Assembly (NCBI RefSeq): GCF_002159915.1
Contig: NZ_NFJP01000003.1
Coordinates: 124,001-188,000 of the forward strand
DNA from: Gordonibacter sp. An230
GTDB lineage: Bacteria; Actinomycetota; Coriobacteriia; Coriobacteriales; Eggerthellaceae
DNA length: 64,000 nucleotides
Direction: 5' to 3'
The notes under the pieces were generated by a model that saw only the letters and a program-made list of their open reading frames with translations, searched no databases and was not told the DNA's origin. Position numbers and translations under genes: made by a program. Positions 1-64,000 of the stretch are shown one piece after another. How positions within the stretch are numbered: position 1 is the stretch's first letter; each line of letters opens with the position of its first letter.

Positions 1-144
1 TGCGCATAGATTTCACCCTGAAAGACGTCCCCACATCGAAACGCGGGCAGCAAAAGCCCAGTTCGCAAAAATCCAAGAAGCGAACGGATCTCGCAAGTCT
101 ATGCTCAAGACGCGATCCGCGCCGGTTCGGCTCGATTCCGCCGC

Positions 145-284
145 TAAACCAGGATTGACATAGGCCGGGTCGGCCCGCCAAGCAAGACCCCGCCCGTCGG
201 GTGGGGAGGACCCTCTGAAGCGTCCGGCCCGAGGAAGGTCGGCTCGGGATCCAGCGCATATAAGTTCGCATCAACCCTGGTTTA
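145..284. repeat. Dispersed repeat element with terminal inverted repeats, copy 1
   Basis: The element is bounded by TAAACCAGGATTGA at the left and TCAACCCTGGTTTA at the right; these are inverted repeats matching at 13 of 14 positions. The interior carries GAAGCGTCCGGCCCGAGG followed by a GGCTCGGGATCC block. A related element in the same orientation lies at 48796-49015. There is no ORF inside. The size and ends suit a MITE-like or structured intergenic element; no mobility gene is linked. Confidence 0.55.
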
Positions 285-767
285 ATGATGGAATGGTCGA
301 GTTTCGAGCAAAAATTGCCCATGTGTAGGATTTAGGATCGACCAAGGAAAGCCAACCGGGCAATTTCTCGAAAAACAAGCAAGAAAACGCAGGTGGTGAG
401 CGACTATTCGTCAAAAGCGAATTTCAAGAACCTTCACGTCGATTGTTTTTGCTCGGTGCCAGGTCTTTCCCCTTGCAAGATCTGAGCCGCCCGCGCGCAC
501 TGGACGGACAAGCGCACGCATGCACGAGGCGTGCGGAACGCCGCTTCGCACAGCGGAAATGCATCCGAGCGGAAAGACCGGGCTTACGCATCCCGCAAAG
601 ACCGCACCCCTTACCCCAGCACCCCTCCCAGCACCACAAAGGCTACCGCCAATCAGCACACCAATGACATGCGCGCGGATTATGCAATCCGCACCAAAGA
701 CCCCTCGGGGCTTGGGAGCATCTCTCTACAATGCTTGTTGCAGCAAGCAAAAGTAACTCAATGATCT
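285..767. other. Intergenic DNA without a convincing gene
   Basis: The stretch holds an imperfect inverted repeat (301-320 against 358-374) and a motif, TTTTTGCTCGGTGCCAGGTC near 447, that recurs almost unchanged near 48599 beside the second copy of the dispersed repeat. The short open frames here have neither an RBS nor recognisable protein features. Confidence 0.5.
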
Positions 768-804
768 TTTTCGCCCTCTCGCTCGGAATTCGGGGCTATC
801 TCCC
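768..804 (-). repeat. Degenerate, isolated CRISPR-like repeat
   Basis: The first and last parts match the array repeat: TTTTCG with CCC and TCTCG at one end, CGGGGCTATCTCCC at the other. The middle has diverged and gained a few bases. It lies 192 bp beyond the leader-distal end of the array and has no neighbouring repeat, so it looks like a relic of a formerly longer array or of rearrangement at the distal end. Confidence 0.5.
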
Positions 805-845
805 CCGCGGTTGCCATAGAGCACTCGATGCCTTTCATAGCGTCT

Positions 846-992
846 TTAAGAATAGACGGGCGTTATCATCCGGAAAAGCACGGGGCAGCCGAACATGAAG
901 CACATGGCAACGAATATGAGCACCGTAAGCCCGATCGGAACCACGTACAAGAATCCTTTCACCTCCGCTCCCTTTCGGTTAATCGCGCACAT
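846..992 (-). CDS. Possible small single-pass membrane protein (48 aa or shorter)
   Basis: A 48-codon frame starts with ATG directly against the leader-distal CRISPR repeat and ends with TAA. Residues 13-40 are strongly hydrophobic (for example LYVVPIGLTVLIFVAM), followed by a short polar tail, which suits one membrane helix. The ATG has no Shine-Dalgarno sequence. A GTG at codon 11 does have GGGAGCGGAG just before it, giving a 38-residue version. It may be a real microprotein or the tail of a gene cut by the array. I do not recognise a family. Confidence 0.3.
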   Translation of the reverse strand: MCAINRKGAEVKGFLYVVPIGLTVLIFVAMCFMFGCPVLFRMITPVYS

Positions 993-996
993 AGAA

Positions 997-2877
997 ATTT
1001 TCGTCCCCTCTCGGGGTTTGGGGTTATCTGCCTGACGTTTCCGACGCGATGGGCGTGACCGTCACGACGTTTTCGTCCCCTCTCGGGGTTTGGGGTTATC
1101 TGCCAGAAGCTACCCTCTACCGCCACGACGACGGCGAGTTAGTTTTCGTCCCCTCTCGGGGTTTGGGGTTATCTGCCGCCCCGGCCTCTGAGAAGGGAGA
1201 TCACATGATAACCAACAGTTTTCGTCCCCTCTCGGGGTTTGGGGTTATCTGCCTTTACGTTGCGTATCCGCAGTACGTGAGCGACGTGATCGTTTTCGTC
1301 CCCTCTCGGGGTTTGGGGTTATCTGCCGCCACAGACGGAGAGCCGCTTTTCACCCATGAGAACGGGTGGTGTTTTCGTCCCCTCTCGGGGTTTGGGGTTA
1401 TCTGCCTGTTATTGGATGTACAGCAAATGCGTTCTCATGTGTTTGTTTTCGTCCCCTCTCGGGGTTTGGGGTTATCTGCCCAGATTAGCAATGTCACTGT
1501 TGAAATCCTTGATAGTGGGTTTTCGTCCCCTCTCGGGGTTTGGGGTTATCTGCCTCCCTCGACCGACACCGAATGGTGGCAGTACCAATACGTTTTCGTC
1601 CCCTCTCGGGGTTTGGGGTTATCTGCCTGTTATATCTAAGAAGACCGCTGAGTTCTCATCTTTTAGTTTTCGTCCCCTCTCGGGGTTTGGGGTTATCTGC
1701 CGAAGCTGAGGAATATATCAACATGATGCATCAGAGTTTTCGTCCCCTCTCGGGGTTTGGGGTTATCTGCCGTGATCAGGCTTGCAATCGTAATAGCGAT
1801 GCCCGTTCGTTTTCGTCCCCTCTCGGGGTTTGGGGTTATCTGCCTTCTTGATAGTGGTATGTTGAGTGTGGAGAGTCTCCAGTTTTCGTCCCCTCTCGGG
1901 GTTTGGGGTTATCTGCCTCTACGGCGAGCGCAACAACGTCGCCGAGTTCGTGATGGTTTTCGTCCCCTCTCGGGGTTTGGGGTTATCTGCCTCGAAGATG
2001 CCCGGCTCGCATCCGCGCCGCAAGTACGTGATCGTTTTCGTCCCCTCTCGGGGTTTGGGGTTATCTGCCGGCTGGGGGGCATGCCCTCCCCGGGTCGCCG
2101 ACCGACGTTTTCGTCCCCTCTCGGGGTTTGGGGTTATCTGCCCGGAACCATGGCAATGATGTATCCGATGTTAAAGGTTTTCGTCCCCTCTCGGGGTTTG
2201 GGGTTATCTGCCAGGGAGAGGAGAATGGACGGATGCCTCAAGTTCCTAGCGATCGTTTTCGTCCCCTCTCGGGGTTTGGGGTTATCTGCCGCGTGGAAAG
2301 GAGGAAGACATGCGATTGATGGGCGAGTTTTCGTCCCCTCTCGGGGTTTGGGGTTATCTGCCTGTACAACACCGTCAAGTGCGTTGTCTCAAAGGTAGAC
2401 GTTTTCGTCCCCTCTCGGGGTTTGGGGTTATCTGCCAAGGAGGACACAGTGACAACGCTAGCACGAACCAATCAGGTTTTCGTCCCCTCTCGGGGTTTGG
2501 GGTTATCTGCCCTATGAAGCTGCTCGCTTAGCTAAGAATCTGAATGTATTGGTTTTCGTCCCCTCTCGGGGTTTGGGGTTATCTGCCTCACTGATGGCGG
2601 AGATGCTCAAGAAGGTGCTGTACGTGTTTTCGTCCCCTCTCGGGGTTTGGGGTTATCTGCCGTACGCGTCGGTGTCCGAGGCCGCACGCAGACTGGGTTT
2701 TCGTCCCCTCTCGGGGTTTGGGGTTATCTGCCTTCGTGGAAGATGAACGGCAAGGCGGAATTCAAGCAGTCGTTTTCGTCCCCTCTCGGGGTTTGGGGTT
2801 ATCTGCCCGATGACCCTCGACGCCAGGTCCTGCATCGGCAAGTTTTCGTCCCCTCTCGGGGTTTGGGGTTATCTGCC
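997..2877 (-). CRISPR. CRISPR array, 26 repeats and 25 spacers, type III-A
   Basis: The 36-bp repeats begin on the + strand with GTTTTCGTCCCCTCTCGGGG and end in GGTTATCTGCC. Spacers are 34-43 nt and all differ. On the minus strand the repeat ends in ACGAAAAC, an 8-nt 3' end typical of the crRNA handle of type III systems, so transcription is read leftwards from the cas2 side. Only the repeat at 997-1032, the leader-distal one, deviates (first base A for G), as expected at an old array end. Spacers at 1481-1518 and 1845-1881 share CTTGATAGTGG. Confidence 0.97.
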
Positions 2878-2966
2878 CCTATTGACATAATAACCGAAAT
2901 TTGCACACGGCCACCCAGTATTCAAAAAAACAGGTGCATTCAACCGCCATATCGTCAGATGATTCC
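2878..2966 (-). promoter_or_regulatory. CRISPR leader
   Basis: This 89-bp stretch between the cas2 stop and the first (leader-proximal) repeat is AT-richer than its surroundings and contains a T7 run. A TATTAT sequence (2887-2892 in reverse complement) could be a -10 element but I see no good -35. Position next to cas2 and the perfect adjacent repeat identify it as the insertion-proximal end. Confidence 0.7.
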
Positions 2967-3320
2967 TCAAACAAACACATCGTTTTCAGGAGCGTGATCG
3001 ACGCATTTCCCGAGAACCGTCAACTCGCAATTACTCGCTATGCGGTAAATTCTTACCTTGTCATCAGGATCGTAAAACCTCTTACTCGCCATAACGCTCG
3101 TCAACTTGGCTGTCAACTCCCTGATCTGAGCGCTTTTTACATATGCTTCGAAAACAGAATACTGTATCCTATGGCCATAGCCTTTCAAAATCCTAATAAC
3201 TCTTCTGTATTTTTTCGCATCGGAAATATCAAACAAAACCATGACGTAAAACCGATCCTCGGACGGCGAGGCTCCTTTGATTTTTCCTATCCGAGGATTG
3301 CGAACCTCTAACCGAGTCAT
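2967..3320 (-). CDS. cas2: CRISPR-associated endoribonuclease/integration factor Cas2
   Basis: The 117-residue protein dimerises and bridges two Cas1 dimers during spacer acquisition. The Cas2 fold is visible from about residue 24: the beta strand and metal-site Asp in FYVMVLFDISDAKKYRR, then the RIQYSVFEAYV strand. The first 23 residues (MTRLEVRNPRIG...) are an extension that typical Cas2 proteins of 85-100 residues lack. The start is kept because GAGG lies 9 nt upstream and the ATG sits 4 nt after the cas1 stop. It is the last gene of the cas operon, just before the leader. Confidence 0.92.
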   Translation of the reverse strand: MTRLEVRNPRIGKIKGASPSEDRFYVMVLFDISDAKKYRRVIRILKGYGHRIQYSVFEAYVKSAQIRELTAKLTSVMASKRFYDPDDKVRIYRIASNCELTVLGKCVDHAPENDVFV

Positions 3321-3324
3321 AATA

Positions 3325-4347
3325 TCAATCCTCTTCCTTCAACCATAGAAAAGGCTGATAATAAATAGGGTTTCTTTTCTCGATCGCCTCCACCAGCATA
3401 AGAGCCTTGCGATGGAGCGCAGCTTGGAATCCGTACCTTCTCCTACCTCCCCCTTCCATGAAATATACCTCGCTTCGCACCATGGCGTCCCCCAGGCGGT
3501 GAGTCAGCAACCTCATCGTCTCCTTTTTCATATAGATGGCCCCCGCCTCGTTTTTATAAAAGTCGGAGGGTAGAACTTCCCCGTCGTTCACCAAGGCGAT
3601 AATCGTGCGATCGACGATCCACGCCCGCCACTCCTCAACAAGATCGGAAGCAAGGGCGGCATGTCCCTGCTTCACCGCATGCAGAAAACCAAAATAGGGG
3701 TGCAACCCCACAGCGTTGATCGCCCCGAGGACGTTGCGGAACAATATACTGTAGCCGAAGCTCAGCATCGAATTGATAGGATCCCTCGGCGGGCGGGCGC
3801 TCCTGCCGCGAAAGTCGAAGTCATGGTCGGCAAGCAGCTTCGGCAGACAATTAAAATACGCTTTTGCCCCATTTCCCTCAAAGCCCATAACCTGGGAAAC
3901 GTCGCAAGCGCCGTCGAGATATTCAAGGGAATGCGTCAGGCCCCGCACCTCCTCGGCATCGAACGAGTAGATGCCCGGATATGATCGAAGCAAGCTGAGG
4001 CTGTTCCAGAGCTTCGCCCTCACGATAAGCTTCGACCATTCAAGGCAGAAACGCGGGTCATCGCTCAGATACATCTGCATTTTCTGTCGGAACGGATCGA
4101 CTTGCTCAAAAGATGAAAGATGTCCGAAGTAGTGTCCATCTTCGGAATAAAACAATACAGGCATGTTCTGCCGTATGCATTCGCACAAAAGGTGGGTCGA
4201 GATCTGCGGCTTGCCGAACACCGATATCCCCTCGACATCGTCAAAGGGGAAATCGCGCATAAGCGACCCGTCGTCGGCCTTCTTGATTGTAAGCCTTCGC
4301 TCGGACAGGCCAACCTTCACCGCGCTCTCAGTGAGATACAGATGCAC
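3325..4347 (-). CDS. cas1: CRISPR-associated integrase Cas1
   Basis: Cas1 inserts new spacers at the leader end together with Cas2. At 340 residues it has the usual two-part architecture: an N-terminal beta domain (residues 1-80), then the helical catalytic domain with Glu157 in GFEGNGAKAYF, His223 in FGFLHAVKQGH and the acidic SDLVEEWR segment, which should supply the metal ligands. There is no fused reverse transcriptase or Cas4. The start overlaps the csm6 end by 20 nt, so the two are translationally linked. Confidence 0.96.
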   Translation of the reverse strand: MHLYLTESAVKVGLSERRLTIKKADDGSLMRDFPFDDVEGISVFGKPQISTHLLCECIRQNMPVLFYSEDGHYFGHLSSFEQVDPFRQKMQMYLSDDPRFCLEWSKLIVRAKLWNSLSLLRSYPGIYSFDAEEVRGLTHSLEYLDGACDVSQVMGFEGNGAKAYFNCLPKLLADHDFDFRGRSARPPRDPINSMLSFGYSILFRNVLGAINAVGLHPYFGFLHAVKQGHAALASDLVEEWRAWIVDRTIIALVNDGEVLPSDFYKNEAGAIYMKKETMRLLTHRLGDAMVRSEVYFMEGGGRRRYGFQAALHRKALMLVEAIEKRNPIYYQPFLWLKEED

Positions 4348-5632
4348 GGGGCACCTCGCACTGCAAGAGTTGGATCACCTCGCCGTTGATTCGGCGATAG
4401 AGCCCCCGCCCCTGCTTCGATCCATCAAGCTTGAACATGATGTCCAAGGATTCCTCCAGCGAGATTCCTCCCGCTTTTTCTATACTCGCCTTGTCAACTT
4501 TTCCCACCTCGTGCGCAAGGCGATGCCGCGCCTTCTTTTCCAATGTCCGCAGTTTTTTATACGGTTCGTATTCCAAAGAATTCGCAAAGTACTCGATGAG
4601 CTTTGCAAGATGACCGTTCGTCACATAAGGGTTCTCGCCTTTGGGTTTCAAAACTCGTCTAAGGTCGTCATTCCGGTCGACTTTGCCGGAATCGATGCGC
4701 CTCGTGATTTTACCAGAGCGCTCCAGCAACCACTCTCTATCGGGTATAGAGACGCGCACGCGCTTGAGCATCAGCTCCGTCAACGCAGGCGTCATCGCCC
4801 GTAGATAGTCGGCCCACTGTTCGCGCTGAAGATAGACTTCCAACACAGACAGGTATTCGAACAAAGCTCCCGTCGTCTCGGGAGAATCGCAAGGGAACGC
4901 CGTTCCCTTGAAGCAGGGAATCGCCCGCTGGCGATCGAGGCGCGAGCGGTAAACGCACCCTTCGATCAATGTCGTCGCCCGGAATGAAATCGACCGGCAT
5001 TGCTTAGCAAGCCTCAAGGCGGCAACGTAATCGTACCCTTCGACGAACGCCCGAATGTTATCGCGGAGAACGAGATCGGAGAAGTTCGCCGACTCCACTT
5101 CGCGGCATCGATTCTGCGCATCCCCTTCCCTGTCGGGATTCATTTCCCAAAGCGTGTCGAAATCGTAGTCGTCGGCCTTCTCGCGGTCCCCGGGCTCGTT
5201 GATGCCCTTCCTCGGTGTTTCCACCTGGACCGCCCGCAGGCGCCGATGCCCGAACGCATCGATGGCGACGAGCGCCTGCTGCATGGCAGGAGTCCCCGAT
5301 GTCACATTGAGCAGTATCTCCGCATCGGGGTCTTCCTCTTCCAGCTGTGCAAGCAATTCATCAAATTCCTTGATGAAAAGATCGTACCTATGCACTTCGG
5401 TCGAAGCCGATTCGATGCAGCCCACCTCCGGCCCGTACTCCCCTATTTCGGCAGCCAAGAGCCGTATCGCACGCGTGTAGCGTTCGTCCCGGCTTTCATA
5501 AGCCGCCATGGCGGGCGAAAGGAACAGAATGATCTTTTCGGGCCGATACCGCCTCACGATGTGGAGCATCGGCCCATCGCCGAGTGTGGAGAGGGGGTCC
5601 GCCGTGCCGACGGGGGAGAAGAGGATTCTCAT
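4328..5632 (-). CDS. csm6: Csm6, CARF-HEPN ribonuclease activated by cyclic oligoadenylate
   Basis: Csm6 degrades RNA nonspecifically when Cas10 makes cyclic oligoadenylate. The 434-residue protein starts with a Rossmann-like CARF domain (MRILFSPVGTADP, and the ligand-loop strand LLNVTSGTPAMQQAL at about 107-121). It ends in a HEPN domain with the R-x4-H motif ARHRLAHE (Arg369, His374). The chosen ATG overlaps the csm5 stop (TGATG); a longer frame exists upstream but would lie inside csm5. Both functional motifs are intact, so the effector should work. Confidence 0.94.
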   Translation of the reverse strand: MRILFSPVGTADPLSTLGDGPMLHIVRRYRPEKIILFLSPAMAAYESRDERYTRAIRLLAAEIGEYGPEVGCIESASTEVHRYDLFIKEFDELLAQLEEEDPDAEILLNVTSGTPAMQQALVAIDAFGHRRLRAVQVETPRKGINEPGDREKADDYDFDTLWEMNPDREGDAQNRCREVESANFSDLVLRDNIRAFVEGYDYVAALRLAKQCRSISFRATTLIEGCVYRSRLDRQRAIPCFKGTAFPCDSPETTGALFEYLSVLEVYLQREQWADYLRAMTPALTELMLKRVRVSIPDREWLLERSGKITRRIDSGKVDRNDDLRRVLKPKGENPYVTNGHLAKLIEYFANSLEYEPYKKLRTLEKKARHRLAHEVGKVDKASIEKAGGISLEESLDIMFKLDGSKQGRGLYRRINGEVIQLLQCEVPRASVSH

Positions 5633-7083
5633 CACATCGCCCCCTTCGCATGCGAACGATCCGGCGTATTTTCGATCTTCACGGTGCATCGGCCCATCGG
5701 AAGCAATGCGCCATCCACCTTCCCCAGCTTCAAGGTATGCGGCGACACCCCGAGGTCCTGATCCATCCAGTGGCGATGGTCGTCTTTGGCTTTTTGCAAA
5801 CGCCCTCGCCCCTTGAAGAGAGCCTTCATTGGCTGAGGGCCAAACCCCTCCGCCTCGACCCTTCCCCATAAAGCCCGATGTCGCCCACTGGCAAAATCCC
5901 GGTCGATCCTAGTCGGGAATTGCTTGTAGAGGACATGGGATATCTCATGCAGCCGCTCGCCTTCATCGCGGTAGAGCGCATTGAGCACGGTCTTGCTGTC
6001 GAAATCCACTCCGCCGCCCAGATAGCAGATGGCTTCCACCCCTGTAGACCGGGGCGCTTCATCCTTATGCACGTTGCAGTAACCGCTTTCGGCCACTGCG
6101 CCATTGCGACATCGTAAACCGTTCGACGCAACATAACGGCATCGACCGTCCGATACCAGCCCGCGAGAATCTCCTTCGCCGCCCATCTCGTAATCGAAAT
6201 GATCTGCGAAGCAGGCCCGGTAGCGCTCTTCGAATCGCTTGAAAACATCCCCTACATGCTCGGCATCAAGGGAAAACGGAAGGTACTCGTCGATGCGCTC
6301 ATCAACATCCAGACGTAACGAGACAACCGTACCCGGCTTCAAGCACTCCCGGTAGATGTTCAGCTCGTTTCCGTCGGTTATATCGCCTATGGATTGGTTT
6401 CCCATGCGGCGCTTATGCTCCGCGCGATCCCCCTTCGAGAACCTGTCGTACTTCTTCACGAATGCCAGATCGCTCACGCTCAGCGGATCGGAATCTGAAA
6501 CCGACACATAGCGCATGATGTCGCAGGCAAATCCCGCATCGCTTTCATCCGGCCGCTCGACCCACAGCGCTTTCTTATTGAGGGAAGCATCCGCGTTCGC
6601 ACTTCTTCGCCAATCGCGACCTCGCCAGCCATCCTTCATCGCCCGGACGAATGTTTCGGGATCCCTTCCGATAACAGCCGCCAGCAACGCTGTCCGCAGC
6701 ATGCCCTTAAAGCTCGAACCGGGCACGTAAGGGCAGCCGTAGGAATCCTTGACGAATTCGGCCGCTTCAAGATACTGCAACTTCCCCTGCCTGGTTTTAG
6801 AAAGCCCTGTATCTAACTGGTAGGCGCAAGCGTCCTGCGCCGCTTTTCGCAATTCGCCATGCCGAGATAGAAAATCTTCAAGACCGCTCCGCGAATCGCC
6901 TTCGAGAAACGCGCAGTACTCGCCCACCTGCTGCGGGGAAAGGCGCTCGACGAACCGAGCCGCATCCAAAACGCAGATCTTCCCCTTCTGCAGGAAATAA
7001 TCCTTCTTCCCGATCGTACGCCCCGTGCCGATATGCACGGGTCCGATCACCGTCAAAGCAACTTGGTACCGCCTTATGGCCAC
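5632..7083 (-). CDS. csm5: Csm5, RAMP subunit, with a zinc-finger-like insertion
   Basis: Csm5 caps the crRNA 3' end of the Csm complex. RAMP features are the N-terminal strand with GPVHIGTG and the glycine-rich VPGSSFKGMLRTAL (about 120-133). At 483 residues it is longer than the usual 350-400. The extra length includes a cysteine cluster with Cys315, Cys325, Cys336 and His339 (GRCRYVASNGLRC then GYCNVHK), spaced C-x9-C-x10-C-x2-H, which would suit a small zinc site. The gene starts 3 nt after the csm4 stop. Confidence 0.92.
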   Translation of the reverse strand: MAIRRYQVALTVIGPVHIGTGRTIGKKDYFLQKGKICVLDAARFVERLSPQQVGEYCAFLEGDSRSGLEDFLSRHGELRKAAQDACAYQLDTGLSKTRQGKLQYLEAAEFVKDSYGCPYVPGSSFKGMLRTALLAAVIGRDPETFVRAMKDGWRGRDWRRSANADASLNKKALWVERPDESDAGFACDIMRYVSVSDSDPLSVSDLAFVKKYDRFSKGDRAEHKRRMGNQSIGDITDGNELNIYRECLKPGTVVSLRLDVDERIDEYLPFSLDAEHVGDVFKRFEERYRACFADHFDYEMGGEGDSRGLVSDGRCRYVASNGLRCRNGAVAESGYCNVHKDEAPRSTGVEAICYLGGGVDFDSKTVLNALYRDEGERLHEISHVLYKQFPTRIDRDFASGRHRALWGRVEAEGFGPQPMKALFKGRGRLQKAKDDHRHWMDQDLGVSPHTLKLGKVDGALLPMGRCTVKIENTPDRSHAKGAM

Positions 7084-7086
7084 GCG

Positions 7087-8010
7087 CTATCCCTCCATCC
7101 ACATCGCCTTGGCGTAGCGCCAAACCGGATGGGCGCCGCCGACGGAAACGTCGAACACATCCCCGGAAAACGCCATTTCGAACGTCGATCCAGCATCGAA
7201 GACGAAGAAGTCGCGCTTCTTCAACGGCATTGGCGCGTAATTTTGCGACTGGACGAATCCGGACCGCTTCACCAGCGAACACGACGCGCCCCGCAAGAGT
7301 TCGTCGGACAGCTCATCCGCAGTAGGCGCAGCCGAGGACAGCAAAACGCGCATTCCTGTCGGAATGCCTTCGCACGATATGAAGCCGTCACAATCCCGCA
7401 CTTCGTATTCGAAGCGTCCATAACCCGACGAGCGCTTGCCGCCAAGGCCGCTGCAGCTCAGCGTTTCAAGAAGCGGCTCGAACCCGTAATCCCCTTGCGC
7501 GAGAAAATAAAGCCCCGCATCCTCGCCGAAGCGGAACCCGCCGACATGATACGGTTCCGCCTCATCGCGATCTTCCCGTTGCAGGTTGACCTTGCTGACG
7601 ACCCCTCCCGCGCCAAGCCCCTCTCGCAATGCCCGCAATGCCTCGACGGCATCCAAAGAACCGTCGAAGTAAGAGCCGTACGAATCCCAAGGCACATAGC
7701 GAAGCTTCTTGAACGCCTTCTTCGCCGCAGAATCGACCCCTTCGACACGCTCTCCGCCCATCGAAGCAGGAGCCGCGAAGGGCTTGGGAAGGTAGTGCGT
7801 ATCGCCGATCCAAGGAAACGCATCGCTGATCAAAAAGCCGCCGGAACGAACCGCCCGCAGCAGATCCTCCGACGCGTCCTGCCCTAGCGCCTCGATGAAC
7901 AAGGCGCTGAACAGCGTATCGGCCGAACACGCGCATTCCCCATCCGAAAGACGCCCAGCACCGAAATGGACAGGAGCAGCGAAGCTCAGTTTAACCAGCC
8001 GGGTCCTCAT
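7087..8010 (-). CDS. csm4: Csm4, RAMP subunit binding the crRNA 5' handle
   Basis: The 307-residue protein should cap the 5' end of the complex and contact Cas10. The N-terminal strand with HFGAG and the helix SADTLFSALFIEAL are typical of Csm4. The glycine-rich loop GLGGKRSSGYGRFEYEV lies near residue 200. The start overlaps the csm3 stop by 4 nt, in keeping with the tight operon. Confidence 0.93.
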   Translation of the reverse strand: MRTRLVKLSFAAPVHFGAGRLSDGECACSADTLFSALFIEALGQDASEDLLRAVRSGGFLISDAFPWIGDTHYLPKPFAAPASMGGERVEGVDSAAKKAFKKLRYVPWDSYGSYFDGSLDAVEALRALREGLGAGGVVSKVNLQREDRDEAEPYHVGGFRFGEDAGLYFLAQGDYGFEPLLETLSCSGLGGKRSSGYGRFEYEVRDCDGFISCEGIPTGMRVLLSSAAPTADELSDELLRGASCSLVKRSGFVQSQNYAPMPLKKRDFFVFDAGSTFEMAFSGDVFDVSVGGAHPVWRYAKAMWMEG

Positions 8011-8666
8011 CGCAGCTCCGGTATCGCCGTCGCGAGATCCCCCGTTGCAACCTGCGCTTCGATATCCGTCAGATCAACCCGCCCGTTGCCGCGGGTTCCC
8101 CCGCCGCCCAAATAATCGTTGCGCAGCAAGTCGAACGCAAGCTGAATATTTTCGAAATCCTTCTCTATCTGGTCAGCATTCTCGACGTTGTAGACGATCT
8201 CCAAATCGAATTTGGCACCGCGGACAACCCGCTCGATTTGACGGGGGTTGGCCACCGCCGTCAAACGGTCGATGGTGTTTTCGAACTTGGTTTCGAATGT
8301 CTGGGGCAACGCATCCTTATTGACGAGGAAAGCGTCTTTGAACATCAATCGGCTTTGTTGGATGCCCGTCCCCGCAGCATCCGATCCCTTTTTGCTCGAC
8401 CCGAACAAGCGCAGTACCTCAACCGCATCGCTTTCGAAACCCGCAACCCCCTTCGCGGGAAGGGAGCCGAACTGGCGGGCGAGCAGGGTGCGCAGCTTGC
8501 CTTTGAGCGTGCTGCCCGGAATGACGGGGCCGCGTGTCAGCGGATCGCGCACCACGGGAAGGTCGATCGCCCCAATGGCGGAAAACGACGCGTCCCCGCC
8601 GATATGCAACCCGGTCTTCACTTCGATTATCCCCGTTATCTTTATCTTGGTTGCGGTGAAAGCCAT
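8007..8666 (-). CDS. csm3: Csm3, backbone RAMP and target-RNA nuclease
   Basis: Csm3 forms the helical backbone along the crRNA and cuts bound target RNA at 6-nt intervals. The 219-residue protein has TGLHIGGD, the loop SAIGAIDLPVVRDPLTRGPV that carries the catalytic-type Asp, and IPGSTLKGKLRTLLA. The C-terminal glycine loop is GGGGTRGNGRVDL. Length and motifs are standard. It lies 3 nt downstream of csm2. Confidence 0.96.
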   Translation of the reverse strand: MAFTATKIKITGIIEVKTGLHIGGDASFSAIGAIDLPVVRDPLTRGPVIPGSTLKGKLRTLLARQFGSLPAKGVAGFESDAVEVLRLFGSSKKGSDAAGTGIQQSRLMFKDAFLVNKDALPQTFETKFENTIDRLTAVANPRQIERVVRGAKFDLEIVYNVENADQIEKDFENIQLAFDLLRNDYLGGGGTRGNGRVDLTDIEAQVATGDLATAIPELR

Positions 8667-8669
8667 CGC

Positions 8670-9095
8670 TTACTCCTTTCCGCCGTAGAACTTGAAGAAC
8701 GCCACAAGGCTTTCGGCATAGCGGCAATACAGAAGGTACTCGTCGTACGCATTCACCCGATCCAGCATGTCCATGAGATGCGTTTTGTCGAGGAAATCTT
8801 TGACCTCCCTCATCCTGCCGGCCTCATATGCGAGTTTGACTTTGAGGTATTGGATATCGCCCTTCGATTTCGCGAAAGCTTCCTGATCGTCTATTTTCGT
8901 ATACAGGTTTACGATATGGGCATATATCCCACGAAGCTTCGTCGTGGTAAGACCGCCGAACAACCCTTTCCTGTCATTCCTTCCCGCTTCTGCTTCCATC
9001 AGCTTCTTCGCGTAATCGGCATAGGCGCCCTCCGCAAGCGAATAAAGCTTCCCACCGTTGTTGAAAAGCAACGTGGGTTGTTCCCGTTCGGCCAT
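8670..9095 (-). CDS. csm2: Csm2, small subunit of the Csm complex
   Basis: The 141-residue, largely helical protein should line the target-RNA channel. The segment TTTKLRGIYAHIVNLYTK, and a C-terminal helix ending FFKFYGGKE, match the pattern of Csm2 proteins. The assignment is reinforced by its position between cas10 and csm3. The ATG is 3 nt after the cas10 stop. Confidence 0.88.
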   Translation of the reverse strand: MAEREQPTLLFNNGGKLYSLAEGAYADYAKKLMEAEAGRNDRKGLFGGLTTTKLRGIYAHIVNLYTKIDDQEAFAKSKGDIQYLKVKLAYEAGRMREVKDFLDKTHLMDMLDRVNAYDEYLLYCRYAESLVAFFKFYGGKE

Positions 9096-9098
9096 GTC

Positions 9099-11327
9099 CT
9101 AGCCCCTTTCCCGGATGCTGTACACATACCATTCGAGCGCGGTCACCAGGCACCTGCGCTCGCCCTCGTCAAGCGCCCACTCGAAGAACCGCTTGCTGAT
9201 TTCCGCCCCGCGCTCCTTATCGTCCTCGAAGCTCCGCGCCAACAGGTAAGCCAACCTCGGAACGGAAATGGGGTTGTCCAAATCCCGCAGCAAATCAAGC
9301 AGTCGGTAGATAAAGGATTTCCCCTTGTCGTTGCACTCGAACGCGCTCTTGATCTCGCCCAGTTTCCCGCATACGCCGCCTTCGAACTCATCCCAGCTGA
9401 AGACGTTTCCCTTATCCCAGATAGCTAGGGCGTTTTTGCCATCATGGCCCTTGGCGGCATCCTCCAGCTCCCCCACCTCGGATGCCATGCGCGCAAGGGG
9501 GTATCGAGGATCGTACATCCCCAAACCCGCGCTTATGGTCAAAACCCCGTTGCCCGTGAAATCATCGAGGGCCTTGCGGATATCCAACGCCGCATAGATG
9601 ACATCGCTCCAATTGCCGATCAGGAACAGGTCGTCACCACCCGAATAGATGATCTGCGCCCGGTAGCCGCCCTCGTCCAAGATGCCGTTTATCCTCTGCT
9701 TGAAGAAGTAGCTGAGCGACCGGCTCAACGCCGTGGTGCGGCTGATGGATATCTTGTCGTCCGGCAACCCGCTCGAGAAGATCATGCCGAGGTTGTCCAC
9801 GTCGGCCCTCAGCACGCCAAGGCGCTCTATCCCCTTGCCCTCTTCGAGGCTGATTCCGCTTTCCGCGTAGTCGCCGATCCCCCTGCCATGCTGATCGGCC
9901 GTGTAATCCCCCATCCATATATGGGTCGCCAAGGCATCGCCGGTATCCCACTCCTTGGTGTAGATGCGAATCGCATCGGGCCTTTCCGCGCGATACTCAT
10001 CACGGCTAAACACGCTCAACCAGCAACCGAAGGGCAATTCAAGCTCGCCTTCGGAGGAGACGACGAAGACGCTCTTTCTCACCAGCTTCGGCGAGATGGT
10101 TCCAAGAGCCCCGCAAAGCGGGCACAGCCCATCGCCCTCGCGTATCTCGGCGTCGCTGCGATGGCACTCCTTGCACTCGCGCGTATGGTCCCACTCGCGA
10201 CGGCTTGCGAAATTGAGTTTCGCAATCTCCTCTGCCGTATAGCGACTCCTCTTTATCGCGGAGAGTTTGTCACCCAAGTCCTTGTACAGCAAGCGATAGC
10301 GCTTCGATCCCCTGCTCGTTCCCTCTTTGTTCATCAGATCGTTCGCCGAACAGGGAACAAACGCGCACGCGCAGAACAAATCCGTTCTGAAGCGCTCCAT
10401 AAGCCATGCCCCGAGTTCGGAGGAGAACGCCTCGATCTGGCTTTTCGCCTTTTCGGTGTTCGGAAAGAGGGCATATGCGTGGCCTCCTCCCGTGTACAGC
10501 AAATTGCATCGGGTCAGATCGAGGCGAGCCAGCAGTTCATCCATGCAGTGTTCGAGGAGGATTTCCAAATAGAAGGATCGCGCTCGCAATTGCTTCAGCG
10601 CACCCGATCCGCTTATTTGGTAGATGAAGCTTTGGATGCCGCTCAAATCGCAGGACCAGAGAAGGAACATCTGCTTATCGTAATAAGCAGATGCCTTTTC
10701 CCCATTGAACAGGATAGAGCGGTAATCCTCAACGCCAACAGCCGACAAATAGTCGTACAGGCATGCGGCAAGAGCCGCGGTAGTCTTCGCATGATCGAAC
10801 AGAGAGACATCTACGAGCTCGGCTTTGTTGGTCGAAGAGGGCACACGGTCGCACGTCGCCTCAAAAAGGTTGATCAGCGACCCTATGCGGCCTTCCTCAA
10901 GAGCGAAGCCAGCGAACTCCCTCTTGATCCTCTCGCGAATGGCATTGTAATCCTCGTGTTCTACAACGCTATCGTCATGATGCCCTGCGACGATATTGAA
11001 AACCCGACGAAGCTTGGCCTCCCTATCGAACCCGGAGTCCCCTCCCTCCTCCTTGCGATCTATTCCAGCACTTATGTTGTCGGCAAAGTACGTGAGGTAG
11101 GCCAAGGAATCCGACGTGAGCGGCGCCCCTTTCAGTTCGCGAGCATGATGGTATCTGATTTGATCCACCACCTCATTCCGCAGGGGATCCCCTTCGGGAA
11201 CGATCCCCGCGATGAAATCGGCACCGAGTTTCGAATGAGTCCCTTGAGCCGAGGAGCCTCGATAAACAATTTTGCCGACATCGTGCAGCAATGCACCGTA
11301 AATTAATTTGAGCTTCTCCTCATTCAC
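9099..11327 (-). CDS. cas10: Cas10/Csm1, HD nuclease and cyclic-oligoadenylate synthase
   Basis: Cas10 is the large subunit: its HD domain cuts DNA and its Palm domain makes cyclic oligoadenylate on target recognition. The 742-residue protein has the HD pair His15-Asp16 (LLHDVGK), a zinc site with Cys385, 388, 402 and 405 (CKECHRS and LCPLCG), and the catalytic GGDD at 563-566 (IIYSGGDDLFL). All are intact. Translation begins at a GTG overlapping the cas6 stop (GTGA). Confidence 0.97.
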   Translation of the reverse strand: MNEEKLKLIYGALLHDVGKIVYRGSSAQGTHSKLGADFIAGIVPEGDPLRNEVVDQIRYHHARELKGAPLTSDSLAYLTYFADNISAGIDRKEEGGDSGFDREAKLRRVFNIVAGHHDDSVVEHEDYNAIRERIKREFAGFALEEGRIGSLINLFEATCDRVPSSTNKAELVDVSLFDHAKTTAALAACLYDYLSAVGVEDYRSILFNGEKASAYYDKQMFLLWSCDLSGIQSFIYQISGSGALKQLRARSFYLEILLEHCMDELLARLDLTRCNLLYTGGGHAYALFPNTEKAKSQIEAFSSELGAWLMERFRTDLFCACAFVPCSANDLMNKEGTSRGSKRYRLLYKDLGDKLSAIKRSRYTAEEIAKLNFASRREWDHTRECKECHRSDAEIREGDGLCPLCGALGTISPKLVRKSVFVVSSEGELELPFGCWLSVFSRDEYRAERPDAIRIYTKEWDTGDALATHIWMGDYTADQHGRGIGDYAESGISLEEGKGIERLGVLRADVDNLGMIFSSGLPDDKISISRTTALSRSLSYFFKQRINGILDEGGYRAQIIYSGGDDLFLIGNWSDVIYAALDIRKALDDFTGNGVLTISAGLGMYDPRYPLARMASEVGELEDAAKGHDGKNALAIWDKGNVFSWDEFEGGVCGKLGEIKSAFECNDKGKSFIYRLLDLLRDLDNPISVPRLAYLLARSFEDDKERGAEISKRFFEWALDEGERRCLVTALEWYVYSIRERG

Positions 11328-12072
11328 TCTACAAGCAAACCTCCCATCCCCATCGAAGTTTTGATCCCTATTCCGGCGAAACGCCCGAAGTGGAAAAGCA
11401 TGCCTGCCAGTCCCTTCAAAGGCTGAGGGCCCTCGACCTTGACCGTCATCGTCCCCATGAACGCCGGGATATTTTTGCCGGACAGAGCAAATCCTTGGGA
11501 GCGTAGACTGTATCTCACTATGCGCGTGCGAGAAACAAGATAGTCGACCGTTCCGGCATCCGCTTCATGGTCGGCATCGAACACCTGGCCGTAATGCATG
11601 AGGAGGTTTTGGTAGACGAGACGCATATTCGGAATGTTTTGATAGGCCCCGCCGCTTTTGAATGCGGCAGGGGAGACAAACCTCAGGGTGAATCGCTGCG
11701 CGTCGCCGGTATAAACCATGTCAACAAGATCACGGCGAGATAGCTCATCTCGACAAGGAGCTCCAAATGCCAAGGGAAGATCGAGCTTCTTTATCCGCAA
11801 ATCCGCAGCATTCAGAAGGCGTTCGACGATTGCCTCGTGCGCTTCACCTGTAAGCGCATTCACGACCCAGACGAGCGAAGAACCCTCAACTACGCAGTAT
11901 TGGCTATAGGAATTGAAAGGGGCACCGTGCAGTCGTTCGGCCCATTGGGGCTCGACGCACTCCATGAGAACGCCTTGGAGAAGGGGACCCAAATCCCATG
12001 GGCGTATTTTAGATTTTTGCTCAAGAGCGCGAGGGGGGGGGGCAGCTCAATACCGAGAGGGATTCTCGTCAT
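11324..12072 (-). pseudogene. cas6: Cas6 crRNA endoribonuclease, out of frame at a C10 tract
   Basis: Cas6 cleaves the CRISPR transcript within each repeat. The C-terminal frame carries QWAERLHGAPFNSYSQY and the final glycine-rich loop GIGIKTSMGMGGLL. The N-terminal strand MTRIPLGIELPP is in another frame starting with ATG at 12072. The two are separated by a run of ten G on the + strand (12033-12042). One more base would restore MTRIPLGIELPP-PRALEQKSKIRPWDLG and a 249-residue protein. As it stands, only a TTG at 11992 gives a 222-residue product lacking the first strand. A TAGAAT at 12163-12168 (reverse complement) is a possible -10; I see no good -35. Confidence 0.85.
12033..12042. repeat. 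G10/C10 homopolymer in cas6
   Basis: Ten consecutive G on the + strand lie about 30 nt after the cas6 start codon and exactly where the reading frame breaks. Tracts of this length slip easily in replication and are also prone to sequencing miscounts. Confidence 0.95.
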
Positions 12073-12209
12073 CGTCAATCGATCTCGTTCGAAATGTCCC
12101 AAGGTTCCCGTCCAATCGAGTCACCGAAACTAGAAGCGGCGATTCTCTCCGTCTTTCTTTGTATTCTAACCGATAACATGCTCAAGGCATCCCATAATTC
12201 GCAGACTCC

Positions 12210-12980
12210 TTACCCCGCCGCCCCCAACGCCACGGAAACCGCCACCAAAAGCGCGCACGCCGCCAGAGCCGCCACATCGCGCACCGCGAGCGGGTAGCCC
12301 TTGTAGCCGCTGTCGACGGTACGCAGGTTGAAGCCGCGCACCTCGGCGGCGATGGCGGCGCTGTTCGTCTTGCGCACCGACGACACCAGAAGCGGCACAC
12401 ACAGCGGCACCATGAGCCGCGCCTTCTTCACCATGCCGCCCGTGTCGAACTCCACGCCACGCGCTGTCTGGGCCTCCATGATGCCCTTCATGTCGTTCAT
12501 GAACACGGGGATGAAACGCACGGTGGACGTGAAGGCGAACGCGTAGCGGTACGGCACGCGCAGCACTTTCACCGCGGCGTTCGTAAGATCGTTCAACTTC
12601 GTCGCGTAGAACACGAGGAACAGCGGGATGGCCGCCGCCACGAGGCGCACGACGGTGGTGAGCGCCGCCAGCAGGCCGCCCGTGCCGATATAGCCCCACG
12701 GCAGCGGCGCCAACTGCGCGCCGGCGGGCGTGGTGAGCAGCTGTACCACCGCCAACACGAGCGAGAACGCCAGCACGGCCCGCGCCAGCCCAAGCGTCTG
12801 ACGCACCATGCCGCACGATGCCGCCAGCAAAAACCCTGCCGCCAGCAGCACCGCCAGAAACGCAAGGCTGCCCGAGCAGAAGCACGCGACGGCGAACAGG
12901 GCCGCCGCACCCAGTTTGGCGACCGGGTTCAGGCGATGCAGCATGCTGTCACCGGGAACATATTCCAAAAACGAGCTCAT
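12210..12980 (-). CDS. ecfT: EcfT, transmembrane coupling subunit of an ECF transporter
   Basis: The 256-residue integral membrane protein couples ATP hydrolysis to the substrate-binding S component. It starts MSSFLEYVPGDSMLHRLNPVAKLG, which is the normal EcfT start, has about five hydrophobic segments, and shows two Arg-Gly coupling motifs, AQTARGVEF and AAEVRGF. A longer frame upstream is rejected because GAGGAGGG lies 5 nt before this ATG, which overlaps the ATPase stop by 4 nt. It is the last gene of the ECF operon. Confidence 0.9.
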   Translation of the reverse strand: MSSFLEYVPGDSMLHRLNPVAKLGAAALFAVACFCSGSLAFLAVLLAAGFLLAASCGMVRQTLGLARAVLAFSLVLAVVQLLTTPAGAQLAPLPWGYIGTGGLLAALTTVVRLVAAAIPLFLVFYATKLNDLTNAAVKVLRVPYRYAFAFTSTVRFIPVFMNDMKGIMEAQTARGVEFDTGGMVKKARLMVPLCVPLLVSSVRKTNSAAIAAEVRGFNLRTVDSGYKGYPLAVRDVAALAACALLVAVSVALGAAG

Positions 12981-13930
12981 GGCACCCTCCTCGACTTCGA
13001 TGCGCGAACGCTCGCGCAATGTCCGCGGCGCGCGCCTTCGCCTGCGGCCCCGCCCGCAGCGGCGACCCCCGCCTCTCCCGCAACCTCGCCCGCACCCGCG
13101 CCCGCGCGTCCGGCCTCCGCCGCAACGGCCTCCACCATCTCCTCCACCGTGTTCGCCCGCGCCACGGGCGTCCCCGCCAGCCGGGGGCTTTCCGCCGCCA
13201 GCACAAGGGAGATGTCCACGATCTGCGGCGGCACGAGCGAGGCGCGCCCAAGCACGGCGTGATCGCGCAGCACCTCGAACACCGGGCCGTCGGCCACCAC
13301 CCGCCCGTCGCTCATCACGATGCAGCGCTTCGCGTAGTCGGCCACCACCTCCATGTCGTGGCACACCATGACGACGGTGGCGCCGCGCGCATGGATCCCG
13401 CGGACGATGCCCATCACCTTCTCGCACTCGCGGAAATCCAGCCCCGTAGTGGGCTCGTCCAGCACCAGCACGGACGGCTCCAGGACGGCAACCGAGGCAA
13501 GCGCCAGAAGCTGCCGCGCGCCGCGGTTCAGAAGAAACGGGTCGTCATCGGGCGCGAAGCCGAACTCCTCGATGACCGCGTCCACGCGCGCCTCGGCATC
13601 CGCGTCCGCAGCCCCGAGCGCCCTGAAGCCGAACAGCAGCTCCTCGCGCACGGTGGAGCAGCATATCTGCCGGTCGGGGTTTTGGAAGAGGAAGCCCACG
13701 CGCCGCGCAAGCTCGCTCGTACGCAGCGCAGTCGTGGGCACGCCGTCGATGAGCACCTCCCCCGCATCGGGTTTCAACAGGCCGTTCACGAGGCGCATCG
13801 CCGTGGACTTGCCCGCGCCGTTCGTGCCTGCGAACGCGACGAACTCCCCGTCGCGAATGGCGAAGCTCACGCCCTTCAGGATGGGCAGCGAGCGCTCGTA
13901 GGAGGCGCGCACGTCCTTGAACTCGATCAC
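12977..13930 (-). CDS. ecfA: ECF transporter ATPase with a non-standard signature motif
   Basis: This is one of two energising ATPases (317 residues). Walker A is AGTNGAGKST, the Q loop QNPDRQI, Walker B VLVLDEPTTGLD and the switch His lies in VMVCHDM. The signature helix reads LNRGARQLLAL instead of LSGGQ, so this site may be weakened. The C-terminal 40 residues are a low-complexity Ala/Gly/Arg tail. GTG start: GGAGG is 7 nt upstream and it overlaps the previous stop as GTGA. Confidence 0.9.
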   Translation of the reverse strand: MIEFKDVRASYERSLPILKGVSFAIRDGEFVAFAGTNGAGKSTAMRLVNGLLKPDAGEVLIDGVPTTALRTSELARRVGFLFQNPDRQICCSTVREELLFGFRALGAADADAEARVDAVIEEFGFAPDDDPFLLNRGARQLLALASVAVLEPSVLVLDEPTTGLDFRECEKVMGIVRGIHARGATVVMVCHDMEVVADYAKRCIVMSDGRVVADGPVFEVLRDHAVLGRASLVPPQIVDISLVLAAESPRLAGTPVARANTVEEMVEAVAAEAGRAGAGAGEVAGEAGVAAAGGAAGEGARRGHCASVRASKSRRVP

Positions 13931-14766
13931 GCCACCGCCTCCTTCACCACATCGCACGCCTCGCGCACCGTGCGCGCCGCCCGCCCGCTGCACACGCCCG
14001 CCGCGCGCAGCCGGTTCACGAGCGTGGTGGAGCGCGGGCAGCCCACGCCGATGCGCACCAGCTCCTCATCGTGTGACAGCACCGCCGCCGGGGCGTCGGC
14101 GAAGCGGATGCGGCCCTCCTCCATGACGACGAGCGCATCGGCGTAGCGCGCGAGCAGCGCGATCTTCTGCTCCACCACCACGACGGCGGTGCCGTGCTGC
14201 CGCGCATAGCGCGCCAGCAGGTCGAACACGCTTAGCGAGCTGGCGGGGTCCAGCTCTGCGGTGGGCTCGTCCAGCACGAGCACCTTGGGACGCAGCGCCA
14301 AGACCGACGCGATGGCCACCTTCTGCTTCTGCCCTCCCGACAGCGACGCGATGGCGCGCTCCCGCAGATCCGCTATGCCCATGTCGGCCAACGCCCGGGT
14401 CAGGCGGCTTTCGATCTCGCCGCGCGGCACGGCGAAGTTCTCCAGCCCGTAGAGCACCTCGTCTTCCACCACCGACGTCACGAACTGGCTCTCCACGTCC
14501 TGGCACACGCTGCCCACCACGCACGACACGTCGGTGAGCGCCGCCTCGCACGTGTCCATCCCGTCCACCTCTACGCTGCCGTAGAAGTCGCCCGGATAGC
14601 AGTGCGGAACGATGCCGTTCATCGCGTAGGCGAGCGTCGATTTGCCCGACCCGGCCGCCCCGGTGACGCCCACGAACTCCCCGCGTCCGATGGCGAGGCT
14701 CACCCCGCTCACCGCCGGGGCCGCCCCCTCCCGGTAGCGGAATGAGAAATCGGTGATCCGTATCAT
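13927..14766 (-). CDS. ecfA: ECF transporter ATPase with canonical motifs
   Basis: The second ATPase (279 residues) has Walker A GAAGSGKST, Q-loop CQDVESQF, signature LSGGQKQKVAIA and Walker B VLVLDEPTAELDP. The switch histidine position reads VVVEQK, as in many A2-type subunits where Gln replaces His. The start is the ATG with AAGGAGGAG upstream. Together with the other ATPase it should form an asymmetric heterodimer with one full-strength signature. Confidence 0.92.
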   Translation of the reverse strand: MIRITDFSFRYREGAAPAVSGVSLAIGRGEFVGVTGAAGSGKSTLAYAMNGIVPHCYPGDFYGSVEVDGMDTCEAALTDVSCVVGSVCQDVESQFVTSVVEDEVLYGLENFAVPRGEIESRLTRALADMGIADLRERAIASLSGGQKQKVAIASVLALRPKVLVLDEPTAELDPASSLSVFDLLARYARQHGTAVVVVEQKIALLARYADALVVMEEGRIRFADAPAAVLSHDEELVRIGVGCPRSTTLVNRLRAAGVCSGRAARTVREACDVVKEAVA

Positions 14767-15119
14767 GAAAGCTCCTCCTTGCAGATCGTTTGCGACAGCG
14801 GCGAGGACGACGCAACGCTTTGCGCCCCCTTGCGCGAACCGACGCACCTCACGCGATAGCATCCGGGAAAGCCGGGCCGCGGGCTGCGGTGCGACCTCCG
14901 CCCGGCAAGGCATCGGAAGCGCTCGACCACCTCGCGCCCCGCCGCTCAGCAACCGGCCGACAAGCCGACGATTCGTCAACCAGTCGCACCGCACGCTCGA
15001 ACAGCACGCTTTTCATCGACCATCAGCACAGGACCGCGCGGGCGCGAGATGAGGGCAAAGGCGAACGCCGCGACCACCCCAGCAGCTGCCGTGCCGCCAC
15101 CTCGCCCTGCGACGATGCC
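14767..15119. other. Spacer within the ECF operon, nothing recognised
   Basis: A 353-bp GC-rich gap separates the S component stop from the ATPase gene. I see no RBS-led ORF, no T-tailed hairpin and no clear promoter, so the downstream genes may still be read from the T-box promoter. Confidence 0.4.
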
Positions 15120-15917
15120 TTAGCGCTCCAGCACCTTCTTCAGCGGCATCGCCAGCACCTGCACGAGAGCGGCGTTGAAAGCAGCGGTGCCCAGCACGAT
15201 GGCCACGTAGGCGGCTAACGCCACCATGAGATCGCCGCCGGTGGACATCACGTTGATGTAGACGGACAAAAACGCGAACGCGCCGCCGGAGACGAGCGTG
15301 GAGACGAACGTGTTCGCAAGCGGGTTGAGGTCGAGCTTGCCGCCGATGCGCATCGGCACCTTGATGAGCAGGCCGCACGCAAGCGCACCCAGAAGCTCGG
15401 AGGGGATGTTCAGAAGGGGCGTGGCGTTGAGCATCGGCACCTGGCACACGAGCCCGGCCAGAAGCCCGATGGCAAGCGACTGCGCCACCGTGGGCCGCAC
15501 GAGGATGATGGCGAGGCAGTACATCGCGATGATGAAGTTGGGCTTCATGCCCATCGACGACAGAAGCGACCCCACGGTGAGCTTCAGCACCGCGCCCGCC
15601 GCCAGCAGAACGGCCACCAGGATGATGTCGCGGATGGAAAGCCCCTCGCGCCGCGAGGCGGCGGCCACCGTGCGCGGGGCCGCTTGGCGCGCCGCGCCAA
15701 CCGCGCGGGGCGCACCCGCCGCATACGAAACGTTTGCCGCACGAGAAGCCGGGGCCGCCGCGCCCGGCGCATGCGCGCATGCGGCTCCCGTCAGTCCCAC
15801 CGTGCGCGCGGCGTCCGTCGCCCCTGTGCGCGCGGCGTCCGTCGCACCCGTCGCCGCTGCCGTATGGAACGCGTTCGCCGCACTCGCCGCGGTTTTGATC
15901 TCGGTCTTCCCTGCCAT
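15120..15917 (-). CDS. ECF S component, TrpP-like (putative tryptophan transporter)
   Basis: The 265-residue protein should bind the substrate. From about residue 95 it is a compact membrane domain: DIILVAVLLAAGAVLKL, then SSMGMKPNFIIAMYCLAIIL and LLNIPSELLGALACGLLI. The GAVL...GMKPNF pattern resembles what I remember of Bacillus TrpP. The first 90 residues are Ala/Thr-rich and include a duplicated 8-residue unit (GATDAART). The start chosen (MAGKTEIK) has AAGGAAGG about 10 nt upstream; upstream ATGs are possible. The substrate is inferred. Confidence 0.7.
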   Translation of the reverse strand: MAGKTEIKTAASAANAFHTAAATGATDAARTGATDAARTVGLTGAACAHAPGAAAPASRAANVSYAAGAPRAVGAARQAAPRTVAAASRREGLSIRDIILVAVLLAAGAVLKLTVGSLLSSMGMKPNFIIAMYCLAIILVRPTVAQSLAIGLLAGLVCQVPMLNATPLLNIPSELLGALACGLLIKVPMRIGGKLDLNPLANTFVSTLVSGGAFAFLSVYINVMSTGGDLMVALAAYVAIVLGTAAFNAALVQVLAMPLKKVLER

Positions 15918-16213
15918 GATCCTCATTCCTTCCTTGGCGGCCTTCCCGCCGGTCATCGTCCGTCCCCGGACTTTCCTTTCTGCCGGCACGAACTCGGGAT
16001 GAGGATCGTTTCTATCTCGCAAGCCCAACAAAGTCAGCACAGACTCCCGCAGCGGTCGCCACCGCGAGGACGACGGAGGCGCAGCACCTTGGTGCGCGAA
16101 CCTCCGGCATCGCCGCGAGACCAGGTGCCACGGAAAGCCGCAGTATCACCAGGGCCGTCGCCTAGCAGAGCGACGAAACCCGGCCCGTTTGCCATCCCGA
16201 AGGGTCGGCAAAC

Positions 16214-16250
16214 AAAAAAGCCTGTCCTTTACGATAAAGGACAGGCTTTT
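16214..16250 (-). terminator. Intrinsic terminator of the T-box leader
   Basis: A 16-bp perfect stem (16216-16231 with 16235-16250; AAAAGCCTGTCCTTTA arm) with a 3-nt loop runs into six T on the minus strand. The T-box sequence lies immediately upstream, so an alternative antiterminator can form. Confidence 0.92.
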
Positions 16251-16519
16251 GACCTGCGGTGCCACCTTTATTGGTCCTGCGTGTGCAGAACCCTCTCACG
16301 AACATGCCAACACATGCTCTGCCTCTCACGCGGGCTCACGGTCCAGATACTCGGTCGGCCTTCGCTGCGCCTACGCGCCGCTTCGGCCTTCCTTTCCCCT
16401 TTCCCTCGGCGAACCATTTACCGTCCGGCTTCCTACGGGAATCCCAGCTGCGCCCGCTCTCTGTGAGTGCCCATGACGGCTTGACTCTCGCCTCATCGGT
16501 TTCAAGGTATGAAGTTGTG
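16214..16519 (-). promoter_or_regulatory. T-box riboswitch leader of the ECF operon, possibly tryptophan-specific
   Basis: On the minus strand the leader contains the T-box sequence AAAGGTGGCACCGCAGG (16254-16270 region) just before a strong terminator. Stem I can close with GCGGGC against GCCCGC. The 3' side above it reads GAGTATCTGGACCGTGAG; UGG followed by a purine is the best specifier candidate and would select tRNA-Trp, in line with the TrpP-like gene. CUG is an alternative. Uncharged tRNA would favour antitermination and raise transporter expression. Confidence 0.85.
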
Positions 16520-16525
16520 ACGCGT

Positions 16526-16556
16526 ACTCTAGCACAAAGGAGCGGAGGGTTGTCAA
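16526..16556 (-). promoter_or_regulatory. Promoter of the T-box/ECF operon
   Basis: A consensus -35 TTGACA (16551-16556) is followed after 19 bp by TAGAGT (16526-16531), which has the extended -10 dinucleotide TG one base upstream. Transcription would begin near 16519, at the T-box leader. Confidence 0.7.
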
Positions 16557-16823
16557 GGGGGCTTTCACACTTTTCCGCTTCGCGCCCTTTTCGCAAACGC
16601 CCCGACACGCCCGCTTGCGCCCCAGCCGCCGCACCACGCGCCATCTCGCAACGCCCGCAACGCGCGCCGCCTGTCGGCACTGCGCGGTAGGGCACAATGC
16701 AAGCGATGCGGGCGCTTTGCGCGAAATCTGCACGATGAAATGCGGATGCGCTTTCGATATGCCGGGAACCCTGCTCACCAAAACGCCTGCAGCGGCAAAC
16801 CCGATGAAAAGCGGAGGCGGAAA

Positions 16824-17155
16824 ATGAGCGACGGCAAAATCAACCTCCCCGACAGCATCATCTCAAGAATCGCGGACAGCGTGGCCGAGGCCGCGCCGAC
16901 CGATTCCATCTATAACTTCAGATCTTACGCGCGCGGCGAGGAAGGACCAAGCAGCGATGTGGACATCTATGCGATCGCCAGCGACGAGACTCTGCGCCCG
17001 CTCGCTTGCGCGGGAAAAGCGCGCGAGGCGCTTTTGCGGATGCCCCAGCCACGCGATGTACTGGCAGCCCCGCGAACCCTCTTCGAAAACGCAGCAAGGA
17101 TTTCTGGAAGATCGAAGTCCGCGTGGCCGAGGAAGGGGTGAGGATATATGGGTGA
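16824..17155 (+). pseudogene. MNT nucleotidyltransferase antitoxin, frameshifted
   Basis: The N-terminal part has the MNT motif RSYARGEEGPSSDVDIY; the usual first Gly of the GS motif is Arg here. The frame then breaks after TLFENAAR. The expected end, FWKIEVRVAEEGVRIYG followed by TGA, is in the frame one base earlier; one extra G in the GG at about 17099 would join them. GGAGGCGG precedes the ATG. It belongs to the HEPN-MNT toxin-antitoxin type, in which MNT modifies and silences the HEPN RNase. Confidence 0.72.
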
Positions 17156-17560
17156 GAGCTACCGAGGCTTTTGTACGCAGCCTACAAGGACAAACTTGCT
17201 GTCGAAGCCCTTCTGCCCGATGTCGGCATACACACCGAAGCCATAGCCTTCCACTCCCAGCAGATGGTAGAAAAGATCATGGGGGGTGCGCCCAAAACGC
17301 CACAGCGCCCCCGAAAAACGCACGCGGTGGACGACCTTCTTGCCGAAGCGGCCGAAAAGGGGTGGGTCGCACCGACTCCGGAATCCATCACGGCCGCGTC
17401 GAACATCGCCGTCCATGCCGTGGCGGCACGCTACACCGATGCATCGGACATCGGAAAGGGCGAAGCCCTGCAGGCGGTAGCCAGCGCAAACGCCGTCTCC
17501 GATATGGTGCGCGCATCCGGATACGACACCGTTCGGATCGAGTGCGAGACTCGCTTGTCC
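17148..17560 (+). pseudogene. HEPN-domain toxin partner, frameshifted
   Basis: ATG at 17148 overlaps the MNT stop and reads MGESYRGF before the frame breaks in a T4 run (about 17168); one more T would join it to LYAAYKDKLAVEALLPDVG. HEPN features follow: AIAFHSQQMVEKIMGG, then PRKTHAVDDLL and ARYTDASD. The natural stop is not evident: the frame runs on under the antisense MFS gene, so the end given is approximate. Both members of the pair are broken, pointing to decay or sequence error. Confidence 0.65.
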
Positions 17561-17698
17561 GCGAAGGACCAGAAAGTCCAAAAGCCCTTTAGAAGGATCA
17601 TTCGCATGCAAGGCGAAAACGCGGCCGCATGGGTGAAGCCAAGGGCCGCGCGCCGCCTCGCTACGTCCATACGGGGTCAGCGGCAGGGGATCGTCCGC

Positions 17699-19414
<1,716 letters not shown>

Positions 19415-19429
19415 TCATACGTCGAATAA

Positions 19430-19458
19430 TTGACGAACATCGAATAGCAGGGTAGTCT
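19430..19458 (+). promoter_or_regulatory. Promoter of the tetR-type gene
   Basis: TTGACG (19430-19435), a 17-bp spacer and TAGTCT (19453-19458) form a plausible promoter. CGTC at 19420 and GACG at 19432 flank GAATAATT as a weak dyad that could be a TetR operator. Since transcription would start after 19460, the ATG at 19459 is unlikely to be the start codon. Confidence 0.5.
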
Positions 19459-19551
19459 ATGAATGACCGCGAAAACAGGCAACCAGCAGATTCCCCGAAT
19501 CGGTCTGATATGCGACGCTTCGCGGAAAACCGTCGAGAAAATGGTGGAGAA

Positions 19552-20109
19552 ATGGCGAAGATGGACATGCGCTGGCAGCGCACCGAGCGCAACCTGATGG
19601 CGGCGTTCGGGGAGGCGCTTGCCGCACGGCCGATCGACAAGATATCGGTGACGGCATTGGCGAAGGCCGCCGACATCAACAAGGCCACGTTCTACCTGCA
19701 TTATCGCGACGTGTACGATCTGGCCGGAGCCTATGCGCGCCGGGAGGCCGACGAGGTCGCAAACGGCATGGACTATCTTGAGGCATTCTTTTCCGATCCT
19801 GCCTTTTTCATGCGGCGTTTCGTGGACGACTTCGATCTGCTGCGCAGTCGAACGGATCCGCTCGCAGCAAACGACCTCGTGCCCATCTTTATCGACCATC
19901 TCACCGCCCGCATGGACGAACGGCTACGGGAAGCGTTCTCGTTCGAGGACGATGGGCGGGGAGAGATCCTGCTCACATTCGTGATCGGCGGTTTCTTCGC
20001 CACGATGGCGCGCTACATCGACAGCGACAAACAGAAAGCCGCCGAGGTGGGCGGGCATCTTCTCACCGCCATGAAAGCGTACGGACCCCTCCCCCTCGAC
20101 GCTCGTTAG
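19552..20109 (+). CDS. TetR-family transcriptional regulator
   Basis: About 185 residues. The N-terminal helix-turn-helix is clear: TERNLMAAFGEALAARPIDK, then ISVTALAKAADINKATFYLHYRDVYDL. The C-terminal half is a helical ligand domain. The start is uncertain: 19552 (MAKMDMRW) and 19561 are both preceded by GGTGGAG, whereas the longest frame starts at 19459, upstream of the likely transcript start. Divergent orientation to the DHA2 exporter suggests that exporter is its target. Confidence 0.85.
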   Translation: MAKMDMRWQRTERNLMAAFGEALAARPIDKISVTALAKAADINKATFYLHYRDVYDLAGAYARREADEVANGMDYLEAFFSDPAFFMRRFVDDFDLLRSRTDPLAANDLVPIFIDHLTARMDERLREAFSFEDDGRGEILLTFVIGGFFATMARYIDSDKQKAAEVGGHLLTAMKAYGPLPLDAR

Positions 20110-20514
20110 CCTCGGCAGCACGATAACCGCCCACCGCGGCCGCTCAGCACCTGCAAGCACCGGCCGTCCAGCGCCCGCCCCTAGTAGCCCAGCGCTCGCC
20201 AGCATCAACCTCCCGATGCCCACCGCATGCCGCCAGCGCACGAACTCACGTCCTCCGTCTTCGGCCAACGAGCCGCCAATCCCGACCATCCGACGGCCGT
20301 GTCCTCGGCTGACATACGCCGCCGAATTCAGCCGTCGGTCTGCCCACCCCGACGTCCGCCGACCTCTACTAACACCCGCCATGCATCATCGTCGAGCAAG
20401 CGTATGTTCACCCGACAACGGAAAGGTGAAAAGGGCATAGCCCGAGACCAGCTTCCATCCCCTTCCGTCCTCGAGCAAACGCGCATTGATCGCCAGAATC
20501 CCCTTGCCTTTTTT
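20110..20514. other. Intergenic, no gene seen
   Basis: A 405-bp GC-rich stretch between the TetR gene and the PadR operator. No start with an RBS, no hairpin terminator and no repeat stand out. Confidence 0.4.
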
Positions 20515-20547
20515 ACTATCAATGATAGTATTAGCAATGATAGTAGT
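20515..20547 (+). promoter_or_regulatory. PadR-type operator upstream of the padR-type gene
   Basis: The 15-bp dyad ACTATCAATGATAGT (20515-20529) is followed by a partial second copy, AATGATAGTAGT. The AT-rich site lies 13 bp before the RBS of the regulator. The same motif lies before the exporter gene at 21703. Confidence 0.7.
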
Positions 20548-20559
20548 GAAAGGAGAAGC

Positions 20560-21087
20560 ATGGCAAGCACGTCGATCGAGATCATGATTTTGGGCGCGCT
20601 CATCGAACGGCCGATGAGCGCGTACGAGATGGATAAGACGATGGAAGACCGCAACATCCGACGCTGGATACGCATCAGCTCGCCGTCGGTGTACCGCAAC
20701 GTCATCCGCCTGTGCGATGAGGGTTACGCCGACGGCACCGTGGTCAAGGAGGGCGAGATGCCCGAGAAGACGGTGTACACCATCACGGACAAGGGGCGGC
20801 AGCGCTTCTCCGAGCTCATGGGTAAGGCCGCTGCGCTGCCCGCACGGGTCGACTTCGGCTTCCTGCCCGTCTTGGCGAACATCAGCCTCGTGGACGAGGA
20901 AACCGGCCGCGCGCTCATCGACGAGCTGATCGAAACGCACCGCAACACGGCCGAGCGTGTCGACGGGCTCATCCCCTCCTACGAGCGCCTCGAGGCGCGA
21001 GCGACGATGGAGCTGTGCGCCGACACGTACCGCTTGGTCGCGAAGCACCTCGAGCGGTTCGAGAAGGATCTGTACGGCGATGCTTGA
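20560..21087 (+). CDS. PadR-family transcriptional regulator
   Basis: A 175-residue regulator with the PadR winged helix: IEIMILGALIERPMSAYEMDK, then ISSPSVYRNVIRLCDEGY and the wing KTVYTITDKGRQRFSEL. A C-terminal helical dimerisation domain follows. AAAGGAGAAGC precedes the ATG. Its own operator and the matching operator at 21666-21680 point to autorepression and control of the downstream MFS exporter, the usual PadR arrangement. Confidence 0.92.
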   Translation: MASTSIEIMILGALIERPMSAYEMDKTMEDRNIRRWIRISSPSVYRNVIRLCDEGYADGTVVKEGEMPEKTVYTITDKGRQRFSELMGKAAALPARVDFGFLPVLANISLVDEETGRALIDELIETHRNTAERVDGLIPSYERLEARATMELCADTYRLVAKHLERFEKDLYGDA

Positions 21088-21105
21088 TGCAAAAACACGA
21101 ACGAA

Positions 21106-21121
21106 TGTTTCACGTGAAACA
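21106..21121. other. parS: parS chromosome-partitioning site
   Basis: TGTTTCACGTGAAACA is a perfect 16-bp palindrome and matches the ParB/Spo0J site consensus TGTTNCACGTGAAACA. It lies 18 bp after the PadR stop, in noncoding DNA. In most bacteria such sites lie in the origin-proximal part of the chromosome. The parAB genes are not in the window. Confidence 0.88.
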
Positions 21122-21142
21122 TTTTGCGCTCGCCCGCCTGGC

Positions 21143-21252
21143 CCATTGCGCACCCCATCCGCGCCTGCGCCTCGGCACACTTCAACCGCGTTGAGTACTT
21201 GCCGGCGAACGTCAAGCCATTGCGCACCTCATCCGCACTTGCGCTTAGGCAC
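21143..21252. repeat. Pair of 36-bp direct repeats beside parS
   Basis: Segments 21143-21178 and 21217-21252 are near-identical (both start CCATTGCGCACC and end GGCAC), 74 bp apart. A shorter echo, CCATTGCGCATG, follows near 21281. The function is unknown; the adjacency to parS may be chance. Confidence 0.6.
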
Positions 21253-21319
21253 CGCTGGTTTTGGATTGCGGCGGAAGCCCCATTGCGCATGCCCCGTTTG
21301 TGCCCATGGGAAAACCCTG

Positions 21320-21600
21320 AATGGAATCGGAGTGCCGCACGCGCAGCAAGGAGACGAAGCCGAGAGCCGGGAGTTAGGACGAAGCCGAAGATGGGAGCCG
21401 GACGTGGGAGCTTGGACGAGAGCGAAAGCGGGAACCGGGATAGGGAACCGGGACGAGGACGAAGGCGGGAACCAGGGACGGGAGTCGGGATGGAAGCCGG
21501 GTGCAAAGGCGGAGGCCGGAAGCGGGAGGCAGGAGCGAGAGACAAGGGCTAAGGAAAGGACAGGATCGAGGGCAAGAGACGCAAAGCAGCGAACGAAAAG
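21320..21600. repeat. Purine-rich degenerate minisatellite
   Basis: Loosely repeated units of the form GGGAACCGGGA, GGGAGCCGGACG and GGAGGCCGGAAGC run for about 280 bp on the + strand. The stretch is noncoding by context. Similar degenerate motifs occur inside coding sequence of the MerR and radical SAM genes. Confidence 0.55.
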
Positions 21601-21665
21601 AGAGGCGACACGCCAATCTCCATTGAGCAGCAACGCCGGTTCACCCGGTTTCTTTTTCGGTATTA

Positions 21666-21680
21666 ACTATCATTAATAGT
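21666..21680 (+). promoter_or_regulatory. PadR-type operator of the MFS exporter gene
   Basis: ACTATCATTAATAGT differs from the padR-type operator core at two positions and lies 22 bp before the exporter start, next to a possible -10 TATTAT. This supports repression of the exporter by the PadR protein. Confidence 0.7.
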
Positions 21681-21702
21681 AGTATTATAGATAGGAGATA
21701 TT

Positions 21703-23187
21703 ATGAATGCGCAAGATTTGAGGAAGCAGGCGCTCGACGCGGGAACACGCATATCGGCCGCAGCCGCGCGCAACAGGGCGTTCGAGGGCGCGGCAAGCGG
21801 CGCGACCCGACGCAACGGGCGGGCGCAGGCGGAAAGCAAGCCCTTTCCCACCGCCGCCGTGTTGGGAGGGTTGGCGCTCGGCCTGTTCATGGCGGCGCTC
21901 GACGCCACCATCGTGAGCACCGCCATGCCGAAGATCGCCGCCGGTCTGGGCAGCTTCGACCACTACACCTGGCCGTTCACCTCCTACTTGCTCACCTGCA
22001 CGCTGGCGACGCTCCTGTGCGGCGCATGCGCGACGCGCTTCGGCCACAAGCGGGTGTTCACGTGCGGCATCAGCGTGTTCGCCGTCGCATCGGCGGGTTG
22101 CGCGCTGTCGAACGGTGTCGACGCGCTCACGGCGTGGCGCGCCGTGCAAGGTGCGGGCGGGGGCCTCGTGGAGGCCGGCGTGTTCATCGCCATGGCCGAG
22201 CTGTTCGAGCCGCGCGTGCGCGGGAAGTACATGGGCATCCTCTCGTCCATGTACGGCTTGGCCTCCATCGCGGGGCCGCTGGCCGGCGGGCTGATCGCCG
22301 ACACGGTTGGCTGGCACTGGATATTCCTCGTCAACCTGCCATTGAGCATCGTGGCGCTCGTGCTGGCAGTGCGGTTCCTTCCCGGGAAACAAACCCATGC
22401 GGAGCGGTCGTTCGACCTGCCCGGCGCCGTGTGCGCAGCTGCCGCCATCGTGCCGCTCACGCTTGCGTTCAGCCTGACCGGCAATGCGTTCGCCTGGTTC
22501 TCCGTGCCGTTTTTCGGGCTTCTCGCGCTGGCGGGCGTCATGATAGCGGCGCTCGTGCTGGTCGAACGGCGTCGCGATCACGCCATCGTGCCGGTGCGGC
22601 TCTTCCGTCGCGCGCAGGTGAACGGGGCGGTGGCGATGGGGTTCTGCTCGCAGTTCGCCCTGATGGTCGGCGTGATGTTTGAGCCGCGGTTCGTGCAGGA
22701 GGGGCTGGGGCTCACGTCGACCGCCTCGGCGCTGGCCACCATCCCCATGACGCTGGCGCTCGTGGTGAGCAGCACGCTGGCGGGGCGGGTGTTCGGAGCG
22801 AACGGGCGAATGCGCGCCATCAGCCGCGTCGGGTTCCTCGTGCTGGGCATCGGAGCGCTGCTGCTGTGCCTCGTGGGCCCTGCAACCGGCATGGTGCAGC
22901 TCGCCTGCTCGTCGGCGGTGCTGGGATTCGGCATCGGGGCGAACATGCCCATGACCAACATCGCTGCCCAAACCGCCGTGGAGCCGCGCGACGTGGGCAA
23001 GGTCACCTCCCTCGCGCTGTTCTTCCGCGGGCTGGGCGGCACCGTGGGGTCGGCGGCGTGCGGCGCGGTTGCCGGCGCGTCATTCGCAAACGCCGCGATG
23101 CCCGTGTTCGCGCTGTGCGTCGGCGCGGGCATCGCGGGCCTCGCGCTGTCTCGCACGCTTCCGCGACTCATCGAGTGTCGCAGGTAG
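21703..23187 (+). CDS. DHA2-family MFS multidrug exporter under PadR control
   Basis: A 494-residue exporter. A 45-residue polar N-terminus precedes TM1 with LFMAALDATIVSTAMPKIAAGLG; motif A is CATRFGHKRVF and the motif C-like segment is GLASIAGPLAGGLIADTVG. TAGGAGATATT precedes the ATG. It is a different subtype from the exporter at 17699-19336 but comes from the same superfamily. The gene converges on recN with only 20 bp between. Confidence 0.9.
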   Translation: MNAQDLRKQALDAGTRISAAAARNRAFEGAASGATRRNGRAQAESKPFPTAAVLGGLALGLFMAALDATIVSTAMPKIAAGLGSFDHYTWPFTSYLLTCTLATLLCGACATRFGHKRVFTCGISVFAVASAGCALSNGVDALTAWRAVQGAGGGLVEAGVFIAMAELFEPRVRGKYMGILSSMYGLASIAGPLAGGLIADTVGWHWIFLVNLPLSIVALVLAVRFLPGKQTHAERSFDLPGAVCAAAAIVPLTLAFSLTGNAFAWFSVPFFGLLALAGVMIAALVLVERRRDHAIVPVRLFRRAQVNGAVAMGFCSQFALMVGVMFEPRFVQEGLGLTSTASALATIPMTLALVVSSTLAGRVFGANGRMRAISRVGFLVLGIGALLLCLVGPATGMVQLACSSAVLGFGIGANMPMTNIAAQTAVEPRDVGKVTSLALFFRGLGGTVGSAACGAVAGASFANAAMPVFALCVGAGIAGLALSRTLPRLIECRR

Positions 23188-23207
23188 AGGACGGCGGCGG
23201 GAATGTG

Positions 23208-24932
23208 CTACCCCCGCGCCCGCGCCAGCATTTCGCGGGCGTGGGCGAGCGAGGCCTCGGTGGCGTCGCCGGAGAGCATGCGAGCGATCTCGGTAGGACG
23301 CTCCTCTTCGGCCAAACGTCGCAGATCGGTCTCGGGCATACCGTCATCGCCCTCGGCCTTGCGCACCACGTAGTGCGCCGCGCCGCGCACAGCCACCTGC
23401 GCAAGGTGCGTCACCACGATCACCTGGTGCGTGCGCGCGAGGTCGGCCAGCACGTCGGCCAAAGCCACAGCGGTCGAACCGCCCACGCCGGCGTCCACTT
23501 CGTCGAACACGAGCGTGTCCACCTCGTCCACCGCGCCGAGCACCACCTTCGCGGCCAGCGTCACGCGGCTTGCCTCGCCGCCCGACGCGATGCGCGAAAG
23601 CGGGCGCGCCTGCATGCCCGCCCCGGGACGGAACAAGAACTCCACCGCCTGCGACCCGGCGCGCGTCCACTGCTCGCGCGCAAGCGGCCGCACGTCGCAC
23701 ACAAGCTCCGCCCCGCCCATCTCGAGGCGCGCCATCTGCGCTGTGACGGCCCGCGAGAACCGGGGCGCCGCCTCCTCGCGCACGCTCGCCAAGGCGCGGG
23801 CCGCATCGGCGAGCGCCTCCTCGGCCGCATCGAGCGCGCGGCGGGCAGCGCGTTCGCGCTCGGCGGCGTCGTCCACCAGCGACACGAGATCGGCCGCCTC
23901 CTCACGACGCGCCAGAACGTCGGCCATGCGCGGACCGTACGCACGCAGAAGGCCTTGCAACGCAGCCATGCGCTCTTGCCGCTGTGCGAGCGCCTCGGGG
24001 TCGAACTCCACGCCATCGCGATAATCGCGCGCCTCGCGGGCAACGTCCTCCAACACGTAGCCCGCCTCGCGCAGCGAGCTCGCAAGCGAAGCGAGCGCCC
24101 CGTCGTAGCGCGCCGCACCGTCGAGTGCCGAAACGGCCTCCCCCAATGCGTCGAGCGCGCCACCGTCCCCTGAAAGCGCCTGATGGGCAGCATCGGTGGC
24201 CGTCGCCAACGCCTCGGCGTTCTCGACCTTCGCCAACTCGTCCGCAAGTTCGTCGTACTCGCCTTCGCGCGGGTCCACCGCGTCGATGCGCGAGAGCGTG
24301 AAGCGCGCCTCGTCCAACTTCGCCGACGACGCCGCGCCCGCCTCGAGCACGCGAGCCAATTCCGAGGCAGCTTCCTGCGCCCGCGCGAACGCCTCCTCGT
24401 AGGCCGCACGCGGCCCGGCCATGCACTGCCCGGCCCACGCATCGAGCATGCGCAAGTGAACAGCGGGCTTCATGAGCTGCTGGTGCTCGTGCTGGCCGCA
24501 CAGGTCCACCGTCGGCGCCACCTCGGACGCCAGCTCCCCCACGCTCGCCATGCGCCCGTCGATCGTCACGCGCGAGCGCCCGTCGGCCGTCACGCGACGC
24601 ACGGCCACGACCTCCCGTTCCGCATCGGGGCGCAACGCGCCGTCCGCCGCGTTCGGCGCGTCCAGCGCGCTCCGGTCGGGCCGATCAGAAAGCCCATCCG
24701 CAGGTTGGGAGGGCGCTGCGGCCAGATAGAACCGCCCCGCCACCGACAACGCCTCCTCGCCGTCGCGGACGGCTCCCTTGTCGGCGCGCTCGCCCATGAG
24801 CAGCTTGAGCGCGGAGAGCAGCGCCGTCTTGCCCGCGCCGGTCTCGCCCGTGAGCACGGTGAGGCCGCGCGCCGGCTCGAGCGCGGCCTTGCGGATCAAC
24901 GCAAGGTTCTCAACTTGGATCTCGTCGATCAT
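23208..24932 (-). CDS. recN: DNA repair protein RecN
   Basis: RecN is an SMC-like ATPase that acts early in double-strand-break repair. The 574-residue protein has Walker A GETGAGKTALL, a long coiled-coil middle, the signature ASGGEASRVTLA and Walker B TLVFDEVDAGVGGSTAVALA. The start MIDEIQVENLALIRK is the family start and has GGGAGGTG upstream; a longer frame is rejected. A TATACT (24995-25000, reverse complement) is a possible -10. I do not see a good LexA box. Confidence 0.95.
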   Translation of the reverse strand: MIDEIQVENLALIRKAALEPARGLTVLTGETGAGKTALLSALKLLMGERADKGAVRDGEEALSVAGRFYLAAAPSQPADGLSDRPDRSALDAPNAADGALRPDAEREVVAVRRVTADGRSRVTIDGRMASVGELASEVAPTVDLCGQHEHQQLMKPAVHLRMLDAWAGQCMAGPRAAYEEAFARAQEAASELARVLEAGAASSAKLDEARFTLSRIDAVDPREGEYDELADELAKVENAEALATATDAAHQALSGDGGALDALGEAVSALDGAARYDGALASLASSLREAGYVLEDVAREARDYRDGVEFDPEALAQRQERMAALQGLLRAYGPRMADVLARREEAADLVSLVDDAAERERAARRALDAAEEALADAARALASVREEAAPRFSRAVTAQMARLEMGGAELVCDVRPLAREQWTRAGSQAVEFLFRPGAGMQARPLSRIASGGEASRVTLAAKVVLGAVDEVDTLVFDEVDAGVGGSTAVALADVLADLARTHQVIVVTHLAQVAVRGAAHYVVRKAEGDDGMPETDLRRLAEEERPTEIARMLSGDATEASLAHAREMLARARG

Positions 24933-25048
24933 CGCGCACCTCCCGCGTCGTCGGTTGCAACGGGGCCGTTCGAGGAAACGGCCTGGAGCCTCGTAGTATA
25001 CCAGCAGGCACGGCGGGCGTTGCCGCTCGGCCGCGAAACCCGCAAGGC

Positions 25049-25747
25049 CTACAGTGCGAAACGCCCTCGCGACGGGCGCGCCCTTCCGCCACCTTGGCCG
25101 CGATGCCGTTCCATGAGATAGGCCACGCAATCGGTGCGGTTGCAGACGCGCAAAAGCTCGACTTGCCGGTCGAAAGAGCGCTCGTCGATGAAGCCCGCCT
25201 CGACGAGCGCCCGCACCATCCCCGCATCGCCTTCGCGCGCGACGCGCTCCTGCGCCGCACGCTCATGCTCGCGCAGCCGCGACACGAGCGCCACGCGCAC
25301 CTCTCCGTCCAAACGGTACGGTGCTGCCAGACGGCGCAGCAGCGCACCCGGACGATCAGGCAGACTCTTTCCCGAGAGCAACAGCGCGTCGTAACGCGCG
25401 AAGTCGAAGGGAACGCCGTCAGCGGGATCGTCCAGGAAGCACGCCAGCAGTTGGTCGGCCGGCACATGGACGACCGTCCCCGTGCGCGCGAGCCGGCACA
25501 CAGCGTACTCGAAGCAGCCCTCACCGACGGAGCGCACGCTGGCCGACACGCACACGGGCCCTTCGAAGATGCGCGAGCAGAAGCAGTGGGCGCCGACGAC
25601 CTCGAGGCCCTCGGGAAGCGTCAGGCGCTTCGTCCCGCGGCACGCGTTGTCGCGCTCGACGACGCACACGGTGCCCGGCACCGCCAGCGACGCGGGAGCC
25701 CACGGCAGCGCGCGCACGCCGATGCGCGCAAGCGGACGGCCCTCCAC
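25049..25747 (-). CDS. Putative leucine-rich-repeat (BspA-like) protein
   Basis: A 232-residue frame from a GTG. Residues 45-85 contain LPEGLEVVGAHCF and ASVRSVGEGCFEYA, which look like two LRR_5/BspA repeats. The rest is helical, with ARYDALLLSGKSLPDRPG and MVRALVEAGFIDERSFD suggesting an ankyrin-like or other helical repeat. No signal peptide. The start abuts the orphan fragment on the other strand. The call is tentative, but coding bias is better here than in the opposing frames. Confidence 0.5.
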   Translation of the reverse strand: MEGRPLARIGVRALPWAPASLAVPGTVCVVERDNACRGTKRLTLPEGLEVVGAHCFCSRIFEGPVCVSASVRSVGEGCFEYAVCRLARTGTVVHVPADQLLACFLDDPADGVPFDFARYDALLLSGKSLPDRPGALLRRLAAPYRLDGEVRVALVSRLREHERAAQERVAREGDAGMVRALVEAGFIDERSFDRQVELLRVCNRTDCVAYLMERHRGQGGGRARPSRGRFAL

Positions 25748-25776
25748 CGAGCGCGGCAGCGCGCACCTCGGCCTCC

Positions 25777-26343
25777 GTGCCGCTCGCCGTCTGGGCGGCA
25801 GCGTCCTGCGCGTGCAGCGATCCGGCAGAGGATGCGGCCAACGCGACAGCTCCCGACGCGGCAGCGACCGGCATCCTCCCTTTCTTGCGCAAGGAGGCCA
25901 CCACGCTGCAAACGCGGCTCGACGCCGAGCGCAAAGCGGGTTTGCTCTCCGACGAGGGATACGTCGCCTACGAGCGCACGCTCGCGCTCGTCGATCGCGC
26001 GCTGCGGCTGGAAACTCCGGGCCGCGGCATCGCGTTCGACGACGTCAAAGCCCTCTTCGCCGAGATGGCAGATGATCTCGATGCGCGCGTCGAGCATGCG
26101 TCGGCGGCGCTCGACAACGCGTTTCGCTTCGTGGAAGATGCCTTCGGCGAAGGCCGGGAGACGCTGTTGCTCGTCACCGACCTGTCCGCGAGCCGCTTCG
26201 GCATGGCCTTCATCAACGACCACGGCTGCGAGCGCTACTTCGCCCGCAACGACGCCCTGCTGTTCCACGAGCGCGGCGCCGACCTGGCCGAGCGCATCAA
26301 CCGCTTGAACCTCGCGGAAGACGACGGGGTCGCCGGACGGTAA
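25777..26343 (+). pseudogene. Orphan C-terminal fragment of an unidentified protein
   Basis: From about residue 35 of this frame the sequence is convincingly coding: acidic and helical, with ERTLALVDRALRLETPGRGI, ALFAEMADDLDARVEHASAA, then LLLVTDLSASRFGMAFIND and LFHERGADLAERINRLN. The first 30 residues are not convincing and there is no RBS. It reads like the tail of a larger protein whose N-terminal part is missing. I do not recognise the family. A hairpin repeat follows its stop. Confidence 0.45.
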
Positions 26344-26369
26344 CGGCTGCTTCGCACCGCCTGGCTCGC

Positions 26370-26425
26370 GTTGTCGCCGGAAACGGTCGGTTTTGCCGCG
26401 GAAAACGACCGTTTCGGGCGACAAC
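26370..26425. repeat. Hairpin repeat family, copy A; likely bidirectional terminator
   Basis: Arms GTTGTCGCCGGAAACGGTCG and CGACCGTTTCGGGCGACAAC pair almost perfectly around a 16-nt T/A-containing centre. It sits between two converging genes. A second copy with the same arm design lies at 37738-37790. Confidence 0.7.
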
Positions 26426-26498
26426 GCCCCCCATCGCGCATGCAGCGGGAGGGAGGTCGTCGTGACGGGAAGAAGACGGGGCGAGCGCAGGCGCCCCC

Positions 26499-27413
26499 TT
26501 ATGCGCAGTAGGCGCGGATGGCATCGCGCAGAAACTCGGCCGCACCCGGGGCCACGGCGTCGTAATAGGCCTTGAACCGGTCGTCGGCCACGTACGCCTC
26601 GGCCAACCCGCGATGCGCCTCCTTGGAGTACGCGCCGTCTTGCCAGAAGCAGCAGAGCCACTGGCGGTGCAGGTCGGCGGCGCGGCGGGCCTCCGCGCCC
26701 GCCGGATCGCCCGTGCGCAGGGCCGCCGCGAGCGCGTCTTTCACCTCCTGTTCGAGCGCCTGCGCATGCTCGTAGTCGCCTTCGGTCATGCCCCTCACCT
26801 TCGCGCTGCTCGCGTCGACGGCAGCATCGCCCCAGCGTCCTCGCGCCTCGGCGCCGTATCGCCGCTCGTTGTCTTCCACAAGGCCTTGCTTGAAGGCCTC
26901 GAACCTCTCCCGGTCGCTCATCGCATCCGCTCCTTCCGTGCAGGCGAGCGTCCTCTCCACGCTCGCGATCAATCCGTCCAAGCGCTTGCGGCGCGCCTTC
27001 AGCTCGCGCAGGTGGCCGGCCAGCGCGCCGCGCGCGTCGAACGAGGGGTCGTCCAGCAGCCGTTTGATGTCCGCAAGCGGCATGTCGCACTCGCGGTACA
27101 GCAGCACCTGTTGCAGCCTGCCCACCTCTGCCGGCCCGTAGCGACGGTACCCGTTCGCGGCGCGGCGGGCGCGCACCAGCCCCAACTCGTCGTAATGATG
27201 CAGCGTCCGCACCGTGCATCCCGACAACTCGGCCAGTTCGCGAACCGTGTACCCTTCGTCGCCCCAGCCCCGACTCGGACTCTGGCCCCGATCCTGACCC
27301 CATTCGCAACCGCAATCCCGGCTCAGACCCCGATCCCGATTCCGGCCTTCGTCCCGACCTCGGCTTTGTCTCCGGCTCGGGCCCTCCGGCTCCCCGCACG
27401 CCCTTCGCTTCAT
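26499..27413 (-). CDS. MerR-family regulator with TipAS drug-binding domain
   Basis: About 304 residues. A MerR DNA-binding domain starts near residue 52: YTVRELAELSGCTVRTLHHY then YRRYGPAEVGRLQQVLLYRE. A coiled coil and a TipAS domain follow (EHAQALEQEVKDALAAALR and ADLHRQWLCCFW). TipAS binds antibiotics covalently or tightly in known cases. Residues 5-50 are an Arg/Gly/Asp-rich insertion of degenerate repeats that MerR proteins normally lack. GGAAAGG precedes the ATG. Autoregulation is probable from the operator upstream. Confidence 0.9.
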   Translation of the reverse strand: MKRRACGEPEGPSRRQSRGRDEGRNRDRGLSRDCGCEWGQDRGQSPSRGWGDEGYTVRELAELSGCTVRTLHHYDELGLVRARRAANGYRRYGPAEVGRLQQVLLYRECDMPLADIKRLLDDPSFDARGALAGHLRELKARRKRLDGLIASVERTLACTEGADAMSDRERFEAFKQGLVEDNERRYGAEARGRWGDAAVDASSAKVRGMTEGDYEHAQALEQEVKDALAAALRTGDPAGAEARRAADLHRQWLCCFWQDGAYSKEAHRGLAEAYVADDRFKAYYDAVAPGAAEFLRDAIRAYCA

Positions 27414-27442
27414 CGCGCATTCCTTTCCGACGTCGTGGCGAC

Positions 27443-27473
27443 AGCCTACACCCTCACACAACGTGAGGGTCAA
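27443..27473 (-). promoter_or_regulatory. MerR-type promoter with operator in a 19-bp spacer
   Basis: TTGACC (27468-27473) and TAGGCT (27443-27448) are separated by 19 bp, the long spacer typical of MerR-activated promoters. Within it is the dyad ACCCTCAC-N5-GTGAGGGT (27450-27470). It faces the MerR-TipAS gene, so the regulator should activate its own transcription on ligand binding. Confidence 0.85.
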
Positions 27474-27480
27474 CCCCGTT

Positions 27481-27897
27481 TCCGAAAACGAGGCGGAAAA
27501 CCCGGAGCGCGCCTGCACGGCGGCGATGCCACGCGCACACGCAAGACCGGTTCAAGCCCATGCTCGCGCCGCGTCCCCACGCGCCCCGCATCGAATCGCG
27601 CCGCCATGCACCCCGCGCTCTGCACCCCTTCGCATCCGCGCATGCCTCGCATCCCCGCATTCCCCACGTTGCCCCGCAAACTGCGCGCCGTCCCATCGCA
27701 CCCCGCGCTCGCACGGCATCCTCGCATCTCCCGCACAGAACTCTCGCGCGCCGCTCGACCCAATTGCGGCGCATCCCGCGCCCGCGCTCGCTCCGCACCG
27801 ATGCGCGCCCCCGCCCGATCCGCGTCCCGACGCGCTGCGCGCAGCGCGCACGCGGCCCGCGGCACATCGCGTTCGGCGTCAGAACGCGCAGGACGCC
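27481..27897. other. C/A-rich low-complexity intergenic DNA
   Basis: Loose repeats such as CGCATCCCCGCATTCCCC run through this 417-bp stretch. Frames are open on several strands only because stops are rare. No RBS or protein features support a gene. Confidence 0.45.
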
Positions 27898-28536
27898 TCA
27901 GTCATCGGGCGCGCAGCGCTTGAGATCGCACGACGCAAGGCCGTTTGCCTTCGCCTGCTTGCGCCACATACGATGCGCGCTCAAACGGTAGAGGAAGCGG
28001 GGGAAGTTGGGCTCGACGAACACCGTCTCGCCTCCGCGACCCGCAACGATATCGTCGGCCAACCGGTCGAAGGCGCGTCCGAGGTTCTTCGAGGGCCCAT
28101 GCCCCATCGGCGCGACCTGTGACATCTCCCCCGCTCCAACAGCCACGGCGCGGCCGCGCGGAAGGCCGCAAGCATCGCCCCACAGCCAGAGCATCTCGAT
28201 GGCGAGCTCGTTTTGCCGAGCATCGTAGAACCCGTTGTTCGCCACCAGGTGCAACCTTGGCGGCGCCCCCGCGGCCCTCACGCGCTCGCCGATGCGCTCG
28301 AGCGCCTCGTACAGACTCGCCGGCACCCCGTCCACGTACAGCGGAAACGCCACCACGAGCGCATCGGATGCCGCCGCGAGCTCGGCCGTGCGCTCGTTTT
28401 CCTCAGATGGCCGAGCAACGGCGTGGCGCAACTCGACCTCGGCGCGCCCCTCCAACTTGCACGCGAGCGCATCCAGGAGAAACGCCGAGTTGCCCGTCTT
28501 TCGCCGCGGGCTTCCGCACACAAGCGTCGCTTTCAT
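27898..28536 (-). CDS. Flavodoxin-fold NAD(P)H-dependent FMN reductase
   Basis: A 212-residue soluble flavoprotein. The FMN phosphate loop is MKATLVCGSPRRKTGNSAFL, and SDALVVAFPLYVDGVPASL is the second FMN-contacting loop. It overlaps its upstream neighbour, another flavodoxin-fold protein, by 4 nt, so the two are co-translated. It likely reduces quinones, nitro or azo compounds or flavins; the substrate cannot be told from sequence. Confidence 0.82.
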   Translation of the reverse strand: MKATLVCGSPRRKTGNSAFLLDALACKLEGRAEVELRHAVARPSEENERTAELAAASDALVVAFPLYVDGVPASLYEALERIGERVRAAGAPPRLHLVANNGFYDARQNELAIEMLWLWGDACGLPRGRAVAVGAGEMSQVAPMGHGPSKNLGRAFDRLADDIVAGRGGETVFVEPNFPRFLYRLSAHRMWRKQAKANGLASCDLKRCAPDD

Positions 28537-29177
28537 CGTAGAGCCTCTTTCGCTTCTCCAAGGTTTTCATGGAACCGCACTTCGAACGCGGACGCGTAGT
28601 AGTTGACCGCGTTCGCCCGCACGAGACGGCGCGCCAACTCCCGCTCAGGCTCCGAGGACTGCCCGTAGAAGTGCGCTTCGAGGCGAAACCCTCCCTCGTA
28701 GCGCGGCACGTGGTGCATCTCGCCCTCCACGATGCGGAAGAACGGCTGCACATAGCCGATGGCGCGGTCGAGCACCGCCTTCACCGCATGCGAGAAACCG
28801 CCGTACACAAGCGGGCTCACCAACGCGAACGTCTCGCAGCGCGCCATGAGGCGGGGCATCTCGGTGCAATGATCGCGCAGAACGCAAACGCCCGGCGTGC
28901 GCGTCCAGCAGCCGAAGCAGCCCGTGCACGGCTTCACGAGCGGCGTCGCCGAGAACAGCACGTCTCCAGCGCCGAACCCTTCCGCGAACGCGGCTTCCCC
29001 TTCGCTTCCCGTGCAAGCCTCGCCAACTTCGCAGTCCGCAAAAGCTCGCAGGCGGTCGGCCGCACGGCCCCGGCCCTCCAAACCCGCTCCTCGGCTTTCG
29101 CCGTCCGCGCCGCGCCCACGGCCCGCACCGATCGCATCGAAGACGATCAAGCGTCCGGAACGCTCGCACAACCGCAT
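28533..29177 (-). CDS. Flavodoxin-fold iron-sulfur-type reductase
   Basis: The C-terminal 150 residues have the conserved pattern of this family: VKPCTGCFGCWTRTPGVCVL, RDHCTEMPRLM and FALVSPLVYGGFSHAVKAVLDR. The N-terminus is unusual: SGRLIVFDAIGAGRGRG replaces the expected GSPR loop, so FMN binding may differ. The start is uncertain; ATG at 29177 has GGAGGGC but close spacing, and the frame is open to 29549. A TATAAA-like promoter near 29300 favours a start downstream of that. Confidence 0.7.
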   Translation of the reverse strand: MRLCERSGRLIVFDAIGAGRGRGADGESRGAGLEGRGRAADRLRAFADCEVGEACTGSEGEAAFAEGFGAGDVLFSATPLVKPCTGCFGCWTRTPGVCVLRDHCTEMPRLMARCETFALVSPLVYGGFSHAVKAVLDRAIGYVQPFFRIVEGEMHHVPRYEGGFRLEAHFYGQSSEPERELARRLVRANAVNYYASAFEVRFHENLGEAKEALR

Positions 29178-29574
29178 GCCCTCCGGACGACCGCACGAGC
29201 ACGCATCCCCCGGGCGACCGCATGAACCCGCGCTTTCCAGTCGACCATGCGGGCGCGTGCTCCCCTCAGAATGTTTAGCAAGAAACTTTCGTTTTATATC
29301 GGCAGATTCTCCCTGCAGATCGTCACAAACGCCCATCGTAGCCCTTTCGTCCTCGATCTCTGCGCCCAACAGGCTCACCGCCGCCCAAAGCGCATCCCGC
29401 CGCGCATCCGAAACCGCATCGCGCCCGCTATGGGGAGGGCATCGCCTCCGGGCTCGCCGCAGGGGCGCATCGCCCGAATCCGGCCCGAGCCCTCCTCCGC
29501 ATCGCCCGCATCCGGCTTCGGATGCCGCCCATCGTAAGCATCCGCACATCGCACGATGGCCGAGCCCCGCCTCC
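29178..29574. other. Leader region before the flavodoxin-type pair
   Basis: About 400 bp between the TetR gene and the reductases. On the minus strand GATATAAAACG near 29300 is the only AT-rich promoter-like patch. The rest contains short GGTCG/CCGG repeats and no convincing gene. Confidence 0.4.
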
Positions 29575-30210
29575 TCAAGCCTTTCCAGAGGAAGAGCGCT
29601 CTGGCTCGGGCGGATGACAACCCCCGCCTCCGGAGGCAGCCGCCCATTGAAAGCCTTCCGCCGACCGCACGGCGAAACGGCGGAACGCGCCTCTCATGCG
29701 CGCCACTAGCTCCTCGTCGGAGAAGTCCGCGCCCGTAGCCAACATCGCGGCCATGCCGTGCACGTACACGATCATATCGAGGTACAGCTCGCGCGCTTCG
29801 TCGGGCGACAGGCCACCTAGCTCCTCGATGCATTGCTGCACGCCCTCTATCGCCACGCTGTCGTACACCTCGGCGAAGCCCGTCGCATCCATATGGGGCG
29901 ACAGGTACAGGAAATGGAACAAGGAGCGTTCAGTGCGCGCAAGGCGCAGGTGCGCGAGACCGTTCGACTCGAAGAGGTTCTTTCCATCGAGCGCGTGCTC
30001 GCGGTTATAGGCCGCAACCCACGCGCGCGCATGATCGTAAAGCGCGCACACGAGCTGCCGCATATCGCCGAATTGGCTGTAGATCGGCTGCACTGAGCAT
30101 CCTGCGCGCTCGGCCACCGCCCGTGCGCTCAGCGCGCCCTCGCCCCGTTCCCGCACGATGGCGAGCGCTGCGTCGAGCACGTCTCTCCTCGTCACTTTCT
30201 GCTCGGGCAT
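29575..30210 (-). CDS. TetR-family transcriptional regulator
   Basis: A 211-residue regulator. The helix-turn-helix is RDVLDAALAIVRERGEGALS followed by ARAVAERAGCSVQPIYSQFG. The C-terminal domain is helical and ends in a Gly/Pro/Glu tail. AAGGAG lies just before the ATG. A long palindrome between its promoter and RBS should be its operator. Target genes may include the flavodoxin-type pair downstream on the same strand. Confidence 0.9.
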   Translation of the reverse strand: MPEQKVTRRDVLDAALAIVRERGEGALSARAVAERAGCSVQPIYSQFGDMRQLVCALYDHARAWVAAYNREHALDGKNLFESNGLAHLRLARTERSLFHFLYLSPHMDATGFAEVYDSVAIEGVQQCIEELGGLSPDEARELYLDMIVYVHGMAAMLATGADFSDEELVARMRGAFRRFAVRSAEGFQWAAASGGGGCHPPEPERSSSGKA

Positions 30211-30220
30211 TTTCTCTCCT

Positions 30221-30278
30221 TAATATTACATATGTAATATTACGGTTGTAATATACACGCTGACGCGAGACTCGTCAA
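30221..30278 (-). promoter_or_regulatory. Promoter and TetR operator
   Basis: TTGACG (30273-30278), 17 bp, TATATT (30250-30255) form a strong minus-strand promoter. Directly after it, 30221-30242 is a perfect 22-bp palindrome with half-site TAATATTACAT, and a further half-site TTGTAATAT overlaps the -10. Binding there would block its own transcription. Confidence 0.85.
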
Positions 30279-30561
30279 GAGAGGAGCGCATAGGCAAACG
30301 GAGTGGCGTAGCACACGAACGCCCTCCTGCAAGCGACTGAAAGCAGGCGCATTGACTCCGATGGCCGAAAGCTCGTCGGGCTCTACGGCCTTCCGCCGGA
30401 CCTGAGGGACGGCAGAGCGACAGCGTCAGCCGCCATCGGCTCCGCAGACGCTGCAAGCGCATCGCCGAACGTTCGTAGGCAGCCTCGCCCCGGAAACGCC
30501 CGCGAACCTTCGCCGCAACGCCAGGGCCCGACACAGCAAAGTTCAAGCAGGGCCGTCGAGC
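30243..30561. other. Mostly empty spacer upstream of the tetR promoter
   Basis: Apart from the promoter at its left end, this 319-bp stretch shows no gene. It separates the TetR operon from the 3' end of the radical SAM gene. No T-tailed terminator was seen. Confidence 0.35.
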
Positions 30562-32001
30562 TCAATTGCGAAGCAGAGGCGTTGCGGCCACTTCCCGCAG
30601 ATAGAAAGCAGATCGCACAGGCGCTCGCCCCGACTTCGGGCCCGATCCCGGATCGAGGCCGGAACTCGCTTCCGTCCGATCCCCCGGCGCCTCGGTTTCC
30701 GGCCCCGCTCCCGCCGCCTCCGCGCCGCGCTCCGAACCCGCCCCCTGCCCGGGTTCCGCCCCCGGCCCCGCAGCCTCCCGCTCCTCCACCACGTTCGCGC
30801 TCTCGGCCAGCACGATGCCGGCGCATGCGCGTGCGAGCGCGTCCGCGCAGGCGAGCGGCAGGGCGGCGCTTGGCACCTCCGCGTCGAAACCGCACGGCAC
30901 GCCGGCCCGCGCGGCCCACGCCCGCGCGCGCCGCGCGTCCTCGCCGAACGCCTTCGCGCACTTCAGGAACCGGTCGCCCTCGTCTTGGCTCATCCACGGA
31001 TGCGCGGCGCGCAGATCGACGTCGGCGAAGAACGCCTTGTTCTGCTGGAAGATCTGCCCCGTGTTCTTGTTGTCCGAGCTGCAGTAGTGCACGCCCAGCC
31101 GCAGCCCTTCGCGGCTGGCGAACTCCATGAGCGCCAGCGCCTCGGCCTCGCTGCCCGCCACAGGCACGCCGCCGCCGTACCAGTAGTCGTAGAGGTACTT
31201 GAAAGGGTGTTTCCGCAGCTTGAAGCCGCGCTTCGCGAACTCCGCGCCGTTGTGCAAAGGGAAACAGAACTCCAGCAGGTTCACGCCGTGCGCGCCCGCG
31301 GCGTCCGAGCGCCGCAGCAGCTCCTCCATCTGGCCGCGCGACCCGGGGATCACAGGCACCTCCACCACCACATCGGGCAGCACGGCCGCCGCGCGCTCCA
31401 TCAGCGCGTACACCCGCTCCTGTCCGTCGTCGGCATCGGGCGGCTTCACGCTGAAGCGGATCTCGGTCAGCCCCGCATCGGCAAGCGCCCGCAGCCCCGC
31501 GTCGTCCAGCAAGTCGCCGCTCGTGTACAGGCGCGTGTGCGCGCCGGGGTACAGCTCGCCCGCGCGCCGCAAAAACGCCTCCACCTCGCCGGGATAGAGC
31601 ATCGGCTCGCCGCCGGTGATCGCCAAGCAGCGAAACCGCGCGCCCGCATCGTGCGCCCGCTCCAGCTCGCGCACGATATCGCGCTTGTGGGTGCGGAAGT
31701 AGTCGTAATGGTCCTGATTGGGATTGAAGCAGAAATAGCAGCTCTTCGTGCATTTCAGGTCGATGAAGAACGTCGCCGTCTCCTCGCCGGTGCGGCACGC
31801 CTCGCATGCCGGCGACAGCCAGTTGCGCCACAGCGAGAAGCCGCCGTTCTCGCAGCGGCACCCGCACGCGGCGGCCACGCGGGCGCGCTCCTCGCGCGGC
31901 GCGCTCTCCTCGCGCTCGAAGGGAACGCCGAACGCCTCCACCGCGGCTTCGAAATCGCGTTCCGCCTCGTCGAACGCCTCCGCGTACTCCCGAAGATCCA
32001 C
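30562..32001 (-). CDS. Radical SAM protein linked to the TorD/DMSO reductase genes
   Basis: The 479-residue protein has the radical SAM cluster motif CTKSCYFC (Cys84, 88, 91) and the SAM-binding ITGGEPMLYPGE. Before it lies a second Cys set, CGCRC (46, 48, 50) and CEAC (66, 69), that could hold another metal site. After residue 410 the sequence is a low-complexity Gly/Ala/Glu tail. GTG start with GGAAGGGG upstream. It follows the TorD gene by 42 nt. The reaction is unknown; context suggests maturation of the reductase or its cofactor. Confidence 0.8.
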   Translation of the reverse strand: MDLREYAEAFDEAERDFEAAVEAFGVPFEREESAPREERARVAAACGCRCENGGFSLWRNWLSPACEACRTGEETATFFIDLKCTKSCYFCFNPNQDHYDYFRTHKRDIVRELERAHDAGARFRCLAITGGEPMLYPGEVEAFLRRAGELYPGAHTRLYTSGDLLDDAGLRALADAGLTEIRFSVKPPDADDGQERVYALMERAAAVLPDVVVEVPVIPGSRGQMEELLRRSDAAGAHGVNLLEFCFPLHNGAEFAKRGFKLRKHPFKYLYDYWYGGGVPVAGSEAEALALMEFASREGLRLGVHYCSSDNKNTGQIFQQNKAFFADVDLRAAHPWMSQDEGDRFLKCAKAFGEDARRARAWAARAGVPCGFDAEVPSAALPLACADALARACAGIVLAESANVVEEREAAGPGAEPGQGAGSERGAEAAGAGPETEAPGDRTEASSGLDPGSGPKSGRAPVRSAFYLREVAATPLLRN

Positions 32002-32043
32002 CCCGCGCCCCTTCCTACGAAGCCCTCAGCCCTCTTGAAGCCC

Positions 32044-32916
32044 TCAGCCCTCTTGCTCGGCCAGCTCCTCCTCAAGCCGCGCCGCCGCCGCGCGGTCCAA
32101 GCGCGCGAACGCGGCCAAAGCCCCGGCGAACGCGGCGTAAAACGCGCGCCCGTCCTTCTGGATGACCGTGCTGGCAAACGCATCGATCCACGTCAGCAGG
32201 TGCTTGTCGAGAAAGCGCCCTTGCACGGCCAGCGTCTGGCGCACCTCGTCGTCGCGCCCGTCGGCGTACGCCTCGTACGCGCGTTGGCTCGTGCGCCCCA
32301 GGTAATCCATCATAGCAGCAATGTGATCGTCGGGAAAATGCCTCTCCGCCCGCAGCTTGAAGCCCGCCTCATGGTAGAACGAGCGCACGTCGAGCGTGCT
32401 CTCCTGGAACACCATCGACTCCTTGCCAACGTACGGCGACTCCCACGGATGCACGTAGGACGCCCCCGGCACCTGGAACAGCTTCGCGAAGTCCGAGGCC
32501 AGCGCCTCGATGAACGCCTCATCGCCTACCGATGCGGCGTTTTCGCGCACGCACGCGCACGCCTCGTCCATGCATACCGCCGCGCTGCGCCCGCTCGAAC
32601 CCACCTGATGGCCGGCGACCTGCCGAAACTCGTCTCGGGTCAGCTCGTCCCGCACGGCCTCGAGCACGCCTCGCCCCTGCTCGCCGAACATCGCCGCAAC
32701 GCCCTCGCGCGCAGGCTCGCTTCCGAACACCACGTGCAGCAGGTTGTACAGGTACGCGCGGCGGGCGAGCATCATCGCCGTCGCGCATTCGCGCCCGTGG
32801 CCCTGCTCGCGCTCCTGTTCGCTCCCCTGCCCGCGATCCTGCGAACGTCCGCTTTCGCGCTCTTGCGAACGTCCGCTTTCGCGCTCTTGCGAATGCCCGC
32901 TTTCGCGCTCCTCCAT
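32044..32916 (-). CDS. TorD/DmsD-family chaperone with a repeat N-terminus
   Basis: TorD-family proteins fold around and escort molybdenum reductases before Tat export. The all-helical domain starts near residue 50 (ARRAYLYNLLHVVFGSEP) and includes FAKLFQVPGASYVHPWESPYV, the usual signature region. The first 45 residues are tandem ERESGRSQ units, encoded by three 24-bp repeats. GGAAAGGGG precedes the ATG. The gene lies downstream of the dms operon and upstream of the radical SAM gene. Confidence 0.88.
   Translation of the reverse strand: MEERESGHSQERESGRSQERESGRSQDRGQGSEQEREQGHGRECATAMMLARRAYLYNLLHVVFGSEPAREGVAAMFGEQGRGVLEAVRDELTRDEFRQVAGHQVGSSGRSAAVCMDEACACVRENAASVGDEAFIEALASDFAKLFQVPGASYVHPWESPYVGKESMVFQESTLDVRSFYHEAGFKLRAERHFPDDHIAAMMDYLGRTSQRAYEAYADGRDDEVRQTLAVQGRFLDKHLLTWIDAFASTVIQKDGRAFYAAFAGALAAFARLDRAAAARLEEELAEQEG
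32843..32914. repeat. Three tandem 24-bp repeats at the torD-type start
   Basis: Units 32843-32866 and 32867-32890 are identical (start GAACGTCCGCTTTCGCGCTC); 32891-32914 differs at a few positions and contains the start codon. Being a multiple of three, copy-number change would lengthen or shorten the protein without breaking frame. Confidence 0.9.
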
Positions 32917-33263
32917 AAAATCCCCTTTCCACGAAGCTGCTACCCGATCCGTCAACGCCGTTGCCTCAACAATGCCGCGCGAAGCTCACCGCCCGACCGC
33001 TCCGAGCAAGGCGCGGATGGCCCGGCGCGAGACCCCCACCCGACGAGACCGGTGCGAGAACGGCACCGGGTGGCTTAATGCAGCCGCGCAAAGCCCGCCG
33101 TTGCGGGCGACCCGACATGGCCGCACCAAGGTCCTTGCTCCGAACGTCCGTGCAGCGGCGGCGCGAAACGGATTGCCGCCGCGGCATCACACGCAGGGCC
33201 ACAGCACCAGGCGCCTCCGCGATGCCGCCGAACCGCCCCGCCCGACGCACCGACGCCGCCGAA
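32917..33263. other. Intergenic between torD and dmsB
   Basis: About 350 bp of GC-rich DNA with no gene seen. It should contain the promoter of the torD-radical SAM pair, but no good -35/-10 pair stands out. Confidence 0.4.
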
Positions 33264-33297
33264 GGGCCGCCGCGCCGAAAACCCGACGCGGCGGCCC
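33264..33297 (-). terminator. GC-rich hairpin after the dms operon
   Basis: GGGCCGCCGCG (33264-33274) and CGCGGCGGCCC (33287-33297) form a perfect 11-bp stem with a 12-nt loop, 15 bp after the dmsB stop. No T tail follows, so termination may be imperfect. Confidence 0.55.
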
Positions 33298-33312
33298 AAC
33301 TGGATGCGGCTG

Positions 33313-33891
33313 CTACCAGTTGACCTCCCGGTACCTCTCGTCGAAGGCGCATTCCTTCGCCTTGATGAGGATGTTCGGATGCGTCTCATCCGGCGAGGGC
33401 AGAACGGCGATGCGCCCCTCGTCCAAGTCGCCGCCGAATTCGGCGCGCAGCTCGTCGATGTCGCCGAACTTGAGCGCGCGGTTCGGACACCCGGCCACGC
33501 ACGCCGGCTCGCCGCCGCTTTGGCGCAAGCCGTAGCATCCGTCGCACTTGCCGGACACGCCCTGCTCGGGGAAGAACTTCGGCTGGCCGTACGGACACGA
33601 CATCACGCACATGCGGCATCCGATGCACTTGCTCTGGTCTTGGATGACCGTTCCGTCCTCGGCCTTGTAGATGGCCCCCGTGGGGCAGTTGCTCAAGCAG
33701 ACGGGATCCTCGCAATGGTTGCACCCGAAGGAGTAGCTGTACCCCTGCACTTCGGGGAACCGCCCCACGGTGTACGTGCGAACCTCGCGGTACAGCGTCC
33801 CCACCTCAAGGCGGTTCTTGTCCTTGCACACCACCTGGCACGCACGGCAGCCGATGCAGCGCGTCATGTCAAGGTAAAATCCAACAGTCAT
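33313..33891 (-). CDS. dmsB: DmsB-type four-cluster ferredoxin subunit
   Basis: The 192-residue electron-transfer subunit has four [4Fe-4S] cysteine sets: CIGCRACQVVC, CNHCEDPVCLSNCP, CIGCRMCVMSCP and CDGC with ACVAGCP. It passes electrons from the membrane subunit to the molybdenum subunit. It has no signal peptide, so it should be exported with the Tat-bearing DmsA-type partner encoded 15 nt upstream. Confidence 0.93.
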   Translation of the reverse strand: MTVGFYLDMTRCIGCRACQVVCKDKNRLEVGTLYREVRTYTVGRFPEVQGYSYSFGCNHCEDPVCLSNCPTGAIYKAEDGTVIQDQSKCIGCRMCVMSCPYGQPKFFPEQGVSGKCDGCYGLRQSGGEPACVAGCPNRALKFGDIDELRAEFGGDLDEGRIAVLPSPDETHPNILIKAKECAFDERYREVNW

Positions 33892-33906
33892 GATGCTCCC
33901 TCCTGA

Positions 33907-36534
33907 CTAGCCGAGGTCGACGATGCGCATGGGTTGGTCGCAATCGTCTTCCAGCGCTGCGCCCGCGTACTTCTCGAAGTTGCAGTTATTGTTGTTGTAG
34001 CTGGTCACCCCGCAGCCGGAGATGTCGTTGCCGATGAGGTAGTTGTCGGCGCCCGCCAGATCGATGCCCGTCTCCTCGTCCACGTTGACCCACGACCCGT
34101 GAGGGATGCCCACCTGGCCGGGGCGCATGTTCTCCAGGCAGCAGGCCTTGCGCAGCACCTCTCCGTACTTCGTCCACACGCGCACGGTGTCGCCGTCTTC
34201 GATCCCCTTCTCGGCGGCGTCGGACGCGTTGAGGAACACCGGGTTCGGCCAAGCCTCGCGCATCCAGGGGCAGTTGTCGAACACGGTGTGCGAGCGGCGG
34301 AAGTAGTGCGGGTTGAACATGAGGTAGGGGTACTCGCCCGCCTCGCCGCCGATCTCCCCGTTTTTAAACGTGGTCTCGTAGCCGATGGACGGCACGATGT
34401 ACTCGGGATACGGCTGGTACGTGCGGTCCGTCAAGCCGATGCTGTTGTACAGGTCGGCCTTCGCCTGACTGGTGATCTCGAACTTTCCGCTCGCGGTGTC
34501 AAGCGGGTTGGCGTCGGGGTCGGCAATGAAGTCGGCATATCCCAGAAACGCGCTGTATTGGTCGCCCAGCGCGCGCTTCACCTGGTAGCCGCCGTTCTCG
34601 ATGAACTCCTGCAAACCGACGCGTCCCGTCTGGGGCTTGCCTTCGACGCCCCACCGCTCGATATCGTCCTCGGTGATGGAGATGAGCGGCTCGTATGCGC
34701 CGGAGCCGTCCTCCTTGACGACCGTCGTCCCCGCCAGCTGGTTGAAGAACGCCTGCTTCTCGCTGATGGGATAGACCGTCGCAGGATCGATCCCCAGCGC
34801 CTCGAGGATGAGCGCGTTGATCTCCTGATCGGTCTTCGCCTCGTACAAAGGCTCGGTCACCTGCGAATAGCAGAACAGGAACTCGCGGTTGGACGCATCC
34901 AGGCCACCTGGCACCTCCCATTTCGTGGTGACCGGCAGCACGATGTCGGAATACCGCGCCTGCGTGTTCATGAACTGGGCTTTCGCCACCACGAAATCCA
35001 TTTTGCGGTGCGCCTCGATGCCCCGCTTCATGTTGGGGCCGGTTTGCAGATAGGCGTTCTCGTCATGGACGATGCAGTGGATGTCGCACGTCTTATCGAC
35101 GCCCGCCTGAGATCCATCGCCTGCGTACCAATCTCCCACCTGGCGATACGTGCCGGAGAAGCACGCCTCCCACACTTGAGGGCCCGGAATGACGCCGTCG
35201 ATGGGGTTCTCCAGGCTGGGAAGCCCCGTCTTGCCCGCCTTCACGAGGGCGGGGCCGCCGTTGCCGGCGTTCGCATGGTAGTTGTTCGCAGTGCAGTTGC
35301 CCGGTTTGCCGAAGTGGCCGCCCATCGCGCCAAGCGTCATGAACAGCTGAGGGACGTTCTCCGAGCCGTTGCAGCGCGCCGCCGCGAAGTTGTGGAGCAT
35401 CCACACGTTGCGGGTTTTGCCGATCTCGCGCGCGAAATACGTGATCTGCTCCATCGGCACGCCGCAGATGTTCGATGCCCATTCAGCCGTTTTCGGCTGG
35501 CCGTCGTAGGCGCCTTCCACGTAATCGCGGAAGTTCACGTCCTCTTTGAGGTCGGCGGGTTTGTGATCGGCGTCGAAGCCCACCGTGTACTTATCGAGGA
35601 AGCCCCAGTCGATGACGTCGCCTTCTTCGGCATCGAGGCGAAGCATCTCGGAAGCCACGCCCAGCATGAACGCCGTGTCCGTGCCGGTGCGGATGGGAAT
35701 CCAGTACGCGTCGAGCATCTGGGCGGAAGCCGTGTAGATGGGGTCGACCGTGATGAACTTGACCCCCGCCTCCTTGGCGCGAAGGTAATGGTAGCTCGGC
35801 GTGCCTGGAGCCGACCAAGCGGGATTCGACGCGTAGAACACGATGGTGTCGGCGTTGAGCATGTCGGTGCGATCGTTGCACGTGCCGGCGTCGGTGCTGG
35901 GGATGCCGATGGTGGTATCCGGATTCAGCAGGTACGAGCCGTGGGACGTCGAGTCGGCGACGGACGTATGGCCCCCATAGGCCAGAAGCGGCGCGAACGC
36001 ATAGCGCGAGCCGTAGCTGCCGAGGAGAAACGCCTGGTTGCCGTACTTCTCTTTGATGGACTTGAACTGGCCGGCCACGTAGTCTATGGCTTCATCCCAG
36101 CTGATGCGCTCCCATTCGTCTTTGCCGCGCAGCTCGCCGTTGGGGTTCTCGGGCGACCAGCTCTTGCGCTTCATGGGGTATTTCAAGCGGTCCGCGCCGA
36201 AGCATTGCTGCTGTTGGGCCTTGCCGCGCACGCAGCCGCGCTGCTGCGGGTAGTCCGGGCTGTCCTCGTGCGTGTCGTCCGTCTTCTGGCGGATGACCGC
36301 GCCGTCTTTCACCATCACCTTGTTCATGCAGCGCCCGCCGCAGTTGTGCCAGCATGCGGCGGCAACCCATGTGCCGCCGTCAGCCGGATCGGTGGGCAGC
36401 TCGTGCTTGTCAGCGGCGTCGAGGCTCGCTTCTGCGGAGCACCCCGTCGCCGACAGGGCGGCAGCGCCCACCGCCACCGCAGCGGCGGCCCCGAGAAAGC
36501 CGCGACGCGATATGTTCTTCGATTCGATGCTCAC
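33907..36534 (-). CDS. dmsA: DmsA-type molybdopterin oxidoreductase, Tat-exported
   Basis: The 875-residue catalytic subunit of the DMSO-reductase superfamily binds bis-MGD. It starts with a Tat signal, SRRGFLGAAAAVAVGAAAL, ending SATGC, which could also be a lipobox. A [4Fe-4S] site follows: CWHNCGGRC with a distant Cys in RGCVRGK. EWERISWDEAIDYVA is a family hallmark. Start GTG (SIESKNISRR) has AAGGGGGAA upstream. The substrate (DMSO, TMAO or an organic compound) cannot be assigned; gut relatives encode many paralogues. Confidence 0.92.
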   Translation of the reverse strand: MSIESKNISRRGFLGAAAAVAVGAAALSATGCSAEASLDAADKHELPTDPADGGTWVAAACWHNCGGRCMNKVMVKDGAVIRQKTDDTHEDSPDYPQQRGCVRGKAQQQQCFGADRLKYPMKRKSWSPENPNGELRGKDEWERISWDEAIDYVAGQFKSIKEKYGNQAFLLGSYGSRYAFAPLLAYGGHTSVADSTSHGSYLLNPDTTIGIPSTDAGTCNDRTDMLNADTIVFYASNPAWSAPGTPSYHYLRAKEAGVKFITVDPIYTASAQMLDAYWIPIRTGTDTAFMLGVASEMLRLDAEEGDVIDWGFLDKYTVGFDADHKPADLKEDVNFRDYVEGAYDGQPKTAEWASNICGVPMEQITYFAREIGKTRNVWMLHNFAAARCNGSENVPQLFMTLGAMGGHFGKPGNCTANNYHANAGNGGPALVKAGKTGLPSLENPIDGVIPGPQVWEACFSGTYRQVGDWYAGDGSQAGVDKTCDIHCIVHDENAYLQTGPNMKRGIEAHRKMDFVVAKAQFMNTQARYSDIVLPVTTKWEVPGGLDASNREFLFCYSQVTEPLYEAKTDQEINALILEALGIDPATVYPISEKQAFFNQLAGTTVVKEDGSGAYEPLISITEDDIERWGVEGKPQTGRVGLQEFIENGGYQVKRALGDQYSAFLGYADFIADPDANPLDTASGKFEITSQAKADLYNSIGLTDRTYQPYPEYIVPSIGYETTFKNGEIGGEAGEYPYLMFNPHYFRRSHTVFDNCPWMREAWPNPVFLNASDAAEKGIEDGDTVRVWTKYGEVLRKACCLENMRPGQVGIPHGSWVNVDEETGIDLAGADNYLIGNDISGCGVTSYNNNNCNFEKYAGAALEDDCDQPMRIVDLG

Positions 36535-36553
36535 GATATTCCCCCTTGCTTCC

Positions 36554-37327
36554 CTAAGCCACCGTGCAGGTTGCGTAGAACGCGTAACGTGAGATGCCCA
36601 CGCCGACGATCGCCGCGACGCAGATGGCAACGGCGACGGCGCGCTTGCTCGCGATCCTCGGCGAAAGCGCCACAAGCACCGCCGAGACGACCGGCGCGAC
36701 AACAAGCGCGGCGATCTGGCTCACCGGGTCGAAACCCTCGTTCGAGAACGCGACGGCCTCCAGCACAAGGCCTGCGGCGAGCGCCGCGTTCACGATGAAT
36801 GAAACGATGCGCAGCACCGCGCCGTCGTAGCCCTCCGAGCCGAGCACGGCGAACAGCGCCAAGCCCATGGCCAGGTCGCCGGCCAGAAACGCAAGGATCG
36901 TCGCCGGTGCGTCGCACCACACCGCGATGCCGTACACGTCGGTGTAGGCCACGCCCATCATGACCATGCACACCACGCCGACGACCGCCCCCGCGACGCG
37001 CAGCCCGTAGGGGCTGTCCTTGCGCACGAGCGTGACGACGAGGTCGATCACGGCCAGCATCATGAAGCACCCCGCGACCAGGACCTCGCGGATCATGCCG
37101 GAGCCGAAATTGACCGTCCCTCCGATCACCGACTGGATCGCCCGCGGAATGCTGTGCACATGCGTGGCCGCCGCCACGAGCCCCACGGCGAACAGAATCG
37201 CCACCACGAGGGGAACCAGCCACGGGCGCCCGCCTTCGCGCCGACGTCGCAGCCCCGTTTCGAACGCGTACGCGCCTGCGGCCACGCCTCCCAACATGGT
37301 GAACGCATACAGGGATTCAAGCCCCAT
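36554..37327 (-). CDS. dmsC: DmsC-type membrane anchor subunit
   Basis: A 257-residue protein with about eight hydrophobic segments and no cofactor-binding motif, as expected for DmsC, which oxidises menaquinol. The start is the ATG before GLESLYAF with GAGGAGG 7 nt upstream; the frame also opens at a TTG two codons earlier. It is the first gene of the operon, followed by dmsA and dmsB, an order that differs from dmsABC. Confidence 0.85.
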   Translation of the reverse strand: MGLESLYAFTMLGGVAAGAYAFETGLRRRREGGRPWLVPLVVAILFAVGLVAAATHVHSIPRAIQSVIGGTVNFGSGMIREVLVAGCFMMLAVIDLVVTLVRKDSPYGLRVAGAVVGVVCMVMMGVAYTDVYGIAVWCDAPATILAFLAGDLAMGLALFAVLGSEGYDGAVLRIVSFIVNAALAAGLVLEAVAFSNEGFDPVSQIAALVVAPVVSAVLVALSPRIASKRAVAVAICVAAIVGVGISRYAFYATCTVA

Positions 37328-37510
37328 ATCCAAGCCTCCTCTTCCCGCGCGCCCGCCTCTTCAGGCAAGCGCTCGCTTTGCAGCGCGCCTCCTCAGCGCA
37401 CACCATCGGAGCGTCCAAACGCGCGCAGCAGAGCCTCCGACGGCGTGCGCGCATGCTCGGACGCATGCTCTGTGGGAATTCGGCCGATCCCTCCATCGCC
37501 TATTATGGCA
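37328..37510. other. 5' region of the dms operon
   Basis: Contains CATAAT (minus strand, near 37507) as a possible -10 at 18 bp from TTGATT, with the operator dyad between them. The remaining leader of about 170 nt shows no further structure that I could identify. Confidence 0.45.
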
Positions 37511-37550
37511 AAATTGTCGTGCGACAATCAAGAGTGTCGCACGACAATTT
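37511..37550 (-). promoter_or_regulatory. Double operator of the dms operon
   Basis: Two copies of the dyad TTGTCG-TG-CGACAA face each other: AAATTGTCGTGCGACA (37511-37526) and TGTCGCACGACAATTT (37535-37550), separated by 8 bp. The site would lie in the spacer between a TTGATT and a CATAAT on the minus strand. The same motif precedes the NrfD-type gene at 40224. The regulator is not identified. Confidence 0.75.
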
Positions 37551-37737
37551 TTGGTTGAGTTATACTATTTTAAGGATAATTTGGGAGGAGCGCTCTCTCG
37601 CATGCGAGCGGAAGCCGCGCTATGTCCTGCCCCCGCCCTCGTTCCCCTTCTCGCCCTTGCTCCCACCCCTGCCCCTTCCCTTAAAACGGCCCCTCGGACG
37701 ATCCCGCTCGGAACGCACGGCCCCCAAACCATGCGTA

Positions 37738-37790
37738 GTCGCCCGAAGCGGTCGTTTTTCGGGCCAAAACCGACCGCTTCGGGCGACAAC
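37738..37790. repeat. Hairpin repeat family, copy B; likely terminator
   Basis: GTCGCCCGAAGCGGTCG and CGACCGCTTCGGGCGAC are 17-bp perfect arms around a T/A-rich loop, followed by AACGC as in copy A at 26370. It lies 60 bp beyond the stop of the SPFH gene, where transcripts from that operon should end. Confidence 0.7.
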
Positions 37791-37850
37791 GCGCACCGTA
37801 CGCACATCAGCCGCAGCCCACGCGACGCCCGACCCGTGCCCGTCACGCCC

Positions 37851-38819
37851 CTAACGCTCGGGAGACTCCTTTCCGGACTCTTTCGCGAATCCCTCGCTGT
37901 AGGCGCTCGGCACCACGAGGGAGCTGCCGTTGTCCTGCATGCCCTCGTAGGTGAGGTGCATCTTGCGCAGCGACAGCGCGATGTCGTCGTACGAGTACGT
38001 CTCCGCCACCTCCTGCAGGATGGCCGACACGTCGCGCTCGGCCTCCATGAGCGCGATGCGCGCGTTCTTGCGGCACTCGGCCTGCGCCTCGAGCGACATC
38101 ACGCCATGCAGCTCCTTCGGGATGATGATGTCGCGGATCTCCACCGACAGCACCGTGATGCCCCAGTCGGTCACCTTCGCCTCAACGGCCTCCTGAAGCT
38201 CCTGATCCAGCTGGTGGCGGCGCATCACCACGTTCGACACCGACGCGCGCCCGATGGCGTCGCGCAGCGCCGTCTGCGCGGTCAGGGCCACGGCGAAACG
38301 GCAGTCCTCCACCTCCGTGCACGCTTTCTCCGGGTCCCAGATCATCCAGAACAGCACGGCGTCCACGTCAAGCGGCACGAGGTCGCTCGTGAGCGCCTCC
38401 TCCGCGCCGAACGGCGTGGCGATGGTGCGCTGGTCGACCCGCAGCGTGCAGAACTCGATGAGCGGTATGCTGAAGAAGATGCCCGGCCCTGCCAAGCGGC
38501 TGAACCGCCCGAGCCGCATGATCACCGCGCGCTCCCACTCCAGGCACACGTGCACCGACGACAGCACCGCCAGCCCCACGACGAGCGCCACGGCGATGGC
38601 CACCAAGCTCAGCGCTCCCGCCAGCGCGTACCACGCCCCCAGCACCGCCAAGAACGCCGCCAGCGCCAAAACCACCGTCACCATCACGGCGCCGTTGCGC
38701 GTGGCCTTCTTGCTGGGGTCGGACCGATAGGCGTCGGCGGCCACGCCGAACTCCATCTCCGAGCGACGGTACGAGTCGCGCTCGTCGCGCCCGCTGCGCA
38801 TCCTGTCACTTCTTATCAT
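37851..38819 (-). CDS. SPFH/band-7 (stomatin-like) membrane protein
   Basis: A 322-residue protein. Two hydrophobic segments near residues 44-86 anchor it; then comes the SPFH domain: ERAVIMRLGRFSRLAGPGIF, VDAVLFWMIWDPEKA and ALRDAIGRASVSNVV, with GITVLSVEIRDIIIP. A C-terminal coiled-coil region (EAQAECRKNARIALMEAERD) suits oligomerisation. It overlaps the GntR gene by 14 nt and is last in the NrfD operon. The role may be membrane-domain organisation; no protease (NfeD) partner is present. Confidence 0.88.
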   Translation of the reverse strand: MIRSDRMRSGRDERDSYRRSEMEFGVAADAYRSDPSKKATRNGAVMVTVVLALAAFLAVLGAWYALAGALSLVAIAVALVVGLAVLSSVHVCLEWERAVIMRLGRFSRLAGPGIFFSIPLIEFCTLRVDQRTIATPFGAEEALTSDLVPLDVDAVLFWMIWDPEKACTEVEDCRFAVALTAQTALRDAIGRASVSNVVMRRHQLDQELQEAVEAKVTDWGITVLSVEIRDIIIPKELHGVMSLEAQAECRKNARIALMEAERDVSAILQEVAETYSYDDIALSLRKMHLTYEGMQDNGSSLVVPSAYSEGFAKESGKESPER

Positions 38820-39207
38820 GGCTCATCTTCATCCTTCGAACGTGCTTGGACACCAGCTTGGGCACATCGTCGTACGCCATGCCCTCCTTGAGGCAGCTTT
38901 TGACAAAGTCCTCGACCAGCGCATCCACCCGGTCGCCCTCGCGGGGAAGCGAGTCCAGGTCGTTCACGAACACGCCGCTGCCGCGCACCGTCGTCACGTA
39001 GCCGTCGCGCTCAAGCCCCATGTACGCCTTGCTCACCGTGTTGTAGGCGATGTGCAGGTCAGCGGCGTATTTGCGCACGGTGGGCAGCTTCTCACCCGGC
39101 TTGTAGAACCCTGAGGTGATCAAATACTCCATGCGATCGCGCAGCTGAACCCACAGCGGCAGGTCGCTCTGGTCGCAGAATGAGAATGTCGGTGTTTCCT
39201 TCGCCAC
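38806..39207 (-). CDS. Small GntR-family (YtrA-type) regulator
   Basis: About 133 residues. The winged helix is PLWVQLRDRMEYLITSGFY, PGEKLPTVRKYAADLHIAY and NTVSKAYMGLERDGYV. A short C-terminal helix replaces the usual effector domain, as in YtrA. The start is uncertain; the GTG at 39207 has GAAGGAAG about 15 nt upstream and the frame is open further. Its place between NrfD and SPFH genes makes it the nearest candidate to bind the TTGTCGTGCGACAA sites. Confidence 0.85.
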   Translation of the reverse strand: MAKETPTFSFCDQSDLPLWVQLRDRMEYLITSGFYKPGEKLPTVRKYAADLHIAYNTVSKAYMGLERDGYVTTVRGSGVFVNDLDSLPREGDRVDALVEDFVKSCLKEGMAYDDVPKLVSKHVRRMKMSHDKK

Positions 39208-39227
39208 AATCGATGCCGTTGCTTCCT

Positions 39228-40154
39228 TCAGACCGCGGTTTGAACGCCGGCGTTCACGAGCACGAACCGCAGGCTGAAGCCGCCGACAAGGATGAGCGCC
39301 GCCATGACAGCGACGATGCCGCTTGCATGGTTGCGCCGGGCGAGCAGCGCGGACGTTTCGATAGCCAATGGCGCCAGTATACCGCATCCCACGAACCCCA
39401 ACCAAAACACCCAGGCTTGGTCGCCCGACAACAGCGCGTCGAACGGCCTGTCGTCACTCGCGGCGTTCACCGTGATCGCGCACATGAGCGCAGCGATGGC
39501 CTCGAGGACGATGATCGCCGCGTCAGCAAGGGAAAGCCCGCGAATCCAGGGGAGCGACCCTGCGCGGCTTTCGCACAGGCAGACGCCGATCAGGGCCACC
39601 GCGCATCCGCACGACAGCGCCGACAGCAGGAAGAGCACGGGCAGCCATGCAGAGCGCCACAAATCAACCGCGATGACGTTCTCCAGCAAAAGCCCCGTGT
39701 ACACCATCACGGCGATCGCCAATATCTCGCCTACCGCCTTCGCCGCCAACGCCGCTCGCTCCCATGCCGGCCCCAGCACCAGCGCAGACTCGGCAAGCGA
39801 AAGGGCGAGGCATGCCGCGAACAGCGTGAGAACGAAGGTGCCGATGGAGACAAAGCTGCTGGTCGGATACAGGAACAACAGGTAAAACGCCTCCGGTCGA
39901 CCGAGGTCGGCCAAAAGGCACAGCATGCCGACGACGAGCATCGTGAAGGCGATTGCGTAGCCCGTCGCAACGACGCGCCGCTGCGCCATCGAGCACGCGC
40001 GACGGCCGCGGCACCCGCGGGGCATGCGAGCAAGGCGCGGGTCGTTCGCATGCGAGAAAGCCGTGTGCAGGTCGATGGCGGAGAATACCGCGAAGCTCCC
40101 GGCGGCGGTGCCGCCGAGGAACAGGTACCACACGATGAGCTCGCCGAAGACCAC
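39228..40154 (-). CDS. nrfD: NrfD/PsrC-family membrane subunit
   Basis: A 308-residue polytopic protein. VVFGELIVWYLFLGGTAAGS is the family start; LLADLGRPEAFYLLFLYPTSS contains the conserved arginine-glycine loop after the fourth helix. Such subunits exchange electrons between quinone and an iron-sulfur partner. No ferredoxin or catalytic gene is adjacent, so it may serve another enzyme. The GTG start has GAGAGGGGGAGC just before it; longer frames would begin at or before the operator. Confidence 0.85.
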   Translation of the reverse strand: MVFGELIVWYLFLGGTAAGSFAVFSAIDLHTAFSHANDPRLARMPRGCRGRRACSMAQRRVVATGYAIAFTMLVVGMLCLLADLGRPEAFYLLFLYPTSSFVSIGTFVLTLFAACLALSLAESALVLGPAWERAALAAKAVGEILAIAVMVYTGLLLENVIAVDLWRSAWLPVLFLLSALSCGCAVALIGVCLCESRAGSLPWIRGLSLADAAIIVLEAIAALMCAITVNAASDDRPFDALLSGDQAWVFWLGFVGCGILAPLAIETSALLARRNHASGIVAVMAALILVGGFSLRFVLVNAGVQTAV

Positions 40155-40223
40155 CGCTCCCCCTCTCGCCGTCTCCGCCGTCCGCCGCGCCCGCCGGGAC
40201 GCGTTCCTGCACAGCATACCATT

Positions 40224-40247
40224 TTGTCGTGCGACAATCAGCACGAC
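40224..40247 (-). promoter_or_regulatory. Operator of the NrfD operon, same motif as the dms operator
   Basis: TTGTCGTGCGACAA (40224-40237), followed by ATCA and GCACGAC as a degenerate second half. On the minus strand the 17-bp string TGATTGTCGCACGACAA is shared exactly with the dms operator. A TATGCT lies 5 bp downstream on the minus strand as a possible -10. Confidence 0.75.
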
Positions 40248-40300
40248 GGTTCCACCGGTGCCCCGCTGCGTCTGCCGCGCTCCCTCCCGCGCCGTGCCCC

Positions 40301-40561
40301 CTACGCCGGCCTGTTCGCGTCCATGAACGCCTTGAGCTCCTGTTTGCGGGCAGGATCGAGCTCCTTTTTCGGGATGCCCTGCACTGCGCCCTCCAAGCCG
40401 TAGAGCATGTGCAGGCACACGCCGGGGTCGATGGCCTGCACTTTGAGCCATGCCTGCTCGGCCCCTGCGGCCATCAGGTCATCGGGCGTCGCGATGCCCA
40501 CCCGGGCAAGCCGCTCGGCTGCATAGGGGCCGATGTTCGGCAGATCGGTGAGGTTCGCCAT
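40301..40561 (-). CDS. TfoX C-terminal-domain protein
   Basis: An 86-residue protein that is entirely a TfoX_C (helix-hairpin-helix-like) domain: LTDLPNIGPYAAERLARVGI, TPDDLMAAGAEQAWLKVQAI and LHMLYGLEGAVQGIPKKEL. No TfoX N-terminal domain is present. The ATG has CGGAGAATATC upstream. Single-domain versions are common; the function is not known. Confidence 0.88.
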   Translation of the reverse strand: MANLTDLPNIGPYAAERLARVGIATPDDLMAAGAEQAWLKVQAIDPGVCLHMLYGLEGAVQGIPKKELDPARKQELKAFMDANRPA

Positions 40562-40631
40562 GATATTCTCCGTTTCTCGCCGCGACGATGGCAAGTCCGC
40601 ACGTGCGCGCGGGGCCGCTAGCCCCGAAGCC

Positions 40632-41153
40632 TCAAGCTGGCAGCGAGGCCTGCACCTTGGCGCGCAGGCGCGCAAGATCGTCGTCGCCGGGATGCGCGAG
40701 AGCCTCGTCGAAGTTCTCGATGAGCTGGGCCATGCGCGGGGCCTGTGCGGGATTCTCCTTCGCCTGGCGCTCGTAGCGCTCGCGCACGCTCGCCGGCATG
40801 CGGCCCTGGCACATGAACGTGCCCACGATCCGCGCCGATTCGGGCACATGCGCCGCAACGCGCGCCATCACACCTGCAAAGTACGTCTCGTCGGCGCCAA
40901 AGCCCGCCGTGCCGAACAAGAACACCTCCTTGCCGCCGAGGGAGGACAGAAGCTCGGCCATCCCGTCGGAGCAGTCGCCGCGATTCGTCCAAAATCCCGC
41001 GTACACGCGTTCGGCCCTCGAAAGATCCGACGCATCCACCTCCTCGACGCGCCCGAGCGCAAGCAAGCCCTCCTCGGACAGCACCTCGGCCACAGCGCGC
41101 GCAAGCGCCTCGGTGTTGCCGGTCCTGCTGTCGTACACGATCACATAGCCCAT
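40632..41153 (-). CDS. Flavodoxin
   Basis: A 173-residue flavodoxin. The FMN phosphate loop is VIVYDSRTGNTEALA, and FLFGTAGFGADETYF and FMCQGRMPASVRERYE match the 90s loop region and C-terminal end of flavodoxin-family proteins of gut anaerobes. GGGGAAGGACGG lies upstream of the ATG. It should act as a low-potential electron carrier; the partner is unknown, though several redox enzymes are encoded nearby. Confidence 0.85.
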   Translation of the reverse strand: MGYVIVYDSRTGNTEALARAVAEVLSEEGLLALGRVEEVDASDLSRAERVYAGFWTNRGDCSDGMAELLSSLGGKEVFLFGTAGFGADETYFAGVMARVAAHVPESARIVGTFMCQGRMPASVRERYERQAKENPAQAPRMAQLIENFDEALAHPGDDDLARLRAKVQASLPA

Positions 41154-41511
41154 GCGCCGTCCTTCCCCCGCGATCCCATGCGAACCACGCGCCCGCCTTG
41201 GTTTTCGCTCCGTTATACACCTCGTTGCACGGCGGGTAAACACGACGCACACGATCACCATGCCGCCGCCGATAACCGCTCGCCGCGCCCCATCACCCGA
41301 AACGGCGCGCGAACGTCCCACCCGTCGACCGACGGAAGCAAGGCGGCCCGTGCTATACTGTCGCGGCGAAGCGGTTCGGATCGCTTCGCGGCCGCTCCTG
41401 TCGGCGCAAAGCGATCACGAGCGCTCAGGCGCGTACGGCAACCAGCGCTTCGAACGCGCGAGCCGGCAAACGGGAGACGCAGGAGAAGGACCAGAAACGA
41501 GAGGAGCGCCC
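41154..41511. other. Divergent promoter region between flavodoxin and dtd
   Basis: A TATACT at 41354-41359 on the + strand is the clearest promoter element, with only a weak -35 (GACGGA). If used, the dtd transcript has a leader of about 145 nt. Nothing else is recognised. Confidence 0.45.
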
Positions 41512-41958
41512 ATGCGAGCCGTCGTCCAGCGCGTCAAGCGCGCACAGGTTGACATCGGCGACGAGACGGTCGGCTCGGTCGAGCGCGGGCTCGTCGTTTT
41601 GCTAGGCGTCGGCCGCGATGACGACGAAGACGACGCCGAACGCCTTTGGGGCAAGATATCCCGTCTGCGCATCTTCGAGGACGCCGACGGAAAGACGAAC
41701 CTCTCGCTTGCCGACGTGGGCGGCGACGTGCTCGTCGTATCTCAGTTCACGCTGTTCGCCGCCTGCAAGAAGGGCAACCGCCCCTCGTTCGCGCACGCCG
41801 GAGCGCCCGCCGAGGCGAAGCGCCTCTACGAAGCGTTCGTCGCGCACGCCCGACGCGATGTCCCTCGAGTCGAAACGGGCCGGTTCGGAGCCCATATGGA
41901 CGTGAGCCTGGTCAACGACGGGCCTTTCACGCTCTGGCTCGACACCGACGAACTGTAG
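41512..41958 (+). CDS. dtd: D-aminoacyl-tRNA deacylase
   Basis: Dtd hydrolyses D-aminoacyl-tRNA and so keeps D-amino acids out of proteins. The 148-residue protein has the full set of motifs: MRAVVQRVKRAQVDI at the start, VVSQFTLFA with the catalytic-pocket residues, and the Gly-Pro motif in VNDGPFTLWLDTDEL. GAGGAGCGCCC precedes the ATG. Length is typical. Confidence 0.96.
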   Translation: MRAVVQRVKRAQVDIGDETVGSVERGLVVLLGVGRDDDEDDAERLWGKISRLRIFEDADGKTNLSLADVGGDVLVVSQFTLFAACKKGNRPSFAHAGAPAEAKRLYEAFVAHARRDVPRVETGRFGAHMDVSLVNDGPFTLWLDTDEL

Positions 41959-42080
41959 CCCCTCGAAAAGGCCGCTCGTCGCGCAAAGGACGGGCGAGGC
42001 GCTTCGGAGCCGAGAGCGGCCGAGCCGCTTCCCGCGCGGCACGCCCCTCGGCCCCCGCGAGCGCGGCTCGAAGCGGGCCC

Positions 42081-42443
42081 CTACAGCAGAGCGCGCTCCC
42101 ATTCGGCCTCTTCGAAGCCCACGAGCACGAAGTCCTTGCCCACCACGAGCGGACGCTTCACCAGCATGCCGTTCTCCGCCAAAAGCGCGTACGCCTCCGC
42201 ATCCGACATGCCCGCATCCAGAAGCGCCTTCACGTTGCGCTCGCGGTACAACATACCGCTCGTGTTGAAGAAACGGCGCAGCGGCAGCCCGCTTCTCGCA
42301 TGCCATGCCGCCAGCTCGTCGGCCGTGGGATTGTCCTCGACGATGTGCCGGCCGATGTACGCCACGCTGTGCGCGTCGAGCCACGCCTTCGCTTTCCTGC
42401 AGGTCGAGCACTTCGGGTATTCGACGAACAGCACGTCTGCCAT
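42081..42443 (-). CDS. Spx/ArsC-family thioredoxin-fold protein
   Basis: The 120-residue protein has the N-terminal redox site YPKCSTCRKAKAWLD (CxxC) and the ending NGMLVKRPLVVG characteristic of ArsC/Spx/YffB proteins. In arsenate reductases the site is CxxxxxR; the extra Cys favours the Spx or MgsR-like branch, but a reductase role is possible. GAGGAGGG lies 5 nt before the ATG. It converges on dtd. Confidence 0.88.
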   Translation of the reverse strand: MADVLFVEYPKCSTCRKAKAWLDAHSVAYIGRHIVEDNPTADELAAWHARSGLPLRRFFNTSGMLYRERNVKALLDAGMSDAEAYALLAENGMLVKRPLVVGKDFVLVGFEEAEWERALL

Positions 42444-42866
42444 AGAATCCCTCCTCGGTTCGCTTCCCTTTCACATCGTCATCATAGCAGAGCGCAACCG
42501 GCGCGGCACGCACGCGAGCCCGACGTCGGGCGAGGGCGCGCCTAGCGCCCGCCTTCGCACGCCCCCTCGGCGCGATGGCGCCCCGTGGAAGCCGACCAAC
42601 CCGAAGCTGACGTCCCGCATGGAGCGCTTTGGGAAGCGCCATCACGCGACGAGGCAAAATGTGGGGAGACGCCCGGGGCGTGCTAAACGCGAGGCGCTCG
42701 CGGTCGCAGGAGGCTCGAGGCGCCCTGCGGAAACCGCGCGAGGCGCAAGACGCATGGCCGCGTACGCATGCCGCATGGGAAACGACTCCATGCCGAAACG
42801 TCCGCGCGCCCGTCCCCTTGCTATACTGGCCCCACCGAAGCCCGACTCGAGCGGAAAGGACGCGCC
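42444..42866. other. Intergenic between divergent Spx-like and EFR1 genes
   Basis: About 420 bp. TATACT at about 42822 on the + strand is a probable -10 of the ferredoxin gene, preceded by a poor -35. No gene is seen in the rest. Confidence 0.4.
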
Positions 42867-43658
42867 ATGATCTTCTACTTCACCGGCACCGGCAACTCGC
42901 TCGCCGCCGCGCAGACCATAGCGCGCGCGACCGGCGACATGCTCGCGGACATCGGCGCGTCGTACAAGCACAAGGACTTCGATTTCACGCTCGAACAGGG
43001 CGAGCAGCTCGGCTTCATCTTCCCCACCTACTACTGGACCACCCCCGCCATCGTCGATGAGTTCCTCGAACTCGCCCGGTTCCGCACCGGCAACAAGGAG
43101 ACGTTCGTCCCCGGCTACTGCTTCGCGGCGGTCGGCTGCGGCAGCTTCGTCGGCAATACCGCACGCATCTTCGGCAAGCGCTTGCTCGCCAGCCAAGGCA
43201 TCAACCTGGACGCGTCGTTCAGCGTGCGCTCGGTGGGCAACTGCACGTTCCTCTACGCGCCCGCGCAGGGCGCGCGGCGCGAGCAGCTTCTGGCCAACGC
43301 CGAGCTCGAAGCGCGACGAGTAGCCGAACGCGTCAGGCAACGCGAACGCGTGCGAGCCGAGCGGCGCAACCCCATCGGCGTCCTTCTGTCCGCAGCCTTC
43401 GAGAGGAACGAGAAACCGTGCCCCACGGCCGCGTTCCACACGCTGCCCACCTGCATCCGCTGCGGCAGATGCGTCGAGCTGTGTCCAACGAACACCATCG
43501 CCCTCATCGAGGGCGCGCCTCGCTGGGCCGAAATGGGCTGCACCCGGTGCCTGGCCTGCCTGCACCGCTGCCCCACCAACTCAATCCAATACGGGAAGCG
43601 CACCGAAACCCGCGGCCGCTACACCAACCCCGTCCTCGCCGAAAGGAAGGGTGCATAG
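42867..43658 (+). CDS. EFR1-type flavodoxin-ferredoxin
   Basis: A 263-residue fusion of an N-terminal flavodoxin-like domain (MIFYFTGTGNSLAAAQTIA, FIFPTYYWTTPAIVDEFLE) and a C-terminal ferredoxin domain with two [4Fe-4S] sets, CIRCGRCVELCP and CTRCLACLHRCP. It starts at the ATG with GGAAAGGA upstream. It probably moves electrons between flavin and iron-sulfur partners in anaerobic metabolism. Confidence 0.92.
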   Translation: MIFYFTGTGNSLAAAQTIARATGDMLADIGASYKHKDFDFTLEQGEQLGFIFPTYYWTTPAIVDEFLELARFRTGNKETFVPGYCFAAVGCGSFVGNTARIFGKRLLASQGINLDASFSVRSVGNCTFLYAPAQGARREQLLANAELEARRVAERVRQRERVRAERRNPIGVLLSAAFERNEKPCPTAAFHTLPTCIRCGRCVELCPTNTIALIEGAPRWAEMGCTRCLACLHRCPTNSIQYGKRTETRGRYTNPVLAERKGA

Positions 43659-43663
43659 GAACG

Positions 43664-43673
43664 CCCCCCCCCC
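43664..43673. repeat. C10 homopolymer between converging genes
   Basis: Ten C lie in the 16-bp gap between the EFR1 stop and the PIN stop. It is outside coding sequence but would change the stop-proximal spacing only. Confidence 0.95.
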
Positions 43674-43674
43674 G

Positions 43675-44121
43675 CTACCAGTCGATCATCTCGTAGACGA
43701 TGCCGCAATCCTCTTCGAGCATCGCGAAAAACGACGGCGCATCGATTGCCGGTATTTTCGAACGTTTGAAGCCGCCCGCATCGCGCGCAATGATGTAGTC
43801 TGCTTTCACCTTCTCGGCGCATACGGCAATCGGGCAGTCTTCGAAATCGGGCCATGATCGCTCCGCCGCTTTGCGAATACCGTCCTCGCTCACCGAGCAC
43901 ACCCTCACAAACGAGAGACATTCGAGAAACATGTCCTGGAGCTTCTCAGAGTCGACAGCTCTCCGCAACAGGCAGAACGCATCCGTGCACGATTCAATCG
44001 AAGCCCATAGATCAGCATATCCCGTCATTTGCAAAGCGTTGATCAGTTCCCACTGATCGCAAAAAGGCCGCCGTGCCCCGAAGTAGCCCACGAGAACGTT
44101 CGTATCAAGCAAGAGCCTCAT
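43675..44121 (-). CDS. PIN-domain toxin
   Basis: The 148-residue PIN RNase has the N-terminal acidic strand MRLLLDTNVLVGYF, the SIESCTDAFCLLRRAV helix and the ADYIIARDAGGFKRS motif with later catalytic acids. It should cleave RNA or tRNA when free of antitoxin. It overlaps the upstream antitoxin reading frame by 17 nt. The toxin is intact although the antitoxin frame is broken. Confidence 0.88.
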   Translation of the reverse strand: MRLLLDTNVLVGYFGARRPFCDQWELINALQMTGYADLWASIESCTDAFCLLRRAVDSEKLQDMFLECLSFVRVCSVSEDGIRKAAERSWPDFEDCPIAVCAEKVKADYIIARDAGGFKRSKIPAIDAPSFFAMLEEDCGIVYEMIDW

Positions 44122-44460
44122 ACTTCTCCCTCATCGCCTCCTCCAACAAGTCCTTGTACGACTTGCCTTGCCAAAACGATTCCGGGACAGCGCACGTCGC
44201 TCGCTTGCTCCGCCCTCCCAACGTCTGCTTCTGTTCGTCGGCTAGCCTTATGACGCGCGGCCTGAGCTCGCGAGCCTCAACTGGCAACTCCCCCGCTCGA
44301 GAACGTATCGATAAGCGGCATTGACCAGCTCGGTGGGAGTCGAGCCGATCTTCTTGAGAACGGCGTTTCCCTGCCGCTTGATTTCCTCCGGTACGCGAGC
44401 GGCGACGATGGCATCGTCTCGCTTGCTGCGCGATCACTTCTTGACGAGCGCAGTTTCCAT
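44105..44460 (-). pseudogene. RelB/DinJ-like antitoxin with a stop codon and a frameshift
   Basis: ATG at 44460 has AAAGGGGG upstream and reads METALVKK, then an in-frame TGA at codon 9 (44434-44436). The same frame continues AIVAARVPEEIKRQGNAVLK and STPTELVNAAYRYVLERG, a clear ribbon-helix-helix domain of RelB/DinJ type. Near 44290 the frame breaks in a G5 run; one more G would join it to ELPVEARELRPRVIRLADEQ and the toxin-binding end. Both lesions would need correction for a full protein. Confidence 0.75.
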
Positions 44461-44534
44461 GCGTCCCCCTTTCAGCATGATCGATACATTGTAATGCCGT
44501 ATTGCTTTCAAGTAGGTATTCTCGACTATTCCTC

Positions 44535-44587
44535 TTGACCGCCGTGTGCCTAGTGATTATAGTGTGCATATCGGGTATATACACACT
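44535..44587 (+). promoter_or_regulatory. Promoter with GntR-type operator
   Basis: TTGACC (44535-44540), 17 bp, TATAGT (44558-44563). A dyad starting inside the -10, AGTGTGCATAT-N5-ATATACACACT (44561-44587), matches at 10 of 11 positions per arm. It would let the downstream GntR protein repress its own operon. The transcript leader before the TTG start is about 290 nt and shows no other feature. Confidence 0.85.
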
Positions 44588-44857
44588 GCACAGCAATCGC
44601 AAGGTGGCCATGCAGAGGATGCCCGATACGGAGGAGGCGGGGAACGTGCCCGCATCCTCCAGGACGCAAGGCGGGACGCCGCCGAGCGCCCACCGGGCGC
44701 ACCGGGACGCCGGAGCGCTCACGCCGTCCGCACAGCGGCATCCGCGCACCGCCCATGCGGCAGCGCGGCGCGAACGACGAAACGGAGCACTCGCCGCAAA
44801 GCCGTCGGCAAAGCGCGCCGAACGGCACCGCGCAACGACACAGGAAAAGGGAGCATC
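44588..44857. other. Long leader of the GntR-ABC operon
   Basis: GC-rich and without a convincing ORF; frames here lack an RBS. It separates the promoter from the TTG start codon. Confidence 0.4.
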
Positions 44858-45238
44858 TTGGACATCATCATCTCGAACGCGAGCGACAAGCCCATCTACG
44901 AGCAGATCGTCTCGCAGATGAAGGCCCTCATCCTCTCGGGCGGGCTAGACGAGGGGCAGCAGCTGCCCTCCATCCGAGCGCTCGCGAGCGACCTGCGCAT
45001 CAGCGTCATCACGACGAAGCGCGCCTACGCAGAGCTGGAGACCCAGGGATTCATCGAGACAGTGCAGGGCAAGGGCAGCTTCGTGGCCGGCGGCAACAAG
45101 GAGCTTTTGCGCGAGGAGCGCCTTCGCACCATCGAAGGGCTGCTCGTGCAGGCCGCCGACGAGGCACGCGCCGCGAACGTTACCGTCCAAGAACTCCACG
45201 ACATGCTCGACCTCATCGCAGAAAGTGACGACCGATGA
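44858..45238 (+). CDS. YtrA-type GntR regulator of the ABC transporter operon
   Basis: A 126-residue repressor. Winged helix: KPIYEQIVSQMKALILSGGL, LPSIRALASDLRISVITTKR and GFIETVQGKGSFVAGGNKE, then a short helical tail. The TTG start (MDIIISNASD) has AAAAGGGAG at good spacing. It overlaps the ABC ATPase by 4 nt, the standard YtrA arrangement. YtrA relatives usually respond to cell-wall antibiotics or to membrane stress. Confidence 0.92.
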   Translation: MDIIISNASDKPIYEQIVSQMKALILSGGLDEGQQLPSIRALASDLRISVITTKRAYAELETQGFIETVQGKGSFVAGGNKELLREERLRTIEGLLVQAADEARAANVTVQELHDMLDLIAESDDR

Positions 45239-46125
45239 ACGACCTTCTCCGCATCCGCAGCCTGTCGAAGCACTACGAGGGCTTCGACCTGAAAAACATC
45301 GACCTGACGGTTCCCGCCGGCAGCGTCGTGGGGCTGGTCGGCTCAAACGGAGCCGGCAAGACCACCACCATCAAATCGGTTCTGGGCCTGGTTTTCCCCG
45401 ACGCGGGTTCCATCGAGCTTTCCGGGACGAACGTCGGCGAGCACGCCGACGCGAAAGCCGTCAAGCGGGCCAAGCAGCGCGTCGGCGTCGTGTTCGACAC
45501 GTGCTCGTTTCCCGAGGAGATGACCGTCGAGGCCGTGGGCCGGCTCATGTCCTACAGCTACGAAACGTGGAGCGACGCGGACTTCGAGCAGCGGCTTGCC
45601 CAGTTCGAGCTGCCGAAAGACCGCACCGTGAAGGACCTCTCACGCGGCATGAGCATGAAGCTCTCGCTGGCTTGCGCGCTTTCGCACGACCCCGACCTGC
45701 TCATTCTCGACGAGGCCACAGCCGGCCTCGACCCACTCGCCCGCGATGCGGCGCTCGAATGTCTGCACGGCTACATGCGCGACGAGCGCCACGGCATCCT
45801 CATGTCAAGCCACATCACAAGCGATCTCGAGAAGATCGCCGACTACGTGGTGTGCATCGACAAGGGCCGCATCGTGTTCTCCGTCGAGAAGGACGCCATC
45901 ACCGACCTCGCCGGCATCGCGCACTGCCGCGCCGCCGAGTTCGAGCGCATCGCGGCCAGCGGGTTCTTCGCGCCGGGCGAGCTGCGCTCCCTGCGCCACC
46001 CGTACGGCATCGACGTGCTCGTGCCCGACCGCTTCGCCTTCGCCGAGAATTTCCGCGACATCGCGCTCGACAAGGCCGACATCGATTCCTTCATGGGCCT
46101 CATGCTGAAAGGAGACGTCCAGTGA
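45235..46125 (+). CDS. ABC transporter ATPase of the YtrB type
   Basis: A 296-residue ATPase. Walker A is GSNGAGKTTT, the signature LSRGMSMKLSLA and Walker B LLILDEATAGLDP. LSRGM replaces LSGGQ as in YtrB relatives. It overlaps the GntR gene at the start and the permease gene at the end (GTGA). It should energise a two-TM-domain ABC exporter. Confidence 0.93.
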   Translation: MNDLLRIRSLSKHYEGFDLKNIDLTVPAGSVVGLVGSNGAGKTTTIKSVLGLVFPDAGSIELSGTNVGEHADAKAVKRAKQRVGVVFDTCSFPEEMTVEAVGRLMSYSYETWSDADFEQRLAQFELPKDRTVKDLSRGMSMKLSLACALSHDPDLLILDEATAGLDPLARDAALECLHGYMRDERHGILMSSHITSDLEKIADYVVCIDKGRIVFSVEKDAITDLAGIAHCRAAEFERIAASGFFAPGELRSLRHPYGIDVLVPDRFAFAENFRDIALDKADIDSFMGLMLKGDVQ

Positions 46126-46820
46126 AAGCCATGTTCATGTCCGATATGCAGGTGGCGAAGAAGTACCTGCTCCAGCAGATTGTCGTCGCCCTCGTCGTGG
46201 GCCTGTTCATCACCTTTGTGACGCAGAGCCTCTACATCACCGCGCCGATGCTCATCGTGATCATCCCGTTCTCCATCGCATTCACCATCATCGCGTACGA
46301 CGAGCGCAGCGGCTGGCAGCAGTTCCGCCTCGCGCTGCCCATTTCGCGCGCCGACGTCATCACGGGACGTTACGCAAGCATAGCGCTGCTCGTGCTAGTC
46401 GGCGTGGTCGTCGGGTTGGCGGTGACGGGAATCGGCATTGCGGCGGCGCAGCTTCTGCCCAGCGTGCCGCAGCTGGCGGAGCTTATGTCGAACTTCTCGT
46501 GGCAGGCCATTCTCATGGCAAGCGCGATGGGCCTTGCCGCGATCTTTATCATGCTGTCCATCATGCTGCCGCTGGTGTCGCGCTTCGGCATGACGAAGGC
46601 GGTGCGCTACCTGCCCCTCGTCATAGTGTTCGGGTTCGTCATCGCGCTCAACCTGGAAAGCAACCTGCAGATGCCGGCGTTCGTCCTCGACTTCGTCAAC
46701 TGGGTAAAAACGCCGGAGGGCACGCTCGCGGCAGCGCTCATCGCTGTCGCCGTTGTTGTCATCCTCTATCTGGCCTCGGCCTCGCTGTCGGTGAAGCTGT
46801 ACGCCAAACGCGAGCTGTAG
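46122..46820 (+). CDS. ABC-2 family permease
   Basis: The 232-residue membrane protein has six hydrophobic segments, with IIAYDERSGWQQFRLALPIS between the second and third as in ABC-2 permeases. The GTG start has AAAGGAGACGTC before it and overlaps the ATPase stop. A hairpin terminator follows, closing the three-gene operon. Confidence 0.9.
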   Translation: MKAMFMSDMQVAKKYLLQQIVVALVVGLFITFVTQSLYITAPMLIVIIPFSIAFTIIAYDERSGWQQFRLALPISRADVITGRYASIALLVLVGVVVGLAVTGIGIAAAQLLPSVPQLAELMSNFSWQAILMASAMGLAAIFIMLSIMLPLVSRFGMTKAVRYLPLVIVFGFVIALNLESNLQMPAFVLDFVNWVKTPEGTLAAALIAVAVVVILYLASASLSVKLYAKREL

Positions 46821-46831
46821 CGCTGAGAACG

Positions 46832-46867
46832 ATCCGGGCGGGAACGCGTACGCATCCCCGCCCGGAT
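46832..46867 (+). terminator. Hairpin terminator after the ABC operon
   Basis: ATCCGGGCGGG (46832-46842) pairs perfectly with CCCGCCCGGAT (46857-46867) over a 14-nt loop, 11 bp after the permease stop. It lacks a T tail. Confidence 0.7.
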
Positions 46868-47675
46868 AGCGAGAAGAGCATGATCGCCGGCCGTCGGCGT
46901 CGCCGATGGCCGCTCAGCACCAATCGACCAATGCTCGTCGAGGCACCGAAACCCCTCGTCCGTTCGAGCCTCGGAGCCGACGAAAGGCAAGACGGTCTAA
47001 ACCGCCTGAGCTTTTCGTCCTCCGACATCCGCGAGGGAGCAGCTTCACGCCCGCCACCGCAGCACTTGCAAACGCGAAACCCTTCGCACAGGCCGCAAAG
47101 ACGGACCCGTTGCAGCTTCTCCGTTTCACAGCATCGGAACCGTCGCATGGCGAACGTCCGATAGCGAGTCTCGAAACCCCTTCCGAGCCCTCTTACGAAG
47201 CTCGGCGCGCCCGGGAATCGACAAAGCCTCTCATGCGATGAGCGGTCTACCAGCCCCGCGCAGACGAAGGCGAAGCGCGTCGAGGAATACTCAGAACCGC
47301 CGCGACGCATTCAGCTCCGACAGGCCGTTTTCCGAGCGAAAGCCCCAGCAAGATTCGCAAGCCCCTCGGTCGGGCCGCGGTCGGCGACAGCCCAACCCCG
47401 GCGCCTCCAAAGGCCCTAGCAAGCCCTGCGCGAGCACCGAGCCCGCGTCCCGAGCACCTCGCACGACCCCCCATGCTTGAAGCCCGCATCGGGACGAACC
47501 TCCCGAACCGAGCCGATCGAGCGCGTCAAACAGCACCGCCCACGAAGCCTCATCGCATTGCGAAAATGCAAGGACGGGGCAAGCGGCGTGTAAGGAAGCG
47601 GTAAGGGACATCCGGTTTACTGTATTTAGAGCAAAGATAAGGCGCGCCAGCAACAGAGCCCGACGAGGAGGAGCC
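46868..47675. other. About 800 bp of noncoding DNA
   Basis: Frames are open by low stop frequency but lack RBS, hydrophobic segments or domains. Near the right end the AT-rich GTTTACTGTATTTAG patch (about 47616) is the likely promoter of the transglycosylase gene. Confidence 0.4.
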
Positions 47676-48440
47676 GTGCCCGGAAAATCCCACTCGACCG
47701 CACGCACGGCCGCGACGATCGTCAGCCGCTCCTGCGCCATCGCAGGCGCCCTCTGTATCGTCGTCGCGTTGTACTTCATCGCACGCGGCTTCGGGCTCTA
47801 CAAAGAAGCGATCACCCAGACAAGCCTCGACGACATGGCGGCGCGCATCGAACAACAGGCCGGCTTCACCCCCATCGACGAGCTGCCCGACCTCTACCTG
47901 CAAGCCACCGTCGCCGTGGAAGACCATCGCTTCTACGCGCATCCCGGATTCGACGCCATCGCCACGGCGCGCGCTCTTGTGAACGATTTGCGCGCCGGCG
48001 CCATCGTCGAGGGCGGAAGCACCATCACGCAGCAGCTTGCGAAAAACCAGTACTTCACGCAAGAGCAGACCATCGAGCGCAAGGTGGCCGAAGTGCTCAT
48101 GGCGCTCACGATGGAGCAGCATTTCTCGAAGCAGACCATCCTCGAACTTTATGTGAACTCGATCTATTTCGGCGACGGCCACACGGGCATCGGCGCGGCG
48201 AGCGAAGGCTATTTCGGCAAGAAGCCGGCCGACCTCACCCCCGACGAGTGCACGCTGCTCGTCGGCATCCCGAACGCCCCGAGCGCCTACGCGCTTTCCG
48301 AGCACCCGGAGCTCGCCCGCCAACGGCAAGGCCACGTGCTGGAGAAGCTCGTTGCCTACGGATATATGGGGCGCGGCGATGCTCGCCTCATCGCCGCGCA
48401 GGCCGCCGCGAAAGAGCCCCTCGCCTGGCAAGGCACGTAG
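47676..48440 (+). CDS. GT51 monofunctional peptidoglycan transglycosylase
   Basis: The 254-residue enzyme polymerises lipid II into glycan strands. One N-terminal membrane helix (IAGALCIVVALYFIARGFGL), then the catalytic motifs: VEDHRFYAHPGFD with the catalytic Glu, GGSTITQQLAKN, KVAEVLMALTMEQHFSK and ILELYVNSIYFG. No transpeptidase domain follows, so it is of the MtgA type. The start is a GTG with GAGGAGGAGCC upstream. Confidence 0.93.
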   Translation: MPGKSHSTARTAATIVSRSCAIAGALCIVVALYFIARGFGLYKEAITQTSLDDMAARIEQQAGFTPIDELPDLYLQATVAVEDHRFYAHPGFDAIATARALVNDLRAGAIVEGGSTITQQLAKNQYFTQEQTIERKVAEVLMALTMEQHFSKQTILELYVNSIYFGDGHTGIGAASEGYFGKKPADLTPDECTLLVGIPNAPSAYALSEHPELARQRQGHVLEKLVAYGYMGRGDARLIAAQAAAKEPLAWQGT

Positions 48441-48631
48441 AGCGCAGGCCGCTGCAAACCGTCGATGCTCTGCCGCGTTGGGCAGCTGAGCGTCCTAGCG
48501 CCTTCGCCACGCCGGCTCGAGAGTTTCTCGCCGGCTCCGCACGAGGCGCTCGACCCTGACGGCTCCGTCTCCGCTCAAAATGCCGGACAGATGCCGATTT
48601 TTGCTCGTGCCAGGTATCCGATCACGCAAAG
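48441..48631. other. Intergenic with a shared motif
   Basis: TTTTTGCTCGTGCCAGGT near 48599 recurs near 447. Nothing else is recognised. Confidence 0.4.
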
Positions 48632-48766
48632 ATTTTCGTTTGGTGAACGGTTTTTCGATTCCCAAGAGACCGCAGAAAAAGCCCACCTGGGAAAACGTTC
48701 CAAAAGACAACCGATGCGACAGCAACGTCCTCCCCAATCCCGGAAAACCGTTCACCAAACGAAAAT
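48632..48766. repeat. 23-bp perfect inverted repeat
   Basis: The arms 48632-48654 (contains CGTTTGGTGAACGG) and 48744-48766 (contains CCGTTCACCAAACG) are exact reverse complements, 89 bp apart, and pairing extends a few bases outward with one gap. AT-rich relative to its surroundings. It could fold as a large hairpin or be the ends of a 135-bp mobile element; no ORF lies inside. Confidence 0.8.
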
Positions 48767-48795
48767 TTTGCAGAAAAGACAAGCAGCCTCTGTCG

Positions 48796-49015
48796 GCCCA
48801 GGATTGGCAGAGGCTAGGTCGGATTGCTGCGCACGGCCCGCTCCAGCTTCGGAAGCACCCCGCTGGGCGGGCGAAGGCCCCCGGAGCGTCCGACCCCAGG
48901 AGTGCACGCCCGCACCCGGGCTCGCGTTGGGAGGATGAGGGCTTCCGAAGCGTCCGACCGAAGAGAGCTCGGCTCGCGATCCGATAAACGCGCGGTGGCG
49001 TCAATTCCTGGTTTA
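48796..49015. repeat. Dispersed repeat element, copy 2
   Basis: It begins CCCAGGATTGGC and ends TCAATTCCTGGTTTA, matching the ends of copy 1 at 145-284. The core GAAGCGTCCGACCGAAG with GGCTCGCGATCC parallels copy 1. It is about 80 bp longer because of an internal partial duplication (GGAGCGTCCGACC then GAAGCGTCCGACC). Confidence 0.55.
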
Positions 49016-49343
49016 GCAAAAAAGGCAGACGCGCGGTCGAATCGCCATCGACCCACGCCCAGCCTCCTCCGCGCGGCACCCTCCGCCTCCGGCACCGCTC
49101 GAAAAGCATCGCCGCACGGCGGATTTCCATCGCCTTCATTCAGGCCAAGCTACGGGAAAGAGGCCGAATCTCGAACGAGAGGAGCACAGGGCGGTCGCGC
49201 AAATCCGGATTCAGCAGAGAGGCGGAGAGCCCGACCGGGCAAGCAACGTCGCAGCAAGAAACGACCCGCCCGACTTCTGGAGACGCGATGGGCAGCAGGC
49301 GCGACAGGAACCGCGCGGCCTCTTCTTTTGCTAGGATGCCCCC

Positions 49344-50249
49344 ATGAAACGACCGCTGAAAGACGCCTCTCCCCCTCGCGCAGCCGCCCGGACGCGCACG
49401 GCCGCCCCCGCCCGCACGGCCATCGCTGCATGCGCGGCGGCAGTCATCGGCGTCGCAGCGGTCATCTGCATCCTCGCCGTTTGGGGGAATCGCGACACGT
49501 TCTCCGTCGAGAAGAGCGCCCCCGCACCTTATGAGAGCCCTTACGATTGGACGAACCTCGAGCGTGACGCCGAGCGCCTGGCCTATGCCGAAGACGGGCA
49601 GACGCGCTCTCGGTCGGGCATCGACGTGTCCGAGCACCAGGGCGTCATCGACTGGCAGGCCGTGGCCGCCGACGGCATCGACTTCGCTTTCGTGCGCGTG
49701 GGAAACCGAGGCTACACCGAAGGCGCCCTCTACGCCGATGCGCGATGCGCTGAAAACCTCGACGGCGCCGACGCGGCAGGGCTTGCCGTGGGGGCGTACT
49801 TCTTCTCGCAAGCGACCGATGCGGACGAAGCGAGGGAGGAGGCCGATTTCGTCGTGGGCCTTCTGGCAGGACGCCGCCTCGACCTGCCGGTCGCCTTCGA
49901 CCACGAGCCCGTCCCAGACGGGGCCGGACGCGCGAACGGCCTGAGCGGCCAGGCCCTCGCCGACTGCGCGGCGGCGTTCTGCGAACGACTCGAGGAAGCA
50001 GGCTATGACACGATGGTCTACGGCAACAAAAACGACATGGCGCGCCTCTGCGCCATCGACGGCACGCAGGAGGCGGCAGATGGGCTCAACGAGACGCTCG
50101 GAGGCCGACCGATATGGTTCGCCGAGTACGACGCCGCCGCGCCGAGCGCCCAGTTCGACTTCGCCATCTGGCAATACACGAACACCGGAAGCGTCGCCGG
50201 CATCGCCACCCCCGTCGACCTCGACGTGCTTTTGCCCGCCGCCCCATAG
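49344..50249 (+). CDS. GH25 lysozyme-type muramidase, membrane anchored
   Basis: A 301-residue wall hydrolase. N-terminal membrane helix at about 27-47 (IAACAAAVIGVAAVICILAV). The GH25 domain has the first acid in SGIDVSEHQGVIDWQAVAA, FAFVRVGNRGYTEG, VGAYFFSQATDADEAREEAD, the second acidic site FDHEPV and the ending FDFAIWQYTNTGSVAGI. In many GH25 enzymes the second site is DxE; here FDHEP fits. No binding repeats are present. Confidence 0.92.
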   Translation: MKRPLKDASPPRAAARTRTAAPARTAIAACAAAVIGVAAVICILAVWGNRDTFSVEKSAPAPYESPYDWTNLERDAERLAYAEDGQTRSRSGIDVSEHQGVIDWQAVAADGIDFAFVRVGNRGYTEGALYADARCAENLDGADAAGLAVGAYFFSQATDADEAREEADFVVGLLAGRRLDLPVAFDHEPVPDGAGRANGLSGQALADCAAAFCERLEEAGYDTMVYGNKNDMARLCAIDGTQEAADGLNETLGGRPIWFAEYDAAAPSAQFDFAIWQYTNTGSVAGIATPVDLDVLLPAAP

Positions 50250-50547
50250 CGCGCTTTGCCCCGCAACCACTCGTGCGCACGCTTCCGCGAAAGGCCCGTC
50301 CTTCTGGCGCGGCGGCGAAGCCGCATTCGACCCGGCCCGCGCGAAGCCGATCCCGTCGAGCCGAAACCGCCGCGCCCTCTCCGCGCCCCTCGGCTGTAGG
50401 GCCCCGGAGCGGAAAAGCGCCGCAGCCCCATCCGCGACGGAGAAGCCGTCCGCCCGAAAGCGACGCGACCCCCCCCCCAGGCCCTGCGGCGACGCACGGC
50501 CTCTCGGCTTAAACGGGGCCGCGGCCAAAAGCCCGGCCGACCCGCCG
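50250..50547. other. Intergenic with a C10 tract
   Basis: About 300 bp, GC-rich, no gene seen. It contains ten consecutive C at 50469-50478, which is the only notable element. Confidence 0.45.
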
Positions 50548-50576
50548 TTGGCACGGGAGCGCGACTGTGCTACACT
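50548..50576 (+). promoter_or_regulatory. Promoter of the leader peptide and MFS gene
   Basis: TTGGCA (50548-50553), 17 bp, TACACT (50571-50576). The transcript would start near 50583 and run 215 nt before the MFS start codon, including the small ORF at 50613. Confidence 0.7.
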
Positions 50577-50612
50577 CGCCTTCGCAAACCCGATCCCAAG
50601 GAGCCGCCCCTC

Positions 50613-50642
50613 ATGGCCGGACAACTGCTATCGCGTTTCTAG
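50613..50642 (+). CDS. Possible 9-residue leader peptide
   Basis: ATG to TAG encodes MAGQLLSRF. AAGGAG lies 9 nt upstream of its ATG, a good Shine-Dalgarno site, and it directly follows a clear promoter. It precedes an MFS exporter gene by about 155 nt. Short peptides in this position often sense ribosome-targeting drugs; that is only an inference here. Confidence 0.45.
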   Translation: MAGQLLSRF

Positions 50643-50798
50643 CAACCGCTGGCACCACTCTCCCTTTTTCGTTTTCCGCGCATCGCAACGTGTGCTTTCC
50701 TCTTTTCGACTGTCTTTCCAACCGAAATAGGTGGAGCAACCGCCACCGCTACCGCATGCTTGGAGACGTTCGACCGTCACCCGAAAAGGAGTTTCGCC

Positions 50799-52094
50799 AT
50801 GAACGAATCGATCACGCCCACGAACGCAGCCGGCCAGACGCTGCCGAAACGTTGGCTCGCCATCATCGCCGTCATCTTCGCAGGACAGTCGTTCTCGATG
50901 ATCACCAGCTACGCAGCCGGCTGGGCCGTCATCTGGCACGTCACCGAGACGACCGGCAGCGCCCTCATGCTCGCAGTCGCGAGCATCTGCGCCTACCTGC
51001 CCCAAGGGCTCATCTCCCCCTTCGGCGGCGTCGTCGCGGACCGCTGCAACCGCAAGGCCGTCATGGTCGCCGCCGACCTCGGCATCGGCATCGTCTCGCT
51101 CGGCATCGGCATCGCGCTGCTCGCCGGAGAGGTGACCTTCGCCACGCTCATGGCGCTCGTCGTGGCACGCAGCGTCGGTCAGGCGTTCCACAACCCCGCC
51201 CTCATGGCCTCGCTGCCCCTGCTCGTGCCCGAACGGCACCTCCTGCGCATCAACAGCCTCATCCAGACCCTCGCGAGCGTCGCAGCCATCGGCTCGCCGG
51301 CCATCGGCATCTTCCTCTACACCACGCAAGGTCTGCACGCCGTCATGTTCCTCGACTTCGGCGGCGCTCTTCTGGCGGTTTTGGGCCTCCTGCTGGCGAA
51401 GATACCATCCGCGCGCGATGCCGCTGCCGCGAACCAGCACGTGCTCGCAAACCTGCGGGACGGCTGGCGAGCCGTATCGGCACGTCGCGGGCTCAAGACC
51501 CTCATCGTCGGCCTGGTGGTGGGAAGCATGATCATGGCGCCCTGGGCGACGGTGTTCCCCCTCATGACCTACGACCATTTCGGAGGCGGCGGGTTCGAGG
51601 CCGCGCTCGTCGAAGCGCTCTGGGGAGGAGGAATGCTCGTCGGCTCCATCGCTTTGATGATATGGGGCGGCGGCAAGAGGCTCGTGCCCGTCATCGCGCT
51701 TTCGCTCGTCGGCGCCGGAGCGCTCACCTGCGCATGCGGGCTTCTGCCAAGCGAGGGGTTCGCGGCGTTCGCCGTCCTCACCGGCATCTCCGCCGTCGTC
51801 TGCGCGTGGTTCAACGGACCGTTCATGACCATTCTCCAACGTTCGGTCGCGCCCGAAAAGCTCGGACGCGTGATGGGCTTCACCACGGCGGCCACGGGAC
51901 TCGCAGCGCCCCTGGGCGTGGCTTTGGGGGGCGTGCTGGCAGAAGCGATTGGCGTGGCGCCGTTTTTCGTGGTCGCCGGCGCGGGCCTCGCTGCACTCGG
52001 TGCGCTCATGTACCTGCCGAAAAGCGTGCGCGCGCTCGACGAGGCGCCATCGGAAACGGTAGACGACGACGCCGGAGCCCGCATGGAAGCCTGA
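50799..52094 (+). CDS. MFS exporter of the Mef/EntS-like group
   Basis: The 431-residue, 12-TM protein has motif A GGVVADRCNRKAVMVAADLG and a long cytoplasmic loop after TM6 (ANLRDGWRAVSARRG). WAVIWHVTETTGSALMLAVA in TM1-2 resembles macrolide-efflux and EntS-type members. The ATG with AAAAGGAGTTTCGCC is taken as start; the frame opens 13 codons earlier without RBS. Substrate unknown. Confidence 0.87.
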   Translation: MNESITPTNAAGQTLPKRWLAIIAVIFAGQSFSMITSYAAGWAVIWHVTETTGSALMLAVASICAYLPQGLISPFGGVVADRCNRKAVMVAADLGIGIVSLGIGIALLAGEVTFATLMALVVARSVGQAFHNPALMASLPLLVPERHLLRINSLIQTLASVAAIGSPAIGIFLYTTQGLHAVMFLDFGGALLAVLGLLLAKIPSARDAAAANQHVLANLRDGWRAVSARRGLKTLIVGLVVGSMIMAPWATVFPLMTYDHFGGGGFEAALVEALWGGGMLVGSIALMIWGGGKRLVPVIALSLVGAGALTCACGLLPSEGFAAFAVLTGISAVVCAWFNGPFMTILQRSVAPEKLGRVMGFTTAATGLAAPLGVALGGVLAEAIGVAPFFVVAGAGLAALGALMYLPKSVRALDEAPSETVDDDAGARMEA

Positions 52095-52290
52095 GCGCCA
52101 AACCCGGCAACTCGTGCTCGGCGACCAGCTGCGCAGCAGGCCCGGGGCCGCGCCGCTGACGGATGCGGTGCGGCCCCGGGCAGATCCCGCACCCCAGAGT
52201 TGCGATGACCGCCAACCAGAATAGGTGGCACGCTCGCGGTCGCAACCTCATGCTGGCACCCAGCAGACGGTACCCGAGCAAGGAGCTTCC

Positions 52291-53229
52291 ATGAGAAAGG
52301 AATTCACCCCCGAATACGCGCCCGTCCAGGGGATCGAGCACTTCCTGCTGCACGGCCCCGAGCATCGCGGCGCCCCGGTCCTGCTGTTATTGCACGGAGG
52401 GCCAGGATACCCCGAGCGCTTCTTCGCCTTGCAGCTCGAACGCGCATGGCGGGGCATGTTCACGCAGGTGCACTGGGATCAGCGTGGAGCGGGCTTGACC
52501 CTGTCGCGCAACGGGAGCGATGCGCATCCGCGCTCCATCGACCAGATGGTCGACGACCTGCACGGCATCGTCGAGCACCTCAAGCTCAGTTACGAGGTGC
52601 CGAAGGTGGTGCTCCTCGGGCATTCCTGGGGGAGCGTGCTCGGCAGCCTGTACGCGCTGCGTCATCCCGAGAACCTGACTGCCTACCTCGGCAGCGGCCA
52701 GGTGGTGTGTCTGCGCGAAAACGAACGCAAGGGCTTCGAGCAAACAAAGCGTCTGGCGAAGGCGGCCAACGACCGCAAGGGCCTCGCCCTTCTCGAGCAG
52801 GTGGGCGACTACCCTCCCGCCGACGTCGACGAGCTCCTCCGCGCGCTGCCCAAGGTGCGCAAAGCGCAAGGCAAATACGAAAAGGGACCCGGCATCGGCG
52901 CCCTGGTCGCGAAAACGCTGGCCGATCGCGTGTTCACGCTGCGAGACCTCGGCAGCCTCGTCCGCGCGTCGGGCGCCAACGCGATCCTGCTGCGCGAGGT
53001 CGTCGATTTTGACCTGCGCGCCCACGGAGGCCGCTACGCCTGCCCCGTGCACTACCTCCTCGGCATGAACGACCCGATCACGCCCACCGATCTTGCCAGC
53101 GCGTACTTCGACGAGCTGCGCGCGCAGCGCAAAACACTGTCGATCATCCCGGACGCCGGGCACAGCCCCATGTTCGAGCAGCCCGAAGCTTATGCGGCGG
53201 CTCTCGAAGCGGTGCGGGCGGAACTGTAG
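52291..53229 (+). CDS. Alpha/beta-hydrolase, proline-iminopeptidase-like
   Basis: A 312-residue soluble hydrolase. The oxyanion-hole motif is LLLLHGGPGYPE; the nucleophile elbow is GHSWGS, the acid probably in GMNDP and the His in DAGHSP. HWDQRGAGLT is typical of proline iminopeptidases (family S33). The ATG has CAAGGAGC upstream; the frame opens 22 codons earlier without RBS. It converges on uvrB with 43 bp between. Confidence 0.88.
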   Translation: MRKEFTPEYAPVQGIEHFLLHGPEHRGAPVLLLLHGGPGYPERFFALQLERAWRGMFTQVHWDQRGAGLTLSRNGSDAHPRSIDQMVDDLHGIVEHLKLSYEVPKVVLLGHSWGSVLGSLYALRHPENLTAYLGSGQVVCLRENERKGFEQTKRLAKAANDRKGLALLEQVGDYPPADVDELLRALPKVRKAQGKYEKGPGIGALVAKTLADRVFTLRDLGSLVRASGANAILLREVVDFDLRAHGGRYACPVHYLLGMNDPITPTDLASAYFDELRAQRKTLSIIPDAGHSPMFEQPEAYAAALEAVRAEL

Positions 53230-53272
53230 CGCCCGCCACACCCTCGTGCGCCGCGGTATCGAGGGCCTGCCG

Positions 53273-55423
<2,151 letters not shown>

Positions 55424-55453
55424 GATGCTCCCTCCGCGATTAGTTAGAAGAGC

Positions 55454-55491
55454 AGTCTAGCACATCTTTCAGAAAAATGAACGGATGTTCG
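55454..55491 (-). promoter_or_regulatory. uvrB promoter with LexA box
   Basis: On the minus strand CGAACATCCGTTCA (55478-55491) matches the Gram-positive LexA box CGAAC-N4-GTTC. It overlaps a TTCATT -35 (55476-55481) that lies 16 bp from TAGACT (55454-55459). LexA would block RNA polymerase. Confidence 0.8.
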
Positions 55492-55523
55492 TTAAATGTT
55501 ACGAGAAAACGAAGGGAGCCCTA

Positions 55524-56543
<1,020 letters not shown>

Positions 56544-56575
56544 TCAAAAGACAGGGCGGCCGAAACCGCCCGTCT

Positions 56576-57463
56576 CTACCCCCTCTCGCCCTCTCCGGCG
56601 ACGCTCATCAGGTACCTGCCGTAGTCGGTCTTGCCCAGTTCCCGCCCCAGGTCGAGCAGCCTCTGCGCGTCGATGAAACCTCGCCGGTAGGCGATCTCCT
56701 CAATGCAGGCGATATAGTAGCCCTGACGACTCTGAACCGCCTCCACGTACTCAGCCGCCTTCAGCATGCCTTCGGGCGTGCCGGTGTCGAGCCACGCCAT
56801 GCCGCGCCCCATGAGTTCGACCGCAAGCCGCCCTTCGCGCAGATAGGCGTTGTTGACGCTCGTGATCTCAAGCTCCCCGCGATCGGAAGGCTCGACCTTC
56901 GCCGCAATGTCACACACCCCGCCGTCGTAGAAGTAGAGCCCCGGCACGGCGTAGCTGCTCTTGGGATGCTCCGGCTTCTCCTCGATCCCTACGACGCGGC
57001 GCCCCTTGTCGAACTCCACCACCCCGAAAGCCCGCGGATCCTTCACCGGGTAGCCGAACACCACAGCCCCGCCCTCGCACTCCACCCTGTCCCGGGCGCG
57101 CGACAAGACGCGCGTAAGATCTTGGCCGTGAAACATGTTGTCGCCCAAAACGAGCGCGCACGGCCCGCCGGAGAGAAACCCCCGCCCGATGGTGAACGCC
57201 TCCGCGAGCCCGCGCGGCTCGGCCTGCTCGGCGTACTCAAGGCGCATGCCCAGCTCAGAGCCGTTGCCAAGAAGCCTCTCATACTGGGGCAGCGACGCCG
57301 GATCGGAGATGACCAGCACCTCGCGAATGCCGGCGAGCATCAACACGGAGAGCGGGTAGTACACAAGCGGCTTGTCGTAAATGGGCAGCAGCTGCTTGCT
57401 GACCGCCTTGGTGATGGGGTGCAGCCGGGTCCCCGACCCGCCCGCAAGGATGATGCCTTTCAT
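56576..57463 (-). CDS. rfbA: Glucose-1-phosphate thymidylyltransferase
   Basis: RfbA makes dTDP-glucose from glucose-1-phosphate and dTTP. The 295-residue enzyme starts MKGIILAGGSGTRLHPITKA, and has IYDKPLVYYPLSVLMLAGI and LGDNMFHG as in RmlA. ATG with TTGGAGGAACTC before it; the frame opens 18 codons earlier without RBS. It overlaps the upstream GNAT-ATP-grasp gene by 4 nt. rmlC and rmlD are not in the window. Confidence 0.96.
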   Translation of the reverse strand: MKGIILAGGSGTRLHPITKAVSKQLLPIYDKPLVYYPLSVLMLAGIREVLVISDPASLPQYERLLGNGSELGMRLEYAEQAEPRGLAEAFTIGRGFLSGGPCALVLGDNMFHGQDLTRVLSRARDRVECEGGAVVFGYPVKDPRAFGVVEFDKGRRVVGIEEKPEHPKSSYAVPGLYFYDGGVCDIAAKVEPSDRGELEITSVNNAYLREGRLAVELMGRGMAWLDTGTPEGMLKAAEYVEAVQSRQGYYIACIEEIAYRRGFIDAQRLLDLGRELGKTDYGRYLMSVAGEGERG

Positions 57464-58932
57464 GAGAGTTCCTCCAACGCCGACGCAACGTCCCCGTCTC
57501 CCGCCCAAGTTGTCCATTGCTCGTACCTGCGCGCGAAGAACCTCGGCTGATAGTCCTGAAGAGGCTCTATGTCCTCAGACCCCGAGAAACATGCCAGATG
57601 GTTCCCTACTACGTCGTAACCTATTCCGCAAGTAAACGACAATCCTCCCGAAAAGCGAGGATTGCACTCAAGCAAATGATAGACTCCGTCCGCATCGCGT
57701 ATGAACTCGAAATTGACGCACCCAACAACGTCGAGTTTTTCTGCAAGAAGTGTGCAAGCCCTCTCCAGCACGACATCGCGGAACACGAAAACCGAGGTTC
57801 CTGCCCCATTCGGAGTTCGCAATAGCTCAATTCGGGGAACAGAAACGACTCGACCAGAAAAGGGATGCCTCACGACATCAACAGTCGCAATGTGACCTCT
57901 TACAAAGGGTTGGACAACATACCCATCCCGAGGAGCAAAAGCCATCCATTCGGCTCGGCTATTTAGCACCACAACCCCTTCGCTGCTTCTTCCGTCGACG
58001 GGCTTGCACACCACGGGAAACGCAAAAGGGCACACATCTCCTACGGGTTTTGCGGGAACCACTTCAACACCATCCACGCCGCGCTCGAAACAAGAAGAGA
58101 ACATCAACTTATTGCGGCATACCTCAACCGCACGCTTTGACGGAAGCAGGAGATGAATTCCTTTCTCCTCGAAACTGCCTCTGTAAACGCTAAGAGCGTC
58201 GACCTCATAATCCGTCAAGGGCAGTATGCACGCAGCCTCTTCTTCGCGGCATACATCTAAAAGGGCCGCGACAAAAGACTCGCCATCTTTTGCAGCAGGG
58301 ATTTTATGAAACACGTCGACATCGATCGCATTTGCAAGCCACGCACGCGGGTTGATGTCGCATCCAACAACTCTCAGCCCCGAGCGATGAAGTCCAGAAA
58401 TCACTGCTTCCGCAGAGAAAGACCCTATCGCAGTTACAAGGGCAGCGGAACCTTTCCTCGCACGCACGGCAACATCACTCGGACGAGCAATGGGGCGGTC
58501 GAGCATCATCCGAAAATGAATATCGTTCGGCCTCCGATCTTCAAAAGACGTAACCCTTTCGAATCCCATCCCGCGATATAGGTGCACCGCTCCGCGATTC
58601 TCCGCATCGGTGTACAGATGAAGTCCCCGTATCCCCTTTTGCCTGCAAACGTCAATGAAGCCCTCGACGAGCTTTTTCGCTATGCCGCAGCGCTGAAAGT
58701 CCCTCCTCACTCCAACAAGGGCTATGTAGGCAAGGCCTTCCGGAGGAAGATTGTCTGTATAGCCCGCCACAAGACCCACAAGCCTCCCCTCCCTGAATTC
58801 AGGGACAAGCGTCGCGCAAGAGAGCAATTTCTCGGCATACCCCCCAATGTCAACCTTCTCCGAAAGGGGAATAGGGAACAAATCGCTCACATCACGAAGG
58901 AATCTCGTCAATTCAGTCTTTGCTATAGCCAC
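57460..58932 (-). CDS. GNAT acetyltransferase-ATP-grasp ligase fusion
   Basis: A 490-residue two-domain enzyme. Residues 1-145 form a GNAT acyltransferase domain with the acyl-CoA loop VGVRRDFQRCGIAKKLVEGF and LYRGMGFERV. Residues 160-430 form an ATP-grasp ligase: FPVVCKPVDGRSSEGVVVL and CVNFEFIRDADGVYHLLECN with NPRFSGG metal ligands. Both domains appear intact. In a polysaccharide locus it may acylate and amidate a sugar or carrier; neither substrate is known. The gene is AT-richer than the flanking core genes. Confidence 0.85.
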   Translation of the reverse strand: MAIAKTELTRFLRDVSDLFPIPLSEKVDIGGYAEKLLSCATLVPEFREGRLVGLVAGYTDNLPPEGLAYIALVGVRRDFQRCGIAKKLVEGFIDVCRQKGIRGLHLYTDAENRGAVHLYRGMGFERVTSFEDRRPNDIHFRMMLDRPIARPSDVAVRARKGSAALVTAIGSFSAEAVISGLHRSGLRVVGCDINPRAWLANAIDVDVFHKIPAAKDGESFVAALLDVCREEEAACILPLTDYEVDALSVYRGSFEEKGIHLLLPSKRAVEVCRNKLMFSSCFERGVDGVEVVPAKPVGDVCPFAFPVVCKPVDGRSSEGVVVLNSRAEWMAFAPRDGYVVQPFVRGHIATVDVVRHPFSGRVVSVPRIELLRTPNGAGTSVFVFRDVVLERACTLLAEKLDVVGCVNFEFIRDADGVYHLLECNPRFSGGLSFTCGIGYDVVGNHLACFSGSEDIEPLQDYQPRFFARRYEQWTTWAGDGDVASALEELS

Positions 58933-58963
58933 AGATGTACTCCTAACCTATGTAGAGCGACGA

Positions 58964-60030
58964 TCACGAGAAAAATTTATTCAATTCTCCATCCCTCCTG
59001 ATGGGATGAAAAAACTGAACAGGGGAAATGGCAGAGAGACTGTTCACTTCAAGGATCACGAAGCCCTCGTCCGTCGCAGCAACATCCCATCCCAAATAAT
59101 CCAAATCACTTAGGTATTCGTGCATTTCGAGGCATTTTTCGCAAATCAAATCCCAGTTCGGAACCCTACCCGTTATTCTGACGCCCGTATCGGGGTGCTC
59201 AGAGTATCGCCGAACTGTACCGTCTTCGAATCTGTACACAGCTTCTATCGATCCTTGCGAATCCACTTCCCCGAAGACCGACCCACCAAGCGTATGACCT
59301 GTGCACCAATCCTGCCCAGCACCGCCAAACCGGACGAAGTTGAACAGAATGCGCGCTCCGCTAGGAGTAGATACCGTTTGAATCCTGATGCAATGGCAGA
59401 CGTCGGGCCAAGCCTGTTGATACTTACGGCATTGCTTTACTTCTTCAGTCATAACAAATTCGGAACCCGAAGAGACAAGCGTCGAATAATAATCGTCGAC
59501 AGCCATTTCGACGCCATTCACGACCAAAGATCCAGCCCCCTCTCCAAGTTCGACGCGCGAAAAACCTTCGCCCCCGCTACCACCCAAACGTTTAACCACG
59601 ACCTTACCGAGTTTCTCCACAATCGAGAACACCTCACCCCCCCCTGGAAAAGGATGCGATCTTCGGGCCAATCGGGAAGTTTGCATACGCGACCAGAGTG
59701 AAAAAGGGCATAGTAATCAGGAAGGTATTGGTCGTATTTCGAAAGCGCGTACCGAATACTGTATTTATCATTGACCCTGATGACTGACCAGCGGTTATAG
59801 GGATGAGCAGCAAAATAATCTCGATCTGACAGATAGTCGGAAACGTTCGAAGCGCTAATACCGAGAAACCGAACAGTTGACGGTGCGAACCCATGACGCA
59901 GAGCCCAAACCAACTCCTTTACCGAGTATTTCCCGCTAAGCCAATCTTCCATAAGAGCTTTGGCATAAAACCCACTTGAATCGCCATTCGCAACCTGCAA
60001 AACTCGACGGACAACCGAACCAACCCTCAT
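58964..60030 (-). pseudogene. Sugar-transfer-associated ATP-grasp protein, frameshifted at G8
   Basis: The N-terminal part (MRVGSVVRRVLQVANGDSSG, then FLGISASNVSDYLSDRDYF) and the C-terminal ATP-grasp part (VVVKRLGGSGGEGFSRVELG, ISAISPVQFF with ILEVN) lie in different frames. They meet at a run of eight C on the + strand (59637-59644). One more base would give LFQGGGEVFSIVEKLG and a 355-residue protein. The architecture resembles sugar-transfer-associated ATP-grasp proteins of capsule loci. The start overlaps the aminotransferase stop by 4 nt. Confidence 0.82.
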
Positions 60031-61163
60031 CGAGCGCACCCCCTGATCACCCGGCAAACCTCGTCCACGTCCCCAAGCGCCAGATCGGCGTACATGGGCA
60101 GGCACAGCACCCGCTCCGCCGCGCACTTGGCGATGGGAGTGCTCTCGCTCGAGTAGGAGTCGCGGTAGCAAGCGTAGTCGCTCACAAGCGGATAGAAGTA
60201 CTTACGTGCGACAAAGCCCTCGGCTGCGAGAACCGCGAACACTTCATCACGCGTGGAGCCAAACGCCTCAGCATCGAACAGGACCGGCATGTAGGCGTAG
60301 TTGGGGCGGACCCCCTCCCCGGGCCGAAGGGCCGCCGCACCGGCGATGCCCTCCAGGTTCGACCAGTAGCGCTCGGCGACGTCCTTACGCTTCGCCACCT
60401 CCTCGTCGAAGTGGCGCAGGTTGCAAAGTCCCATGGCTGCGCGGAACTCGTCCATCTTGGCATTGCCGCCCACGCACTCTACGCTCTCCGGATCAACGAT
60501 ACCGAAGTTCCTCCACCGCTCGAGGGCGCCGCGAAGGGCTGGGTCTCCGAAGCAGACCGCTCCACCTTCAATAGTGTTGAATACCTTGGTGGCATGGAAG
60601 GAGAGCATGCTGGCATCCCCGTAGGTGGCCACCCCCTCCCACTTGCCCGCAGCCGGATCCCACCTCTCCACCCCGAAGGCGTGCGCAGCATCGTATATCA
60701 CCTTCAGCCCGTGCCGGTCGGCGACCTCTCGGATTGCGCCCACGTCGCACAGGTTGCCGTAGACGTGCACAGGGAGGATGGCGCAGGTGCGCGGTGTGAT
60801 TGCCCGCTCAAGCAAATCGGGGTCGATCGTGAGGTCGGACTCGCGGACATCGGCGAACACGGGCTTGAGACCCTTGCGCACGATCGCATGCGTCGTGGAG
60901 GCGAACGTGAATGGCGTGGTGACCACCTCGTCGCGCCCGTCCGAGCCAAGCTCTAGCGCTTCGATGGCGCATTCGAGAGCGCTGTGTCCGTTAACGAACA
61001 AGCATACGTCAGCAACGCCCAAGCGCTTCTCAAGCGCTGCCTCTAACTCTCGGTGTCTCTCTCCCGCATTGGTGATCCATCTGCTTTCCCACAGCGGTGC
61101 CACCTCGGCAAAGTACTCCCCAATGGGAGGCATTGAGGATCGGGTCACATTTATGCGAGGCAT
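60027..61163 (-). CDS. DegT/DnrJ/EryC1-family sugar aminotransferase
   Basis: A 378-residue PLP enzyme that should transaminate the 4-keto (or 3-keto) group of a dTDP-deoxysugar. Motifs are FVNGHSALECAIEAL, the PLP-ring Asp in VIYDAAHAFGVE and the Schiff-base Lys in SFHATKVFNTIEGG. With RfbA and RfbB it would give a dTDP-amino-dideoxyhexose. AAAGGAAG lies upstream of the ATG. Which product (4-amino or 3-amino) is not clear. Confidence 0.92.
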   Translation of the reverse strand: MPRINVTRSSMPPIGEYFAEVAPLWESRWITNAGERHRELEAALEKRLGVADVCLFVNGHSALECAIEALELGSDGRDEVVTTPFTFASTTHAIVRKGLKPVFADVRESDLTIDPDLLERAITPRTCAILPVHVYGNLCDVGAIREVADRHGLKVIYDAAHAFGVERWDPAAGKWEGVATYGDASMLSFHATKVFNTIEGGAVCFGDPALRGALERWRNFGIVDPESVECVGGNAKMDEFRAAMGLCNLRHFDEEVAKRKDVAERYWSNLEGIAGAAALRPGEGVRPNYAYMPVLFDAEAFGSTRDEVFAVLAAEGFVARKYFYPLVSDYACYRDSYSSESTPIAKCAAERVLCLPMYADLALGDVDEVCRVIRGCAR

Positions 61164-61218
61164 CTTGGAACTTCCTTTCTTGTAATTTCAAAGTGCCGTC
61201 CGAAGTCGAAGAAAGCTT

Positions 61219-62685
61219 TTACCGAGCGACTTTCCTAGACGAGGCGAGTTCCTTGACAGTACCCAACAGGTACGAAAACGCTTCCACCCTGAACAATCGG
61301 GAAAGGCTCACATAGGTCGCCACCACCACTGCCACCTGCAAAACCACCGTCGCAACATCAGGCAGGGCAAGCAAACCCACAGGCGAGGCGAGAATCACCG
61401 AGATCGCCGACAGAAAAAACGCCGGACAGATATCACTGACCTGCTCAGCGTAGGAGTATCCTACGACCTTTCGGTTTGGCCAGGCGTTCACAAAAGTGCT
61501 CACAACGCCAGTGAGCATGTAGCTGCCTACCAAGAAGTAGACATCACGCAAGACGAAAGCTGCAAATAGCATCGCGATCATTCCGTAAGCTTTCTTGACA
61601 AGCTCGAGCTTAAGGAACAGGTCACTGCGCCCCATGCCGTTGAGCGCCTGAAGGTTTGCCGTATGGATGGGAAGAAGGGCGTATACGAAGCAGTACATCT
61701 GAAGAAACGGCACACAGGGAAGCCACGGCTCCCCGAGAAGCAATCGCACCAGTGGCTCGGCCACAAGCGCAAAGGCCGCCATCGACGGGACGACGAGATA
61801 TGTCGAAGTCTTGAGCGCGCGGCGGACTAGCCGCTTAACGTATGCCGCATCATGCTGCACGCGAGACACGGCCGAAAGCATAACCGGTTGTATTGCTCCG
61901 TCAAGAATGGACCCCACGGACATTGGGTACTTTTTACCTTGGGACACAAGTCCGAGATCCTCTGCGGAAAACTGCTTACCGATGATCAGATCCGACAAAC
62001 TCCTATACAATGCGTCGAGAAGCCCTGAAGCGAGTAGTTTCCATCCAAAGGAAAACAGCATCCCCGCTCGATCTACATCGAAGACGAAACGCGGTCGCCA
62101 ACGCACTTGCAGTGCAAGCGCAACGCAATTCGCAAGCTGGTAGACGAGTTGCTGCGCTACCAACGCCCACAGCCCAGCTCCATTCAAAGCCGATGCCACG
62201 CCGAGAACGCCCGAGAAAACGACCGAAGCGACAGTAGCATTGAACGCTTTTCTGAATTCCAGCGCGCGCTGAACAATTGCAACCTGCACAGCGTTAAACG
62301 AGTTGATGATAAGAACGAAAGCAAGCACCCTCAATGGCCAGACTATGTGGGGCATCCCATAGAAATCAGCGAAAAGGGGAGCACAGAAGAACACGGAAAA
62401 GTAGAGAACGAGCGACGCACTTAGGCTAAGCCAAAACACCGTCGAGCAGTCCCGGTCGCCAATATTGGGTGTCTGCACAAGGGCCGTGTTTAACCCAGAC
62501 TGCACTACGACGTTGCCAACGTTAACGAATACGAGCATAATTGCGAGCGCCCCGAACTCCTCAGGCGCAAGCAGCCGCGCCATAACGATCTGAACGAGAA
62601 GCTCAACGACAGCCCGCCCGCCATGCTCAAACAGCTTCCAGAAGAGGGAGGAGATGGTTTTACCTTTGAGGGACCTCACGACCAA
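61219..62685 (-). CDS. wzx: Wzx-type polysaccharide flippase
   Basis: A 488-residue protein with about 14 hydrophobic segments, starting SLKGKTISSLFWKLFEHGGR and VQIVMARLLAPEEFGALAIM, the hallmark of the polysaccharide-transporter family. It should flip lipid-linked repeat units. The start is weak: a TTG at 62685 or a GTG two codons later, and I see no clear RBS. It lies 8 nt after the GT2 gene. Confidence 0.92.
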   Translation of the reverse strand: MVVRSLKGKTISSLFWKLFEHGGRAVVELLVQIVMARLLAPEEFGALAIMLVFVNVGNVVVQSGLNTALVQTPNIGDRDCSTVFWLSLSASLVLYFSVFFCAPLFADFYGMPHIVWPLRVLAFVLIINSFNAVQVAIVQRALEFRKAFNATVASVVFSGVLGVASALNGAGLWALVAQQLVYQLANCVALALQVRWRPRFVFDVDRAGMLFSFGWKLLASGLLDALYRSLSDLIIGKQFSAEDLGLVSQGKKYPMSVGSILDGAIQPVMLSAVSRVQHDAAYVKRLVRRALKTSTYLVVPSMAAFALVAEPLVRLLLGEPWLPCVPFLQMYCFVYALLPIHTANLQALNGMGRSDLFLKLELVKKAYGMIAMLFAAFVLRDVYFLVGSYMLTGVVSTFVNAWPNRKVVGYSYAEQVSDICPAFFLSAISVILASPVGLLALPDVATVVLQVAVVVATYVSLSRLFRVEAFSYLLGTVKELASSRKVAR

Positions 62686-62692
62686 GCGACAA

Positions 62693-63697
62693 TCAATGAA
62701 TTCTTTTTACTCTGCGAACCAACTCAAAAGGCAAACAGAGCAATGAGCATTTCAATACTTCAATCAGAAGACCAAACCATCCTTTAGAGACAGAAAGCAC
62801 GAGGCTTAGCGCATCCCTATCTTGGCCTTGTTTAAAAACTACTCTCTTAGCAATCGCAGAAACTACGCAACGTAATTCTTTCCTGTAATTCGGAAAGCTA
62901 AGATTCCTGCTCTTCGCAAATCGTCGCATCTCTCTATGGGTCCTGTAAAATACTCCCGATAGGTTTTTTCCGAACATCCTGGCCGACCAGCTACTCCCAA
63001 AAGTCTGAATAACTCGGTGAACACTCATCACGTCACCGATCACATAAACCTCCCCTTTGGTCAGACACAGTAGAAGGGTTTTCGCGTCGCCGTTGACCTG
63101 CAAACCCCAATAATCCTCGATTGGAAACTCTTCAGAACCGTCGTAGACAGATCGACGAAGAACGAGAGAAGCTGTTTGCCCTGGATATGTTTTCCCGAGA
63201 GCAAAATCCAAGTTCGTATATCTTCCCGAAGTCCGCGGAGTATATATAGGACGAGAGGTAAGCGCATTGCGATTGAATTCATCCACAACCTCACAACCAT
63301 GATAAACGGCCACGCAATCCGCATGAGAGTCAAGGTACTCTACTTGTTTCTGAAGCTTCTTTGGATCCGTCCAGTAATCGTCTCCCTCACAAAATGCAAT
63401 ATACCTTCCTTTAGCCAAAGGAAAAATGAATTCTTTCAGGATGCTCCTGCCTTGCTGAAACTGGTTCTCAGCTTGAAGAATAGTAACGATCTTGTTCGGA
63501 TATCGCCTCTTGTAGCAACCAATGATTTGCGAAGTGCCATCAGTTGACGCGTCGTCGTGCACAATAACCTCAAAAGCAAAATTCGTCTCTTGCATGATAA
63601 TTCCATCGAGGCATTGCTCAATATATTTCTCGTGGTTGTAAGCCGTTACGCATACGGTAACGCAAACCTCATGCCGCATTCGGCCAAAATCGCTCAT
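62693..63697 (-). CDS. GT2-family glycosyltransferase
   Basis: A 334-residue GT-A enzyme. The nucleotide-binding start is CVTVCVTAYNHEKYIEQCLD; EVIVHDDASTDGT and AFCEGDDYWTDP supply the DxD-type metal site. GC content here is visibly lower than in the chromosomal genes, as often seen for transferred surface-antigen genes. The start overlaps the upstream gene by 4 nt. Donor and acceptor are unknown. Confidence 0.93.
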   Translation of the reverse strand: MSDFGRMRHEVCVTVCVTAYNHEKYIEQCLDGIIMQETNFAFEVIVHDDASTDGTSQIIGCYKRRYPNKIVTILQAENQFQQGRSILKEFIFPLAKGRYIAFCEGDDYWTDPKKLQKQVEYLDSHADCVAVYHGCEVVDEFNRNALTSRPIYTPRTSGRYTNLDFALGKTYPGQTASLVLRRSVYDGSEEFPIEDYWGLQVNGDAKTLLLCLTKGEVYVIGDVMSVHRVIQTFGSSWSARMFGKNLSGVFYRTHREMRRFAKSRNLSFPNYRKELRCVVSAIAKRVVFKQGQDRDALSLVLSVSKGWFGLLIEVLKCSLLCLPFELVRRVKRIH

Positions 63698-64000
63698 CTA
63701 CCCTCCATGGAAGTAACGAGCGGCTTTCTTTCGAGACGAACGCCATCAGCAAGCCCTATATGCCTTTGAGCGCTCAATCCTTGCCGCATCCCGGAGAAAA
63801 AGCAAAGAGTCAGAAAGAGAACCATTGCGCCCGTATAAACGAAGCAATCGCCCTTGACCTGCATCACAAGGAATGACACAAATATTGCAAGAACCAGAAC
63901 TTTACCCGATCCCGAAACGCTAGCATTGCGACCAACGCACCTTCGATAGAGAATAAAATGCGTAATATACATTGCAAGAGATCCTATAACCCCGCATCTC
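63694..64000 (-). CDS. Partial membrane protein, possible Wzy-type polymerase (C-terminal end)
   Basis: The frame is open to the window edge, so only the last 100 or so codons are seen. Two hydrophobic segments, VLVLAIFVSFLVMQVKG and GAMVLFLTLCFF, are followed by a polar tail. Position at the head of a wzx/GT2 cluster and the AT-rich codon use suggest the O-antigen polymerase. The family cannot be established from this fragment. Confidence 0.45.
   Translation of the reverse strand, partial: RCGVIGSLAMYITHFILYRRCVGRNASVSGSGKVLVLAIFVSFLVMQVKGDCFVYTGAMVLFLTLCFFSGMRQGLSAQRHIGLADGVRLERKPLVTSMEGR

Follow-up and report, generated by a model that had tools for sequence, protein, structure and literature searches.

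A ten-cytosine tract splits cas6 in a type III-A CRISPR-Cas operon of Gordonibacter: a candidate slippage switch

Introduction

Can a CRISPR-Cas system be turned off and on again by the gain or loss of a single base? The question is raised by a type III-A locus in a 64,000-nt stretch (hereafter the window) from the gut-type actinobacterium Gordonibacter sp. An230. In this locus cas6, the first gene of the operon, is divided between two reading frames at a run of ten C. G/C runs are a classic means of phase variation, and restriction-modification and Pgl/BREX systems are known examples of phase-variable phage defence, whereas a search of open-access literature gave no phase-variable CRISPR system or cas gene. 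We consider that the tract probably represents an ON/OFF switch operated by slippage in cas6, acting probably on the whole operon and captured in the OFF state, and we assign this reading a probability of about 0.58.

A type III-A locus with a split cas6 gene

The locus consists of the following features.

12033..12042, minus strand: C10 homopolymer, the proposed slippage switch, in cas6 codons 11-14
11890..12072, minus strand: cas6 as read at C10, with ATG, beta-1 strand MTRIPLGIELPP and a 60-codon peptide ending at TAG 11892-11890
11324..12046, minus strand: cas6 body frame of about 240 codons, open between TGA 12049-12047 and TGA 11326-11324
9099..11327, minus strand: csm1/cas10, with HD (LLHDVGK) and GGDD motifs; GTG start, 4-nt overlap with the cas6 stop
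8670..9095, minus strand: csm2, family match
8007..8666, minus strand: csm3, family match
7087..8010, minus strand: csm4, family match
5632..7083, minus strand: csm5, family match, with a Cys-rich insertion common to relatives
4328..5689, minus strand: csm6 (CARF-HEPN); the open reading frame is listed from 5869 and matches the family only from residue 81
3325..4347, minus strand: cas1, family match
2967..3320, minus strand: cas2, family match
997..2877, minus strand: CRISPR array of 26 repeats (25 identical, the distal one with one change) and 25 spacers

With cas10/csm1 carrying GGDD, csm2 to csm5, csm6, cas1, cas2 and an array, the locus belongs to type III-A. The 24 spacers that separate identical repeats are all distinct. 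On the minus strand, the repeat (GGCAGATAACCCCAAACCCCGAGAGGGGACGAAAAC) forms a hairpin (CCCC-GAGA-GGGG) with exactly 8 nt, ACGAAAAC, after it; enzymes of the Cas6 family cut at the foot of such a hairpin and leave an 8-nt tag. The original prediction held that the other type III-A genes are intact, and csm1 to csm5, csm6, cas1 and cas2 are indeed full-length family matches or nearly so. Judged by its sequence, the locus apart from cas6 looks intact and recently maintained. The insertion in Csm5 (C-x-YV...C...YC-x2-H), which lies outside the usual Csm5 match, resembles a small zinc site and recurs in Coriobacteriia (window 5632-7083, L065:2971-4467, and L066:11538-12950).

The tract had been placed at 12033-12042 of the minus strand as exactly ten C, and both its coordinates and its sequence proved correct. 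The cas6 ATG lies at 12072-12070 and the tract, at 12042-12033, begins 30 nt downstream of it. From this ATG, translation at C10 gives MTRIPLGIELPPPLALLSK... (in a longer reading MTRIPLGIELPPPLALLSKNLKYAHG...) and stops after 60 codons at the TAG, while the frame that encodes the body of Cas6 has its TGA immediately 5' of the tract and TTG 11992 as its first start codon. Thus the N-terminal strand and the remainder of the protein lie in different frames and the break falls exactly at the tract, as was originally proposed. The further claim that one added base restores a 249-residue Cas6 also holds: with one more C the protein is continuous over 249 amino acids, and its residues 10-249 match a single open frame in the genome (E 7e-163). 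As in phase-variable genes, a long simple repeat is present within cas6 and a change of one unit joins or splits the frame. The C10 state therefore does not encode a full-length Cas6 with its N-terminal strand in one frame, and the protein from TTG 11992 scores 43.4 bits with TIGR01877 against a cut-off of 58.65. The C-terminal RAMP domain with its Gly-rich loop (GIGIKTSMGMGG) is present, with 51.6 bits for PF10040 against a cut-off of 25. A genome-wide search detected no second Cas6 able to act in trans, and neither a sigma-70 promoter nor a terminator was found at the head of cas6. C10 runs occur three times in the window, compared with 0.43 expected, and this number was reached in 2 of 100 shuffles. 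One of the others (43664-43673) lies inside a 16-nt gap that separates the stop codons of two convergent open reading frames.

Cas6 in related loci

Since a search of genome contigs with the Cas6 sequence as query gave no matches, relatives were collected by a Cas10 profile, which yielded 78 loci; together with earlier loci, Cas6 could be recognised in 69 records. Of the 63 distinct Cas6 genes judged, that of the window is the sole one without an in-frame start 8 or more codons upstream of the common domain; all 62 assessable relatives encode the N-terminal strand in a single frame. This excludes a conserved Cas6 start at 11992, which the original prediction had named as a possible objection. 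In none of the relatives compared does cas6 contain a C/G run as long as 7, so that a tract conserved in orthologues was found for another gene of this genome (see below) and not for cas6; such conservation would support phase variation but is not required for it. On these comparisons, the cas6 tract is private to the lineage of the window and hence no conserved switch. In addition, 58 exact 15-mer matches to the site were found in viral contigs, none of them with cas6 and with a longest C run of 5. The cas6 gene of another Coriobacteriia III-A locus (L003 / L066 / L231; G014:C101) contains an in-frame TAG, a possible further case of Cas6 loss or mis-assembly.

The nearest relative is an uncultured Gordonibacter-labelled MAG whose Cas6 is 59% identical. 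Its region equivalent to the tract reads ...STRIVLPLSRDDLLSKHGLRHWDLGPLLQG in a single frame and without a C run, and both halves of the window's gene match it, with TRI 5' of the tract and PWDLGPLLQG 3' of it, in two frames. In an AlphaFold model of this relative's Cas6 (mean pLDDT 94.9, pTM 0.92), residues 6-15 form beta-1 and residues 29-54 the first long helix. The best solved match of the model is Streptococcus thermophilus Cas6 (6fjw; TM 0.87/0.92, sequence E 6e-74), which includes the same N-terminus. Comparison of the two cas6 genes gave a dN of 0.29 and a dS of 1.98, the latter near saturation, and a dN/dS of about 0.15, from which cas6 is under purifying selection relative to its nearest relative.

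The proposed switch and its probable effect on the operon

In the mechanism that we propose, a hypermutable C tract sits directly after the beta-1 codons of cas6, and replication slippage would add or remove single Cs in a genome where MutS, which serves loop repair, was not found. With C11 (or C8 or C14), the full 249-residue Cas6 would be made and ribosomes would arrive at the overlapping csm1 start; pre-crRNA would then be cleaved 8 nt ahead of each spacer and the Csm complex loaded. With C10, as assembled, or C9, the early stop would leave the cell without Cas6 and without mature crRNA, and probably with less Csm1 and downstream proteins. Type III-A immunity would be lost in this OFF state, whereas an intact type I-C system would stay active. 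Our view of switching in living cells and of its rate, of the resulting immunity phenotype, of polarity within the operon and of a possible selective advantage is inferred from the DNA.

The OFF phenotype is plausible because Cas6 is essential to III-A immunity in Staphylococcus aureus (PMC5687920). A bypass of the loss may exist by analogy and is conceivable because III-B variants without Cas6 can employ RNase E (PMC9762709).

It had also been suggested that the crRNA-processing step alone could be toggled, which is unlikely, since cas6 leads the operon and its early stop probably reduces csm1 and the rest of the operon as well. The cas6 stop and the csm1 GTG share four bases (GTGA), and short overlaps of this kind are common in relatives (-4 in 11 loci). 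In the C10 state, translation ends 563 nt upstream of the csm1 start, and through lost coupling and possible polarity the operon as a whole, Csm1 and downstream proteins included, is probably expressed less.

A slippage-prone genome, or an error of tract length?

The most serious rival holds that the length of the tract is an assembly or sequencing error, such that essentially all cells carry C11, cas6 is intact and no consequential OFF state exists. The assembly is a draft of 73 contigs, with one genome per species, and breaks frequently at poly-C: poly-C lies at or close to the ends of contigs C18, C21, C26, C30, C35, C40 and C44, and contig C4 ends (118631 to 118703) in about 70 C, an artefact that marks failure of the assembler.

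Several properties of the genome nevertheless favour a real hypermutable tract. A search for mutS1 (TIGR01070) gave no match in this genome, whose completeness is 96.7%, but was positive in 11 of 14 control genomes. Actinobacteria mostly rely on a non-canonical pathway with NucS, which cannot correct indels (PMC8228993). Genome-wide there are 49 C/G runs of exactly 7, 22 of 8, 60 of 9 and 93 of 10 or more, the last number including some contig-end artefacts. The spectrum is bimodal with a second mode at 9-11, and the rise after length 8 is not expected by chance, since a chance spectrum would keep declining. Runs of 9-11 are likewise in excess in genomes of the same genus and across the family; long C/G runs were detected in 110 of 138 Eggerthellaceae genomes, and the genome of the window has the most among those listed. 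The absence of a detectable MutS and the surplus of long runs thus place the cas6 tract, indirectly, in the class of hypermutable tracts. This surplus argues against a mere length error, as does the consideration that a true C11 without MutS should still slip often, in the manner of the G8 tract of pglX in Streptomyces coelicolor, which switches at 1e-2 to 1e-4 (PMC4365076).

Most long runs are intergenic, and they look like products of neutral growth purged from genes by selection, because they strongly avoid coding sequence (18 of 119 runs, against 70% of positions) and, with proper gene calls, are not concentrated at gene starts. An apparent 5'-side excess of tracts (36 vs 9) was an artefact of the method: a scan that enters a gene from the 3' side invariably runs into its stop codon. 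Intergenic C10-C11 runs directly followed, on the C strand, by 8-10 T were seen seemingly too often (L071, L083, L084, L088:4313, L096:1501, L102, L104).

Within genes, the frame across each run was assessed by codon scores trained on the genome of the window; cas6 was left out, its upstream part being too short to score. Coding runs of at least 9 were shifted in 10 cases and in frame in 5, compared with 19 shifted and 228 in frame for runs of 5-6 (Fisher P 1e-7). Free slippage would put two thirds of the runs out of frame, and random errors of assembly length would do the same. Slippage is preferred because of a conserved site, the classes of the genes concerned and the missing MutS. Among the shifted genes, three encode membrane proteins with a C-terminal LuxR domain, the run lying in the membrane portion or the linker; others encode a PucR regulator, a large protein of surface type and a group-1 glycosyltransferase. 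In frame are, among others, a LicD-family gene, a teichoic-acid-type gene and the genes for a Crp-like regulator and one more LuxR-type membrane protein. These are typical contingency classes. The conserved site belongs to surface-type orthologues from two genomes of the genus (L152:1502, L198:1501), which carry G9 at the same codon although their flanks have diverged; the gene is in frame (ON) in the same-genus genome and shifted (OFF) in the genome of the window. Such conservation of an orthologous tract in two assemblies is not expected from length errors. We thus regard a length error in cas6 as unlikely, albeit deserving of real weight, and it would cast doubt on the OFF state seen here rather more than on the switch itself.

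Multi-pass LuxR-type membrane proteins with G/C runs of 9-11 are off at L055:1502, L058:1502 and L109:1501 and in frame at L101:1501 and L153:1502, and in the genome G088 one is off (L193:1501) and one in frame (L181:1501). It is possible from their sequences that these run-bearing proteins, mostly out of frame, are phase-variable regulators in the genus. A mid-gene G/C run also shifts the frame of PucR-type regulators in both the window's genome and G088 (L076:2403; L166:1501).

Neutral decay and other explanations

The genome also encodes a complete type I-C system on contig C2 (cas3-cas5-cas8c-cas7-cas4-cas1, with a 46-copy array and its own repeat; L282:9201-19962). Known Cas5c enzymes, which do the processing in type I-C, are specific to the repeats of their own system, and we therefore do not expect this one to replace Cas6. 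Beside this intact system the III-A locus might be superfluous, and cas6 might have been lost by ordinary tract expansion, reversible but without a role. A few kb from the I-C genes, a decayed cas1 end is fused to a cas2-like start and carries its own C10 (L282:6511-7026; C10 at 6790-6799), which fits such neutral decay, as do the mainly intergenic, neutral-looking distribution of long tracts and the stop inside cas6 of a Coriobacteriia relative. However, the roughly 240 cas6 codons and all other genes of the locus are otherwise undamaged, dN/dS is about 0.15 and the array is nearly perfect, so that the loss, if any, must be very recent. Neutral decay appears improbable to us.

It has to be considered as well that C10 is retained and that transcriptional slippage or a -1 ribosomal shift yields some Cas6 in every cell. 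The body frame is indeed -1 relative to the start frame and slipping by -1 on C-CCC-CCC would recover it, but a conserved slippery site is absent from all relatives and similar tracts occupy all frames and unrelated genes in the genome, which makes recoding very improbable.

Least credible of all is that the true Cas6 (222 aa) starts at TTG 11992, with the upstream frame irrelevant: an open frame does exist from there, but the 62 assessable relatives all begin upstream, and the product is unlikely to work because, on the model of the nearest relative, it would lack beta-1 and begin inside the helix of residues 29-54.

We therefore return to a slippage switch in cas6. A wider reading, that CRISPR-Cas is phase-variable by design, with the cas6 poly-C switching the III-A operon as part of a set of G/C contingency genes (membrane LuxR, PucR, surface and glycan genes) in MutS-less Eggerthellaceae, is tentative and on the whole doubtful. 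Slippage may have been selected for or may just be tolerated where MutS is missing.

Significance and comparison with known systems

If cas6 switches, a fraction of the population would lose and regain adaptive immunity while its spacers are retained, which would bear on the tolerance of self-targeting, useful plasmids and prophages, and also on why cas genes often appear broken in draft genomes. The missing MutS and the statistics of the tracts also suggest a wider, undescribed set of slippage-prone genes in Eggerthellaceae.

By its gene set, the HD and GGDD motifs of Cas10, the hairpin repeat with an 8-nt tag and a Cas6 of the 6fjw fold, the locus resembles the type III-A (Csm) systems of Staphylococcus and S. 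thermophilus, but differs from them in that cas6 comes first in the operon and is split by poly-C, a tract absent from all relatives compared. The many G/C runs of the genome, intergenic as well as intragenic and with surface and regulatory hosts, recall the contingency loci of Campylobacter (PMC8355987); those loci rest on strain and colony data, whereas here there is one assembly per species and the tracts are mostly intergenic and without a sign of selection. The nearest working parallel for phage defence in an actinobacterium is Pgl of S. coelicolor (PMC4365076), in which single-base slippage at a G/C homopolymer in one gene of the operon likewise switches the defence. The present locus is not a member of Pgl/BREX, since its genes are those of CRISPR-Cas and not the pglX methyltransferase and pglZ, and only its switching would be Pgl-like. 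Pgl switches through the G8 tract of pglX, the methyltransferase of a BREX-like system, at a measured rate, whereas here the gene is cas6, the tract is C10 and the switching is inferred.

Follow-up and report, generated by a model that had tools for sequence, protein, structure and literature searches.

A radical SAM protein family encoded beside TorD-type chaperones in Eggerthellaceae, a probable helper in finishing exported molybdenum reductases

We analyzed a 64,000-nucleotide stretch of DNA from Gordonibacter sp. An230 (contig NZ_NFJP01000003.1, positions 124,001 to 188,000), referred to here as the window. Its minus strand carries an operon transcribed in the order NrfD-GntR-SPFH-DmsC-DmsA-DmsB-TorD-radical SAM (Table 1). 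The radical SAM gene directly follows the TorD-type gene after a gap of 42 bases, and the DmsB and DmsA genes lie just upstream of this pair on the same strand. A first-pass annotation had described the radical SAM gene as following a TorD-type chaperone gene and as sitting close to a dms operon, and both descriptions agree with the open frames and with Pfam matches above cut-off in the two proteins: PF04055 (Radical_SAM) at 60.1 bits versus 29.5, and PF02613 (NarJ/TorD/DmsD) at 93.8 bits versus 22.2. The home genome spans 3.88 Mb in 73 contigs. Its matches to the molybdopterin oxidoreductase domain number 36 (some being pieces of one gene) and those to PF02613 number 23; the radical SAM family has two members in it.

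Table 1. Genes and cysteine motifs of the operon, with positions in the window
Feature	Position	Strand	Remarks
Radical SAM protein	30562-32001	-	479 aa, GTG start, open frame; PF04055
C307 in HYCS, the third of the invariant extra cysteines; last residue of a late strand (303-307)	31081-31083	-	47 of 47 relatives
CTKSCYFC (C84, C88, C91), the CxxxCxxC radical SAM cluster motif	31729-31752	-	Invariant in 47 of 47 relatives
CEAC (C66, C69), which may ligate an extra Fe-S cluster	31795-31806	-	Invariant in 47 of 47 relatives; putative cluster
CGCRC (C46, C48, C50)	31852-31866	-	Not conserved; alignment of 53 relatives
TorD/NarJ-type chaperone with repetitive N-terminal extension	32044-32916	-	290 aa, open frame; PF02613
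DmsB-like electron-transfer subunit, 4Fe-4S ferredoxin domains	33313-33891	-	Best model TIGR02951, 200.3 of 214.1 bits
DmsA-like molybdopterin oxidoreductase, twin-arginine leader SRRGFLG, N-terminal cysteine cluster motif	33907-36534	-	Predicted GTG start
DmsC-type membrane anchor	36554-37333	-	Via homolog L041:3632-4627 (PF04976 DmsC, 47.1 bits)
SPFH/Band 7 (slipin-like) protein of cassette	37851-38819	-	PF01145, 108.2 bits
GntR-type regulator of cassette	38806-39405	-	PF00392, 45.7 bits
NrfD-type membrane protein of cassette	39228-40451	-	PF03916, 108.8 bits

The DmsA-like protein passes the Pfam cut-offs for PF00384 and PF01568 and has its best model in TIGR02166 (DMSO/selenate reductase A subunit), below cut-off at 384.7 of 777.7 bits; the DmsC-type protein falls under every cut-off in the Pfam search. 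The chaperone scores below the NCBIfam cut-off of the TorD equivalog NF003442 (80.1 of 132 bits), and its gene begins with a repetitive, charged extension of ERESG(H/R)SQ units ahead of the chaperone domain (32820-32916, minus strand).

The NrfD-GntR-SPFH (slipin) cassette (37851-40451, minus strand) is found ahead of many DMSO-reductase-family operons, with or without a radical SAM gene. It adjoins the radical SAM gene in many loci, and we considered it as a specific partner of the radical SAM protein. This idea was dropped, since the cassette also adjoins home-genome DmsA genes that have no radical SAM gene beside them (L113, L115, L116, L121); it is therefore a general accessory.

By its cluster motif and its PF04055 match, the window protein belongs to the radical SAM superfamily. 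An AlphaFold model (mean pLDDT 87.9, pTM 0.85; residues 418-462 under pLDDT 50) predicts the partial TIM-barrel fold of that superfamily, and a fold search with the model returned 468 of 1000 chains at Z >= 8, the 50 listed matches all being radical SAM enzymes by title. The top matches are tied, NifB at Z 17.1 (209 residues, 3.1 Å) and a viperin-like protein at Z 16.7, and SuiB and SkfB are among the fold matches.

The first-pass annotation knew of no named family with this gene context. In an NCBIfam search the window protein reaches no cut-off. Its best match by E-value is HxsC (TIGR03977, the maturase of the His-Xaa-Ser system) at 31.9 of 267.9 bits, a model that all 47 aligned members of its family match weakly but better than chance. 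Prokaryotic viperin (NF038283, 31.4 of 180 bits) and MoaA (21.3 bits versus a cut-off of 284.05) also stay below cut-off, and viperin, BtrN and MoaA are among the weak sequence matches. Two further models are matched weakly, TIGR04311 (putative metalloenzyme maturase) by 37 of 47 members and TIGR04317 (W_rSAM_matur) by 14 of 47 with a best E-value of 7.5e-9; the window protein itself matches neither at E 0.01.

The shared HxsC match, together with SuiB and SkfB among the folds, is what might be expected of a RiPP-type peptide maturase with its precursor gene in the operon. We consider such a maturase very improbable and already disfavored. In the window protein Pfam finds Radical_SAM and a sub-threshold Fer4_12, with SPASM and leader-binding domains absent. 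Moreover, 2706 small frames near the gene yielded no group present in more than five loci in a BLAST comparison that is insensitive for short frames, and the 12 largest groups of small frames lie, by eye, against unrelated neighboring genes.

The alignment of 47 members contains 39 invariant columns, which include the three cysteines of the radical SAM motif (C84, C88 and C91) and three extra cysteines, C66, C69 and C307. A CGCRC...CEAC set had been proposed in the first-pass annotation to bind an extra cluster. The CEAC part stands, with C66 and C69 invariant, but CGCRC is not conserved: among 53 relatives, C46 and C48 do not exceed 40% and C50 reaches 53%. Absent from the earlier set were C307 and C246, the latter present in 81% of the 53 relatives. 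The proposal thus survives in changed form, with C66, C69 and C307 in place of CGCRC plus CEAC. By analogy, these three cysteines could accommodate a 4Fe-4S cluster in which one site is free or has a non-cysteine ligand; clusters of this type in MoaA and other enzymes are reviewed in passages of PMC5352715.

The window protein is a member of a well-defined family, which our searches met in Eggerthellaceae and, within the same order, in a few further families. It is 86% identical to its relative in Rubneribacter badeniensis and 75% identical to that of a Gordonibacter, both Eggerthellaceae; the group coded f1 in our genome set is called Eggerthellaceae here after the NCBI taxonomy of these relatives. 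Matches occur in 91 of 138 Eggerthellaceae genomes, and 85 genomes are counted as holding true members at E 1e-25 or better, a threshold that leaves out six weak ones (G004, G024, G027, G031, G070, G071). In a phylum sample of 396 genomes, every match better than E 1e-100 belonged to f1, and in the class (396 genomes) 75 matched at E 1e-30 or better, comprising 68 from f1 and 7 from other families of the same order. No match was found in 72,556 plasmid records.

Three genomes of another actinomycetote family, f8 (G280, G301, G469), encode relatives that are shorter, with frames of some 290 residues (E 1e-27 to 1e-34), and that by eye keep CxxC, CxxxCxxC and a DCS motif resembling the surroundings of C307. 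These short proteins (L082-L084) stand alone with the same extra cysteines, and one lies, by eye, near rhodanese- and HPr kinase-like genes. Some matches to the radical SAM protein contain TGA or TAG codons, which we read as stops beyond the conserved core and not as selenocysteine.

Of 73 family members, 61 have a DmsA-type molybdopterin oxidoreductase gene within 5 kb (52 on the same strand, 9 on the opposite strand), and by a broader oxidoreductase profile such a gene lies within 5 kb of 14 of 20 members of a second set. Pooled, the two counts give linkage in 75 of 93 places, a rate that is not that of a random sample, the loci having been hand-picked, some in part for DmsA and some in part because of their long open frames. 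The linkage exceeds what chance would give: in the home genome, about 10% of the sequence is within 5 kb of a molybdopterin domain. A binomial comparison with this baseline is indicative only, since related loci are counted as if they were independent. A better control comes from inside the home genome, where both family members have a molybdopterin oxidoreductase gene within 5 kb and none of the 16 other radical SAM genes does; the same counts, 2 of 2 and 0 of 16, hold for TorD genes. Of the 73 members, 42 have a TorD-type gene within 5 kb and 31 have one within 1 kb (26 upstream, 3 downstream, 2 fused); in the second set, 7 of 20 have one within 5 kb. The radical SAM family is associated with two distinct groups of TorD and with several clades of DmsA.

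Among the 138 Eggerthellaceae genomes, those with more molybdopterin oxidoreductase candidates have the gene more often: it is present in 2 of 14 genomes with 0-4 candidates, 5 of 26 with 5-9, 17 of 28 with 10-19, 38 of 46 with 20-39 and 23 of 24 with at least 40; these are first-look candidate counts, and genome size and completeness confound the trend. Wide occurrence away from any TorD or DmsA gene had been named in the first-pass annotation as the observation that would count against its reading, and such occurrence is found in part. An oxidoreductase gene is absent within 5 kb at 12 of 73 and 6 of 20 places, where one of the 12 (L047) is an artefact of a cut edge with DmsA 1.7 kb away and some others stop at contig ends. 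A TorD gene is absent within 5 kb at 31 of 73 and 13 of 20 places; genome-wide, only 3 of 85 carriers are without any PF02613 gene, as are 11 of 53 non-carriers. Seven of the second-set places come from other families of the order and show an oxidoreductase at three. Of these seven contigs, L178, L181 and L182 are shorter than 7 kb.

Several individual loci have arrangements of their own. At L065:5395-10027 a family member follows the genes for cytochrome bd oxidase subunits I and II (PF01654, PF02322), with no molybdoenzyme. Loci L046 and L047 (G037:C15) are two tandem copies of the operon, each including the radical SAM gene, with DmsA of two sub-clades. A second operon type encodes a small protein, f10, with two CX4CH-like motifs that resemble unusual heme c sites (L056:7642-8094, L055:8413-8820), partnered by a cytochrome b561-like protein (f21).

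Family members with other neighbors, for instance the cytochrome bd oxidase genes at L065, an orphan sub-clade, and the nine of 138 genomes in which the radical SAM gene was not found despite at least 20 candidate molybdopterin genes would all suit a general cytoplasmic enzyme, acting for example on RNA or on another protein and often hitch-hiking in respiratory operons. The linkage in 75 of 93 places and the TorD fusions described below argue against a general enzyme, to which we assign a low probability.

Two single open frames hold both a radical SAM and a TorD domain, L069:8320-10518 (G062) and L159:4533-6629 (G029), each above the Pfam cut-offs for PF04055 and PF02613. The fusions lie on separate branches, kept apart by starred forks of the tree, and near them stand relatives such as L057 in which TorD is a gene of its own immediately downstream. 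In each fused frame an internal ATG, preceded by a purine-rich stretch, is retained, and a separate TorD might therefore also be made. Because this ATG is kept and both genomes are draft assemblies (40 and 120 contigs), the fusions could also reflect an error in the sequence or the loss of a stop codon. No further fusion occurs among the 20 second-set places.

The association with different molybdoenzyme clades, the position of TorD on either side of the gene and the two TorD fusions most simply point to a helper working at the same stage as TorD, on the cytoplasmic apo-enzyme. Overall, the family is probably a helper that finishes exported molybdenum reductases before export. The first-pass annotation had offered maturation or peptide modification for the exported reductase; maturation fits best with the DmsA linkage, the frequent neighboring TorD gene and the two fusions, and peptide modification finds no support in the gene neighborhoods.

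Adjacency of the radical SAM gene and DmsA is not obligatory, as follows from orphan members and from a complete operon without the gene. Six of nine members of one sub-clade are orphans, and locus L136 carries the whole operon, with a DmsA at 82% identity, and no radical SAM gene alongside; the same genome has two elsewhere. Among the 30 DmsA proteins closest to the window's, a radical SAM gene lies within 5 kb in 21 and not in 9, and 8 of these 9 genomes have a copy elsewhere; for the next 25 DmsA proteins the corresponding numbers are 5 and 20. DmsA partners are spread over several clades, with 14 label changes versus 26.0 in shuffles over 78 rows, one of which (L046_15418) is labeled unpaired although its partner sits in L047.

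In the window clade, no DmsA residue separates 22 paired from 11 unpaired proteins at thresholds of 90% versus 45%, in a set hand-picked from fetched loci. A wider comparison of 43 paired with 35 unpaired proteins, two of them labeled by hand against the 5 kb rule, gave only five weak trends, and a subset of 12 versus 5 gave one proline. As neither comparison gave a convincing residue, we dropped the search for a specific target residue in DmsA, and a unique target in DmsA is weighed against because no residue discriminates.

The absence of a discriminating DmsA residue is what a change at the level of the cofactor predicts. The family might accordingly modify or load the bis-pterin cofactor, and not a residue, in a DmsA-specific late step; the sulfur step that FdhD provides for formate dehydrogenases is a model for a late step of this sort, and the action of TorD at the cofactor step counts in the same direction. 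Some close DmsA relatives have no neighboring radical SAM gene, though all but one of the nine genomes concerned hold a copy elsewhere, and the sequence gives no indication of pterin binding. We regard a cofactor-level role as quite unlikely.

A further reading takes the protein for a radical enzyme that acts on a small molecule within the reductase's pathway and would prepare the substrate of the reductase, use its product, or remodel a quinone or pterin, so that co-transcription would be metabolic and not physical. Its nearest solved folds, the tied NifB and viperin-like structures, its weak matches to viperin, BtrN and MoaA, the orphan members and the differing DmsA clades are all consistent with such an enzyme. 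MoaA (GTP 3',8-cyclase) is itself a radical SAM enzyme of molybdenum cofactor metabolism that, as passages of PMC5352715 describe, binds its nucleotide via a three-cysteine extra cluster. It is nonetheless hard to explain why a small-molecule enzyme would be fused to a chaperone of the apo-enzyme, and one radical SAM family is common to several DmsA clades that presumably have different substrates; we judge this reading unlikely.

We favor, with confidence just short of even, a dedicated radical SAM maturase for some of the Tat-exported enzymes of the DMSO reductase family. Given the established chaperone function of TorD-type proteins, TorD would hold apo-DmsA by its leader in the cytoplasm, and the radical SAM enzyme may dock on the TorD-DmsA complex. 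The enzyme is predicted to split SAM at the C84/C88/C91 cluster, and a putative further Fe-S site, made up of C66, C69 and C307 inside the barrel or close to it, would bind or oxidize the target. The expected product is a DmsA-DmsB complex with one extra covalent change, which would then be exported. That change would most likely fall on a residue of the catalytic subunit and less likely on the molybdopterin cofactor; we prefer a residue over the cofactor, DmsB or a small molecule, but no result decides for it. A bolder proposal, tentative and somewhat doubtful, is that TorD hands the apo-molybdoenzyme to a radical SAM enzyme with two clusters, which would introduce a so far unseen covalent change on the catalytic subunit or pterin and so give gut Eggerthellaceae reductases whose active sites are altered.

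If a subset of these reductases does need a radical-made modification installed via TorD, molybdoenzyme biogenesis would include an extra maturation step. Relatives of the home organism use molybdopterin oxidoreductases on catechols and polyphenols, according to passages of the literature, and the catechol dehydroxylases of gut Actinobacteria are described in part of PMC11887054 as hard to obtain from standard expression systems. A dedicated maturase could explain expression failures for that subset, and its gene would mark which reductases to test with the partner. The two natural TorD fusions make the maturase claim directly testable.

Literature searches, outside which most subscription journals lay, returned no paper joining radical SAM and TorD with Eggerthella, and none joining radical SAM, the DMSO reductase family, maturation and TorD. 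By term search, "maturation", "TorD" and "chaperone" are absent from the main text of a review on radical SAM and catechol dehydroxylase, and "radical" and "fusion" have no hits in the main text of a survey of the NarJ family (PMC4464133). Apart from that review, papers joining radical SAM with Gordonibacter were judged unrelated, as were those joining radical SAM with TorD and chaperones.

Among known systems, the TorD/DmsD/NarJ chaperones are represented here both by the window neighbor and by the domain of the fusions, which match PF02613. In TIGR04317 (tungsten cofactor oxidoreductase radical SAM maturase, or W_rSAM_matur, in NCBI's naming), as here, a radical SAM gene is predicted to mature a pterin-metal oxidoreductase. 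The partner of TIGR04317 is of the AOR type, unlike the partner here, which belongs to the DMSO reductase family and comes with a Tat leader and TorD. As given in an excerpt of PMC7145814, MaNifB has a K1 ligand, C30, 20 residues before its SAM cysteines and K2 ligands C264, C274 and C277 beyond them; by analogy, C66/C69 and C307 of the window protein lie at distances from C84 similar to those of the K1 and K2 ligands. The window protein differs from NifB in having only three extra invariant cysteines and a remote sequence. It also differs from MoaA, whose extra cysteines form a CX2CX13C motif at the C-terminus, in where its extra cysteines are placed.
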